Positions 1-40,339 of a stretch of 40,339 bases of DNA are shown piece by piece. Position numbers and translations under genes: made by a program. Source of the stretch: Clostridiales bacterium. Its GTDB lineage: Bacteria > Bacillota > Clostridia > Lachnospirales > Lachnospiraceae. Under the pieces are notes generated by a model. The model did no database searches. It worked only from the letters and a program-made list of their open reading frames with translations, and had not been told where the DNA came from. Where the stretch lies: contig JAAZDK010000057.1 of the NCBI GenBank assembly GCA_012512855.1, positions 1 through 40,339 on the forward strand, read 5' to 3'. Numbering within the stretch: the first letter of the stretch is position 1; the number at the start of each line of letters is the position of its first letter.

Positions 1-1
1 A

Positions 2-793
2 CCGAGGACACTTGCTATCATCTTATATGGCGATCTGGATATATCAATTGTGGATGAGCTGCCTGCCAACAGGCTGCCTATAAAAAACTGTGTGGTGGAT
101 ACGAGCTATTATCCCAGTGCCTACAGATTTATCAGCAAGCAGGTGGAGCAGGGCAGGCAGGCTTATGTTATATGTCCTATGGTTGAAGAGAGCGAGGAAA
201 TAGAGGCTGAAAATGTCATAGATTATACTCAGCAGCTGAAGGAAACGCTGAGCCCCGGTATTACGGTTGAGTATCTCCATGGTAAGATGAAGCCCAAGGA
301 AAAGAATGATATTATGGAGAGGTTTGCAGAAGGTAAAATTCAGGTGCTGGTATCTACAACAGTTGTTGAGGTAGGAGTAAATGTACCCAATGCAACGGTA
401 ATGATGGTGGAAAATGCCGAAAGATTTGGCCTGGCCCAGCTTCATCAGCTAAGAGGTCGTGTCGGTAGAGGGCAGCACCAGTCATATTGCATCTTTATAT
501 GCCAGAGCAGCAGCCGGGAGGCTTGGGAGAGGCTTCAGATACTAAATAAATCCAATGATGGCTTCTACATTGCCGGCGAGGATCTGAAGCTGCGGGGACC
601 GGGTGATATATTTGGAATCAGGCAAAGTGGCGATATGGATTTCAAGCTGGGAGATATATTTACAGACGCTGGTCTGCTAAAGGCGGCGGCAGAAGCGGTA
701 AAAAGCCTGACGGATGCCGAGGCGGATGCCGTATTTGAGGCAAATCCTTATCTTGAGGAGAAGCTGTTTAGCAGGAGCTTTGATACACTATAA
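2..793 (+). CDS. recG: ATP-dependent DNA helicase RecG, C-terminal part (5' truncated by window edge)
   Basis: The reading frame is open from base 2, ahead of the first internal ATG at 50, so the gene enters from the left edge; 263 residues are visible. RecG is a superfamily 2 DNA translocase that remodels stalled forks and Holliday junctions. The visible part starts in helicase motif III (PRTLA, followed by YGDLDIS). It continues through helicase domain 2 with the LHGKM segment, STTVVEVGVNVP (motif V) and QLRGRVGRG (motif VI), and ends in the C-terminal RecG wedge-contact region (GEDLKLRGPGDIFGIRQSG). The N-terminal wedge and the Walker A and B motifs lie outside the window. In many Clostridia recG is followed by rsmD and coaD; here they are separated by about 12 kb. 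Confidence 0.97.
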   Translation, partial: PRTLAIILYGDLDISIVDELPANRLPIKNCVVDTSYYPSAYRFISKQVEQGRQAYVICPMVEESEEIEAENVIDYTQQLKETLSPGITVEYLHGKMKPKEKNDIMERFAEGKIQVLVSTTVVEVGVNVPNATVMMVENAERFGLAQLHQLRGRVGRGQHQSYCIFICQSSSREAWERLQILNKSNDGFYIAGEDLKLRGPGDIFGIRQSGDMDFKLGDIFTDAGLLKAAAEAVKSLTDAEADAVFEANPYLEEKLFSRSFDTL

Positions 794-840
794 TATAAGT
801 ATCAAAAATCATGATATAAACTAACGTAAAGAGGGATATC

Positions 841-1830
841 ATGGGAATTGATTTAGAATATAACAGAAATAAAGACTCAAAGCTTTCTCTGGTGATTCCG
901 GTCTATCAGGAGGGAAGCCATATCAGAAGCAGTATTGCCAAAATTGAAAATGTACTGGTGAGCAACAAGATCAGATATGGCTTTATTCTGGTGGATGACG
1001 GCTCAAGGGATAATACCTGGTCAGAGCTAAAGGATATGGCTCGGCAGAATAATAATATTACCGCCCTGCGTTTGAGTCGCAATTTTGGCAAGGAGTCGGC
1101 TATCTGTGCAGGCCTTGATTATGCGGACGGAGATATGGTTATTGTTATGGATGCCGATTTGCAGCATCCGCCGGAATTGATTCCCGAGATGGTAAAGGCC
1201 TGGAGAGATGAAGGCTATGATGTTGTGGAAGGGATTAAAAAGTCCAGAGGCAGGGAAAATCCCTTTTACAGGTTCTGCGCCAAATTCTTTTATTACATTA
1301 TATACAAAACTGCGGATATTGATTTGGGACAGGCTTCTGATTTTAAGCTAATGGACCGCAGAGTGGTGGAGGCCTGGAAGGAGCTGCCGGAGAGGGCTAC
1401 CTTCTTTAGGGGGATGTCCGCATGGTTGGGATATGACAGGAAGCAGATTCCCTTTGATGTGGCTGAGAGGGTCAACGGCAAAAGCAAGTGGTCGCTTATC
1501 AGACTGATAAGGCTGGCGGTAAATGCCATAACCTCATACACCTCGGTACCCCTTCATTGCATAACGGTGCTGGGGATGCTGATGTTTGTGGGAGCTATAA
1601 TTCTGGGCATCCAGACCCTGTATATGAAGTTTTCCGGCAGGGCATTGAGTGGCTTTACAACAGTTATCCTGCTGTTGCTTATCATTGGCAGCTCTCTGAT
1701 GATAAGCCTTGGTATGATAGGGATATATCTTAGCAAAATATATAAGGAAGTTAAGCATAGACCAAGATATCTGGTAGCAAAGAGCATTAATGCGGATGAT
1801 GGCAGGAGCGGCAAACAGGAGGCTTTATAA
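841..1830 (+). CDS. GT2 glycosyltransferase, GtrB/DPM1-like, with two C-terminal membrane segments
   Basis: A 329-residue family 2 glycosyltransferase. The N-terminal GT-A fold has the nucleotide-sugar motif VDDGSRDNTW (residues 51-60) and the metal-binding DAD in MDADLQHPPE (104-106). Two hydrophobic helices follow at about 236-262 and 271-298. This is the architecture of polyprenyl-phosphate glycosyltransferases (GtrB, CsbB and bacterial DPM-synthase relatives), which load one sugar onto undecaprenyl phosphate on the cytoplasmic face. The sugar cannot be read from sequence. A GAGGGA ribosome binding site precedes ATG 841. The stop codon overlaps the next start by one base (taATG), so translation is probably coupled to the large membrane protein downstream, the natural partner that would use the lipid-linked sugar. 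Family call is firm, donor and acceptor are unknown. Confidence 0.9.
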   Translation: MGIDLEYNRNKDSKLSLVIPVYQEGSHIRSSIAKIENVLVSNKIRYGFILVDDGSRDNTWSELKDMARQNNNITALRLSRNFGKESAICAGLDYADGDMVIVMDADLQHPPELIPEMVKAWRDEGYDVVEGIKKSRGRENPFYRFCAKFFYYIIYKTADIDLGQASDFKLMDRRVVEAWKELPERATFFRGMSAWLGYDRKQIPFDVAERVNGKSKWSLIRLIRLAVNAITSYTSVPLHCITVLGMLMFVGAIILGIQTLYMKFSGRALSGFTTVILLLLIIGSSLMISLGMIGIYLSKIYKEVKHRPRYLVAKSINADDGRSGKQEAL

Positions 1831-3932
1831 TGCTTGGACTGATATATATTTTATTATCTATAGGAATAGGCTGGGTCATTTGCTTATATGCATTCCCAAA
1901 TCTTGCTGATCTGGCAGGCGTTGATTGTTATAAGCGAAGGCTAGAGCTTAGTCCGGTATTATTATTGATTCCGGCCTGGTTTATAAGCGGTGTGCTGGCC
2001 ATGACCTGGCTTGTCTATATATTTGCCTACCTTTTCAGAGGTGCCTCCTCTCCTTTGTTTTATGCCAATCTGCTGGTAATGCCTATAGCAGCCTTGATCT
2101 TTATTTTGACGCTGGTCAGAAGGGTGTATGCCAAAAGGAGAGCTAACCAGGCGGCTTTTGGAAAGGATGGCTCATTGGTACTGCTTTGTGGCAGCAGAAG
2201 AGTACTGTGCCTTGAGCTGCTGCTATTTGGTGCCGTTATTTTATTGGCTTGCATCCTTATGTGGAGAACCTTCTTTGTAAGTGACGGCAAATTGCATGTG
2301 GGTCTGACGGTTTTCAGTGATTTTTCGCCCCATATCGGAATGATCAGATCCTTTTCCTACGGCAATAACTTTCCCACCTCATATTCCCATTATGCAGGTG
2401 AGGATATCAGATATCATTTTATGTTTCAGTTTATGGTGGGCAATCTGGAGTTTCTGGGGCTGAGGCTGGATTATGCCTTTAACCTGCCCAGCATAATGTG
2501 CTTTGTAGTTGTCTTTATGCTGCTTTATGTACTGGCCCTTAAGCTTACGGGAAAGCAGGGAGCCGGTATTTTCGCCTGCCTCTTTTTTGCCTTCCGCAGC
2601 TCCAAGACCCTGTATACATTTTTAACCGGGATAAAGCCGCATGAGGGAATTATCAAAACCTTAAGGGAAAATACAGCCTTTATATCGGATACGCCCAATG
2701 AGGACTGGGGCTTGTGGAATCTGAATGTTTATTGCAACCAGAGGCATCTTGCCCTGGGGCTTGCGGTAATGTTTTTTATCCTGATATTGTATATCGGGCA
2801 TCCCTTTGATATGTATCAGAGATTGAAGACAGACAGTCAGGCAGGCAAAAATAAAGACAGAAGCCTCCTTACAGGATGGCTCTGGCAAGGAGCTAAGGCA
2901 CTATTCTTCAGCAGGGAGGGCTGGCTGGCAGCAGATCTGAGGACCAGCATTGCTGCCGGAATTTTGCTGGGAAGCCTGGGCTTTTTTCATGGAGCGACAT
3001 TGATAGGATGCATACTGGTGCTTTTTGTGATGGCGATAATATCCTCAAGAAGGCTGGAGTTTTTGATTACCGCGCTTATTACCATGGCCCTTTCCTTTGC
3101 CCAGACATCCTTCTTTATTGATGGCTCGGCCGTATCCTTTCAGCCCTTCTTTGGCTTTATAGCCGAGAATAAAACCCTCTTTGGTGTCTTGTCCTATCTT
3201 GAGCGCCTGCTGGGGGTTTTGCCGGCGGTTCTTATGGTGGCATTTTGCATTGAAAATGGAGTGGGCAGATGGATGATGCTGGCCTTTGCAGCTCCGCTTT
3301 TATTTGCATTTACAGTATCTCTTACGGTTGATGTTACGGTAAACCACAAGTATATTATGATGAGCTGTATTCTGCTGTCGATATATGCGGCAGGTTTAAT
3401 AATGCGCCTGCTTAAAAGTGGCAAGTATATGGTCAGGGCGCTGGGAGTACTGCTGATTTTCATGCTGACAGCAACAGGAGTATACGATTTTTGTACTGTT
3501 ATAAAGAGAAACGAGCCCAAGTCGGCGATAATACTTGACCTTGACAGTCCTCTGACCGAATGGATTAAGAATAACAGCGATTCAAAAGATATTTTCCTGA
3601 CCCACAGGTATGCCTTAAACCAGGTTGTGCTGGGTGGGGCCATGCTTTATGAGGGATGGCCGTATTTTCCCTGGTCGGCAGGCTATGATACGGACAGGAG
3701 GGAGCAGCAGGTTATAGCCATGTATGAGGCCAAAAGCCCGGAAGAGCTTGACCGGTTGGTGAAGGCCAACAATATAAGGTTTATAATAGTTGACTATGAT
3801 AACCGCAGCAGCGATTATTACACAGTCAATGAGGAGAATATAAAAAACAGCTATGAATGTGTCTACACTGAAGGCGATGGTGAATATAAATTATCAATCT
3901 ATGATGCAGATAAGCCGATAAACAGGCAATAA
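1830..3932 (+). CDS. Large polytopic membrane protein, GT-C-like, distantly related to the DUF2298 protein at 5902
   Basis: A 700-residue protein with roughly a dozen hydrophobic segments and a soluble C-terminal domain of about 130 residues. I do not recognise a named family with certainty. After the first membrane segments there is an acidic loop motif (DFSPH, then MIRSF) followed by an aromatic stretch (SHYAGEDIRYHFMFQ). The same order of features occurs in the DUF2298 protein three genes downstream (DYGFMTSMLRS, then LNYYYLGQ). NVYCNQRHLALGL also lines up by position with GDLHAHVVNI of that protein, and NHKYIMMSC with KRANTMFKL. An acidic residue in the first outer loop is typical of GT-C glycosyltransferases, which use lipid-linked sugars. 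The C-terminal domain (LTHRYALNQVVLGG, then ANNIRFIIVDYD) resembles the extracytoplasmic tails of such enzymes. Role in sugar transfer is inference. Confidence 0.7.
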   Translation: MLGLIYILLSIGIGWVICLYAFPNLADLAGVDCYKRRLELSPVLLLIPAWFISGVLAMTWLVYIFAYLFRGASSPLFYANLLVMPIAALIFILTLVRRVYAKRRANQAAFGKDGSLVLLCGSRRVLCLELLLFGAVILLACILMWRTFFVSDGKLHVGLTVFSDFSPHIGMIRSFSYGNNFPTSYSHYAGEDIRYHFMFQFMVGNLEFLGLRLDYAFNLPSIMCFVVVFMLLYVLALKLTGKQGAGIFACLFFAFRSSKTLYTFLTGIKPHEGIIKTLRENTAFISDTPNEDWGLWNLNVYCNQRHLALGLAVMFFILILYIGHPFDMYQRLKTDSQAGKNKDRSLLTGWLWQGAKALFFSREGWLAADLRTSIAAGILLGSLGFFHGATLIGCILVLFVMAIISSRRLEFLITALITMALSFAQTSFFIDGSAVSFQPFFGFIAENKTLFGVLSYLERLLGVLPAVLMVAFCIENGVGRWMMLAFAAPLLFAFTVSLTVDVTVNHKYIMMSCILLSIYAAGLIMRLLKSGKYMVRALGVLLIFMLTATGVYDFCTVIKRNEPKSAIILDLDSPLTEWIKNNSDSKDIFLTHRYALNQVVLGGAMLYEGWPYFPWSAGYDTDRREQQVIAMYEAKSPEELDRLVKANNIRFIIVDYDNRSSDYYTVNEENIKNSYECVYTEGDGEYKLSIYDADKPINRQ

Positions 3933-3961
3933 TTAAGATAAAAAACTTTGGAGGTAGCATT

Positions 3962-5056
3962 ATGCATTACAAATATTTAGTGGTGGGTGCAGGATTGGCA
4001 GGCTTGACTATGGCTGAACGCATCGCCAACGTTCTGAATGAAAAGGTACTTGTGGTTGAGAGACGTTCTCATATTGGAGGAAATGTATACGACTCCTACA
4101 ATGAGGATGGTATACTTATCCATAATTATGGGCCTCACATTTTCCACACCAATGACAGGGGGGTATATGAATACCTTTCCGGCTTTACAAAATGGCGGGA
4201 TTTCTGGCACAGAGTCCTTACCTATGTTGACGGCAATCTTATTCCTATGCCTATTACTGTGGAAACCATAAATAAGCTGTACAATCTCAATCTTAACTGC
4301 TTTGAGGTAGAAGACTTTTTAAGGAAGCAGGCTGTTGAGCTTGATGAGATAAAAACCAGCAAGGATGTGGCCTTAAGCAAGGTGGGGCCGGATATATATG
4401 CAAAGATTTTTGAAAATTATACCAGGAAACAGTGGGGGATTGATCCGGCAGAGCTTGATACCTCGGTGATATCAAGAATTCCTGTAAGAACCAATCGTGA
4501 TACCAGGTATTTTAATGACAAGTATCAGGGAATGCCTCTGCACGGCTATACAAAAATGTGTGAAAAGATGGCAGCCAGCAAAAATATAAAGATACTGCTT
4601 AATACCGATTACAGGGAAATAGTTGGTGACATCTCATATGATGTCATGATATACACAGGAGCGGTGGATGAGTTTTACAACTATAAATATGGCAGGCTGG
4701 CCTACCGCAGCATTAAATTTGTCTTCGAGACCTATGATACGGAAAAATTTCAGGAGGCCCCTGTTGTAAACTATCCCAATGACTATGACTATACCAGAAT
4801 AACGGAATACAAGCAGCTGACAGGCCAGGTACACCATAAGACCACCATCAGCAAGGAATTCCCTTATGATGGCGGAGAGCCTTATTATCCCTTCCCGACA
4901 GCGGAGCACAGGAAGCAGTATGAGATGTATGCGGCAGACATGGCAAAGGAGGAGAACATTATCTTCATCGGACGACTGTCCGAGTACCGCTATTACAACA
5001 TGGATGCGGTTGTCAGAAGGGCACTGGATGAATTTGAAAAGCTGAGGAAAAGGTAA
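3962..5056 (+). CDS. glf: UDP-galactopyranose mutase
   Basis: This 364-residue flavoenzyme interconverts UDP-galactopyranose and UDP-galactofuranose in the cytoplasm and supplies the donor for galactofuranose-containing surface glycans. The N-terminus carries the FAD Rossmann motif (VVGAGLAG, residues 7-14) with the acidic end of strand 2 (VVERR). The Glf-specific segment NYGPHIFHT lies near residues 55-63, and the C-terminus has the GRLSEYRYYNMD signature. Length is normal for bacterial Glf (about 365-385). A GGAGG site precedes ATG 3962. It sits between the two large membrane proteins and directly before the second GT2 gene (8-base gap), which argues that galactofuranose, or another sugar handled by the cluster, is assembled by its neighbours. 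Family assignment is firm. Confidence 0.96.
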   Translation: MHYKYLVVGAGLAGLTMAERIANVLNEKVLVVERRSHIGGNVYDSYNEDGILIHNYGPHIFHTNDRGVYEYLSGFTKWRDFWHRVLTYVDGNLIPMPITVETINKLYNLNLNCFEVEDFLRKQAVELDEIKTSKDVALSKVGPDIYAKIFENYTRKQWGIDPAELDTSVISRIPVRTNRDTRYFNDKYQGMPLHGYTKMCEKMAASKNIKILLNTDYREIVGDISYDVMIYTGAVDEFYNYKYGRLAYRSIKFVFETYDTEKFQEAPVVNYPNDYDYTRITEYKQLTGQVHHKTTISKEFPYDGGEPYYPFPTAEHRKQYEMYAADMAKEENIIFIGRLSEYRYYNMDAVVRRALDEFEKLRKR

Positions 5057-5063
5057 TATAATT

Positions 5064-5789
5064 ATGGACAAGTTATATATTATAATACCTGCATACAATG
5101 AGCAGGAGAATATTAAAAATGTTATAAACGACTGGTATCCTATTGTGGAAGAAATAGGTAATGAAAGCAGGCTTGTCATAATAGATGACGGAAGCAAGGA
5201 TGCGACCTATCAGATTATGCAGGAGGCAGCAAAGGGACTTGCTGCCTTTGAGCCTGTAACAAAGCCCAATGGTGGTCATGGGGCGACAGTCCTGTATGGA
5301 TATAAATACGCCATTGAGGCCGGTGCTGATTATATATTCCAGACCGACTCAGACGGACAGACCCTGCCTGATGAATTCTGGCAGTTTTGGGAGATGCGCG
5401 AAGATTACGACATGGTTATCGGTCAGCGAAAAGGAAGGCAGGACGGCCTGGCCAGGGTATTTGTAACAAAGGTGCTGAAACTGGTATTGCGGCTCTGCTT
5501 CCATGTAAATATCCCGGATGCCAATACTCCCTTCAGGCTTATGAAGGCGTCCAGATTAAAGGAGCAGATAGGCCTTATTCCTGACAATTATAATCTGTCC
5601 AATGTATTGATTTCGGTAATCTATGCAAAAAAAAGGCTGGCGGTCAAGTATCTGCCGATCACCTTCAGGCCGAGGCAGGGAGGTACCAATTCAATAAACA
5701 TGAAAAAGATTATCAGGATAGGCAGGAAGGCCTTTAAGGATTTCAGACATATCAACAGGTATTTAAACTATGCTGTGAAGTCAGTCTAA
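5064..5789 (+). CDS. GT2 glycosyltransferase, soluble dolichyl-phosphate-mannose-synthase-like
   Basis: A 241-residue family 2 glycosyltransferase without obvious membrane helices. It has IIIPAYNEQENI at the N-terminus, IIDDGSKDAT (nucleotide binding, DDGS at 41-44), the N-G-G-H-G-A segment near 69-74, and the metal-binding DSD of QTDSDGQT (95-97). The later DANTPFRLMK and FRPRQGGTNSIN motifs are typical of DPM1/DPG-like enzymes. It probably transfers a sugar from a nucleotide donor to polyprenyl phosphate or a lipid intermediate at the membrane surface. It starts 8 bases after glf, so the two are almost certainly co-transcribed. It differs from the 841 enzyme in lacking the C-terminal helices, so the cluster may charge two different lipid-linked sugars. 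Donor is unknown. Confidence 0.9.
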   Translation: MDKLYIIIPAYNEQENIKNVINDWYPIVEEIGNESRLVIIDDGSKDATYQIMQEAAKGLAAFEPVTKPNGGHGATVLYGYKYAIEAGADYIFQTDSDGQTLPDEFWQFWEMREDYDMVIGQRKGRQDGLARVFVTKVLKLVLRLCFHVNIPDANTPFRLMKASRLKEQIGLIPDNYNLSNVLISVIYAKKRLAVKYLPITFRPRQGGTNSINMKKIIRIGRKAFKDFRHINRYLNYAVKSV

Positions 5790-5901
5790 AGCCATGATTT
5801 AATTATCACGATTTAATGGGAGCATTTTTTTAAGTATTAACTGGAAATATATGGACGATAAAATACATGTTTTTTGATTAAACGAAAGGCATGATTGAAT
5901 T

Positions 5902-8202
5902 ATGAAAAGAGTAATTAAATGTGTTACTTATCTGATATTGGCCGCAGGAGCGCTTATGGCCGGAAAATTTATGCTGCAGGAGGATTTTATATCCTTTATA
6001 AAATGGTGGCTGACCATATTGTATTTGGGAATAATCTTTATGCCTTTGACCACATGGATCTTTGGCGGTTTTCATGATAAGGGCTACTTGTTTTCAAAGG
6101 CTATAGGCCTGGCTGTTAGCGGATACCTGATCTGGCTTGCGGCTTCTCTGCATCTGATGCAATTTAATACCCTTAACTGCCTGATATCCGTAATGGTATG
6201 TCTGCTATTAAATCTGATGCTCCTGTACTGGAGAAAAAGGAGCAGCAGGGCAGGCTTGCTAGATATGCTGCATAATCTGGCGAACAGCCTTGATGCCATG
6301 TTGGGCGAGGAGCTGCTCTTTTTGATATTGTTTTTGTTATTTGTATATATCAGGGGCTTTAAACCGGAGGCATATGGTACGGAAAAATTTATGGACTATG
6401 GCTTTATGACCAGCATGCTCAGGTCTGAGTATATGCCTCCGCAGGATTTCTGGTATTCCGGTACCAGTCTGAATTATTATTATCTGGGACAGTATCTGGC
6501 CACATTTATGACCAGGATATCCTTTGTTAAGGTAAGTGTGGCCTACAATCTTATGCTGATGATGGTGGGAGCTTTGGCGGCAACTCTTCCCTATTCGATA
6601 GTTTATAATGTTATTCTGCAATATATAAAGGATACAGGTAAAAAAAGCAGATTCCTGCCTCCTGCCTCCGGAGTAATGGCGGGTATAGCGGTATGTATTG
6701 CAGGCAACATGCATTATCCCACATATAAATGGTTTGAGCCTCTGGTGCGTAAATTTTTCGGAATGGAAAAGGGCACATACAAATACTGGTTCCCGGATGC
6801 AACCCGCTTTATAGGCTATCATCCCGAAACCAATGACAAGACAATACATGAGTTTCCCAGCTATTCCTTTGTTCTGGGGGATTTGCATGCCCATGTAGTG
6901 AACATAATGTTTGTACTTACCGTGGTAGGAATATTGTTTGCCTGGATGGTAACAAGAAGGAAAAATGACGCTAGTAAATACACATTGACCAGGGAGCTTT
7001 TAAATCCGGCTATTATACTGATTTCATTTTTTATTGGCTTTTTCCGCATGAGCAACTATTGGGACTTTCCGATTTATTATGTTGTAAGCGGGGCTGTTAT
7101 TCTATTTACCAATCTGGTGGTATATAATTTTAAGGGAAAAGCTATACTTGTCGTTACTGCCCTGCAGGGAGTCTTTGTTATGGGGATAAGCGCCATAGTG
7201 AGCCTGCCTTTTATGATAAGCTTTGATAAGATTGCGACGAATATTTGCCTGACAGTAGCACGTACTCCCCTTAATCAGCTGATAATACTTTGGGGCTTGC
7301 CATATTTTATTATTTTTTCATATATTTGCTTCATGATAACTGATATAATTAAGAATAGATATAAGTCGGCTTTGGTTACGGAAGCAAACGACAGTAAGCC
7401 GGTAAAGGGCCAGACTGTCAGGAGGATATTTTTGGAGCTTACTCCCTCTGATTTGTTCATCATTACCCTGGGGCTTTGTGCAGCAGGCCTGGTACTGCTT
7501 CCGGAGCTTGTCTATGTAGAGGACATTTACAGCGGAGACTATAAAAGGGCAAACACAATGTTTAAGCTGACCTATCAGGCATTTATCCTCTTTGGTATCT
7601 GCATTGGCTATATTTTATTACGCCTTATGGTATACGGAGGAACATGGAAGCGTATCAGATATTCTCTGGCAGGACTTGTGCTTTTTGCCATGACAGTATG
7701 CTATTCCCAGAATGCCGTAGGGGCCTGGTACGGCAATATCTTTAAACCGTCGGGCTATGAGGGGTTGGATGCAACAGCCTTCATGTACAAGGAAATGCCT
7801 GAGGATATGGCTGCGATAGAATGGCTGAATGCCAATATTTCAGGAATGCCTGTAGTCCTTGAGGCAAACGGAAACAGCTATACAGATTATCAAAGGGTAT
7901 CCGTAATGACCGGTCTTCCTACAATTCTTGGATGGAGAACACATGAATGGCTGTGGAAATCGGATGAAGAAAAGGTTAAGTTCAGAGAAGCCATAGTGGA
8001 GAGGATTTATTGCTCTGCAGACGAGAGTGAAGTAAGAAGCCTCCTTGAGGAATACAAAGTTTCTTACATTTATGTCGGAAATCTTGAGCGGGAGAAATTC
8101 CCTCTGATTAATGAGGATTTAATCAGGAGGCTGGGCAGGAAGGTGTATTCCGGCGTTGGAACAGACGGAAACGAAACCTATATAATAGAGATAGATAAAT
8201 AA
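5902..8202 (+). CDS. DUF2298 (Chlor_Arch_YYY) polytopic membrane protein, putative GT-C glycosyltransferase
   Basis: A 766-residue protein with many membrane helices. It shows the hallmarks of DUF2298: a triple-tyrosine motif (LNYYYLGQY, about residue 190) and HEFPSYSFVLGDLHAHV, with the His-Asp-His-rich loop typical of the family, followed by FFRMSNYWDFPIYY. Further on are VYVEDIYSGDYKRANTMFKL and a C-terminal extracytoplasmic domain of about 130 residues that starts near the EWLNANISGMPVVLEANG segment. DUF2298 proteins are uncharacterised; they resemble GT-C enzymes that use polyprenyl-phosphate sugars. The neighbourhood (two GT2 genes, glf, a similar polytopic protein) fits extracytoplasmic glycan assembly. 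ATG 5902 has an AAGG site at a rather long spacing of 12, so translation may be modest. A 112-base gap separates it from the upstream gene, with no clear terminator. Confidence 0.85.
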   Translation: MKRVIKCVTYLILAAGALMAGKFMLQEDFISFIKWWLTILYLGIIFMPLTTWIFGGFHDKGYLFSKAIGLAVSGYLIWLAASLHLMQFNTLNCLISVMVCLLLNLMLLYWRKRSSRAGLLDMLHNLANSLDAMLGEELLFLILFLLFVYIRGFKPEAYGTEKFMDYGFMTSMLRSEYMPPQDFWYSGTSLNYYYLGQYLATFMTRISFVKVSVAYNLMLMMVGALAATLPYSIVYNVILQYIKDTGKKSRFLPPASGVMAGIAVCIAGNMHYPTYKWFEPLVRKFFGMEKGTYKYWFPDATRFIGYHPETNDKTIHEFPSYSFVLGDLHAHVVNIMFVLTVVGILFAWMVTRRKNDASKYTLTRELLNPAIILISFFIGFFRMSNYWDFPIYYVVSGAVILFTNLVVYNFKGKAILVVTALQGVFVMGISAIVSLPFMISFDKIATNICLTVARTPLNQLIILWGLPYFIIFSYICFMITDIIKNRYKSALVTEANDSKPVKGQTVRRIFLELTPSDLFIITLGLCAAGLVLLPELVYVEDIYSGDYKRANTMFKLTYQAFILFGICIGYILLRLMVYGGTWKRIRYSLAGLVLFAMTVCYSQNAVGAWYGNIFKPSGYEGLDATAFMYKEMPEDMAAIEWLNANISGMPVVLEANGNSYTDYQRVSVMTGLPTILGWRTHEWLWKSDEEKVKFREAIVERIYCSADESEVRSLLEEYKVSYIYVGNLEREKFPLINEDLIRRLGRKVYSGVGTDGNETYIIEIDK

Positions 8203-8288
8203 CTGCATCAAAATTAAAAGACTAATTCTGCAATATAACCGATATTCGGACCAAAAATATCTTGCATCAAATTTTGAGGAGTGACAAA

Positions 8289-9626
8289 ATGAAAAGAAGC
8301 TTAAATGCTCTGACTGCTTTACGTGGGCTGATATTGCTTTTTCTGCTTGCCTGTATGCTGATTTTTAGCAGGAAGGAGGCAGATGCAAAGGAAAAAAGCG
8401 AGCTGCCATATCTGATAAAGGTAAACAGGGCCTGTAATACCGTAACCATCTATGAAAAGGATGAGAAGGGCAAATATACCGTGCCTGTAAAGGCTATGGT
8501 TTGTTCGGTGGGAACAGGAACAAGGACATTGACCGGCAGCTTTTCTACAAAGGAAAAATACCGCTGGAAGCTGCTGAACGGCAATGTATGGGGACAATAT
8601 GCCACAAGGATAGTGGGCGGAATTCTTTTCCATTCCGTATACTATTATGGTAATTGCGATCCTTCCACCCTGGCTACAAAGGAATATAACAAGCTGGGAA
8701 CGGCGGCTTCCCAGGGCTGTATCAGGCTGACGGTAGCGGATGCCAAATGGATATATGATAACTGCCCGATAGGAACCCAGGTCATTATTTATGATGATAA
8801 GAACAATCCGGGACCTCTTGGAAAGCCTGAACCGATAACCCTGCCCTTAAATGTCAGATGGGATCCGACAGATCCCAACGAGAAGAATCCATATAAAAAT
8901 AAAATGCCTAAAATAACCGGAGCCAAAAATATTACGGTAAATTACGGTGAAAAAGTTGATCTTAAATCAGGCGTTAAGGCAGTGTCATCCCTCGGTGCCG
9001 ACATTACTGCAAAGCTGCAGATTGAAGGTGATATTGACTACAAAACACCGGGGAAATACAAGATTACATACACAGTAACGGACAATCTGAACCGGGAGGC
9101 TAAAAAAACAATTACAGTTACAATAAAGGGTAAGCCTAAGGATGCTGCTTCTGAGTCAATAGCTGCATCAGTAATACCTGTGATCAGGGGAGTCACTGAC
9201 AGGGTAGTAAATAAGGATATCGACAGGGAGCTGGTTTTGGCCGGCATAGAGGCATCATATAACGGCAAAGCGGTAGACAGTAAGAATATTGAAGTGCAAA
9301 TTAATGAGAGCGGCGAAAATGAATACCGGATTATTTACAGGCTTAGCTGTGACGGCAAGACGGTAACTGAGCAGGCCAGGTTTTATCTTGATAAGCAGGC
9401 TCCACAGATAAACGGGGTCAGCGACCTATATCTTGAGAAAGGCGAGATACCGAGTGAGGGGGTTTTACTGGAGAGTATCAGCGTAAGCGACAATTTTTCC
9501 GATAAAGAAAAAATAAGGCTTAGGGTTACTTTAGTGGAGAATGAAGACGGCAAAATGCTGGCGGTTTATGAAGCTATGGATGAGGCAGGAAATATAGCAG
9601 TAAAAGAAGCGAGCATTTTATATTGA
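8289..9626 (+). CDS. Secreted L,D-transpeptidase (YkuD) with C-terminal Ig-like domains
   Basis: A 445-residue exported protein. I start it at ATG 8289 because GAGGAG lies 7 bases upstream; a TTG at 8262 in the same frame has no site of its own. A hydrophobic signal or anchor segment covers about residues 12-26. The YkuD domain follows (about 42-173), with His115 in ILFHSVYYYG and the catalytic Cys144 in SQGCIRL. The usual motif is SHGC; the His to Gln change is a tolerated variant in some families. These enzymes make 3-3 peptidoglycan cross-links or attach proteins to the wall. From about 205 on there are two or three beta-rich modules of the DUF5011/Ig-like type (for example TPGKYKITYTVTDN and QAPQINGVSDLYLEKGE), probably for wall spacing or binding. 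It lies directly after the glycosylation cluster. Confidence 0.9.
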   Translation: MKRSLNALTALRGLILLFLLACMLIFSRKEADAKEKSELPYLIKVNRACNTVTIYEKDEKGKYTVPVKAMVCSVGTGTRTLTGSFSTKEKYRWKLLNGNVWGQYATRIVGGILFHSVYYYGNCDPSTLATKEYNKLGTAASQGCIRLTVADAKWIYDNCPIGTQVIIYDDKNNPGPLGKPEPITLPLNVRWDPTDPNEKNPYKNKMPKITGAKNITVNYGEKVDLKSGVKAVSSLGADITAKLQIEGDIDYKTPGKYKITYTVTDNLNREAKKTITVTIKGKPKDAASESIAASVIPVIRGVTDRVVNKDIDRELVLAGIEASYNGKAVDSKNIEVQINESGENEYRIIYRLSCDGKTVTEQARFYLDKQAPQINGVSDLYLEKGEIPSEGVLLESISVSDNFSDKEKIRLRVTLVENEDGKMLAVYEAMDEAGNIAVKEASILY

Positions 9627-9676
9627 TAAAACATATCATATGATATGATTAAGAAATTAAAGGGGAGATCTTACAT

Positions 9677-10207
9677 ATGATATCAATTAAGGTGAAAAGC
9701 AGAAGTGTAGATTTAACGGATTTGGCATCCTGGTTTTTCATATACAGCTTTTTTGGCTGGATATATGAAACCATCTACTGCTCTCTGACAGAGGGACATT
9801 ATGTAAACCGTGGCTTCCTGTACGGACCCATAATTCCTATATATGGCTCATGTATAGTGTTTGCAATTGTATTGCTATATGAAAAGAAAATTAACAAGAT
9901 AGCCTTATTTGGAATATGTGCCTTTATTGCCTCCGCCTTTGAATATGTGACCTCCTGGTGGATGGAACTCATATTTAACAGAAGATGGTGGGATTATTCC
10001 AATGAGCTATTTAATATAAACGGCAGGGTATGTCTTGGAGCGGCTTTGGTTTTCGGCCTGTTCGGTGTTCTGATTTTATGCTACTTCCATCCTTTTTTAG
10101 AGAAGTTCCTTAATGAATGTGTACCGCCAAGGTTAACAAAAGCATTACTTAAAATTTTTATGCCCTTGTTCACAATTGATCTTTTGGCTTCAATAATAAG
10201 TGCATAA
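9677..10207 (+). CDS. Putative ABC-transporter type IV / CmpB-family membrane protein (PF06541-like)
   Basis: A 176-residue membrane protein with about five hydrophobic segments. The N-terminal FFIYSFFGWIYETIYCSL and the following GHYVNRGFLYGPIIPIYG are the signature of the small family named putative ABC-transporter type IV (CmpB), common in Clostridia and Firmicutes gut isolates. The SWWMELIFNRRWWDYS segment is also typical. No nucleotide-binding domain is encoded nearby, so the transporter name is not supported by this sequence and the function is unknown. A GGGGAG site precedes ATG 9677. The gap to the transpeptidase gene is only 50 bases, so the two may be co-transcribed. A weak AT-rich hairpin (AAATGC at 10221-10226 with GCATTT at 10235-10240) follows the stop. 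Confidence 0.82.
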   Translation: MISIKVKSRSVDLTDLASWFFIYSFFGWIYETIYCSLTEGHYVNRGFLYGPIIPIYGSCIVFAIVLLYEKKINKIALFGICAFIASAFEYVTSWWMELIFNRRWWDYSNELFNINGRVCLGAALVFGLFGVLILCYFHPFLEKFLNECVPPRLTKALLKIFMPLFTIDLLASIISA

Positions 10208-10241
10208 ATGCAATCAACATAAATGCATAAATAAGCATTTT

Positions 10242-10283
10242 AGTGTTTTCAAAGCATAAATTTTATGCTATAATGAAAACACT
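10242..10283 (+). promoter_or_regulatory. Promoter embedded in a long inverted repeat upstream of citrate synthase
   Basis: The outer arms AGTGTTTTCA (10242-10251) and TGAAAACACT (10274-10283) are perfect reverse complements. Inside them, AGCATAAA (10253-10260) and TTTATGCT (10262-10269) form a second perfect dyad around one central T. A sigma-A-like -10 TATAAT lies at 10269-10274, inside the right half, with a TTTTCA -35-like hexamer at 10246-10251 and 17 bases between. A protein bound to the dyad would block this promoter, so an operator is likely. No run of T follows, so a terminator is unlikely. Confidence 0.65.
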
Positions 10284-10327
10284 ATATTTATTTTCTCTAT
10301 TATCCATAATGATTCCTTGATGCCCAA

Positions 10328-10462
10328 CGGGAAGTATGTGTCATACAGGCCCGCTGAGCATATCTGCGCCTTTTACGGAACAGAACATGCTCTATTTACA
10401 TCTGATAAGAATATTCAGCTGTAGTTGTAAAATTCAATTGCAAATGGCCGCAAACAGGCGGC
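10328..10462 (+). promoter_or_regulatory. Structured 5' leader of citrate synthase mRNA
   Basis: If transcription starts near 10281 the leader is about 195 bases. It contains a hairpin with stems CGGG (10328-10331) with CCCG (10350-10353) and GTATG (10334-10338) with CATAC (10342-10346). A second GC-rich hairpin, GCCGC (10447-10451) with GCGGC (10458-10462), ends 5 bases before the GGAGGA ribosome binding site at 10468. The second hairpin could affect access to that site. It matches no riboswitch class I can name. Confidence 0.4.
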
Positions 10463-10476
10463 AGAATGGAGGAAGT

Positions 10477-11835
10477 ATGAATAAATATACTGAGATTACA
10501 CCTGAAATCAAGGACCTTGCCGACCTTTGCAAAAGAAACTCGATGATTGATCCGGAATTATATAGAAAATATGATGTTAAACGTGGCTTGCGCGACATCA
10601 GCGGCAGGGGTGTCCTGACAGGGCTTACTGAAATTTGTGAAATCCTTTCCTATACTATTGTTAATGATGATTATGTGCCATGTGAAGGTAAGCTTTATTA
10701 TCGTGGCTATGATGTAGAGGAGCTTATTAAAGGCTTCACCAGTGAAAACCGCTTTGGTTTTGAAGAGGTAACATATCTGTTGCTCTTTGGTGAGCTTCCT
10801 ACAAAGGAACAACTGGAGGATTTTGAAAGGCTTTTGGAACGCTACAGAGAGCTGCCACCCAGCTTTGTGCGTGATATTATCATGAAAGCACCCAGCAAGG
10901 ACATGATGAATACCCTGGCCAGGAGTGTGCTTACCCTTTATTCATATGATGACCAGGCGGATGATATATCAATTGAAAATGTGCTTCGTCAAAGCATTCA
11001 GTTAATTTCGGTATTTCCTTTGCTTTCAGTTTATGGTTATCAGGCCTACAGCCATTACTACAATAACAAGAGTCTGGTAATCCATCCGCCAAAGGAAGGC
11101 CTGTCGACTGCCGAAAATATTCTTTATATGCTCAGACCTAATATGAAATATTCAGAGCTTGAGGCAAAAATACTGGACGTAGCCCTTGTGCTGCATGCCG
11201 AGCATGGAGGCGGTAATAATTCCACCTTCACAACCCATGTTGTTACCTCGTCCGGTACTGATACATATTCGTCTGTTGCCGCTTCGCTTGGTTCTTTGAA
11301 GGGACCCAGACATGGCGGGGCGAATATAAAGGTAATGCAGATGTTTGATGATATGAAGGAAAATATTAAGGACTGGACCGATGAGGATGAGGTCCGTGCC
11401 TACCTTTTGGATATCCTAAATAAAAAGGCCTTCGACAAATCAGGTCTTATATATGGTATGGGTCATGCGGTATATTCTATTTCCGATCCGAGGGCAAATG
11501 TTTTGAAGTCATATGTGAAGCAGCTTTCTGAAGAAAAGGGCATTATGAAGGAGTATGGCTTATATGAACTGGTAGAAAGACTTGCTCCGGAGGTAATAGC
11601 CAGGGAACGCAGAATGTATAAGGGTGTAAGTGCAAATGTAGATTTCTATAGCGGCTTTGTTTATCATATGCTTGGCTTGCCTAAGGAATTGTATACACCT
11701 ATATTTGCTATTGCAAGAATTTCAGGATGGAGCGCCCACAGGCTTGAGGAGTTGGTGAATGCAGGCAAGATTATACGTCCGGCATATAAATGCGTTGCCA
11801 AGCTTAATCCCTATAAGCCTATGAGTGAAAGATAA
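10477..11835 (+). CDS. Citrate synthase
   Basis: This 452-residue enzyme condenses acetyl-CoA with oxaloacetate to citrate and feeds the oxidative branch toward 2-oxoglutarate and glutamate, the precursor of the arginine genes later in the window. I start it at ATG 10477, where GGAGGA lies 3 to 4 bases before the codon triplet region; the frame is open further upstream but the extra residues are not citrate-synthase-like. The three catalytic positions are visible: His243 in LHAEHGGGNN, His330 in GMGHAVYSISDPRA and Asp389 in NVDFYSGFVYHMLG. GSLKGPRHGGAN is the CoA/substrate loop. The N-terminal extension of about 60 residues before the core (GVLTGLTEI) matches the form found in Clostridia and related anaerobes. 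It has its own promoter and appears monocistronic. Confidence 0.96.
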   Translation: MNKYTEITPEIKDLADLCKRNSMIDPELYRKYDVKRGLRDISGRGVLTGLTEICEILSYTIVNDDYVPCEGKLYYRGYDVEELIKGFTSENRFGFEEVTYLLLFGELPTKEQLEDFERLLERYRELPPSFVRDIIMKAPSKDMMNTLARSVLTLYSYDDQADDISIENVLRQSIQLISVFPLLSVYGYQAYSHYYNNKSLVIHPPKEGLSTAENILYMLRPNMKYSELEAKILDVALVLHAEHGGGNNSTFTTHVVTSSGTDTYSSVAASLGSLKGPRHGGANIKVMQMFDDMKENIKDWTDEDEVRAYLLDILNKKAFDKSGLIYGMGHAVYSISDPRANVLKSYVKQLSEEKGIMKEYGLYELVERLAPEVIARERRMYKGVSANVDFYSGFVYHMLGLPKELYTPIFAIARISGWSAHRLEELVNAGKIIRPAYKCVAKLNPYKPMSER

Positions 11836-11970
11836 AAAAATTATAATAACTAAATTTAATAATTTTTGCTATGCTCAAATTTTACATTCTCCTCCATAAA
11901 TTTCATGATAAAAAGATTGTTTTTTAGGATAATATATTTCATTTTGCGCATAATAAGAATGTAACATCTT

Positions 11971-12033
11971 AATGAAATATGAATATTTCATTTGAAATAT
12001 GAATGTTTCTAATGAAATATGTAGTATTTCATT
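11971..12033 (+). repeat. Three tandem 20-bp palindromic repeats upstream of the SASP gene
   Basis: Three consecutive units of about 20 bases begin at 11971, 11991 and 12011. The first is a perfect dyad, AATGAAATAT with ATATTTCATT around GA (11971-11992). The third is AATGAAATA (12011-12019) with TATTTCATT (12025-12033). The middle one (11991-12010) is an imperfect copy. A further 7-base dyad, TTTTGAA (12055-12061) with TTCAAAA (12067-12073), sits just before the ribosome binding site. The units could be operator sites or hairpins in the leader RNA. Confidence 0.75.
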
Positions 12034-12093
12034 AAGCAGTAAACAACGCAACTATTTTGAAGCTAATTCAAAATATGAAATGGAGGAGTTTAT

Positions 12094-12294
12094 ATGCCTA
12101 GCAGAAACAGAGCAGTTATACCTGAAGCACAGGAAGCACTGAACCGTTTCAAGTTTGAGGTTGCCAATGAAATTGGTGTTCCCTTAAAACAAGGATACAA
12201 CGGGGACTTGACCTCAAAGCAGAATGGCTCCGTTGGTGGCTATATGGTTAAGAAAATGATACAGGATTATGAACAGAGAATGGCTGGTAAATAA
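12094..12294 (+). CDS. Alpha/beta-type small acid-soluble spore protein
   Basis: A 66-residue DNA-binding protein made in the forespore. It coats spore DNA, protects it from UV and chemical damage, and serves as an amino-acid store after germination. The family motifs are clear: EALNRFKFEVANEIGV (about 14-29), which contains the site cut by germination protease GPR, and GYNGDLTSKQNGSVGGYMVKKMI (positions about 34-56; the conserved Gly-Asp-Leu-Thr-Ser-Lys and Gly-Gly-Xaa-Met-Val residues are present). A strong GGAGG site precedes ATG 12094. Expression should be under sigma G, but I could not find a sigma-G promoter with correct spacing. A strong terminator follows, so it is probably monocistronic. 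Confidence 0.96.
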   Translation: MPSRNRAVIPEAQEALNRFKFEVANEIGVPLKQGYNGDLTSKQNGSVGGYMVKKMIQDYEQRMAGK

Positions 12295-12320
12295 CAGCCG
12301 GATCTGACAAACCTTCAGAT

Positions 12321-12350
12321 AACGGTTGCCTAAAATGGCAACCGTTTTAT
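12321..12350 (+). terminator. Rho-independent terminator after the SASP gene
   Basis: AACGGTTGCC (12321-12330) pairs perfectly with GGCAACCGTT (12337-12346) around a 6-base loop, followed by TTAT. It lies 27 bases after the SASP stop codon. Confidence 0.9.
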
Positions 12351-12644
12351 ATTAGCGGTCTAAGGCAATCCGGTTTCGCCGGCAGCCTGGAAATTATAAT
12401 GGAAAAACCTCTAAAAATCCTGTAGCTACAAGAAAATTATTGAAATCTGCCAATGAATCGGATAAACTAATAATAAATAAAAAGCATATATGTTACTAAA
12501 TATAAATATTGTAAATATATTTATAAAGCTTCGCTAAGCAGCTTCCAAAAGCAGATTAACAGCTGCCGGATAGGGCAGATGTTATACACAGCAAACCTGC
12601 AGTTAACTTCTGAAAATGGATGGATTTTCCATACAATAAATAAG

Positions 12645-12672
12645 TTGACAAATGTTTTTATTATTATAAAAT
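12645..12672 (+). promoter_or_regulatory. Sigma-A-type promoter for rsmD-coaD
   Basis: A perfect -35 TTGACA at 12645-12650 and a -10 TAAAAT at 12667-12672 are separated by 16 bases. The start codon of rsmD is 43 bases further on, with a TTGGAGAA site between. Confidence 0.65.
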
Positions 12673-12714
12673 ATAATTTAGTATTATCAAATTGCTGTTT
12701 TTTGGAGAAAAAGT

Positions 12715-13269
12715 ATGAGAGTAATAGCAGGTAAAGCAAGAAGGCTGCTACTTAAGACACCTCCGGGATATGAAACAAGGCCGACCACCGATCGTATTAA
12801 GGAAACCTTGTTTAATATATTAAATCCACAATTGGCAGGCGCGGATTTCCTCGATCTCTTTTCAGGCAGTGGTGCTATAGGGATTGAGGCACTGTCAAGA
12901 GGTGCCAGATATGCAGCCTTGGTTGATAACAGCAGGATTGCACTTGAATGTATCAAAGCTAACCTGAAATCTACCGGATTGGATAAGGATGCTGAAGTGT
13001 TTCCGATGGATGCACTTGAGGCCATACGAATGCTGGAAATTAAAGGTAAGGTTTTTGATATTATCTTTATGGACCCACCATATGACCACAATTTGGAGAG
13101 GGATGTGCTGCTTGCCCTGAATAATTCCAATATTGTTTATTGTGACACTATTATAATAGTTGAAGCATCCCTTAAGACTGAATTTGACTATCTTGATGAT
13201 ACCCGATTCAGAATTTACAGAAAAAAGGAATACAAAACAAGCCAGCATGTATTTATTGAGTGCAAATAG
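12715..13269 (+). CDS. rsmD: 16S rRNA (guanine(966)-N(2))-methyltransferase
   Basis: A 184-residue class I SAM-dependent methyltransferase that methylates G966 of 16S rRNA during 30S assembly. It starts with the typical MRVIAGKARR and RPTTDRIKETLFNIL segments. The SAM-binding motif I is DLFSGSGAIGIEALSRGA (about 43-60), and the catalytic motif IV is DPPY in FMDPPYDHN (near 121-124). Length is normal for RsmD. It precedes coaD, the same order as in Bacillus subtilis (ylbH-ylbI) and many Clostridia. The 98-base gap to coaD shows no terminator, so the two are probably co-transcribed from the promoter at 12645. Confidence 0.96.
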   Translation: MRVIAGKARRLLLKTPPGYETRPTTDRIKETLFNILNPQLAGADFLDLFSGSGAIGIEALSRGARYAALVDNSRIALECIKANLKSTGLDKDAEVFPMDALEAIRMLEIKGKVFDIIFMDPPYDHNLERDVLLALNNSNIVYCDTIIIVEASLKTEFDYLDDTRFRIYRKKEYKTSQHVFIECK

Positions 13270-13367
13270 GACAAGCTTATTCTATAGGCTTAAGCCTGTA
13301 GAATAATCAATTACATACGAGAAAAAGCTTTTTGTGCTGCCGCATGATGGCACGATGGAGGAATGAC

Positions 13368-13865
13368 ATGAAAATAGGAATATATCCCGGCAGCTTTGAC
13401 CCTATAACATTGGGGCATCTTGATGTAATTATCAGAGCTTCCGGTATAGTGGACAAGCTTATAATCGGAGTTTTAAAAAATAGCGCAAAAAGGCCTTTGT
13501 TTACATCAGAGGAAAGGGTTGCTCTTATAGAAAAGGTAATAAGGCAGAATAGTAATGTCAGTAATATAGAGGTTGAAGCGTTTGATGGATTGCTGGTCAA
13601 TTTCGCCCGCAAGAAGAATGCAAAGCTGATTGTCAGAGGCTTGCGGGCTATAACTGATTTTGAATATGAGCTTCAGATAGCTCAGACAAATCATAAACTA
13701 AATCCCCAGGTTGATACTATTTTTTTTACAACAAGTGTTGAATTTTCATATTTAAGCTCCAGTGTTGTCAAAGAAATCGCATCCCATGGAGGAGACATCA
13801 GGCAGTTTGTTCCTGAAGCTATAGTGCAGGACATTTATGATAAATTTAAATCAAGGAGTGTATGA
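13368..13865 (+). CDS. coaD: Pantetheine-phosphate adenylyltransferase
   Basis: A 165-residue enzyme of the nucleotidyltransferase superfamily that converts 4'-phosphopantetheine and ATP into dephospho-CoA, the penultimate step of coenzyme A synthesis. It begins MKIGIYPGSFDPITLGH, which contains the ATP-binding T/H-x-G-H motif (TLGH, residues 15-18). The VRGLRAITDFEYELQIA segment and SYLSSSVVKE, the variant of the ISSTxVR motif, are also present. I choose ATG 13368 because GGAGGA lies 5 bases upstream and homologues begin here; an upstream in-frame ATG at 13332 would add a non-homologous tail. Its TGA stop at 13863-13865 is followed after one base by the next start codon. Confidence 0.97.
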   Translation: MKIGIYPGSFDPITLGHLDVIIRASGIVDKLIIGVLKNSAKRPLFTSEERVALIEKVIRQNSNVSNIEVEAFDGLLVNFARKKNAKLIVRGLRAITDFEYELQIAQTNHKLNPQVDTIFFTTSVEFSYLSSSVVKEIASHGGDIRQFVPEAIVQDIYDKFKSRSV

Positions 13866-13866
13866 T

Positions 13867-14520
13867 ATGGGTGCAAGCAGGATAGAGCAAATAATTGAGG
13901 ATATTTATGAGTTCGTTGAAAGCTGCAGGATGCAGCCTTTATCAAGCACTAAGGTGATTGTTCCCAAGGATCAGCTCTACGATTTACTGGACGAGCTCAG
14001 ACTTAGGACGCCTGATGAGATAAAGAGATATCAGAAAATTATTGCCAATCGAGATGCGATTATTGCCGATGCGGAAGAAAAGGCAGAAATGATTATTCGC
14101 CAAAGCAAGGAAAAGGCCAAGGAACTGGTTAATGAGCATGAAATCACGCAACAGGCCTATTATCAGGCAAATGAAATGATAATGCAGGCATCTGAGGAAG
14201 CCAACAGGCTTCGTAAGGAGGCTGCAGAGGAGGCAGAGCAAATCAGAACCAGCGCTCTATTATATTCCAATGAGATCCTGAGCCAGGTTGAGAGGATCTT
14301 AGCCAAGGCATATGATGACGCTGTTTCTAAGTATGACAGCTTTATCGGTGTGCTGAAGACCAACCTGGAAATCATCAACAGCAACAAACGGGAGCTGAAC
14401 GAGCAGCTGTATGCTCAAAGCAACGAATACAGCCAGGCTGACAACGAAAATGAAGGCAACGATTATAATGAAGATGACTATGATTTTAATGCTGATACTT
14501 TTTTGAAGGATATCGACTAG
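13867..14520 (+). CDS. Coiled-coil protein of unknown function (ATP synthase B / DivIVA-like), coaD-linked
   Basis: A 217-residue, highly charged protein, start at ATG 13867 behind AAGGAG. Residues about 50-140 form a long helical coiled coil rich in Ala, Glu, Lys and Gln (for example DAEEKAEMIIRQSKEKAKEL). The C-terminus is very acidic (NENEGNDYNEDDYDFNAD). There is no membrane segment and no Walker motif. Similar proteins in Clostridia are named ATPase or vacuolar-ATPase subunit only because the coil resembles F0 subunit b; DivIVA-like scaffold proteins have the same character. The gap from coaD is one base, so it is co-translated with it. A role in cell division or envelope scaffolding is possible but not shown. 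Confidence 0.8.
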   Translation: MGASRIEQIIEDIYEFVESCRMQPLSSTKVIVPKDQLYDLLDELRLRTPDEIKRYQKIIANRDAIIADAEEKAEMIIRQSKEKAKELVNEHEITQQAYYQANEMIMQASEEANRLRKEAAEEAEQIRTSALLYSNEILSQVERILAKAYDDAVSKYDSFIGVLKTNLEIINSNKRELNEQLYAQSNEYSQADNENEGNDYNEDDYDFNADTFLKDID

Positions 14521-15504
14521 CTAGTAGTTGCCGGCAAATACATAGAGAAGGCTGATGATGCCTGCGAGAAGGGCATGCATAAGCTTTACCGCAAGATATG
14601 AGGATATGGATAGTCTTGAGTCTTGCAGCACGCTTTTAGTCTGGGCAATACCTGATAAACCTCCAAAGGAGCTTAGTGCTGCTGTCAGGACTATTTTAAT
14701 TTTATAATCAATATCTAGCGAGCATAGCTGGCTTATTCCGGTGGTTATTTCCAACAGCCCCATCCCTATGGCCTTGATTATACCTGATGAACCACCTAAT
14801 ACCTTCAGCATCTGGGCAAGTATGTTAAAGAGAATGACATAGCCCCCAATTCTGGTTATCGTTTCAAAGCCGTTCATAATGCAGCTATCCAGAAGCTCAA
14901 ATGAAAATCTGCTGCTTTTTTTAGGGACGATAATTTCGGAATCGGACTTGCCGCTTTCTTTATCCCCGGTTTTATTTTTTTGATACAGGCCTGATAAAAA
15001 GCGCCAAATCAGGGCGGAAAGAATGGCCGAACCATAAATTATCGCCAGCAGGGCATATTTAATAGAGGGAAGCTTTAGCTGGCTTATGCTTATGTAGCCT
15101 ATAACAAACATCGGGCTGGCATTGTTGCACATGCCGATAAGGAACTGGGCCTGTCGTCTGTTAAGTCTGTTTTCCCTGACCAAATCAGCCGTGGCCTTCG
15201 CCCCCATGGGTATACCGGATAAAAAACCGAAGAGTATGGGATAACAGCCCTCGCTGCTAATGCCAAAAAGCCTGCCCAGTACAGGATAAAACACCTTGCT
15301 TATTTTCCTGGCAATATCAAGCTTAACCATGAGATTGGATAATATAATAAAAGGAAGCAGGCTGGGCAGAAGATTATGAAACCACAGAAGAAGGCCAAAG
15401 CTTGCACCTTCATAAGCAGCGGCCGGCTGAAGCAGAATGGCAAGAGCAAAAAGCAGGATGGCAGCCTTTATTATTTTGCTTTTATAGATGCTGAGCGTAT
15501 TCAT
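14521..15504 (-). CDS. ylbJ: Sporulation integral membrane protein YlbJ
   Basis: A 327-residue polytopic protein of the nucleoside-recognition/GATE-domain family. B. subtilis YlbJ is made in the mother cell under sigma E and is needed for spore cortex formation. Typical segments are LLLWFHNLLPSLLPFIILSN, LFGISSEGCYPILFGFLSGIPMGAKATADLV (Gly-Ile-Pro-Met-Gly is the family hallmark) and IGMCNNASPMFVIGY near residue 125. About eight membrane helices are visible. The gene is antisense to coaD and its neighbour. Its stop codon (complement of CTA, 14521-14523) directly abuts the TAG stop of the convergent gene. In B. subtilis ylbJ follows coaD in the same direction, so orientation is reversed here. 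Confidence 0.93.
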   Translation of the reverse strand: MNTLSIYKSKIIKAAILLFALAILLQPAAAYEGASFGLLLWFHNLLPSLLPFIILSNLMVKLDIARKISKVFYPVLGRLFGISSEGCYPILFGFLSGIPMGAKATADLVRENRLNRRQAQFLIGMCNNASPMFVIGYISISQLKLPSIKYALLAIIYGSAILSALIWRFLSGLYQKNKTGDKESGKSDSEIIVPKKSSRFSFELLDSCIMNGFETITRIGGYVILFNILAQMLKVLGGSSGIIKAIGMGLLEITTGISQLCSLDIDYKIKIVLTAALSSFGGLSGIAQTKSVLQDSRLSISSYLAVKLMHALLAGIISLLYVFAGNY

Positions 15505-15756
15505 GGGATACTCCTGATATGATAAGGCTTATTTATATAATTTATTGGGACATTTCCGCTTTTATTCATTATACGGCTATATCAGGCTATAATAATCTTA
15601 TATTTTAGACTGCAGTTATATCATAATCATATTTTCAAAGATAAAATAATAAGGCTGTAATATGCCGGCAAAATGGATTGCATGAAGAGCTCAGGATTTA
15701 TAGCTGGGCCTTCCGATATACTGATGAGCCGGTTTACAGCAAAATGGAGGTATAAT

Positions 15757-17562
15757 ATGGCGAATAACAAGAACATTCCCAAAAGAAGCGAGGTAGACAA
15801 GCGTTTTACCTGGGCTATTGAGGACCTGTATGCAACAGATGAGCTTTGGCAGGAGGAATATAACAGGATTAAGGAGATGCTGCCAAGGATATCTGAATAT
15901 CAGGGAAAGCTTTCAGAGTCAGCTGAAACCTTGCTGGGCTATCTGAAATTATCGGATGAGCTGTATCAGCTGATGGAGAGGGTCTATGTATATGCCAACC
16001 AAAAAAATCACGAGGATACGGCCAATCCGGTATATCAGGATTTGTCAAGCAAAGCCGGCACCCTGTATGTGCAGGTTAGCAGCGCGACGGCATTTGCCAC
16101 CCCTGAGATCCTTTCAATACCTGAAGAAAAGCTCAAGCAATATATTCAGGAGTGCGAAGGCCTGAGGCTGTATGAATTTTATCTGCAGGATATAATACGC
16201 ATCAAGCCCCATGTATTGTCTGCAGAGATGGAAAGCCTGCTGGCCAGCGCCGGTGAGGTTACCGAGGCGGCTGATAACATTTACTCCATGTTCAACAATG
16301 CGGATATCAAATTCCCTGAGATCATAGATGAAAACGGGGAAAGCGTAAGAATTACCCATGGCAGATTTGTAAAGCTGCTGGAAAGCAGAGACCGCAGAGT
16401 CAGAAAAGATGCCTTTATGGGCTTATATAATACCTATAACAGCTTCCGCAACACCCTGGCAGCAACATATAGTGCCAACGTTAAGCAGGAGGTATTTTAT
16501 ACAAAGGCCAGAAAATATAATTCCACACTTGAGCGTGCACTTGATGCCAACAATATTCCGGTAGAGGTTTATACCAATCTGATTGAGGCTGTGCATAAGA
16601 ACATGGATTTGATGTATCGCTATGTCAAACTGCGCAAGAAGCTGCTTGGCCTGGATGAGATGCATATGTATGATTTGTATACCCCTCTTGTTCCGGATAT
16701 CAAGATGGATATTCCGTATGAGGAAGCCAAGAAAATAGTTGAAGAGGGCCTGCAGCCTCTGGGTGAGGAATATCTGGCCATACTCAGGGAGGGCTTTAGC
16801 AACCGCTGGATTGATGTGTACGAGAATGAGAACAAGCGGTCCGGAGCATATTCATGGGGCGCATATGGTACCCATCCCTATGTCCTGTTAAATTACAATG
16901 AAACCTTAAGTAATGTATTTACACTGGCACATGAAATGGGGCATGCCATTCACAGCTATTACTCGGATAAGATCCAGCCGTATAGGTATGCAGGATATAA
17001 GATCTTTGTTGCCGAGGTTGCATCAACCTGCAATGAAGCCCTGCTGATTAATTATCTCCTTAAGAATACCCAGGATAAGAAGCAGAAGGCCTACCTGGTA
17101 AATCATTTTCTTGAAAAATTCAAGGGAACACTGTATCGCCAGACTATGTTTGCAGAGTTTGAGATGCTGACCCACAGAATGGTGGAAAAGGGTGAAAGCC
17201 TGACGGCCGATGCCCTGTGCAAGCTTTATCATGATTTGAATGTATTGTATTTCGGAGACGGTATAGTAGTGGACCCTGAAATTGATATGGAGTGGGCCCG
17301 CATACCTCATTTTTACAAGTACTTCTATGTTTATCAGTATGCAACAGGATTCTCAGCCGCCATTGCCATTTCAAGAAGAATTCTTGAGGAAGGCAAGCCT
17401 GCAGTTGATGACTATATCAAATTCTTAAGCAGCGGCTGCTCCGATTATCCGATTGAGCTGCTCAAGATTGCCGGAGTCGATATGAGTACCACAGAACCGG
17501 TCAACAATGCCCTGCAGTTCTTCTCTGAGCTGCTGGATCAAATGGAAGAGCTGATGAACTAA
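15757..17562 (+). CDS. pepF: Oligoendopeptidase F (M3B metallopeptidase)
   Basis: A 601-residue cytoplasmic zinc peptidase that degrades short peptides of about 7-17 residues. The zinc-binding motif HEMGH is at residues 392-396 in FTLAHEMGHAIHSYYS, with the downstream Glu ligand in the FVAEVASTCNEALL segment (about 414-427). The N-terminal helical region (TWAIEDLYATDELW, then GKLSESAETLLGYL) and length fit the PepF family. I start it at ATG 15757, where GGAGG lies 6 bases upstream; the frame is open to 15673 but the extra residues do not look like PepF. It lies between the inverted ylbJ and tmcAL genes as an apparently single gene. Confidence 0.96.
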   Translation: MANNKNIPKRSEVDKRFTWAIEDLYATDELWQEEYNRIKEMLPRISEYQGKLSESAETLLGYLKLSDELYQLMERVYVYANQKNHEDTANPVYQDLSSKAGTLYVQVSSATAFATPEILSIPEEKLKQYIQECEGLRLYEFYLQDIIRIKPHVLSAEMESLLASAGEVTEAADNIYSMFNNADIKFPEIIDENGESVRITHGRFVKLLESRDRRVRKDAFMGLYNTYNSFRNTLAATYSANVKQEVFYTKARKYNSTLERALDANNIPVEVYTNLIEAVHKNMDLMYRYVKLRKKLLGLDEMHMYDLYTPLVPDIKMDIPYEEAKKIVEEGLQPLGEEYLAILREGFSNRWIDVYENENKRSGAYSWGAYGTHPYVLLNYNETLSNVFTLAHEMGHAIHSYYSDKIQPYRYAGYKIFVAEVASTCNEALLINYLLKNTQDKKQKAYLVNHFLEKFKGTLYRQTMFAEFEMLTHRMVEKGESLTADALCKLYHDLNVLYFGDGIVVDPEIDMEWARIPHFYKYFYVYQYATGFSAAIAISRRILEEGKPAVDDYIKFLSSGCSDYPIELLKIAGVDMSTTEPVNNALQFFSELLDQMEELMN

Positions 17563-17695
17563 AGCTACTATCAGCTGTAATGAGCTGATGCTGCTTAGAA
17601 TTTAAGTCTGCTAATTTAAGTATATTTGTCATGCATAAAGCCGGTATCTTTTCAGTTGGATTAAGATATCATCGGTAGATGACTGGACGAGTGCA

Positions 17696-17731
17696 AAAAT
17701 AAACCCGGGCAGCCAAAGCTAACCCGGGTTT
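17696..17731 (-). terminator. Terminator of tmcAL, possibly bidirectional with pepF
   Basis: AAACCCGGG (17701-17709) pairs with CCCGGGTTT (17723-17731) around a 13-base loop. Read on the minus strand, the stem is followed by TATTTTTG, a good U tract, 10 bases after the tmcAL stop. On the plus strand the following TTTAAT is weaker but may still stop pepF transcription. Confidence 0.85.
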
Positions 17732-17741
17732 AATGCCTGCA

Positions 17742-19097
17742 TTATATAATGCATATACCGTGTTTATATTCATTTGGGATGTCGATTTTGAATTTGCCAT
17801 ATACTATACGGTTGTACAGATGGGTAGCGTTGATATCCTCCGTCAGCATCTGTCTTCCAAGTATGTCCAGCATAGTATCTGCTTTTGATAACTTGGAAAT
17901 TACAGGAAGGACGCCCTTTTTATAAATAAGCCTGAGAAGCCGGGAGGATTCTTTTTTAATGCCCAGAATCCTAGCATATTGTGCATAGCCGTTCTGACAA
18001 TAGGCATCAACGCTGCTCTTGCGGATATTTAATACAATATGCAGCAGAGCCCTGTTAATTCTGGTAAGGGTGTAATTCTTTGATTTTACTGTCTTGCAGA
18101 ATTCCTCAATACTGCAGTTTAGATTCCTCATCTTTATGATTCTGTCAGCCAGATCCTCGGATACATCCATATATTCGCTAAGGGATTGGCTATCCTCATA
18201 TATAAGACGGTAATGCAAAAGCGGAGCTAAATCCTCCTCTGTAATGGGAAAGCTTTTTAAATAATTTTCCATCAAAATCCGGTATACATTATCAGGAACA
18301 CTGCTTTTTATTTTTTCAATGCTTTTATCTGCTTCCGTATGGCAGGTGCCCAGGATGCTGCTGCGGATTGCTGTGGCTGAGCTAATTGCAGATGCGTTTA
18401 TATTGGCTGACGGAATGTCTGCGCCAAACAGGCTTCCTCTTGCAGAGCCGGCTGTATTTTCATCAGCAAGCTCCCGATCATGATAATGGGCGGATATTCT
18501 CCGTATGGTGACAGGCTTAATCCTGGAATTCAGGCGGCGAATAGCCTTAATATATTCAATGCCGAGGATATTGTTCGGCTCATTTATTATCTGACTGAGC
18601 AGCTCGGTATCATTATCAGACAGATCCATTGCTTGATTTATCCTGATAATCTTTTGCATAGCTGCCGACCTGGCGGCAGGGTAGCTCTTGCCTTCCTTAA
18701 GATATGCCTGGAGGCATTCATCAAAAAGTCCGGATTTATCCAGCAGCAGCTCTGCAGCCCTGTCAAGAATATTAATATCTCCGCATTCGCTGCCAAAGCA
18801 GATGAAGTCAACTACCCCCAGCTTGTTAAGTAGCGATACCGCTCCATGAGCAAAATATTCCGCACTGGCGGTCGAAAAGCAAACAGGAAGCTCCAGTACA
18901 AGATCCACTCCGTTGAGTAAGGCCATCCTGGCCCTGCTGTATTTGTCTATAATAGCCGGAGCCCCTCTCTGGACAAAGCTGCCGCTCATCACGGCTATGC
19001 AATAGTCTGCCCCTGTGATGCGCCTGGCCTCTTCTATATGATATTTATGTCCGTTATGAAATGGATTATATTCGGTAATCAGTCCTACAACCTTCAT
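17742..19097 (-). CDS. tmcAL: tRNA(Met) cytidine acetate ligase (YlbM)
   Basis: A 451-residue nucleotidyltransferase-like enzyme that activates acetate with ATP and attaches it to C34 of elongator tRNA-Met, giving N4-acetylcytidine. The N-terminal MKVVGLITEYNPFHNGH carries the HxGH-type ATP-binding motif (HNGH). Next come MSGSFVQRGAPAIIDKY and GVDLVLELP, both family hallmarks, and VDFICFGSE. The C-terminal tail of about 200 residues (NLNCSIEEFCKTVKSKNYT and ILGIKKESSRLL) is the tRNA-binding part. It is somewhat longer than the B. subtilis protein (about 415). A GGGAGAGG site precedes the ATG. In B. subtilis ylbM lies just beyond ylbJ-L, so this is part of the same ancestral neighbourhood. Confidence 0.95.
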   Translation of the reverse strand: MKVVGLITEYNPFHNGHKYHIEEARRITGADYCIAVMSGSFVQRGAPAIIDKYSRARMALLNGVDLVLELPVCFSTASAEYFAHGAVSLLNKLGVVDFICFGSECGDINILDRAAELLLDKSGLFDECLQAYLKEGKSYPAARSAAMQKIIRINQAMDLSDNDTELLSQIINEPNNILGIEYIKAIRRLNSRIKPVTIRRISAHYHDRELADENTAGSARGSLFGADIPSANINASAISSATAIRSSILGTCHTEADKSIEKIKSSVPDNVYRILMENYLKSFPITEEDLAPLLHYRLIYEDSQSLSEYMDVSEDLADRIIKMRNLNCSIEEFCKTVKSKNYTLTRINRALLHIVLNIRKSSVDAYCQNGYAQYARILGIKKESSRLLRLIYKKGVLPVISKLSKADTMLDILGRQMLTEDINATHLYNRIVYGKFKIDIPNEYKHGICII

Positions 19098-19243
19098 TGC
19101 TCAGCCTCTCCCGCAAATCAAATTTGCTGCCTTTTATAATCAATCTGCCGTCTTTAACACAATATAACATTGGATTGCATTGCCGTCAATTGAGAAAAAA
19201 ACGGCAGCATATTTATTAGCTTATTCATGGGGGGTCATAAAGA

Positions 19244-19273
19244 TTGAAATGCATGTTGATAATAGATTATAAT
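19244..19273 (+). promoter_or_regulatory. Sigma-A-type promoter upstream of rlmH
   Basis: TTGAAA (19244-19249) and a perfect TATAAT (19268-19273) are separated by 18 bases. This gives a leader of about 320 bases before rlmH, unusually long for the gene. Confidence 0.6.
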
Positions 19274-19452
19274 AGGATAGTGAATTTTACTTATACAGAA
19301 AGCCTCAAAGGGCATTAAACCTTTAGGCAAAATCAAAACAGTTGAGACAAAACAGTCGAGAGCATTATGAAATTTTTCATAACTACTTTAATTATAACAG
19401 AAGTCGTAGGATACAAAAAGTGAAGATAAAGATTTGTGTACCCTTATAATTT

Positions 19453-19529
19453 CAGAAGGAAGTTACAGTAACAACAGGAAGTTAAAGTAACAACAGGAAG
19501 CTAAAGTAACAACAGGAAGTTAAAGTAAC
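19453..19529 (+). repeat. 19-bp tandem direct repeats in the rlmH leader
   Basis: Three back-to-back 19-base units of the form AACAGGAAGTTAAAGTAAC lie at 19473-19491, 19492-19510 (one T to C change) and 19511-19529. They are preceded by a diverged copy at 19453-19472. Shorter purine-rich echoes (CAGAAGGAAGTA) continue to the start codon at 19601. Each unit carries a GGAAG ribosome-binding-site-like core. Confidence 0.85.
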
Positions 19530-19600
19530 AGTAAGTTATGTTTACAGAAGGAAGTAACAAAAACAGAAAAAAGTAGCAGAACAGAAGGAAGTAGCAGAAA

Positions 19601-20080
19601 ATGAAGATATCATTGATATGTGTAGGAAAGCTAAGAGAAAAATACTTAAGCCAGGGTGTAGATGAATATGCAAAACGGCTTGGCAGATACTGCAGTCTTG
19701 AGATAATAGAGCTGGCTGATGAAAGCACTCCTGACAATGCCCCGCCTGCCATAGTGGCTGCTATAAAAAAGAAGGAAGGCGACAGGATCTTAAAGGCTAT
19801 CAGGGATGACTCCTATTGCATAGCCCTGGCTATAGACGGACATATGCTGTCATCCGAAGAGCTTGCCGTCAAGCTGGACAAGCTCGCCCTTTCAGGCAAC
19901 AGCCATGTAAGCTTCATTATAGGCGGCTCCTTGGGCCTGTCGGATGAGGTTTTGGCAAGGGCCAATTACCGGCTGAGCTTTTCAAAAATGACCTTTCCCC
20001 ATCAGCTTATGAGAATGATTCTGCTGGAGCAGATATACAGGTCATTTAAAATAAACAGAAATGAGCCTTATCATAAGTAA
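19601..20080 (+). CDS. rlmH: 23S rRNA (pseudouridine(1915)-N(3))-methyltransferase
   Basis: A 159-residue SPOUT-class methyltransferase that modifies pseudouridine 1915 in helix 69 of 23S rRNA on assembled 70S ribosomes. It begins [16 protein letters not shown]. The knot region has [27 protein letters not shown] (the SAM-binding glycine loop, about 106-118) and the C-terminal [27 protein letters not shown] region with its final residues NEPYHK. Length is exactly that of the family. The AAGGAAGTAGCAGAAA site precedes ATG. Its last codons contain a sequence matching the core of the staphylococcal SCCmec attachment site. Confidence 0.97.
20063..20080 (+). other. SCC-type attachment-site-like sequence at the rlmH 3' end
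   Basis: The bases CTTATCATAAGTAA, inside GAGCCTTATCATAAGTAA at 20063-20080, encode the conserved PYHK-stop end of RlmH and match the core of the staphylococcal SCCmec attB. No second copy or recombinase gene is visible in the window, so this is only a potential target. Confidence 0.35.
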
Positions 20081-20150
20081 TGGCATGTATTCTTTTTCAT
20101 CTTATGGAAATAATTATAATATCTATAATTATCTCCATGGGAGGGAACAT

Positions 20151-20711
20151 ATGAAAGCAAAATTAGGTTTTATTATATTGGCATTAATCATGGCCTTATC
20201 GTTTATGTCTGCCTGTATTAAAAAGAATACCAATGAAACGAATGATACAGATAATAAAGATAATACTGATGCCGTTACCACCGCATCCATAGTTGACACT
20301 GAGCAGGCCTTTGTTGATGCTATAAGCAATACCGGAACCTGGATTATATGTCTTACAAAGAATTTGACAGTAGATCAGGAGCTGGTGCTTGAGGGTGAGT
20401 TCAAGAACGGTAAGAAGGATGATGCAGGCAATGATATAATACAAAGAAAAATTGCCCTGTATTCACAGGATGAAAACCGCAACATTACTGCCAGATATGT
20501 CCTAACGGCTCCGAAGATGACTATAAAAAGCCCCAATGCCAGCATTCAGCATGGTACCTTTAAGGGGGACCTGTATGTTGATGCAGATAACTTTGCCCTG
20601 GTTGATGCTACGGTAGACGGTAATGTATACTTTACAAAACAGGAATACAAGGATTCCTTTAGCATGGATAGTACAAGCAAGGTTACCGGGACAATGAGTC
20701 TGCAGGAGTAA
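20151..20711 (+). CDS. Small lipoprotein of unknown function with beta-helix-like C-terminal part
   Basis: A 186-residue protein started at ATG 20151, where GGGAGGG lies 5 bases upstream; an open frame further left overlaps the end of rlmH and is not used. The N-terminus is a lipoprotein signal (LALIMALSFMSACIKK, lipobox Cys near residue 23), then an Asn/Asp/Thr-rich linker. The rest has short beta-strand-like steps such as TWIICLTKNLTVDQEL, ARYVLTAPKMTIKSP and GTFKGDLYVDADNFALVDATVDGNVYF (positions about 142-165), as in right-handed beta-helix or bactofilin-like folds. Attached to the outer leaflet of the membrane. I recognise no named family. It probably shares the rlmH transcript (70-base gap), and a terminator follows. 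Confidence 0.75.
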   Translation: MKAKLGFIILALIMALSFMSACIKKNTNETNDTDNKDNTDAVTTASIVDTEQAFVDAISNTGTWIICLTKNLTVDQELVLEGEFKNGKKDDAGNDIIQRKIALYSQDENRNITARYVLTAPKMTIKSPNASIQHGTFKGDLYVDADNFALVDATVDGNVYFTKQEYKDSFSMDSTSKVTGTMSLQE

Positions 20712-20750
20712 AACCGACAGCTATACTCAGCTAAATAATTATCACTGATT

Positions 20751-20797
20751 AGGGATTTTGCCTTAAGCCTGACGGCTTTTGAGCAGAATCCTTTTTC
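20751..20797 (+). terminator. Rho-independent terminator after the lipoprotein gene
   Basis: GGATTTTGC pairs (with G-U pairs) with GCAGAATCC, with an inner AAGCC/GGCTT stem and a TGAC loop. CTTTTTCTT follows. It ends the rlmH-lipoprotein unit. Confidence 0.75.
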
Positions 20798-20822
20798 TTA
20801 GCTTTATTTGCCGGTGCTGTTA

Positions 20823-20851
20823 TTGACAAATCAGCTTTATAAATGTAAAAT
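20823..20851 (+). promoter_or_regulatory. Sigma-A-type promoter of asnA
   Basis: A perfect TTGACA (20823-20828) and TAAAAT (20846-20851) are separated by 17 bases. The asnA start is 84 bases further on. Confidence 0.75.
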
Positions 20852-20935
20852 GTGCTACATAACTACTAGCGGACTTATAAATATGCATAAGATATGGATT
20901 TACTTGCAAGATCGCATAAAAATGGAGGAAAGTAT

Positions 20936-21943
20936 ATGAAGCTAACTATTCCCAAGGGCTATAGCCCCAAGCTGGATATTAAGGAAACGGAAATCGCAAT
21001 TAAGCTGGTTAAGGATTTTTTTGAAAGGGAGCTGGCAAATCAGCTTAATCTTACCCGTGTTTCCGCTCCTTTGTTTGTCAGGCCGGAAACAGGCTTAAAT
21101 GATAATCTGAACGGTGTTGAGAGACCTGTAAGCTTTGGCATAAAGGAGCAAAACGACAAGGAGGTTGAAATTGTTCAATCCCTTGCCAAATGGAAGAGAT
21201 ATGCCCTTAAGAGATACGGCTTTGCAGTGGGAGAAGGCCTGTATACTGATATGAGTGCCATCAGAAGAGATGAGGAATCGGATAATATACATTCAATATA
21301 TGTAGACCAGTGGGACTGGGAAAAAATTATAGATAAGTCCGACCGCAATGAAGCCACCTTAAAGGAAGTGGTAAGAAAGGTTTATGAGGCTTTAAAGAAT
21401 ACCGAGAAATATATGGCCTCCAGGTATGATTATATAGGATCAATTCTTCCTGAGGACATTACCTTCATCAGCTCCCAGGAGCTTGAGGACAGATATCCGG
21501 ATCTGACTCCAAAGGAAAGGGAGTATAAGGCAGCCAAAGAATATGGAGCCATTTTTATCATGCAGATTGGCGGAGCGTTGAAATCAGGCCAGCGTCATGA
21601 CGGAAGAGCCCCTGACTATGATGACTGGAGCCTAAATGGTGATATTATAGTATATTATCCAGTACTGGACATAGCGCTTGAGCTGTCCAGTATGGGTATT
21701 CGCGTGGATGAGGACTCTTTGCTGTCGCAGCTTCAGATAAGCAACTGTATGGATCGCCTGCAGCTGCCCTTCCAAAAGGCTATAATGGACAAGGAGCTGC
21801 CATATACTATAGGCGGTGGCATAGGTCAGTCCAGAATATGCATGTTCTACCTGAGGAAGGCCCATATAGGAGAGGTTCAATCATCCATCTGGCCTCCGGA
21901 GGTAGTACAGGAGGCTGAAAGGAACGGAATACTGTTATTATAA
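20936..21943 (+). CDS. asnA: Aspartate--ammonia ligase (asparagine synthetase A)
   Basis: A 335-residue enzyme that makes asparagine from aspartate, ammonia and ATP. It is a class II aminoacyl-tRNA-synthetase-like protein. Motifs are visible throughout: APLFVRPETGLNDNLNG, RPVSFGIKEQND, SLAKWKRYALKRYGF, GEGLYTDMSAIRRDE (class II motif 2 type), VDQWDWEKII, and the C-terminal GGGIGQSRICMFYLRKAHIGEVQ (about positions 296-318, class II motif 3 type). I start it at ATG 20936 behind GGAGGA; an earlier frame start at 20894 adds residues without homologues. It has its own promoter and terminator-flanked upstream side. No T-box leader is visible in the short 5' region. Confidence 0.97.
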   Translation: MKLTIPKGYSPKLDIKETEIAIKLVKDFFERELANQLNLTRVSAPLFVRPETGLNDNLNGVERPVSFGIKEQNDKEVEIVQSLAKWKRYALKRYGFAVGEGLYTDMSAIRRDEESDNIHSIYVDQWDWEKIIDKSDRNEATLKEVVRKVYEALKNTEKYMASRYDYIGSILPEDITFISSQELEDRYPDLTPKEREYKAAKEYGAIFIMQIGGALKSGQRHDGRAPDYDDWSLNGDIIVYYPVLDIALELSSMGIRVDEDSLLSQLQISNCMDRLQLPFQKAIMDKELPYTIGGGIGQSRICMFYLRKAHIGEVQSSIWPPEVVQEAERNGILLL

Positions 21944-22040
21944 GCATAAGGCTCATAAGTTTACTTAGTTCCCACTGAATTTTTGGCCCGGGGATGCTAT
22001 AACGCTGTTTAGTTAGAAAGAGGTTACAGGAACAAGGCTA

Positions 22041-22697
22041 ATGAATAATATAAAAGCAGTTATTTTTGATATAGACGATACCTTGGTTGATCGCAAGGCA
22101 GCATTTTTAAGCTTTTGTCATTACTTTATCGACAAGTATTCAGCTTTATATCCTTACAGCATAGATAAGGACGATTTAATCAGCTACATGACAGAAATAG
22201 ATGCCAGCGGCTATGGCGGACTGAAGAATTTTATGCCTGAGCTGAATAAGGTATGGAGCCTGCCTCTTACGTCGCAGGAATTTATACAGGAGCGGAATTC
22301 TGTATTTGGTAGCTTTGCCGTAGCCTTTCCTGAAGCAAAGGATGTGCTGGAATATCTGAGAACCAGGTATAAGCTGGGAGTAATCACAAACGGTTATTCA
22401 AAGGTACAAAGGGAAAAAATCAGGGTAGCAGGAATTGAGGCTTATTTTGATGACATAATTGTGTCCGAAGAAAGTAAAGTCGCAAAGCCGGATCCGAAGA
22501 TATTTTATATGGCATGCAATAACCTTGGTATAAGGCCGGAGGAAGCGGTATATGTAGGGGATTTTTATCCTAATGATATAGCAGGCGCAATTGGCGCCGG
22601 AATTACTCCCATATGGATATGCAAGAGCCCTGACGCTTACAGGGAGTATACAGGAATCAGAATATCATCCCTAAATGAACTTAAGCAGATTTTATGA
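22041..22697 (+). CDS. HAD-superfamily hydrolase, YjjG/phosphoglycolate-phosphatase-like
   Basis: A 218-residue cytoplasmic phosphatase. The HAD motifs are intact: motif I FDIDDTLVD with nucleophile Asp10 and general acid Asp12, motif II GVITNGYSKVQ (Thr), motif III Lys in ESKVAKPDPKIFYMA, and motif IV AVYVGDFYPNDIAGA with its acidic pair. A C1-type cap (about residues 16-85) follows motif I. The closest known type is YjjG/YfnB, a nucleotidase or house-cleaning phosphatase, but the substrate cannot be read from sequence. It is separated from asnA by 97 bases without a strong terminator. A hairpin lies between it and the convergent GNAT gene. Confidence 0.9.
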   Translation: MNNIKAVIFDIDDTLVDRKAAFLSFCHYFIDKYSALYPYSIDKDDLISYMTEIDASGYGGLKNFMPELNKVWSLPLTSQEFIQERNSVFGSFAVAFPEAKDVLEYLRTRYKLGVITNGYSKVQREKIRVAGIEAYFDDIIVSEESKVAKPDPKIFYMACNNLGIRPEEAVYVGDFYPNDIAGAIGAGITPIWICKSPDAYREYTGIRISSLNELKQIL

Positions 22698-22773
22698 TTT
22701 CGAATCGTTACTTCGTTTTTACTTTTGTGCTAAAGAATATGGTGAAGCTCTGTTGAGATCTTCAGCTAAAATA

Positions 22774-22808
22774 AATTCTCTGCAAGGCAGGACGCCTTGC
22801 AGAGAATT
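22774..22808 (-). terminator. Perfect 15-bp hairpin between convergent genes
   Basis: AATTCTCTGCAAGGC (22774-22788) pairs perfectly with GCCTTGCAGAGAATT (22794-22808) around the loop AGGAC. On the minus strand the stem is followed by TATTTTAG, so it is best read as the terminator of the GNAT gene ending at 22894. It may also act for the HAD gene from the left. Confidence 0.75.
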
Positions 22809-22893
22809 AATTACTATATACAGGTCTGTACAGGCATCATACCTCTTGCCAGGTCAGTTGTTTGGGTTTACACTCTTTGCCATTCGGTAAAGC

Positions 22894-23547
22894 TTACTCT
22901 TCGTCACCCGGCAGCTGCAGGTATTTTACCGTTGCGGTTACAGGGTTTTTAATATAATCCTCCCTGATTAGCCCGAAGATATAAAAATCCTTCATTACAT
23001 CAACGATAGCCCCGTGCCTGATTAAACCCTCCTGGGTAAAGCCAAGCTTTTGTGCTACTCGAATGGAGCCGTGGTTATTGGTGAAGCATCTTATCTGCAA
23101 CCGTTCCAGTTCCATCAGCTCAAAGGCGGTTTTAATAATTGCAGTTACCGCTTCAGGAGCATAGCCATGTCCCCAGTAGCTGCTGTTAATCCGATAACCT
23201 ATATCGGCCTGCTTATTTAGACGAAAATCATACAAAACGATTTCGCCAATTACCTTGCCGCTGTCCTTAAGCTCCAAAAGCCAGGATAATTCCCGGCGGG
23301 CCCTATATTCCTTCATGGTGTAGTTGTAATGGTAGTCCAGCCTTGTCTTTTTCCTGGGACGGCGGCCCTTTATATCGGCAGCTTCATCGTATGTGCCCCA
23401 AAACCTGTATACACTGTAGTCGTTTATAAATTCCAGACAATCCCTGCCGTCTGCTTCACTTTCAGTTATCTGACGTAAAATCAGTCGTTCTGTTTCTATA
23501 ATCGGCATCCTTTTAAAAAAGCCTTCATATCCCATATCGCTAATCAT
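22894..23547 (-). CDS. GNAT acetyltransferase, RimJ/RimL type
   Basis: A 217-residue GNAT of the Acetyltransf_3 type. It has the family N-terminus IIETERLILRQ, the substrate strand GKVIGEIVLYDF, the acetyl-CoA loop GYRINSSYWGHGYAPEAV (Tyr-Trp-Gly-His-Gly-Tyr-Ala is the pyrophosphate-binding loop) and NHGSIRVAQKLGFTQEG, the conserved C-terminal motif. RimJ/RimL relatives acetylate N-terminal amines of ribosomal proteins or small amines; the target is unknown. An insert, KGRRPRKKTRLDYHYNY, between strands is longer than usual. The start is uncertain: the first ATG sits only one base after an AAAGG, and ATG codons 5 and 14 are alternatives. Confidence 0.88.
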   Translation of the reverse strand: MISDMGYEGFFKRMPIIETERLILRQITESEADGRDCLEFINDYSVYRFWGTYDEAADIKGRRPRKKTRLDYHYNYTMKEYRARRELSWLLELKDSGKVIGEIVLYDFRLNKQADIGYRINSSYWGHGYAPEAVTAIIKTAFELMELERLQIRCFTNNHGSIRVAQKLGFTQEGLIRHGAIVDVMKDFYIFGLIREDYIKNPVTATVKYLQLPGDEE

Positions 23548-23990
23548 GCCTTTCTGTTATTCATCTAATTAAGGCATATACCGTGCCATTTATCGCTAAG
23601 CCTGTTATCCTTTTAGTAAGCTAATTATCTTATAAATTGCTTTACCTGACAAGCAGGAAAAATGAATTTGCATTATTCAGCATAAAAGTATTTTATTATA
23701 ATCCATCAAAAAGAATATATTAATCGCATTGACAGCAGATTTACTCAGATATACCGCAATAAAAGTACAGTCAAATTAATACATAATTCATATGAAATTT
23801 TCTATTGACTTGATTTATATGCAGTTATATTATCAGCTCATACTTTTGAATAAGTATATAATGACGTATAAAAGTTTATTAGGTAAGAATATACCGGCTC
23901 AGGAAAAGCTTGAACCTGACGCATAAAGAGTGCATAATTAAATGGTTACAGAATTACAGAAAAATTATACATAAGAAAGTGGGAAAACCT
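23548..23990. other. Intergenic region between GNAT and the AEC transporter (443 bp)
   Basis: The stretch is AT-rich and has no convincing gene. It holds the promoter described at 23805-23833 and, on the far left, the upstream region of the minus-strand GNAT gene. Short ORFs such as a 7-codon one near 23662 have no support. Confidence 0.6.
23805..23833 (+). promoter_or_regulatory. Sigma-A-type promoter upstream of the AEC transporter
   Basis: TTGACT (23805-23810) and TATTAT (23828-23833) are separated by 17 bases, each one mismatch from consensus. The leader before ATG 23991 is about 150 bases. Confidence 0.65.
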
Positions 23991-24917
23991 ATGTCACTTG
24001 CATATGCATCCTTTAATCAAATATTGATAATGTTTTTCATCATTGTTATTGGAGCCGTATGCTTCAGGCTGAAGCTGATAGATGCAGAAAGCAACAAAAG
24101 GCTGGCCGATCTGGTGCTGATGCTGGTAAATCCTTTTGTTATATTTATTTCTTATCAAAGAGAATTTGAGGCTGAGCTGGCCAGGGGCCTTTTAATTTCG
24201 CTGCTGCTTGCCCTGATAACACATGTATTTGCTATAATACTCGCCAGCTTGATAATAAGAAATAAGAAGAATCCGCAAAAGGCGGTACTTGAGAGGTTTG
24301 CAACTGCTTACTCCAATTGCGGCTTTATTGGAATTCCTCTTGTAAATGGCATATTCGGCAGCGAGGGTGTATTTTATCTGACAGCATATATGACTATTTT
24401 CAATCTGTCTGTATGGACCCATGGGGCTATAACAGTATCAGGAAAAAGAGATTTTCGGTCTGTTGTAAAAGCCCTCTTGTCTCCAAGTGTCATAGCCACA
24501 GTATCCGGCTTTATATTTTTCATCCTTAGAATAATACTGCCCAAGCCGTTGCATGATGCAATCAATTATATCGGTGAAATGAATACTCCGATGGCAATGA
24601 TGGTGGCTGGAGCTACGATTGCCCAGACAGATATAAAAAAGCTGCTAACCAGGTGGCGCATATATTATGTAGCCTTTTTAAAGCTATTTTTGGTGCCTGT
24701 GTCGATCCTGTCAGTATTCAGCCTCTTTGATATACCCAGAATTGTCCTGCTTACGATTGTACTGGCTGCAGCCTGTCCGACTGCTGCAACCATTAACCTT
24801 TTTGCCCTGAGGTTTGACAAGGATTACAGATATGCTTCGGAAATGTTTGCAGTGACTACGATCCTGTGCTCTTTGACAATTCCACTGGTAATGCTTATTT
24901 CCAATTTTATCCTCTGA
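23991..24917 (+). CDS. AEC (auxin efflux carrier) family transporter
   Basis: A 308-residue membrane protein with about ten helices in two repeats. I start it at ATG 23991, directly before the first helix (FNQILIMFFIIVIGAVCFRL); an upstream frame start at 23910 adds a charged tail not seen in the family. The conserved LADLVLMLVNPFVIFISYQ, ATAYSNCGFIGIPLV (the Asn/Gly/Pro-rich crossover motif of helix 4), NTPMAMMVAGATIAQ and LAAACPTAATINLFA (second crossover) segments are all present. Bacterial members export organic acids such as malate or malonate, but the substrate here is not predictable. It has its own promoter and stands alone between two unrelated genes. Confidence 0.93.
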   Translation: MSLAYASFNQILIMFFIIVIGAVCFRLKLIDAESNKRLADLVLMLVNPFVIFISYQREFEAELARGLLISLLLALITHVFAIILASLIIRNKKNPQKAVLERFATAYSNCGFIGIPLVNGIFGSEGVFYLTAYMTIFNLSVWTHGAITVSGKRDFRSVVKALLSPSVIATVSGFIFFILRIILPKPLHDAINYIGEMNTPMAMMVAGATIAQTDIKKLLTRWRIYYVAFLKLFLVPVSILSVFSLFDIPRIVLLTIVLAAACPTAATINLFALRFDKDYRYASEMFAVTTILCSLTIPLVMLISNFIL

Positions 24918-24975
24918 TAACTGAATTTACATGTCGAAATTTAGGTCAAACTATATCGGCTTTTAGCGGTTTAGC

Positions 24976-25005
24976 TTGCATTAACAGGTATATTCATAGT
25001 ACAAT
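24976..25005 (+). promoter_or_regulatory. Candidate promoter of the degV gene
   Basis: TTGCAT (24976-24981) and TACAAT (25000-25005) are separated by 18 bases. The start codon at 25062 follows after 56 bases. Confidence 0.5.
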
Positions 25006-25061
25006 ATTATTATATTTTTAATAAAGATGTATAACTGGTCAATTACAGCATGGAGGTTATT

Positions 25062-25934
25062 ATGGGAGATTATATTTTGGTAAGTGATGCGACGCTTGAT
25101 TTGCCTGCAGAGGTGATCGAAGAAAATGATATACATGTTATTCCGATGGGCTTAATCGTTGACGAAGTGGAATACATGCATTATCCTGATGAACGAAATT
25201 TGTCAGTCAGCGAATTTTACAGCAAGCTGAAAAATGGTTCGGTATCCCATACATCTCAGATTACACCGGCTGCATTTCATGAATATTTCAGTGAGATTTT
25301 AAAAGAGGGCAAGGATATATTATACATAGCTTTTTCTTCCGGACTAAGCGGAACATATAATACCTCACAGCTGGTTATCAGCGAGCTGGCTGAAGAGTAT
25401 CCCGACAGAAAGATTATAAGTATAGATTCATTATGTGCATCAATAGGTGAAGGGCTTCTTGTATATCTGGCCGCCCAGCAGAAGAAAAAGGGCTTGTCAA
25501 TTGAGGAACTGAGAGACTGGGTGGAGTCAAACAAGAAAAAGGTGCGCCACTGGTTTACTGTGAAGGATTTATATTATTTGAAGCGTGGCGGAAGAATATC
25601 TTCTGTAGAAGCATTTATGGGAACAGCCTTAAAAATCAGACCTGTACTGAGCACCGACGATTACGGTAAACTGGTTGTAAAATCAAAGATCAGGGGCTCA
25701 AAGGCTGAGCTGGAGCTTTTGGTGGGCAAGCTGGAAAACGAAGGTATAGATACAAAAAATCAGACAATAATAGTAGGCCATGGGGATAATATTGAGCAGG
25801 CCAGGGAACTGGAAGCAATTATACGAGAAAAAGATCTTGTTAAGGATATAATTATTGCAAATATAGGTCCTATCATCGGCACACATACAGGTCCGGGCAT
25901 GCTGGCTCTGACCTTTGTGGGAAATGAGGCATAG
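25062..25934 (+). CDS. DegV family fatty-acid-binding protein
   Basis: A 290-residue cytoplasmic protein. DegV (FakB-like) proteins bind a fatty acid and present it to FakA, a kinase that makes acyl-phosphate for membrane lipids; some have other roles. The two lipid-contact motifs are clear: NGSVSHTSQITPAAF (the S/T-TSQ motif at about 61-75) and the AFSSGLSGTYNTS loop (Ser-Ser-Gly-Leu-Ser-Gly). The second domain holds YYLKRGGRISSVEAFMGT and the C-terminal GPIIGTHTGPGMLAL, where the His contacts the carboxylate. I start it at ATG 25062, 5 bases after GGAGG; an in-frame ATG at 25050 overlaps that site. No fakA is nearby. Confidence 0.93.
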   Translation: MGDYILVSDATLDLPAEVIEENDIHVIPMGLIVDEVEYMHYPDERNLSVSEFYSKLKNGSVSHTSQITPAAFHEYFSEILKEGKDILYIAFSSGLSGTYNTSQLVISELAEEYPDRKIISIDSLCASIGEGLLVYLAAQQKKKGLSIEELRDWVESNKKKVRHWFTVKDLYYLKRGGRISSVEAFMGTALKIRPVLSTDDYGKLVVKSKIRGSKAELELLVGKLENEGIDTKNQTIIVGHGDNIEQARELEAIIREKDLVKDIIIANIGPIIGTHTGPGMLALTFVGNEA

Positions 25935-25977
25935 CTGATAAAGACATTTATTAAGGCTTTGAGGGAAGGCATGATTT

Positions 25978-26733
25978 ATGAAGAACGAAGGAAATATAAA
26001 CAGCATAGGCAACCAGCAGATTAAGCCTTATAAAAAGGATGCTGACTATTCCTATACTCTGGGAGCCTTTCCTACCTTCGAGCTTATTAATGCAAAGCCT
26101 GAAATAGTAAGAAAGGTCATAGTCCATTCCAGCTTTACCGAACAGGAGAAGCTGCGAAGCATATGCAGTAGAAGCAATATCGGTATAGAGCTTAATGATA
26201 AGCTTATCAATAGGCTCAGCGATAAGGAAAATTGCTATGTGGCGGGGGTATTTGACAAGTATCAATGCAAACTGGAGGCGGATAAGCCCCATATAGTACT
26301 TGTTAATCCCAGTAATATGGGCAATCTGGGGACAATTATCAGAACGGCTGTAGGATTTGCTATATATAATCTGGCAATAATACGGCCCTGTGCGGATATC
26401 TTCAATCCCAAAACTGTGCGCTCCTCGATGGGGGCCTTGTTCAGATTAAATTTTGCCCACTATGACAGCTTTGACAGCTACCGGCAGGAATTTGGCAGGC
26501 ATGAGATTTATACCTTCATGCTGAACGGCGAGAAAACCCTTACCCTTGATAATTGTCCGAAGGCAAAGCTGTATTCTCTTGTATTTGGCAATGAGGCAAG
26601 CGGACTTGATGATTCCTTCCTGAGGGTTGGCACAAGCATTATGATACCGCAGTCGCCCTATGTGGATTCCCTGAATCTGACCATTGCGGTTGGTATTGGA
26701 GCATACGTCTTCAGCAATCAGAACAGACAATAA
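25978..26733 (+). CDS. TrmH/SpoU-family RNA 2'-O-methyltransferase
   Basis: A 251-residue SPOUT methyltransferase. The C-terminal catalytic half (from about residue 105) carries all three SpoU motifs: HIVLVNPSNMGNLGTIIRTA (motif 1, catalytic Asn and Arg), LVFGNEASGLDD (motif 2) and IPQSPYVDSLNLTIAVGIGAY (motif 3, position about 222-242). The N-terminal part of about 100 residues (TFELINAKPEIVRKVIVHSS) is a substrate-binding domain like that of other TrmH relatives. It probably methylates ribose in tRNA or rRNA; the site is not predictable. An AGGGAAGG site precedes ATG 25978 at a long spacing of about 9-10 bases. The gene follows degV by 43 bases and may share its transcript. Confidence 0.92.
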   Translation: MKNEGNINSIGNQQIKPYKKDADYSYTLGAFPTFELINAKPEIVRKVIVHSSFTEQEKLRSICSRSNIGIELNDKLINRLSDKENCYVAGVFDKYQCKLEADKPHIVLVNPSNMGNLGTIIRTAVGFAIYNLAIIRPCADIFNPKTVRSSMGALFRLNFAHYDSFDSYRQEFGRHEIYTFMLNGEKTLTLDNCPKAKLYSLVFGNEASGLDDSFLRVGTSIMIPQSPYVDSLNLTIAVGIGAYVFSNQNRQ

Positions 26734-26804
26734 ACCACCCTTTGGTATAAAAAACGAGCATATGGAGATTAATAGAACATATAAGGAAGCTAATCGGAGG
26801 ATAT

Positions 26805-27692
26805 ATGTTCAAGTTAATTTCTGTATGCTTTCTGGAAATGCTCTGGTGCCTGTCGGATCTGATTATCAAGCCCAGAGTGATACCCTATGAAAAGGGCTTC
26901 AGGAGGGAGACTCTTTGCAAGTCCTTTGACCTGGATTATTATAAAAGGCTGCCTAAAAAGGTATTTACCATACAGTCGGATTTTGGATATGAGCTTTCCT
27001 GCGAGCTGGTTGAGGCTGTTGATAACAGGGATAAAAAGCTGGCGATTCTGTGCCATGGTCTGGGATGCGCCAAATATACCTCGATAAAATACATGGAGCT
27101 TTTTTATAAGCTTGGCTTTACAGTCCTGATGTATGATCACAGAAACCACGGTCTTAGCGGCAGGGCTCATACCTCGATGGGATATTATGAAAAATATGAT
27201 TTAAAAAAGGTGGTTGACTGGTGTATCAACAGCTATGGTGAGGATATAAAGCTGGTAACCCATGGTGAATCAATGGGAGGAAGCACAGTACTTTTGCACC
27301 TTGCTATTGATGACAGGGTAAAATGTGCCATTGCAGACTGCGCATATTCGGATCTGCAGCAGCTGATCAGGCATCAGCTTAAGCAGTTTTATCATTTGCC
27401 CTGCTTCTGCATTCCTGTAGTCAGCTTTTTGACTTACCTTCGGGCAGGCTTCTGGTATAAGGAGGTTTCACCCATTAAGGTTATAGCTGATGTGGAAACG
27501 CCTGTGCTTTTCATTCACGGCAAAATAGACAACTTTGTTCCTTCATATATGTCCAGGGATATGTATGAACACAAGAAAAAAAACAAGGCCATCTTTCTGG
27601 TGGCAAAGGCCAGGCATGCACAAAGCTATTGCCGCAATAAGGAAGAGTATAAAAGAAGAGTAGAGCATTTTCTGAACAGATACATGAAATAA
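26805..27692 (+). CDS. Alpha/beta hydrolase
   Basis: A 295-residue serine hydrolase of the prolyl-oligopeptidase-like/dienelactone-hydrolase-like type. The oxyanion region AILCHGLGC is followed by MYDHRNHGLSG, the nucleophile elbow GESMGG with Ser156, Asp242 in FIHGKIDNFVP and His271 in KARHAQSY. The catalytic triad is therefore complete. A hydrophobic N-terminal segment (residues 4-20) may anchor it at the membrane or belong to a cap. Substrate is unknown; relatives are esterases or acyl hydrolases. GGAGG lies just upstream of ATG 26805. It follows the TrmH-type gene by 71 bases and is closed by a strong terminator that begins in the stop codon region. Confidence 0.92.
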   Translation: MFKLISVCFLEMLWCLSDLIIKPRVIPYEKGFRRETLCKSFDLDYYKRLPKKVFTIQSDFGYELSCELVEAVDNRDKKLAILCHGLGCAKYTSIKYMELFYKLGFTVLMYDHRNHGLSGRAHTSMGYYEKYDLKKVVDWCINSYGEDIKLVTHGESMGGSTVLLHLAIDDRVKCAIADCAYSDLQQLIRHQLKQFYHLPCFCIPVVSFLTYLRAGFWYKEVSPIKVIADVETPVLFIHGKIDNFVPSYMSRDMYEHKKKNKAIFLVAKARHAQSYCRNKEEYKRRVEHFLNRYMK

Positions 27693-27734
27693 CCTCACTA
27701 ATAGCTCATATGAGCTGTCAGTGAGGTTTTTTGC
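27691..27734 (+). terminator. Rho-independent terminator after the alpha/beta hydrolase gene
   Basis: AACCTCACT (27691-27699) pairs with AGTGAGGTT (27720-27728), with an inner AGCTCATATGAGCT dyad at about 27703-27716, followed by TTTTTT. The left arm overlaps the last two bases of the stop codon. It may also act on the convergent argG. Confidence 0.9.
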
Positions 27735-27760
27735 AATTTGCCCTATGAAATTCTCCGGGC

Positions 27761-28978
27761 TTATTCTTCATCCTGGTTAAGTGAAGCCATTTTCATGGCA
27801 CGTACCTTTAAGGATAAGCCAAACAGGTTGATGAAGCCCTCGGCATCACGATGATTGTACAAATCGCCGGTTGTAAAGGAGGCGATGGATTCGTTATACA
27901 ATGAGTACGGTGAGCTTGTGCCCTGCTTTATAATATTTCCCTTATAAAGCATCAGCTTAACCTCGCCGGTAACATACTGCTGGGTCGATTCGATAAATGC
28001 CTGATATGCCTCCCTAAGTGGTGTGAACCATTTACCCTCGTACACCAGGTTGGCAAATCTGTTTCCGATTTCTTTTTTGGCGGACAGGGTGTCACGATCA
28101 AGAATCAATTCCTCCAGCTGCATATGGGCTTCCATCAGGATAGTACCGCCAGGGGTCTCATATACGCCGCGGGATTTCATACCTACCACACGGTTTTCTA
28201 CTATATCAACAATGCCTATTCCATGCTTACCGCCAAGAATATTCAATTGCTCAATGATAGCTCTTGCAGACATCTTCTTGCCGTTTAGAGCGGTTGGCAC
28301 ACCCTTTTCAAATGATATGCTTATGCTTTCACCCTCATCGGGAGCCTTCTGCGGGCTTACTCCAAGCACCAGCAGGTGGTCATAGTTAGGAGCATTTGCC
28401 GGGTCCTCCAGCTCAAGACCTTCATGGCTTATATGCCATATGTTGCGGTCACGGGAATAGCTGTTGTCTGCGGAGAAGGGAAGATCAATTCCATGCTTTT
28501 TGCAATACTCTATTTCCTCTTCACGGGAGGACAGATCCCAGATTCTCCAGGGAGCAATAATCTTCAGATCCGGTGCCAGAGCCTTGATGGTCAGCTCAAA
28601 ACGCACCTGATCGTTACCCTTGCCTGTAGCTCCATGGCAGATGGCGCTGGCTCCTTCAAGCCTTGCTATTTCAACAAGCTTTTTGGCAATAACGGGTCTT
28701 GCCATACTGGTTCCCAGCAAATATTTATTTTCATATACTGCATTAGCCTTAACGCAAGGCATTACATATTCATTTACAAACTCATCCACCAGATCCTCGA
28801 TGTAAAGCTTGCTGGCTCCTGCCAGTTTAGCTCTTTCCTCCAATCCGTCCAGTTCGTTTCCCTGGCCAACATCAATACATACACATATTACCTCATAATC
28901 ATAATTTTCCTTAAGCCAGGGTATGATAGCAGTTGTGTCAAGACCGCCTGAATAGGCAAGTATAACCTTTTCCTTCAT
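27761..28978 (-). CDS. argG: Argininosuccinate synthase
   Basis: A 405-residue cytoplasmic enzyme that joins citrulline and aspartate with ATP hydrolysis to AMP, the penultimate step of arginine synthesis. The N-terminal [15 protein letters not shown] has the PP-motif P-loop (SGGLDT), followed by [11 protein letters not shown]. The family hallmarks [15 protein letters not shown] and [17 protein letters not shown], and later [15 protein letters not shown], are all intact. A strong AAGGAGG site precedes the ATG. It stands on the opposite strand from argJBD and is separated from them by maf and a GNAT gene. argH, argF and argC are not in the window. A promoter lies upstream at 29082-29110. Confidence 0.97.
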
Positions 28979-29420
28979 AATTCAACCTCCTTATAATGTT
29001 CCAAAACAGTTAAATATGTACGACCCCATAACCTATATGAAAATGCATATGCGGGTATACTAATTTGTAATTATATGATTAAATATACAACATTTTTTAT
29101 TTTTATGCAAGAAAAATTTCTCGGAAAATCAGTAAAGTTATTTACAAGAATATATTATTTACTATAATTTATTATAATTGATTACGGTCAGGACAGGCAA
29201 ACAAAAATTTCATTCCGCATATGCCTGTTTTAGCTTGCTTATGAGTGTATGACTTTATAAGCTGGTTTTAGCCTGGACTGCTTTTAATAATTATATTTAT
29301 GATTCAAAATACCAATTATAGTGAACTTTAAACTAAATACAATGACATAGGATAAAGCCTCTATTATGATTATAGAATTCCTGTTATTATAAATTATTAT
29401 CACAGAAAGGAAATTAAGCT
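28979..29420. other. Intergenic region between argG and maf (442 bp)
   Basis: It is the divergent upstream region of argG (minus) and maf (plus). It holds the argG promoter and an A/T-rich element, TTGCATAAAAATAAAAAATG read on the minus strand, that resembles half of an ArgR/AhrC box. The rest is AT-rich without gene or strong hairpin. Confidence 0.6.
29082..29110 (-). promoter_or_regulatory. Candidate promoter of argG
   Basis: Read on the minus strand, TTGCAT (complement of 29105-29110) and TATATT (complement of 29082-29087) are separated by 17 bases. The leader to the start codon is about 97 bases. The A-rich spacer resembles an arginine-regulator half-site. Confidence 0.5.
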
Positions 29421-30080
29421 ATGACTAACTACCATATAATTCTGGCAAGTGCTTCTCCAAGAAGGAAGGAAATAATGGAGCAGATGGGTATACCTTATCA
29501 GGTGATAGTAGCCGATGTGGAGGAAACGGTATCGGAAACAGAGCCTTCAAGGATGGTCCAGGCCCTGGCCTCCCTTAAGACGGAAGCGGTATTGTCCAAA
29601 TATATGATGCATAATGGGAGCTATGGGGGCAATAAGGATAATAAAGGTAACAAAGCTGATAATGTTAATGCAGGGCAGGAGAATTTTATTATAATAGGTG
29701 CCGATACTATGGTCTTTTATGATGGACATGCCCTCGGCAAGCCCAGAGATGAGGCGGATGCCTTCAGGATGCTTAGGATGCTGTCAGGAAACAGTCATGA
29801 GGTGATCAGTGGAGTAAGTATAATTATAAATGATAGCAGGCAACAAAGATTGTCCTTTGCTGTGTCCACCAAGGTGATGATGCAGAATTTGACGGATGAG
29901 CAAATTAAAGATTATATTGCAACAGGAGAGCCTGTGGATAAGGCGGGAGCCTATGCAATACAAGGAAAATTCGGTCTATATATCAGGGAAATAAGAGGGG
30001 ATTATTATAATGTTGTAGGCTTTCCGATATCCAGGATTTATGAGGTTCTGCTTGATTTGGGAATAGACTTGAAGAAGTAA
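29421..30080 (+). CDS. maf: Maf family nucleoside-triphosphate pyrophosphatase
   Basis: A 219-residue house-cleaning enzyme that hydrolyses non-canonical or excess nucleotides (dTTP/UTP type in YhdE-like members) to monophosphate. It begins IILASASPRRKEIM (the SxSxRR phosphate-binding motif at 10-15), with DVEE, IGADTMVFY (catalytic Asp), LGKPRDEADAFRMLRMLSG and the C-terminal DKAGAYAIQGKF and VVGFP segments. It is about 20-25 residues longer than usual because of a Gly/Asn/Lys-rich insert at about 64-88 (NGSYGGNKDNKGNKADNVN), just before the catalytic strand. The insert is probably a surface loop. It lies alone with an AAAGG-type site and follows a 442-bp gap. Confidence 0.94.
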   Translation: MTNYHIILASASPRRKEIMEQMGIPYQVIVADVEETVSETEPSRMVQALASLKTEAVLSKYMMHNGSYGGNKDNKGNKADNVNAGQENFIIIGADTMVFYDGHALGKPRDEADAFRMLRMLSGNSHEVISGVSIIINDSRQQRLSFAVSTKVMMQNLTDEQIKDYIATGEPVDKAGAYAIQGKFGLYIREIRGDYYNVVGFPISRIYEVLLDLGIDLKK

Positions 30081-30231
30081 AATTAAAAGGAAGTAAAAAC
30101 CCGGGCAGCGAAATATTATGAAAATCACAAATAAAATATAAAGAGGGTATTGCATAAAATTTAATCCAGATGTATAATTATAAACACTTAAACATTTCAT
30201 TCCTTTTTCGGAATGGCTCGGGGGTGATATT

Positions 30232-30654
30232 ATTATAATTCGGTTCTTTGAAATGAGCGATTATGAAAGTGTGTATCAGCTTTGGCAAAATACTTCCGGT
30301 GTGGGATTAAGAAGCATTGATGATTCCAGGGAGGGAATAGAAAGATTTGTGCGAAGGAATCCACGCACAAATTTTGTTGCCGAAGAGGACGGCCGGATTA
30401 TTGGTGCTGTTTTGAGCGGACATGACGGCCGAAGAGGAAATATATATCATTTGTGTGTGGACGGCAGCCACCGACGAAGAGGAATCGGCAGGCAGCTGGT
30501 GGATAAGGTAATAGAGGCTATGAAGGATGAAAAGATCACGGCCTTATCCCTGGTTTGCTTTACAGATAATGAAACCGGCAATAATTTCTGGAGCAAGCTC
30601 GGCTGGATTAAGAGACCGGATTTGATTAGCTATAGACTTTATTTAAATGAATAA
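30232..30654 (+). CDS. GNAT acetyltransferase with probable ATT start codon
   Basis: The core begins with ATG 30253 (MSDYESVYQLW), but that ATG has no ribosome binding site. Seven codons upstream, ATT 30232 gives a natural GNAT N-terminus (M-I-I-R-F-F-E-M-S-D-Y). It is exactly 7 bases after GGGGG of a full GGGGGTGAT site (30220-30228). No ATG, GTG or TTG lies in frame between the stop at 30181 and 30253. The protein is then 140 residues. The acetyl-CoA loop is VDGSHRRRGIGRQLVDKV (Arg-Arg-Arg-Gly-Ile-Gly), preceded by NIYHLC. The target is unknown. The next gene is argJ, 95 bases downstream, so it might acetylate an amino acid, but there is no proof. Confidence 0.8.
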   Translation: MIIRFFEMSDYESVYQLWQNTSGVGLRSIDDSREGIERFVRRNPRTNFVAEEDGRIIGAVLSGHDGRRGNIYHLCVDGSHRRRGIGRQLVDKVIEAMKDEKITALSLVCFTDNETGNNFWSKLGWIKRPDLISYRLYLNE

Positions 30655-30749
30655 ATATAAATTGGATTGAAATATTGATACGGTATATCAGGGTATATAA
30701 GTTTTTTGATTCTGAATGTATTTGGCTAATAAAGAAAGGATGGACCATT

Positions 30750-31970
30750 ATGAATATTATTAAAGGTGGAGTTACCGCAGCAAAGGGCTTTTATGCGGCA
30801 GGAGTGTATGCTGGAATTAAAAAGAAAAGAAAGGATATGGCACTGGTTTATTCCGGTGTGCCTGCCAAAGGAGCAGGCACCTTTACCACCAATGTGGTTA
30901 AGGCGGCTCCTGTAAAATGGGATATTAAGCTAACAAAGGAAAGTGAACATATACAGGCAGTTGTTTTAAACAGCGGGGTAGCCAATGCCTGCACCGGCAG
31001 CCAGGGAGAGTTAAATAATCGGCAGATGGCTGAGGCAGTAGCCCAGGCTTTGAATATTCCGGTTACTTCAGTATATACGGCGTCAACCGGAGTTATCGGC
31101 AAGCAGCTGCCGATGGATGTTATTAAAAATGGCGTCAAGCTTCTTGCCCAGTCCCTGTCGGATGATATTGAGGCCGGCACACTTGCAGCAGAAGCAATTA
31201 TGACTACCGATACATATGCCAAGGAATGTGCAGTCAGCTTCACAGTCGGAGGCAAGGAGGTTGTACTTGGAGGAATGGCCAAGGGCTCGGGAATGATTCA
31301 TCCCAATATGGCAACCATGCTGGGGGTTATAACAACTGATCTGGCAATCAGTAAGGAGCTGCTGCAGGAGGCCTTAAGCGCAGATGTCAAGAAAAGCTTT
31401 AATATGATATCAGTAGATCGGGATACCTCAACCAACGATTCACTGCTGATACTGGCCAACGGCCTTGCAGGCAATGAGGAGATTAAGGAGAAGAATGAGG
31501 ATTATGATAAATTCTGTGAAGCCTTAAATTATGTTACCACCCAGCTGGCAAAAATGCTGGCTGCCGACGGTGAGGGAGCAACAAAGCTGCTGGAGGCTAC
31601 TATTGTTGGCGCTAAAACTGAGGAGGAAGCAGCCATTCTTGCCAAGTCCATTATAAGCTCAAATCTTGTCAAGTCGGCTGTGTACGGCAGCGATGCCAAC
31701 TGGGGCCGTATCCTGTGCGCTATGGGCTACTCGGGTGCAGACTTTGATCCGGATAAGGTGGATCTGTATATTGAAAGCAGTGAGGGAAAGCTTAAGCTGG
31801 TGGAAAACGGTGTGGCCTGTGACTACTCGGAGGAATTTGCCACAAAAATACTTTCCGCAAAGGAAGTCAAGGCTATTGCCGATTTAAAGGCAGGCAACGC
31901 GACAGCCACCGCCTGGGGCTGCGATTTAACCTATGATTATGTAAAGATTAATGCCGATTACAGGTCATAA
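30750..31970 (+). CDS. argJ: Bifunctional glutamate N-acetyltransferase / amino-acid acetyltransferase
   Basis: A 406-residue enzyme that moves the acetyl group from N-acetylornithine to glutamate, closing the acetyl cycle of arginine synthesis, and in bifunctional forms also makes N-acetylglutamate from acetyl-CoA. The precursor cleaves itself between Ala and Thr in the motif GSGMIHPNMATMLGVITTD, with Thr189 as the new N-terminal nucleophile. The LNSGVANACTG and STGVIGKQLP segments of the oxyanion hole, and DTSTNDS and YGSDANWGRI near the C-terminus, are intact. I start it at ATG 30750 behind AGAAAGGA; an open frame to 30675 adds unrelated residues. It opens the argJ-argB-argD run. Confidence 0.96.
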   Translation: MNIIKGGVTAAKGFYAAGVYAGIKKKRKDMALVYSGVPAKGAGTFTTNVVKAAPVKWDIKLTKESEHIQAVVLNSGVANACTGSQGELNNRQMAEAVAQALNIPVTSVYTASTGVIGKQLPMDVIKNGVKLLAQSLSDDIEAGTLAAEAIMTTDTYAKECAVSFTVGGKEVVLGGMAKGSGMIHPNMATMLGVITTDLAISKELLQEALSADVKKSFNMISVDRDTSTNDSLLILANGLAGNEEIKEKNEDYDKFCEALNYVTTQLAKMLAADGEGATKLLEATIVGAKTEEEAAILAKSIISSNLVKSAVYGSDANWGRILCAMGYSGADFDPDKVDLYIESSEGKLKLVENGVACDYSEEFATKILSAKEVKAIADLKAGNATATAWGCDLTYDYVKINADYRS

Positions 31971-32005
31971 ACAGACAAATACTAAACTGAAAGGAAATTA
32001 GTATC

Positions 32006-32899
32006 ATGATGCAGATGGAGCAGTTGTTGTTCAAGGCACATACTTTGATTGAGGCATTGCCATATATTCAGAGGTTTAACAACAAAAAGGTTGTGGTAAA
32101 GTACGGCGGAAGCGCCATGCTGGATGATAATCTCCAGAACAATGTGATTAAGGATGTTGCCCTCTTAAAGCTGATAGGACTGAAGCCGATCATTGTACAT
32201 GGGGGCGGCAAGGAAATAACAAAATGGCTCAGCCTTATGGGGCATGAATCCAGATTTGTCGAAGGATTGCGTGTTACCGATGCCCAGACCATGGAGGTGG
32301 CTGAAATGGTGCTGGGAAGAGTCAACAAGTATCTGGTTCAGCTGGTGGAAAAGCTGGGAGTCAAGGCGGTCGGTATTAGCGGCAAGGATGGCAGCACCCT
32401 CAAGGTTGAAAAGAGACTGGTCAACGGTCAGGATATTGGCTTTGTTGGGAATATAAAGCATGTTAATACGGATTTGATTGATACACTTCTGGACAACGAT
32501 TTCGTCCCTGTCATAGCCCCTATAGGAATTGACGATGAATATCTGAATTACAATATTAATGCCGATGATGCGGCATGCGCCATAGCTACCGCCATGAAGG
32601 CTGAAAAGCTGGTATTTTTGACAGATATTGAAGGGGTATATGCCGATCCCAACGATAAAAGCAGCCTGATTTCGGTGCTGACGCTTAAAAAGGCTGATGA
32701 GCTTCTGGCCAGCGGCTTTATAGGAGGAGGAATGCTGCCTAAGCTGAAAAACTGTGTTGATGCGGTCAGAAACGGTGTATCAAGGGTACATATTCTGGAC
32801 GGCAGAATCCCCCACTGTCTGCTGCTGGAGTTCTTCACCAATAAAGGAATAGGAACGGCAATAGTAGATGAAAACAGTATCTATGATAATGAACTGTAA
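32006..32899 (+). CDS. argB: Acetylglutamate kinase
   Basis: A 297-residue amino-acid kinase that phosphorylates N-acetylglutamate. The N-terminal helix ([21 protein letters not shown]) before the core is the extension found in arginine-inhibited hexameric enzymes, so feedback control by arginine is likely. The phosphate loop KYGGSAM and [13 protein letters not shown], the substrate segment [31 protein letters not shown] and the nucleotide site [11 protein letters not shown] are all intact, as is GGGMLPKL. There are two in-frame ATGs at 32006 and 32009 behind AAAGGAAA. It is 35 bases after argJ and 131 before argD, so co-transcription is probable. Confidence 0.97.
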
Positions 32900-33030
32900 G
32901 CAGAATATGGATTAATTATAAACAGAATACAAATATTGAACTGTTTGCGGAACATGAATAATGAACTGTTTGGTTAATATAAGGAAGGAGGAAAGTGCCT
33001 TTATAAATATATAATAAAGGCATATGCAGG

Positions 33031-34215
33031 ATGATGGGCTATTTTGAAGATGCTGACAAACTGTTTATACCTATGTACAGCCGATACAAAATAATATTGG
33101 ATCATGGTGACGGGATGTATCTTTATGATACGGAAGGAAAAAAATATCTGGATTTTGCTGCGGGGATATCCGTATTTGCCTTAGGCTACAACAACAAGGC
33201 CTATAACGATGCCCTCAAAACCCAGATTGACAAGCTTTTGCATACATCAAACCTGTTTTTTAATATACCGGCCATTGAAGCTTTAAAAAAGCTGCTTGAT
33301 GCTTCAGGAATGGATAAGGGCTTTTTCACCAACAGCGGTACGGAGGCAGTTGAAGGAGCGGTAAAGCTGGCAAGGAAGTACTATTATAAGAAGAAGGGCA
33401 AGGCCGACAGCAAAATTATTGCAATGAACCACTCCTTCCATGGCAGAAGCATGGGGGCCCTTAGCGTTACAGGAACCAAAAAATACCGTGAAGCCTTTGA
33501 GCCCTTAATCGGCGGTGTGGCATTTGCCGAGTTCAACAACCTGGAAAGTGTTATGGAGCTGGTTGATGATAACACCTGCGCCATCATTATGGAGCCTGTT
33601 CAGGGTGAAGGAGGCATTTATCCGGCAACAAAGGAATTTATACAGGGAATTAGAAAGCTTTGCACAGAGAAGGATATCGTATTGATATTTGATGAAATCC
33701 AGTGCGGAATGGGACGTACCGGCAGTATGTTTGCCTATGAGCAGTATGGTGTTAAGCCTGATATCATGACCAGCGCAAAGGCTCTTGGCTGCGGGATTCC
33801 GGTAGGAGCATTTGCCGCTGTTGAAAGGATTGCGAATGCATTTGAGCCAGGAGATCATGGTACTACCTATGGTGGCAATCCATTTGCTGCAGCAGCGGTC
33901 AGCAAGGTGTTTGACCTCTATGAGAGCGAGAAGCTGCTGGATAATGTTAATGAGGTAGCTCCTTATCTGATATCAAAGCTTGATGGGCTGGTTAAAAAAT
34001 ACGACTTCATAAGCGAACGCCGCGGTATGGGTCTGCTGCAGGGACTGGAGTTTAGGATGCCGGTTAAGGATTTGCTGCCAAAGGTTCATTCAAAGGGATT
34101 GATTCTGATATCGGCAGGAGAAAGGATAATCCGTTTCGTACCTCCGCTTATTGTTCGCAAAGAGCACGTAGATGAAATGTATTCTATTCTGGATCAGTGC
34201 TTAAGTGAGATTTAG
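33031..34215 (+). CDS. argD: Acetylornithine aminotransferase
   Basis: A 394-residue PLP-dependent class III aminotransferase that makes N-acetylornithine from its semialdehyde and glutamate. Visible motifs are FFTNSGTEAVEGAVKLARKY (about 98-117), NHSFHGRSMGALSVTG, IMEPVQGEGG, IFDEIQCGMGRTG and MTSAKALGCGIPVGA with the PLP Lys250. The start is ATG 33031 or 33034, preceded by AAAGG at a spacing of 10. A much stronger AAGGAAGGAGG site at 32981-32991 lies too far upstream and precedes only a 3-codon GTG ORF (32995-33006). It is the last arg gene here; argF, argC and argH would have to be elsewhere. Confidence 0.95.
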   Translation: MMGYFEDADKLFIPMYSRYKIILDHGDGMYLYDTEGKKYLDFAAGISVFALGYNNKAYNDALKTQIDKLLHTSNLFFNIPAIEALKKLLDASGMDKGFFTNSGTEAVEGAVKLARKYYYKKKGKADSKIIAMNHSFHGRSMGALSVTGTKKYREAFEPLIGGVAFAEFNNLESVMELVDDNTCAIIMEPVQGEGGIYPATKEFIQGIRKLCTEKDIVLIFDEIQCGMGRTGSMFAYEQYGVKPDIMTSAKALGCGIPVGAFAAVERIANAFEPGDHGTTYGGNPFAAAAVSKVFDLYESEKLLDNVNEVAPYLISKLDGLVKKYDFISERRGMGLLQGLEFRMPVKDLLPKVHSKGLILISAGERIIRFVPPLIVRKEHVDEMYSILDQCLSEI

Positions 34216-34537
34216 GATCAGATAAAGAAGAAAGGAAGATTTGCATAAGATCTTTGGCATATGGTCATCTGCTAAATCCGAGCATATGAACCGGGATATG
34301 CAACTTATTCGGACTATATGGCAAAATTCATCCAGGATAATCTTAATATCTGTAAGGATGAGTTTTGCCTTTACTTATTTATCTGGCACTTTTTGGAATG
34401 GTAATGTAAGTAAAGCTGCTTTTTATGTCGCTGTGATAAGCCTTTAAATTATATTAATCGGTATAATTGACCAGCCTTCTGGAAATGTTAAAGGGTATAA
34501 GCAGAAGGATATCAAAATGAAAGGTTGGTAACCGGAT
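34216..34537 (+). other. Region between argD and ydcZ (322 bp), possible decayed gene
   Basis: The three forward frames each hold partial open stretches but no full gene. One frame reads AYEPGYATYSDYMAKFIQ and DNLNICKDEFCLYLFIWHFLEW before a stop, with an in-frame stop at 34273-34275 just before it; the preceding codons in another frame read RSLAYGHLLNPS. This protein-like pattern across frames could be a frameshifted remnant, but I cannot name a parent. A 68-codon TTG ORF (34241-34447, SD AAAGGAAG) is also possible. No clear promoter or terminator. Confidence 0.3.
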
Positions 34538-34987
34538 ATGTGGGGAATACTGATTGCGATAATATCAGGCGGACTGATGAGTATACAGGGGGTATTAAAC
34601 ACCGGACTTACAAAGCAGACAAGTATATGGGTCAGTGCGAGCTTTGTACAGTTTTCAGCCTTGCTGGTTTGCTTGGCTGCCTGGCTTTTTACAGGAAGAG
34701 ACGGCAGCTTTGGAGCATTGTTAAAAATTGAACAGAAATATCTTCTTTTGGGTGGTATTATAGGAGCCTTTATTACCTACACCGTAATAAAAAGCGTAGA
34801 CATACTCGGACCGGCGGCAGCCAATATGTTTATAATTACATCCCAGCTTATTGTGGCCTATCTGATTGAGCTTTTCGGTTTATGCGGCAGCGAAAAGGTT
34901 CCCTTCGAATGGAAGAAGCTAATGGGACTTATACTTATTATTGCAGGAATAATTATATTTGAGTGGAATCGTGAAAAGGGAGTATAA
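34538..34987 (+). CDS. YdcZ-type DMT family membrane protein
   Basis: A 149-residue membrane protein of the DMT_YdcZ family (PF04657 type), with about five helices: LIAIISGGLMSIQGVLNTGL, VSASFVQFSALLVCLAAWLF, LLLGGIIGAFITYTVIKSV, GPAAANMFIITSQLIVAYLIELF and LMGLILIIAGIIIFEW. The motifs G-G-x-x-x-x-x-Q-G-x-x-N in helix 1 and the Ala-Ala-x-x-x-Phe-Ile-Ile-x-x-Gln segment are typical. These half-size transporters work as dimers and export small metabolites. It is complete, not truncated. It lies after argD, but its substrate is unknown. The spacing from the AAAGG at about 34524 to ATG 34538 is long. Confidence 0.88.
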   Translation: MWGILIAIISGGLMSIQGVLNTGLTKQTSIWVSASFVQFSALLVCLAAWLFTGRDGSFGALLKIEQKYLLLGGIIGAFITYTVIKSVDILGPAAANMFIITSQLIVAYLIELFGLCGSEKVPFEWKKLMGLILIIAGIIIFEWNREKGV

Positions 34988-35160
34988 CAGCAGCACCGTC
35001 TGAAAAATTTTATGAAAATCAAAAAAATGCATAAAATATCAAAAAATTATGTCTATAATACCTATTGTAAATGAAGTGCAGATTATGTAAAATTAATTAT
35101 CATAGCAAAAGTATAGAGGGGTACTTTTTAAGTCTTCTTATTTTTTATAAGGAGATTGTT

Positions 35161-35841
35161 ATGATAAAAAGAAATATAGTAGTCGTTTTGCTTCTTCTGT
35201 TTGTCATAGCTTCAGGCTTTTTCTACAGCTGTAAATATAATGCGGACAAATCGGTTATACTGTCCGGCATCGAGGATAAAGGCAGCAATTCCGGGATTGG
35301 TTCAGGCAATTCGCTGAATAAATCAGTTACAGAAGAAGATATAAAGGCTGATGAGCCGACAGGTATCAGGCAGCAGGCCCGACAGACAGAAATGATTGCC
35401 GTACATATCTGCGGAGCGATAAAGGAGCCTGGTGTCTATGAGCTTGAGGAAGGCGCAAGACTTTATGATCTGATAGTACTTTCAGGAGGCCTGAATGAGG
35501 ATGCAGCCGGGGATTATATCAATCAGGCTCAGAAATTGACAGATGGTAAGCGCTACTATATACCGACTGTTAAGGAGCTGGAGGATTTATCTATCGCTGA
35601 AAGGCTTGAAGGTACCGGAAACGATGATGAAGATGACGGCAGGGAGAAGCAGGTTAATATCAATACTGCGGACGCAGCCGAGCTGATGACTTTGCCGGGA
35701 ATCGGTGAGGCAAAGGCAAACAGCATCATAGAATATCGCAATACTAACGGCAAATTCAAAACCATAGAGGACTTGATGAAAATACCCGGCATCAAGGAAG
35801 GGCTGTTTAACCGCATAGCGTCAAGAATTGTGGCAGAATAG
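35161..35841 (+). CDS. comEA: ComEA family DNA-binding lipoprotein or anchored protein
   Basis: A 226-residue exported DNA-binding protein of the competence system. It binds double-stranded DNA outside the membrane and passes it to ComEC. I start it at ATG 35161 behind AAGGAG; an open frame to 35071 adds a cysteine-rich unrelated tail. Residues 5-22 are hydrophobic and end in FYSC, a lipobox-like end (Cys24). An SLBB beta-grasp domain spans about 78-136 (VHICGAIKEPGVYELEEG), then an acidic linker, then two helix-hairpin-helix motifs at about 165-226 (VNINTADAAELMTLPGIGEAKA and KTIEDLMKIPGIKEGLFNRI). Length and order are normal for ComEA. Confidence 0.93.
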   Translation: MIKRNIVVVLLLLFVIASGFFYSCKYNADKSVILSGIEDKGSNSGIGSGNSLNKSVTEEDIKADEPTGIRQQARQTEMIAVHICGAIKEPGVYELEEGARLYDLIVLSGGLNEDAAGDYINQAQKLTDGKRYYIPTVKELEDLSIAERLEGTGNDDEDDGREKQVNINTADAAELMTLPGIGEAKANSIIEYRNTNGKFKTIEDLMKIPGIKEGLFNRIASRIVAE

Positions 35842-36084
35842 CAGGCTGGCTGCGGCAAAACTGGGCCGGCTGCAGCATAATATATAGCTGTGATAATCGT
35901 GTGACACATGCATGGATACTGCTTTTATTTGGGCTGGACCAGATTGATTGCGGCAGTATCAGAAGCCGGCATAATAACCGGAGCATAAGGTTAAGTATGA
36001 AGCAGGAATACAATTACAGCACAATAAATAGATAATTGTAGCAGGATAAATATAGTATGTTCAAAAAATAATGAGGTGATGAAA

Positions 36085-36783
36085 ATGGGAAAAAGAGTAC
36101 TTGTTGTAGATGATGAGAAGCTGATTGTCAAGGGCATACGATTCAGCCTGGAGCAGGATGGTATGGAGGTTGATTGTGCCTATGACGGTGAGGAAGCAGT
36201 CGAGGCTGCCAAAAAGAAGGAATATGATGTTGTATTGCTGGACGTCATGCTGCCGAAGCTGAACGGCTTTGAGGTATGCCAGCAGATCAGGGAATTTTCA
36301 AACATGCCGATCATCATGCTTACAGCAAAGGGCGATGACATGGATAAGATTCTTGGTCTGGAGTATGGTGCAGATGACTATATAACCAAGCCCTTCAATA
36401 TTTTGGAGGTTAAAGCAAGAATTAAAGCGATCCTGCGCCGTAACAGCAAGTCAGCGTCCGTGGGTAACTCTAATTCCAAAACAGTCACCTTTGGCGATAT
36501 GAAGATAGATTGCGACAACAGAAGAGTCTATATAGCAGGCAAGGAGGTAAATCTGACCGCTAAGGAATTTGATCTCCTTGAGCTTCTCATATTTAATCCC
36601 AATAAGGTTTACAGCCGTGAGAATCTTCTTAATATAATATGGGGATACGATTATCCGGGAGATATCAGAACAGTCGATGTTCATATAAGAAGGCTGCGTG
36701 AAAAAATAGAGAGCGATCCTAGCGAACCAAAATATATACATACAAAATGGGGTGTGGGCTATTTTTTCCAAAATCAAGAGTAA
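36085..36783 (+). CDS. OmpR/PhoB-family response regulator
   Basis: A 232-residue two-domain regulator, started at ATG 36085 with GAGG 8 bases upstream. The receiver domain has the acidic pair in VLVVDDEKL, the phosphorylation site Asp53 in VVLLDVMLPKLNG, the Thr in IIMLTAKGDD and the switch Lys in DDYITKPFN. A linker (SKSASVGNSNSK) follows. The winged-helix domain has LTAKEFDLLELLIFNPNKVYSRENLLNIIWG and TVDVHIRRLREKIE, the recognition helix. It resembles WalR/PhoP-type regulators. The partner histidine kinase overlaps its 3' end. Target genes are unknown; neighbours include comEA and the GerMN lipoprotein. Confidence 0.96.
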   Translation: MGKRVLVVDDEKLIVKGIRFSLEQDGMEVDCAYDGEEAVEAAKKKEYDVVLLDVMLPKLNGFEVCQQIREFSNMPIIMLTAKGDDMDKILGLEYGADDYITKPFNILEVKARIKAILRRNSKSASVGNSNSKTVTFGDMKIDCDNRRVYIAGKEVNLTAKEFDLLELLIFNPNKVYSRENLLNIIWGYDYPGDIRTVDVHIRRLREKIESDPSEPKYIHTKWGVGYFFQNQE

Positions 36784-38197
36784 GATTAAAATTTTAAACA
36801 GTATGAGGATATATCTGCTCCTGGCATTTATATTGCTGGGAGTAGTTCCTTTGTCCTTTTTTACCTATGTATTGCTGAATACCTATGAGGAAAAGACCAT
36901 TAACAGCAGAATAGAGGAGCTAAAAAGCCAGGGCATGATATTGTCCAATATATTATATAAATCTGTTTACTTGACCAACGGCAGTGATCCTGTCATTGAT
37001 GCGAATATCAACAGAATAGCGGATATATATGACGGCAGAATTATTATTGTCAACAACACCTTAATGATAGTCAAGGATACCTATTCAATTGCCAAGGATA
37101 AGTATCTGATATCGGATGATGTTATCAGGTGCTTAAGCGGCAATACCGTAATACCTGTCAATGACAGAAAAGCTGGCCATCTTAAGCTGACATATCCAAT
37201 CACCCACAAGGATACAAAGGAAATTCTGGGTGCCATTGTCATGAGCTTTTCAACAAAGGATATCCACAGTATAAGAAGCAGTATGGAACAGAGGGTGCTT
37301 TTATTTGCGATAACCCTGGCTGTTCTTATTGTGGTATTTTCTGTGTTTTTCTCCGGCATTCTTACAAAGCCGCTGACAAGTCTTATGCATTCAATTAACC
37401 ATATTACCGAAGGTTATATGGATGAGGGCATTTCTATCAAGGGCTATAATGAAATTGAAAAAATATCGGATGCCTTCAATCACATGCTCAGTCAGATGCA
37501 GAAGCTGGAAAGCTCTCGACAGGAATTTGTTTCTAATGTGTCTCATGAGTTGAAAACACCAATTACATCAATAAAGGTGCTGGCTGATTCCTTGCTGGCC
37601 CAGGAGGATGCGCCGGTGGAGCTATACCGGGAATTTCTTGTGGATATAGTGGATGAGATTGACAGGGAGAATAAGATTATAAATGACTTGCTGTCCCTGG
37701 TAAAGCTGGACAAGAAAGCCGGTGACATGCACATTGCCCAGGTTAATATCAATGAGCTGCTGGAGTTAATTCTCAAGCGTCTAAGGCCCATTGCCCAAAA
37801 ACGAAACATTGAGATGATTTTTGAAAGCTTCAGGCCTGTGATAGCCGAGGTGGATGAGGTAAAGCTATCGCTGGCCATCAGCAATCTTATAGAAAATGCC
37901 ATCAAATATAATGTTGAGGACGGCTGGGTCAGAGTATCCTTAAACGCCGACCATAAGTACTTCTTTATTAAGGTGGCGGATTCGGGTATAGGTATACCGG
38001 AATCGGAACAGGACTTTATTTTTGAAAGGTTCTACAGGGTCGACAAGGCCAGATCAAGAGAAAGCGGAGGAACCGGATTGGGTCTTGCCATAACCAAAAG
38101 TGTTATCCAGATGCATCATGGTGCAATCAAGGTATACAGCAAGGAAGGGGAAGGTACCACATTTAATGTAAGAATTCCTCTGAACTATGTATCATAA
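36752..38197 (+). CDS. Sensor histidine kinase
   Basis: A 481-residue membrane kinase. It starts with GTG 36752, which overlaps the response regulator gene by 32 bases, or with ATG 36803; I prefer the first because the basic segment FSKIKSKIKILNSMR before the first helix is normal for such kinases. Membrane segments lie at about 19-43 and 183-205, flanking an extracellular sensor domain of about 140 residues (NADIYDGRIIIVNN-type PAS/Cache-like). A HAMP domain follows (LTKPLTSLMHSINHITEGYMD), then the phosphorylated His265 in SHELKTPI. The ATPase part has NLIENAIKYN, DSGIGIPES and GGTGLGLAITKS. The signal it senses is unknown. Confidence 0.96.
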   Translation: MWAIFSKIKSKIKILNSMRIYLLLAFILLGVVPLSFFTYVLLNTYEEKTINSRIEELKSQGMILSNILYKSVYLTNGSDPVIDANINRIADIYDGRIIIVNNTLMIVKDTYSIAKDKYLISDDVIRCLSGNTVIPVNDRKAGHLKLTYPITHKDTKEILGAIVMSFSTKDIHSIRSSMEQRVLLFAITLAVLIVVFSVFFSGILTKPLTSLMHSINHITEGYMDEGISIKGYNEIEKISDAFNHMLSQMQKLESSRQEFVSNVSHELKTPITSIKVLADSLLAQEDAPVELYREFLVDIVDEIDRENKIINDLLSLVKLDKKAGDMHIAQVNINELLELILKRLRPIAQKRNIEMIFESFRPVIAEVDEVKLSLAISNLIENAIKYNVEDGWVRVSLNADHKYFFIKVADSGIGIPESEQDFIFERFYRVDKARSRESGGTGLGLAITKSVIQMHHGAIKVYSKEGEGTTFNVRIPLNYVS

Positions 38198-38233
38198 ATC
38201 TTTATTTATTATACTATGGTCTGCAGCATCACC

Positions 38234-38251
38234 GCCGGCTTTAGTGCCGGC
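38234..38251 (+). other. GC-rich hairpin between kinase and GerMN lipoprotein
   Basis: GCCGGC (38234-38239) and GCCGGC (38246-38251) pair around TTTAGT, with an outer CAG/CTG extension. No U run follows, so it could be a processing or attenuating stem rather than a terminator. Confidence 0.35.
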
Positions 38252-38268
38252 TGCTTATCAGGAAGGGC

Positions 38269-39192
38269 ATGGTCAGTATGAGAAAAGGTCTGGTTATATT
38301 AGCAATTATATTTGTATTTACAGTTTTGATTGCAGCCTGCGAAAGGGACGAGAAAAAAACTGAGGGAATAGCTGTAAATATATATTATATAGACACAAAG
38401 TCCTCAGGCATAGTCAGTGAAGAATATTACATGCAAAGCAAGGAAGCAAATGACCAGATAAGTGAGCTTATGGGCATGTTACAGAGCGAGCCGAAAAATC
38501 TGGTTTACCGGAGTGCGTTGCCTGCTAATGTAACCTATAATTTTACCCTGGACAAGGATAAGAGCCTGACGATTGATTTCAATACGGCCTACAGCCAGCA
38601 GACCGGCATAGTCGAGGTCCTGTGCAGGGCTGCTATAGTAAAAACATTGACCCAGATTAAGGGTGTTGATTATATACAGATTACTGTGAACGGAAATCCG
38701 TTGGTGGATGTAAACGGAAGCTTTGTAGGTATTTTGACGGCTGACGATTTTATCGACAGCATAGAGGCAAGTACCACATTCAGGGCCAAGCTCTATTTTG
38801 CCAACAGGAAGGGCGACAAGCTTATTGAATATGATACGGAGATACAGTACTCCGGGACAGCTTCCCTTGAGGAGCTGGTAATAAAGCAGCTGATAAACGG
38901 CCCGACGGAGCTGGGAATGTATAATACCATACCGGAGGGTACGGTTCTGCTGAACATTTCAAAAAGTGAAGGAATATGCACGGTAGATTTTAATGAGGTG
39001 TTTCTTGAAAAGCTGCCCGGAGTCACAAAGGAAGTGGCTATTTATTCTGTGGTAAATACTTTGGTGGAGCTGCCGGATATTAACAAGGTGCAGTTTACAA
39101 TTAACAGCAAGCCTGTGAAGATATATTGGGAGGATATGCCCTTTGACGTAATGTTTGAACGCAACCTTGATATTATCCAGACACCGAAATAA
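38269..39192 (+). CDS. GerMN domain lipoprotein
   Basis: A 307-residue exported lipoprotein. An N-terminal signal (VILAIIFVFTVLIAACERD) ends in the lipobox IAAC. Two GerMN domains follow: about 35-170, with LTIDFNTAYSQQTGIVEVLC and VDYIQITVNGNPLVDVNG, and about 175-300, with SLEELVIKQLINGPTELG and ICTVDFNEVFLEKLPGV. Both contain the recurrent Asp-Phe-Asn motif that marks the domain. GerM of B. subtilis is a mother-cell lipoprotein needed for spore formation and germination; the domain also occurs in LpqB-type proteins beside two-component kinases, as here. Start 38269 has AGGA 5 bases upstream; ATG 38278 is an alternative. Confidence 0.9.
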   Translation: MVSMRKGLVILAIIFVFTVLIAACERDEKKTEGIAVNIYYIDTKSSGIVSEEYYMQSKEANDQISELMGMLQSEPKNLVYRSALPANVTYNFTLDKDKSLTIDFNTAYSQQTGIVEVLCRAAIVKTLTQIKGVDYIQITVNGNPLVDVNGSFVGILTADDFIDSIEASTTFRAKLYFANRKGDKLIEYDTEIQYSGTASLEELVIKQLINGPTELGMYNTIPEGTVLLNISKSEGICTVDFNEVFLEKLPGVTKEVAIYSVVNTLVELPDINKVQFTINSKPVKIYWEDMPFDVMFERNLDIIQTPK

Positions 39193-39213
39193 TGCAAAAG
39201 AAGGTGGTGCGGA

Positions 39214-40339
39214 TTGGTTAAACGTCCGCTGTGCCCGATGCTTGCGGCCTATGCCGCAGGCATATGTCTGGCATGGCAGCAGATTTCATTTTTTTACCTT
39301 ATAATGATATCCCTGATTGGTTATATTTTAATATGCCTGCTTATGTTCGGAGGAAGGTTAAAGCTATTAAACCGGCATGACAGATTCGTCTGGCTTTTGC
39401 CGCTTTTACTTCTGGCTGGCTATCTGGCTATGAATGACCGGCTGAAAAAGCCGGAGCTGTATAATAGCTTTGCACAGGAGACAGACTGTGAGCTAAGTGG
39501 CGAGATAGTTAAGATAGTCGAAAGTAAATATTACATATCTTTGTATCTTAAGGATTGCTCAGTTATAACTCCGAATAATATTGAGTACATTTGCGAGAAA
39601 ATAATCATAAGGGACAAGGACAGGCAAGTTGATTATAAATTCCCAGATAATACATATCAGTACCGTGTCGGTAATAAAATTCGTGCAAGCGGCAAGCTGA
39701 AAAAATTCCATGCAGCCAGAAATCCCGGAAATTTCAATGAACAGCTCTATTATCAAATCGAAGGTATTTTCTTTTATCTTGACCCGGATGAGATCACAAT
39801 TACCGATTCATCCTATTCCCGATATCATTTGATACTTTACACTATAAAGAAGAAAGTAAAAAAGGTCTTTGAGCAGCTACTGTCCGGTAAGGAGGCTGGT
39901 GCCCTGTCTGCTATGCTATTGGGCGAAAAAAGTCTTCTGGATGATGAGCTTAAAAGGCTATATCAGGAAAATGGTATATCACATATTTTGGCCATTTCAG
40001 GATTGCATGTAGGGCTTATAGCCATGTTTTTCTTTAAGCTTATGCGAAAGCTGATATGCCCGATTTTGCCGGCGAGTATATTAACTATATTTTTTATATA
40101 CAGCTATGGAATCCTGACGGACTTTAGCGTATCTACAAACAGGGCTATAGTAATGATGGTGATATCTTTACTGGCGCCAATAACCGGAAAATACTATGAT
40201 ATGCTGTCTAGTATCTGTCTGAGTGCCCTGATTATTCTGATGCAAAATCCTATGCAGATAATTAGCGCAGGCTTCCTGCTGTCATACGGGGCGGTACTGG
40301 GCATTGCTGTAATATATCCTGCCATAAAACAGATATTTA
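39214..40339 (+). CDS. comEC: ComEC/Rec2 competence protein, N-terminal part (truncated by window edge)
   Basis: The frame is open from TTG 39214 to the window end without a stop; 375 residues are visible. AAGGTGG lies 6-7 bases before TTG, and a competing GTG 39207 runs into a stop after four codons. The N-terminus has two or three hydrophobic helices (LVKRPLCPMLAAYAAGI, then YLIMISLIGYILICLL). The DUF4131 OB-fold region follows (about 80-190, with ARNPGNFNEQLYYQ). The competence-domain hallmark HILAISGLHVGL lies at about 257-268 and is followed by membrane helices. ComEC forms the channel that takes one DNA strand into the cell. The gene is 22 bases after the GerMN gene. Confidence 0.93.
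   Translation, partial: MVKRPLCPMLAAYAAGICLAWQQISFFYLIMISLIGYILICLLMFGGRLKLLNRHDRFVWLLPLLLLAGYLAMNDRLKKPELYNSFAQETDCELSGEIVKIVESKYYISLYLKDCSVITPNNIEYICEKIIIRDKDRQVDYKFPDNTYQYRVGNKIRASGKLKKFHAARNPGNFNEQLYYQIEGIFFYLDPDEITITDSSYSRYHLILYTIKKKVKKVFEQLLSGKEAGALSAMLLGEKSLLDDELKRLYQENGISHILAISGLHVGLIAMFFFKLMRKLICPILPASILTIFFIYSYGILTDFSVSTNRAIVMMVISLLAPITGKYYDMLSSICLSALIILMQNPMQIISAGFLLSYGAVLGIAVIYPAIKQIF

Follow-up and report, generated by a model that had tools for sequence, protein, structure and literature searches.

The window, as the whole 40,339-nucleotide stretch of clostridial DNA analysed here is called, carries in its first quarter five co-directional genes preceded by the end of recG.

50..793, + strand: 3′ part of recG (RecG models), a conserved upstream neighbour outside the system
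841..1830, + strand: GT2a, 329 aa, PF00535; predicted polyprenyl-phosphate sugar synthase of GtrB/ArnC type
1830..3932, + strand: PTP, 700 aa; polytopic protein of predicted GT-C fold, in no Pfam or NCBIfam family
3962..5056, + strand: UGM (UDP-galactopyranose mutase) of a locus-specific subtype, 364 aa, PF03275, TIGR00031
5064..5789, + strand: GT2b, a soluble DPM/ArnC-like GT2, 241 aa, PF00535
5902..8202, + strand: DUF2298 / TIGR03662 (Chlor_Arch_YYY) protein of predicted GT-C fold, 766 aa, PF10060, TIGR03662

By their coordinates the genes from GT2a to DUF2298 are separated by -1, 29, 7 and 112 bp, and the longest stop-free run in 100 mononucleotide shuffles of 841-8202 was 183 codons. Open reading frame coordinates and family matches bear out the five genes of these kinds described in the initial annotation, and since hydrophobic segments number 2, 14, 0, 0 and 13 in gene order, its labelling of one GT2 as membrane-anchored, the other as soluble and two products as polytopic also holds. 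Scans for promoters (31 sites vs 28.2 in shuffles) and terminators (10 vs 8.2) were uninformative, so that operon structure is read from spacing alone. Downstream of the cluster are an L,D-transpeptidase, a PF06541 protein, citrate synthase (PF00285), and PF03602 and PF01467 proteins which we take to be rsmD and coaD. An AAA ATPase and the PF06541 protein were considered as parts of the system and rejected, their presence being inconstant.

GT2a matches the GtrB structure 5ekp (sll0501) over residues 5-313 with 245.6 bits, and ArnC structures over residues 13-317; with its two hydrophobic segments C-terminal, it would by sequence be a membrane-linked polyprenyl-phosphate sugar synthase. GT2b matches ArnC, GtrB and DPMS structures, though it is remote from every solved synthase, with 53 bits over residues 3-144 for ArnC.

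The two polytopic proteins

The 5902 product belongs clearly to the DUF2298/TIGR03662 family, scoring 598.8 bits with TIGR03662 (cut-off 300.25) over residues 28-745 of 766 and 387.1 bits with PF10060 (cut-off 27.8), while its PTP homologue in the window is over neither model's cut-off. Indeed, that PTP gave nothing over cut-off in Pfam (two chance-level matches) or NCBIfam (no matches), no PF10060 match at E<=1 and no TIGR03662 match at E<=0.1. Nevertheless, on profile comparison the two are homologous to each other: hhalign aligns them over 578 columns with a probability of 98.6 and an E of 4.9e-16, and six reversed or block-shuffled control profiles gave probabilities of 0.2-3.6 vs 97.8 for the real pair. 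Partial PF10060 matches at 28.6-30.2 bits, slightly above the cut-off of 27.8, were seen with PTP proteins of three other genomes (G547, G536, G677). PTP D164 aligns with DUF2298 D165, the Asp being present in 67/67 and 55/56 alignment rows respectively, as are, on the PTP side, H168, Y195 and H196 in 67/67. In both proteins this Asp falls within the first long loop, and the C-terminal part is alpha/beta; going by the GT-C fold the loop probably faces outward, and the Asp of DUF2298 is a candidate catalytic residue. The mutual homology is an addition to what had been noticed in the initial annotation.

Structure models of PTP (pLDDT 92.8, pTM 0.93) and DUF2298 (pLDDT 92.7, pTM 0.94) predict a GT-C fold for both. 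With PTP, Foldseek gave 18 PDB matches at E<=0.001, of which 17 are titled GT-C enzymes or oligosaccharyltransferase complexes (DPY19, AglB/OST, PglB and AftA among them, with AftD next at E 0.003-0.006); the 18th, 9n9j_I, is a secretory translocon chain which we take to be STT3A, and the first unrelated match comes at E 0.12. With DUF2298, 6/6 matches at that threshold are GT-C enzymes (AglB, DPY19, AftA) and the next stands at E 0.042. Normalised to query length, TM-scores reach modest values (0.33-0.45 and 0.34-0.43 respectively). The GT-C resemblance suspected for the 1830 and 5902 products thus stood up to structure prediction and fold search.

What such a fold implies for the acceptor is a separate matter. 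The proteins could glycosylate secreted or surface proteins, by O-, N- or C-linkage, as DPY19, OST and a Caldicellulosiruptor GT39 do, a reading that we consider unlikely but that has several points in its favour. DPY19 and catalytic subunits of OST head the fold matches, 3vu0, the AglB C-terminal domain, resembles DUF2298 by probability (0.96-0.99) but not by E-value (0.2-0.65), and a large surface-type protein follows the PTP/DUF2298 pair in two loci (L133, L137). WWDYG is the motif of the oligosaccharyltransferases STT3, AglB and PglB, in their C-terminal domain; it is found in 0/67 PTP and 0/56 DUF2298 rows, which argues against protein as acceptor, and PTP has W-S-A-G-Y-D in that region (W615 in 66/67 rows; G618, Y619 and D620 in 67/67). 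Nor is any acceptor gene constant across the loci examined. Deletion of one GT39 gene in Caldicellulosiruptor bescii is reported to abolish protein glycosylation (PMC6151902). However, HHpred on teichoic-acid GT-C enzymes yields the same kind of structure matches (PMC8035078), so that the fold matches of PTP and DUF2298 are silent on acceptor and sugar.

The presence of OST and AftA/AftD among the fold matches is also pertinent to another possibility, that the two proteins build up a homopolymer, or use lipid-pyrophosphate oligosaccharides rather than lipid-phosphate monosaccharides, and adjacent related GT-C enzymes could start and extend a chain. It is nonetheless improbable, given that both GT2 proteins resemble synthases of monosaccharide-phosphate lipids and that the eight scanned gene products of 50-10207 include no phosphoglycosyl transferase or further glycosyltransferase.

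Conservation and partners

The locus set was limited to the best 80 of 236 relatives, which leaves distant members under-represented. Within it, conservation of gene order, the check set beforehand, was found in 18/18 Herbinix/Mobilitalea-type loci with enough flank. In these best 80 of 236, recG is upstream in 20/20 Herbinix-type and 29/35 more distant loci, GT2a is immediately 5′ of PTP in 20/20 Herbinix-type loci with 4.5 kb upstream and in 1/35 elsewhere, and GT2b is between PTP and DUF2298 in 18/18 Herbinix-type and 19/28 distant loci. Farther out in the Lachnospiraceae, PTP and DUF2298 form the core, often joined by GT2b, and UGM is an add-on. Counts for distant loci use the 28/35 with DUF2298; L137 is outside that count because PTP and DUF2298 abut there (with it added, 29/35), and the other six (L106, L118, L120, L125, L127, L128) have no DUF2298 downstream of PTP. 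Neither UGM nor GT2b is present in 9/28 distant loci, or in 10 once L137 is added, again among the best 80 of 236 relatives.

A wider sample of family genomes points the same way for the core pair. A strong PTP match is present in 20/299, and all 20 also have DUF2298, vs 26/279 of the others (Fisher p 8e-19, with related genomes treated as independent). PTP matches numbered 31 in all; left out were eight C-terminal-only matches (G581, G593, G608, G688, G721, G723, G725, G773), because each is in or directly after a DUF2298 match, and three weak two-ended ones of 100-125 bits (G748, G424, G660). The two genes lie near each other on a single contig in only 13 of the 20 strong-PTP genomes; they are on different contigs in G037, G759 and G768, and in G531, G547, G580 and G695 they are split or fragmentary (G531, G580 and G695 having a partial DUF2298 match only).

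DUF2298 also occurs without PTP. Among 12 PTP-less family loci GT2b is beside it in 5, and in 7 neither GT2b nor a locus-type UGM is nearby; in more distant families 6/6 DUF2298 loci are without any of the other four genes (class-level surroundings being those of the 12 fetched of 26 matching genomes). In sister family f31, a PTP homologue, GtrA and DUF2298 are side by side, with GtrA in the middle, in 3/3 genomes fetched (4 have DUF2298), and a GT2a-like gene is present in both genomes whose contig continues. In sister families an NF005560 flavoprotein replaces UGM beside GT2a and DUF2298, together with PTP in one family. Strict pairing of each synthase with one transferase was considered and rejected: for GT2a and PTP, most distant PTP loci are without GT2a and family f45 has a GT2a-like gene and DUF2298 but no PTP, and for GT2b and DUF2298, those 7/12 loci are contrary.

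The initial annotation remarked on the lack of an exporter, and within the five-gene cluster there is indeed no flippase gene. That holds for the cluster and not for the genome, which has one GtrA gene elsewhere (G000:C128); a GtrA-type gene, away from PTP, is present in 28/34 genus genomes, and in f31 it is in the locus itself. The window genome's own GtrA and the sister-family GtrA are only 19-27% identical.

The mutase and its link to the locus

The UGM scores 377 bits with TIGR00031 (equivalog cut-off 303.75), matches PF03275, and matches the solved UGM 3hdq, presumably the Deinococcus-type (D. radiodurans) enzyme, with 474 bits over residues 3-362. At genome level UGM is uninformative, because it is over cut-off in 269/299 family genomes; its presence in 34/36 PTP-locus genomes is no excess, any UGM is found in 18/20 strong-PTP genomes as judged by E-value and not by the listed cut-off, and genome-level UGM was rejected as evidence for a galactofuranose (Galf) system.

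The subtype is another matter. Locus-type UGM is present in 13/299 family genomes at E<=1e-120, and the copies at 69-100% identity are, in 11/11 cases, directly before GT2b and DUF2298, with 9 also after PTP; the two remaining (59-60% identity) are in other loci. In a tree the locus UGM groups in a clade of its own, separate from 11 UGMs that family genomes carry elsewhere, these being the ten best-scoring plus L229 and so a subset of those existing. Among the best 80 of 236 relatives, 0/24 loci having UGM, DUF2298 and 5.5 kb downstream are without GT2b.

A different interpretation, which we regard as possible with the balance somewhat against it, is that UGM is a passenger, present at this locus for historical reasons and acting as the cell's only source of UDP-Galf for an exopolysaccharide made elsewhere, and that GT2a, GT2b, PTP and DUF2298 move other sugars, for example glucose, galactose or mannose. 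In the three genomes checked (L066, L086, L090) no UGM besides the locus copy is over cut-off, so that the locus copy must there serve any other Galf glycan too; among the best 80 of 236 relatives UGM is absent from 22/28 distant DUF2298-bearing loci (present in 6/28); its genome-level presence does not track PTP; and on the PTP tree UGM presence must change 5 times, with well-supported branches demanding at least 3 of these changes. Against a passenger are the confinement of the subtype to the locus, always directly before GT2b and DUF2298, and its clade far from the sampled UGMs. The initial description of the cluster as built around galactofuranose is, accordingly, half sustained: the subtype is tied to the locus (11/11 at >=69% identity), but most distant loci do without UGM and family genomes have it nearly universally. 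A single open frame joining PTP and UGM in L064/L008 (one MAG) was rejected as a Rosetta-stone fusion and left uncounted; with the UGM retaining its own aaggag and ATG and the PTP tail lost, we interpret it as a lost stop.

A proposed lipid-linked route

A multi-component glycosylation system, as first suggested, remains the best reading of the cluster. We consider it probable that it is lipid-linked and transmembrane, with two homologous GT-C transferases. In the cytoplasm GT2b (most loci), joined by GT2a in the Herbinix group, would load single sugars onto undecaprenyl phosphate; a flippase whose gene lies outside the cluster, the GtrA protein being the simplest candidate, would turn the lipid-sugar outward; and PTP and DUF2298 would move the sugars onto an extracytoplasmic acceptor, with wall polymer or secreted protein a guess. 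In Herbinix and some relatives the locus UGM, directly upstream of GT2b, would make UDP-galactofuranose, and the GT2b product, most plausibly polyprenyl-phosphate-Galf, would go to DUF2298. The lipid-sugar chemistry and the flipping are inferred from family knowledge, and Galf as the transferred sugar is a guess from the UGM-GT2b linkage. A bolder version is rather doubtful: a dedicated hexofuranose machine running from UGM through GT2b to polyprenyl-phosphate-galactofuranose, with DUF2298 and PTP founding a GT-C superfamily, GT2a giving a second sugar and NF005560 being a new sugar-ring mutase.

The closest parallels are the three-component systems CsbB-GtcA-YfhO, GtlA-GtcA-GtlB and GacI-GacK-GacL, where one flippase (GtcA, CflA) serves several pairs (PMC8035078). 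Shared with them are a GT2 polyprenyl-phosphate sugar synthase and a polytopic GT-C transferase; the cluster differs in having two homologous GT-C proteins of a DUF2298 superfamily rather than one of the YfhO or PMT-2 kind, an additional GT2 that is soluble, and UGM but no flippase in the gene row. In GT136 pentofuranose systems, compared by description, a lipid-borne furanose is reported to be passed to an outside GT-C enzyme (PMC11127046). Here too a furanose-making enzyme adjoins the genes, though there the synthase is one for polyprenyl phosphoribose and the flippase a MATE protein, whereas here it is UGM and perhaps a hexofuranose. The lactococcal wall polysaccharide, a glycan of a Gram-positive wall, likewise depends on UGM (Glf), GT-C enzymes and a lipid carrier, but there Galf is added from UDP-Galf to the lipid-linked repeat unit before export by a Wzx-like flippase (PMC10821137). 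If Galf does ride polyprenyl phosphate, a furanose route would be placed beside the arabinose and ribose ones.

Among the titles listed from open-licence literature there was no characterised DUF2298 protein, no function for DUF2298/TIGR03662 and no such gene set. The family was found in Clostridia and in two archaeal control genomes, and, going by the TIGRFAM name Chlor_Arch_YYY, is presumably in Chloroflexi. For DUF2298 the locus provides a predicted fold, a candidate catalytic residue, partners (a homologous second transferase, a soluble GT2, UGM in some loci and GtrA in one family) and named cultured hosts, namely the soil bacterium Lachnoclostridium phytofermentans, Herbinix hemicellulosilytica and Mobilitalea sibirica.

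Five genes and two related candidate transferases

The initial annotation had described a galactofuranose-centred glycan cluster with two GT-C-like polytopic proteins, and its five open reading frames are confirmed in their coordinates and shared direction, with gaps of -1, 29, 7 and 112 bp and with all five lengths far exceeding those in shuffled sequence.

841-1830, + strand, GT2a, a GT2 protein with two C-terminal hydrophobic segments
1830-3932, + strand, PTP, a 700-residue polytopic protein
3962-5056, + strand, UGM, UDP-galactopyranose mutase
5064-5789, + strand, GT2b, a soluble GT2 protein
5902-8202, + strand, DUF2298, a polytopic protein

Family searches with Pfam and NCBIfam identify four of the five products (GT2, UGM, GT2 and DUF2298/TIGR03662), and PTP reaches no cut-off in either. 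GT2a has a near full-length match to GtrB sll0501 and ArnC; the N-terminal part of GT2b resembles ArnC and GtrB, and its residues 3-224 resemble dolichol-phosphate mannose synthase. Among solved UGMs, 3hdq matches the window protein at 474 bits and the others at 239-258 bits.

Models of PTP and DUF2298, built on alignments of 67 and 56 proteins, respectively, from related genomes, have mean pLDDT of 92.8 and 92.7. With Foldseek against the PDB, 17 of the 18 PTP matches at E<=0.001 are titled GT-C enzymes or oligosaccharyltransferase complexes (DPY19, AglB/OST, PglB and AftA among them), the 18th being a secretory translocon chain, 9n9j_I, which we take to be STT3A; AftD is next (E 0.003-0.006), and no unrelated protein appears before E 0.12. 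DUF2298 has six hits at E<=0.001, every one a GT-C enzyme (AglB, DPY19, AftA), followed at E 0.042 by an unrelated protein; the isolated AglB C-terminal domain matches with probability 0.96-0.99, but with E 0.2-0.65. Because of these matches both polytopic proteins are GT-C by predicted fold, as had been proposed. Sequence search against solved structures yielded no match for PTP and, for DUF2298, just two triosephosphate isomerases at E above 0.5. The oligosaccharyltransferase (OST) motif WWDYG is absent from all PTP and DUF2298 rows. Since teichoic-acid GT-C enzymes match these same structures, as one review shows (PMC8035078), the fold matches are uninformative on sugar or acceptor.

Profile alignment of PTP with DUF2298 extends over 578 columns (probability 98.6, E 4.9e-16), and all six reversed or block-shuffled controls gave 0.2-3.6 versus 97.8 for the real pair with the same script. 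It pairs PTP D164 with DUF2298 D165, in a stretch C-terminal to PTP helix 123-147, and Asp occupies that position in 67/67 PTP and 55/56 DUF2298 rows. The PTP profile alone matches the C-terminus of the window DUF2298 protein (E 7.4e-5), and PF10060 matches three PTP proteins of other genomes, barely above cut-off. The alignment, its controls and the cross-matches show that the cluster holds two members of one superfamily, a homology missed by the initial annotation; by curated models the window PTP is outside the DUF2298 family.

Conservation of the gene row

In one sample PTP is present in 33 of 34 genus genomes (the window's own included), one of 27 others of the family and none of 38 others of the order. 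Scanning titled genomes turned up 236 relatives. Of the best 80, which were analysed (L061-L140), all but L070 carry the title Herbinix, Mobilitalea, Lachnoclostridium, Lachnospiraceae, Caccomorpha, Clostridiales, Clostridia or Eubacteriales; named isolates with PTP are Herbinix hemicellulosilytica, Mobilitalea sibirica and Lachnoclostridium phytofermentans. L070 (SHOH01000001.1) is titled Anaerolineaceae MAG4 (Chloroflexota); its PTP and UGM fall inside the Herbinix group, which probably reflects a mislabelled or misbinned record.

A check on gene order in Herbinix/Mobilitalea-type loci (L061-L086) found PTP-UGM-GT2b-DUF2298 kept in 18/18 with 5.5 kb downstream, and recG plus GT2a upstream in 20/20 with 4.5 kb upstream. 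At loci of more distant Lachnospiraceae (L087-L140), DUF2298 lies downstream in 28 of 35 by script (29 including L137, which the script missed), those 28 having GT2b in 19, UGM in six and neither in nine; upstream, recG is found in 29/35 and GT2a in 1/35. The core, therefore, is PTP plus DUF2298, mostly with GT2b. Genomes with this minimal pair have a GT2b relative elsewhere, at 46-48% identity, in 10/10 tested, and none of 23 genomes tested besides that of L086 has a close GT2a orthologue away from the locus, the best off-locus match being 32-37% in 21 of them and weak and partial in G496 and G509.

A family sample of 299 genomes from 298 genera has strong PTP in 20, all with DUF2298, which occurs in 26 of the remaining 279 (p 8e-19 for the association); the two lie close on one contig in 13 of the 20, and on different contigs or in fragments in the other seven. 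Of the 12 family genomes without PTP whose DUF2298 surroundings were examined, five have GT2b adjacent and seven do not. One of the five, L227, has recG (assigned by Pfam)-UGM-GT2b-DUF2298 and then rsmD and coaD, which is the window arrangement without PTP and GT2a. Loci of more distant families lack the other four genes near DUF2298 in 6/6. The gene set is real, conserved and, so far as found, uncharacterised, no account of it or of DUF2298 function having been found among the open-licence papers listed.

Several neighbouring features may be recorded. An L,D-transpeptidase with an Ig-like domain (window 8262-9626) and a small PF06541 membrane protein (9677-10207) are 3′ of the cluster in many, not all, genus loci. 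In many Lachnospiraceae the gene before the cluster, immediately 5′ of PTP or GT2a, encodes an AAA ATPase (PF00004 plus PF17866) with a long N-terminal part; this was recognised at L087, L119 and L140 by domain scan, and at L090, L095, L098, L101, L103, L111, L112, L120 and L124 by similar ends. At L064:9965-13222 (the genome of L008) PTP and UGM are continuous in a single 1085-aa frame, in which UGM keeps a ribosome site and ATG of its own. A second, distant PTP branch consists of stand-alone PTP-like proteins (710-718 aa) at L237 (G748), L238 (G424) and L239 (G660), which carry motifs of the type TFGDMNLHLG. L106, L118, L125 and L127 have PTP without DUF2298 at the locus, with a tandem PTP pair in three of the four and two nearby genes resembling, by eye, methionine-synthase parts; the L118 genome has GT2b-DUF2298 together elsewhere (L281). 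Very large surface-type proteins 3′ of PTP-DUF2298, at L133:5537-10972 (TPAPTEE repeats) and L137:14332-19266 (SpaA/FctA domains), are possible glycosylation targets.

UGM subtype and galactofuranose

Genome-level UGM presence (34/36 genomes with PTP loci have one above cut-off) is uninformative because the control, 269/299 family genomes, is similarly endowed. On a UGM tree, however, 38 locus UGMs, the window's included, and that of L227 form one fully supported group, very distant from a sample of 11 UGMs at other loci in the family. Search with the window UGM finds 13/299 family genomes at E<=1e-120; 11 of these UGMs (69-100% identity) directly precede GT2b and DUF2298, nine also following PTP, and the remaining two (59-60%) are in other loci. 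UGM without GT2b was seen at none of 24 loci. The initial annotation made UGM too central, though the subtype does belong to the locus; UGM is absent from most L087-L140 loci with DUF2298. The locus UGM is the sole one over cut-off in the L066, L086 and L090 genomes, and so must serve all their galactofuranose needs, and along the PTP tree UGM presence at the locus changed five times, well-supported branches accounting for at least three of the changes; both observations count against a private role. That galactofuranose is a sugar of this system we would give slightly less than even credence.

A possible route and the sister families

In characterised families, polyprenyl-phosphate sugars are the products of such GT2 proteins; GtrA turns these lipid-sugars outward, where they serve GT-C enzymes as donors. 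By family knowledge, then, the GT2 proteins here would load the lipid, GtrA would flip the product and the GT-C pair would use it outside, where, at a guess, galactofuranose may be transferred to a wall polymer or protein. Underlying this scheme are the observed gene set and order, the predicted folds, the transferase homology and the link of the UGM subtype to GT2b and DUF2298. The scheme parallels multi-component transmembrane glycosylation systems known from Gram-positive bacteria, but with a different GT-C family, a transferase pair, a second, soluble GT2 and UGM. For a furanose route, the closest precedent in concept is offered by the pentofuranose systems (GT136; PMC11127046).

A single GtrA gene is present in the genome the window comes from, on a contig other than the cluster's; GtrA is in 28/34 genus genomes, none near PTP among the matches listed. 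Two sister families of the class differ in arrangement. In f31, three of the four genomes with DUF2298 were examined; each places a divergent PTP (607-614 bits) next to GtrA and a DUF2298 gene transcribed divergently, and a GT2a-like gene is also present in the two whose contig extends further. In f45, where three of five genomes were examined, DUF2298 is accompanied by a PF03706 membrane protein and by a GT2a-like gene, neither PTP nor GtrA being seen in these loci. The PF03706 protein adjoins GT2a and DUF2298 (L145:12464-13435, L146:12883-13842, L147:6402-7385) and is a possible flippase stand-in.

UGM's place in the row is taken, in f31 and f45 alike, by a flavin amine-oxidase-type protein, alongside GT2a and DUF2298 and, in f31, PTP as well. 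The two of six scanned with NCBIfam reach 484 and 498 bits against NF005560 (PRK07233; cut-off 252), itself annotated 'hypothetical protein'; of the other four, two were recognised by Pfam and two by N-terminus alone.

L142:4980-6275 (G415), NF005560 flavoprotein in a row with GT2a and DUF2298
L145:11157-12464 (G295), NF005560 flavoprotein in a row with GT2a and DUF2298

G289, G348, G252 and G206 likely hold counterparts of this flavoprotein, which is possibly a novel sugar mutase.
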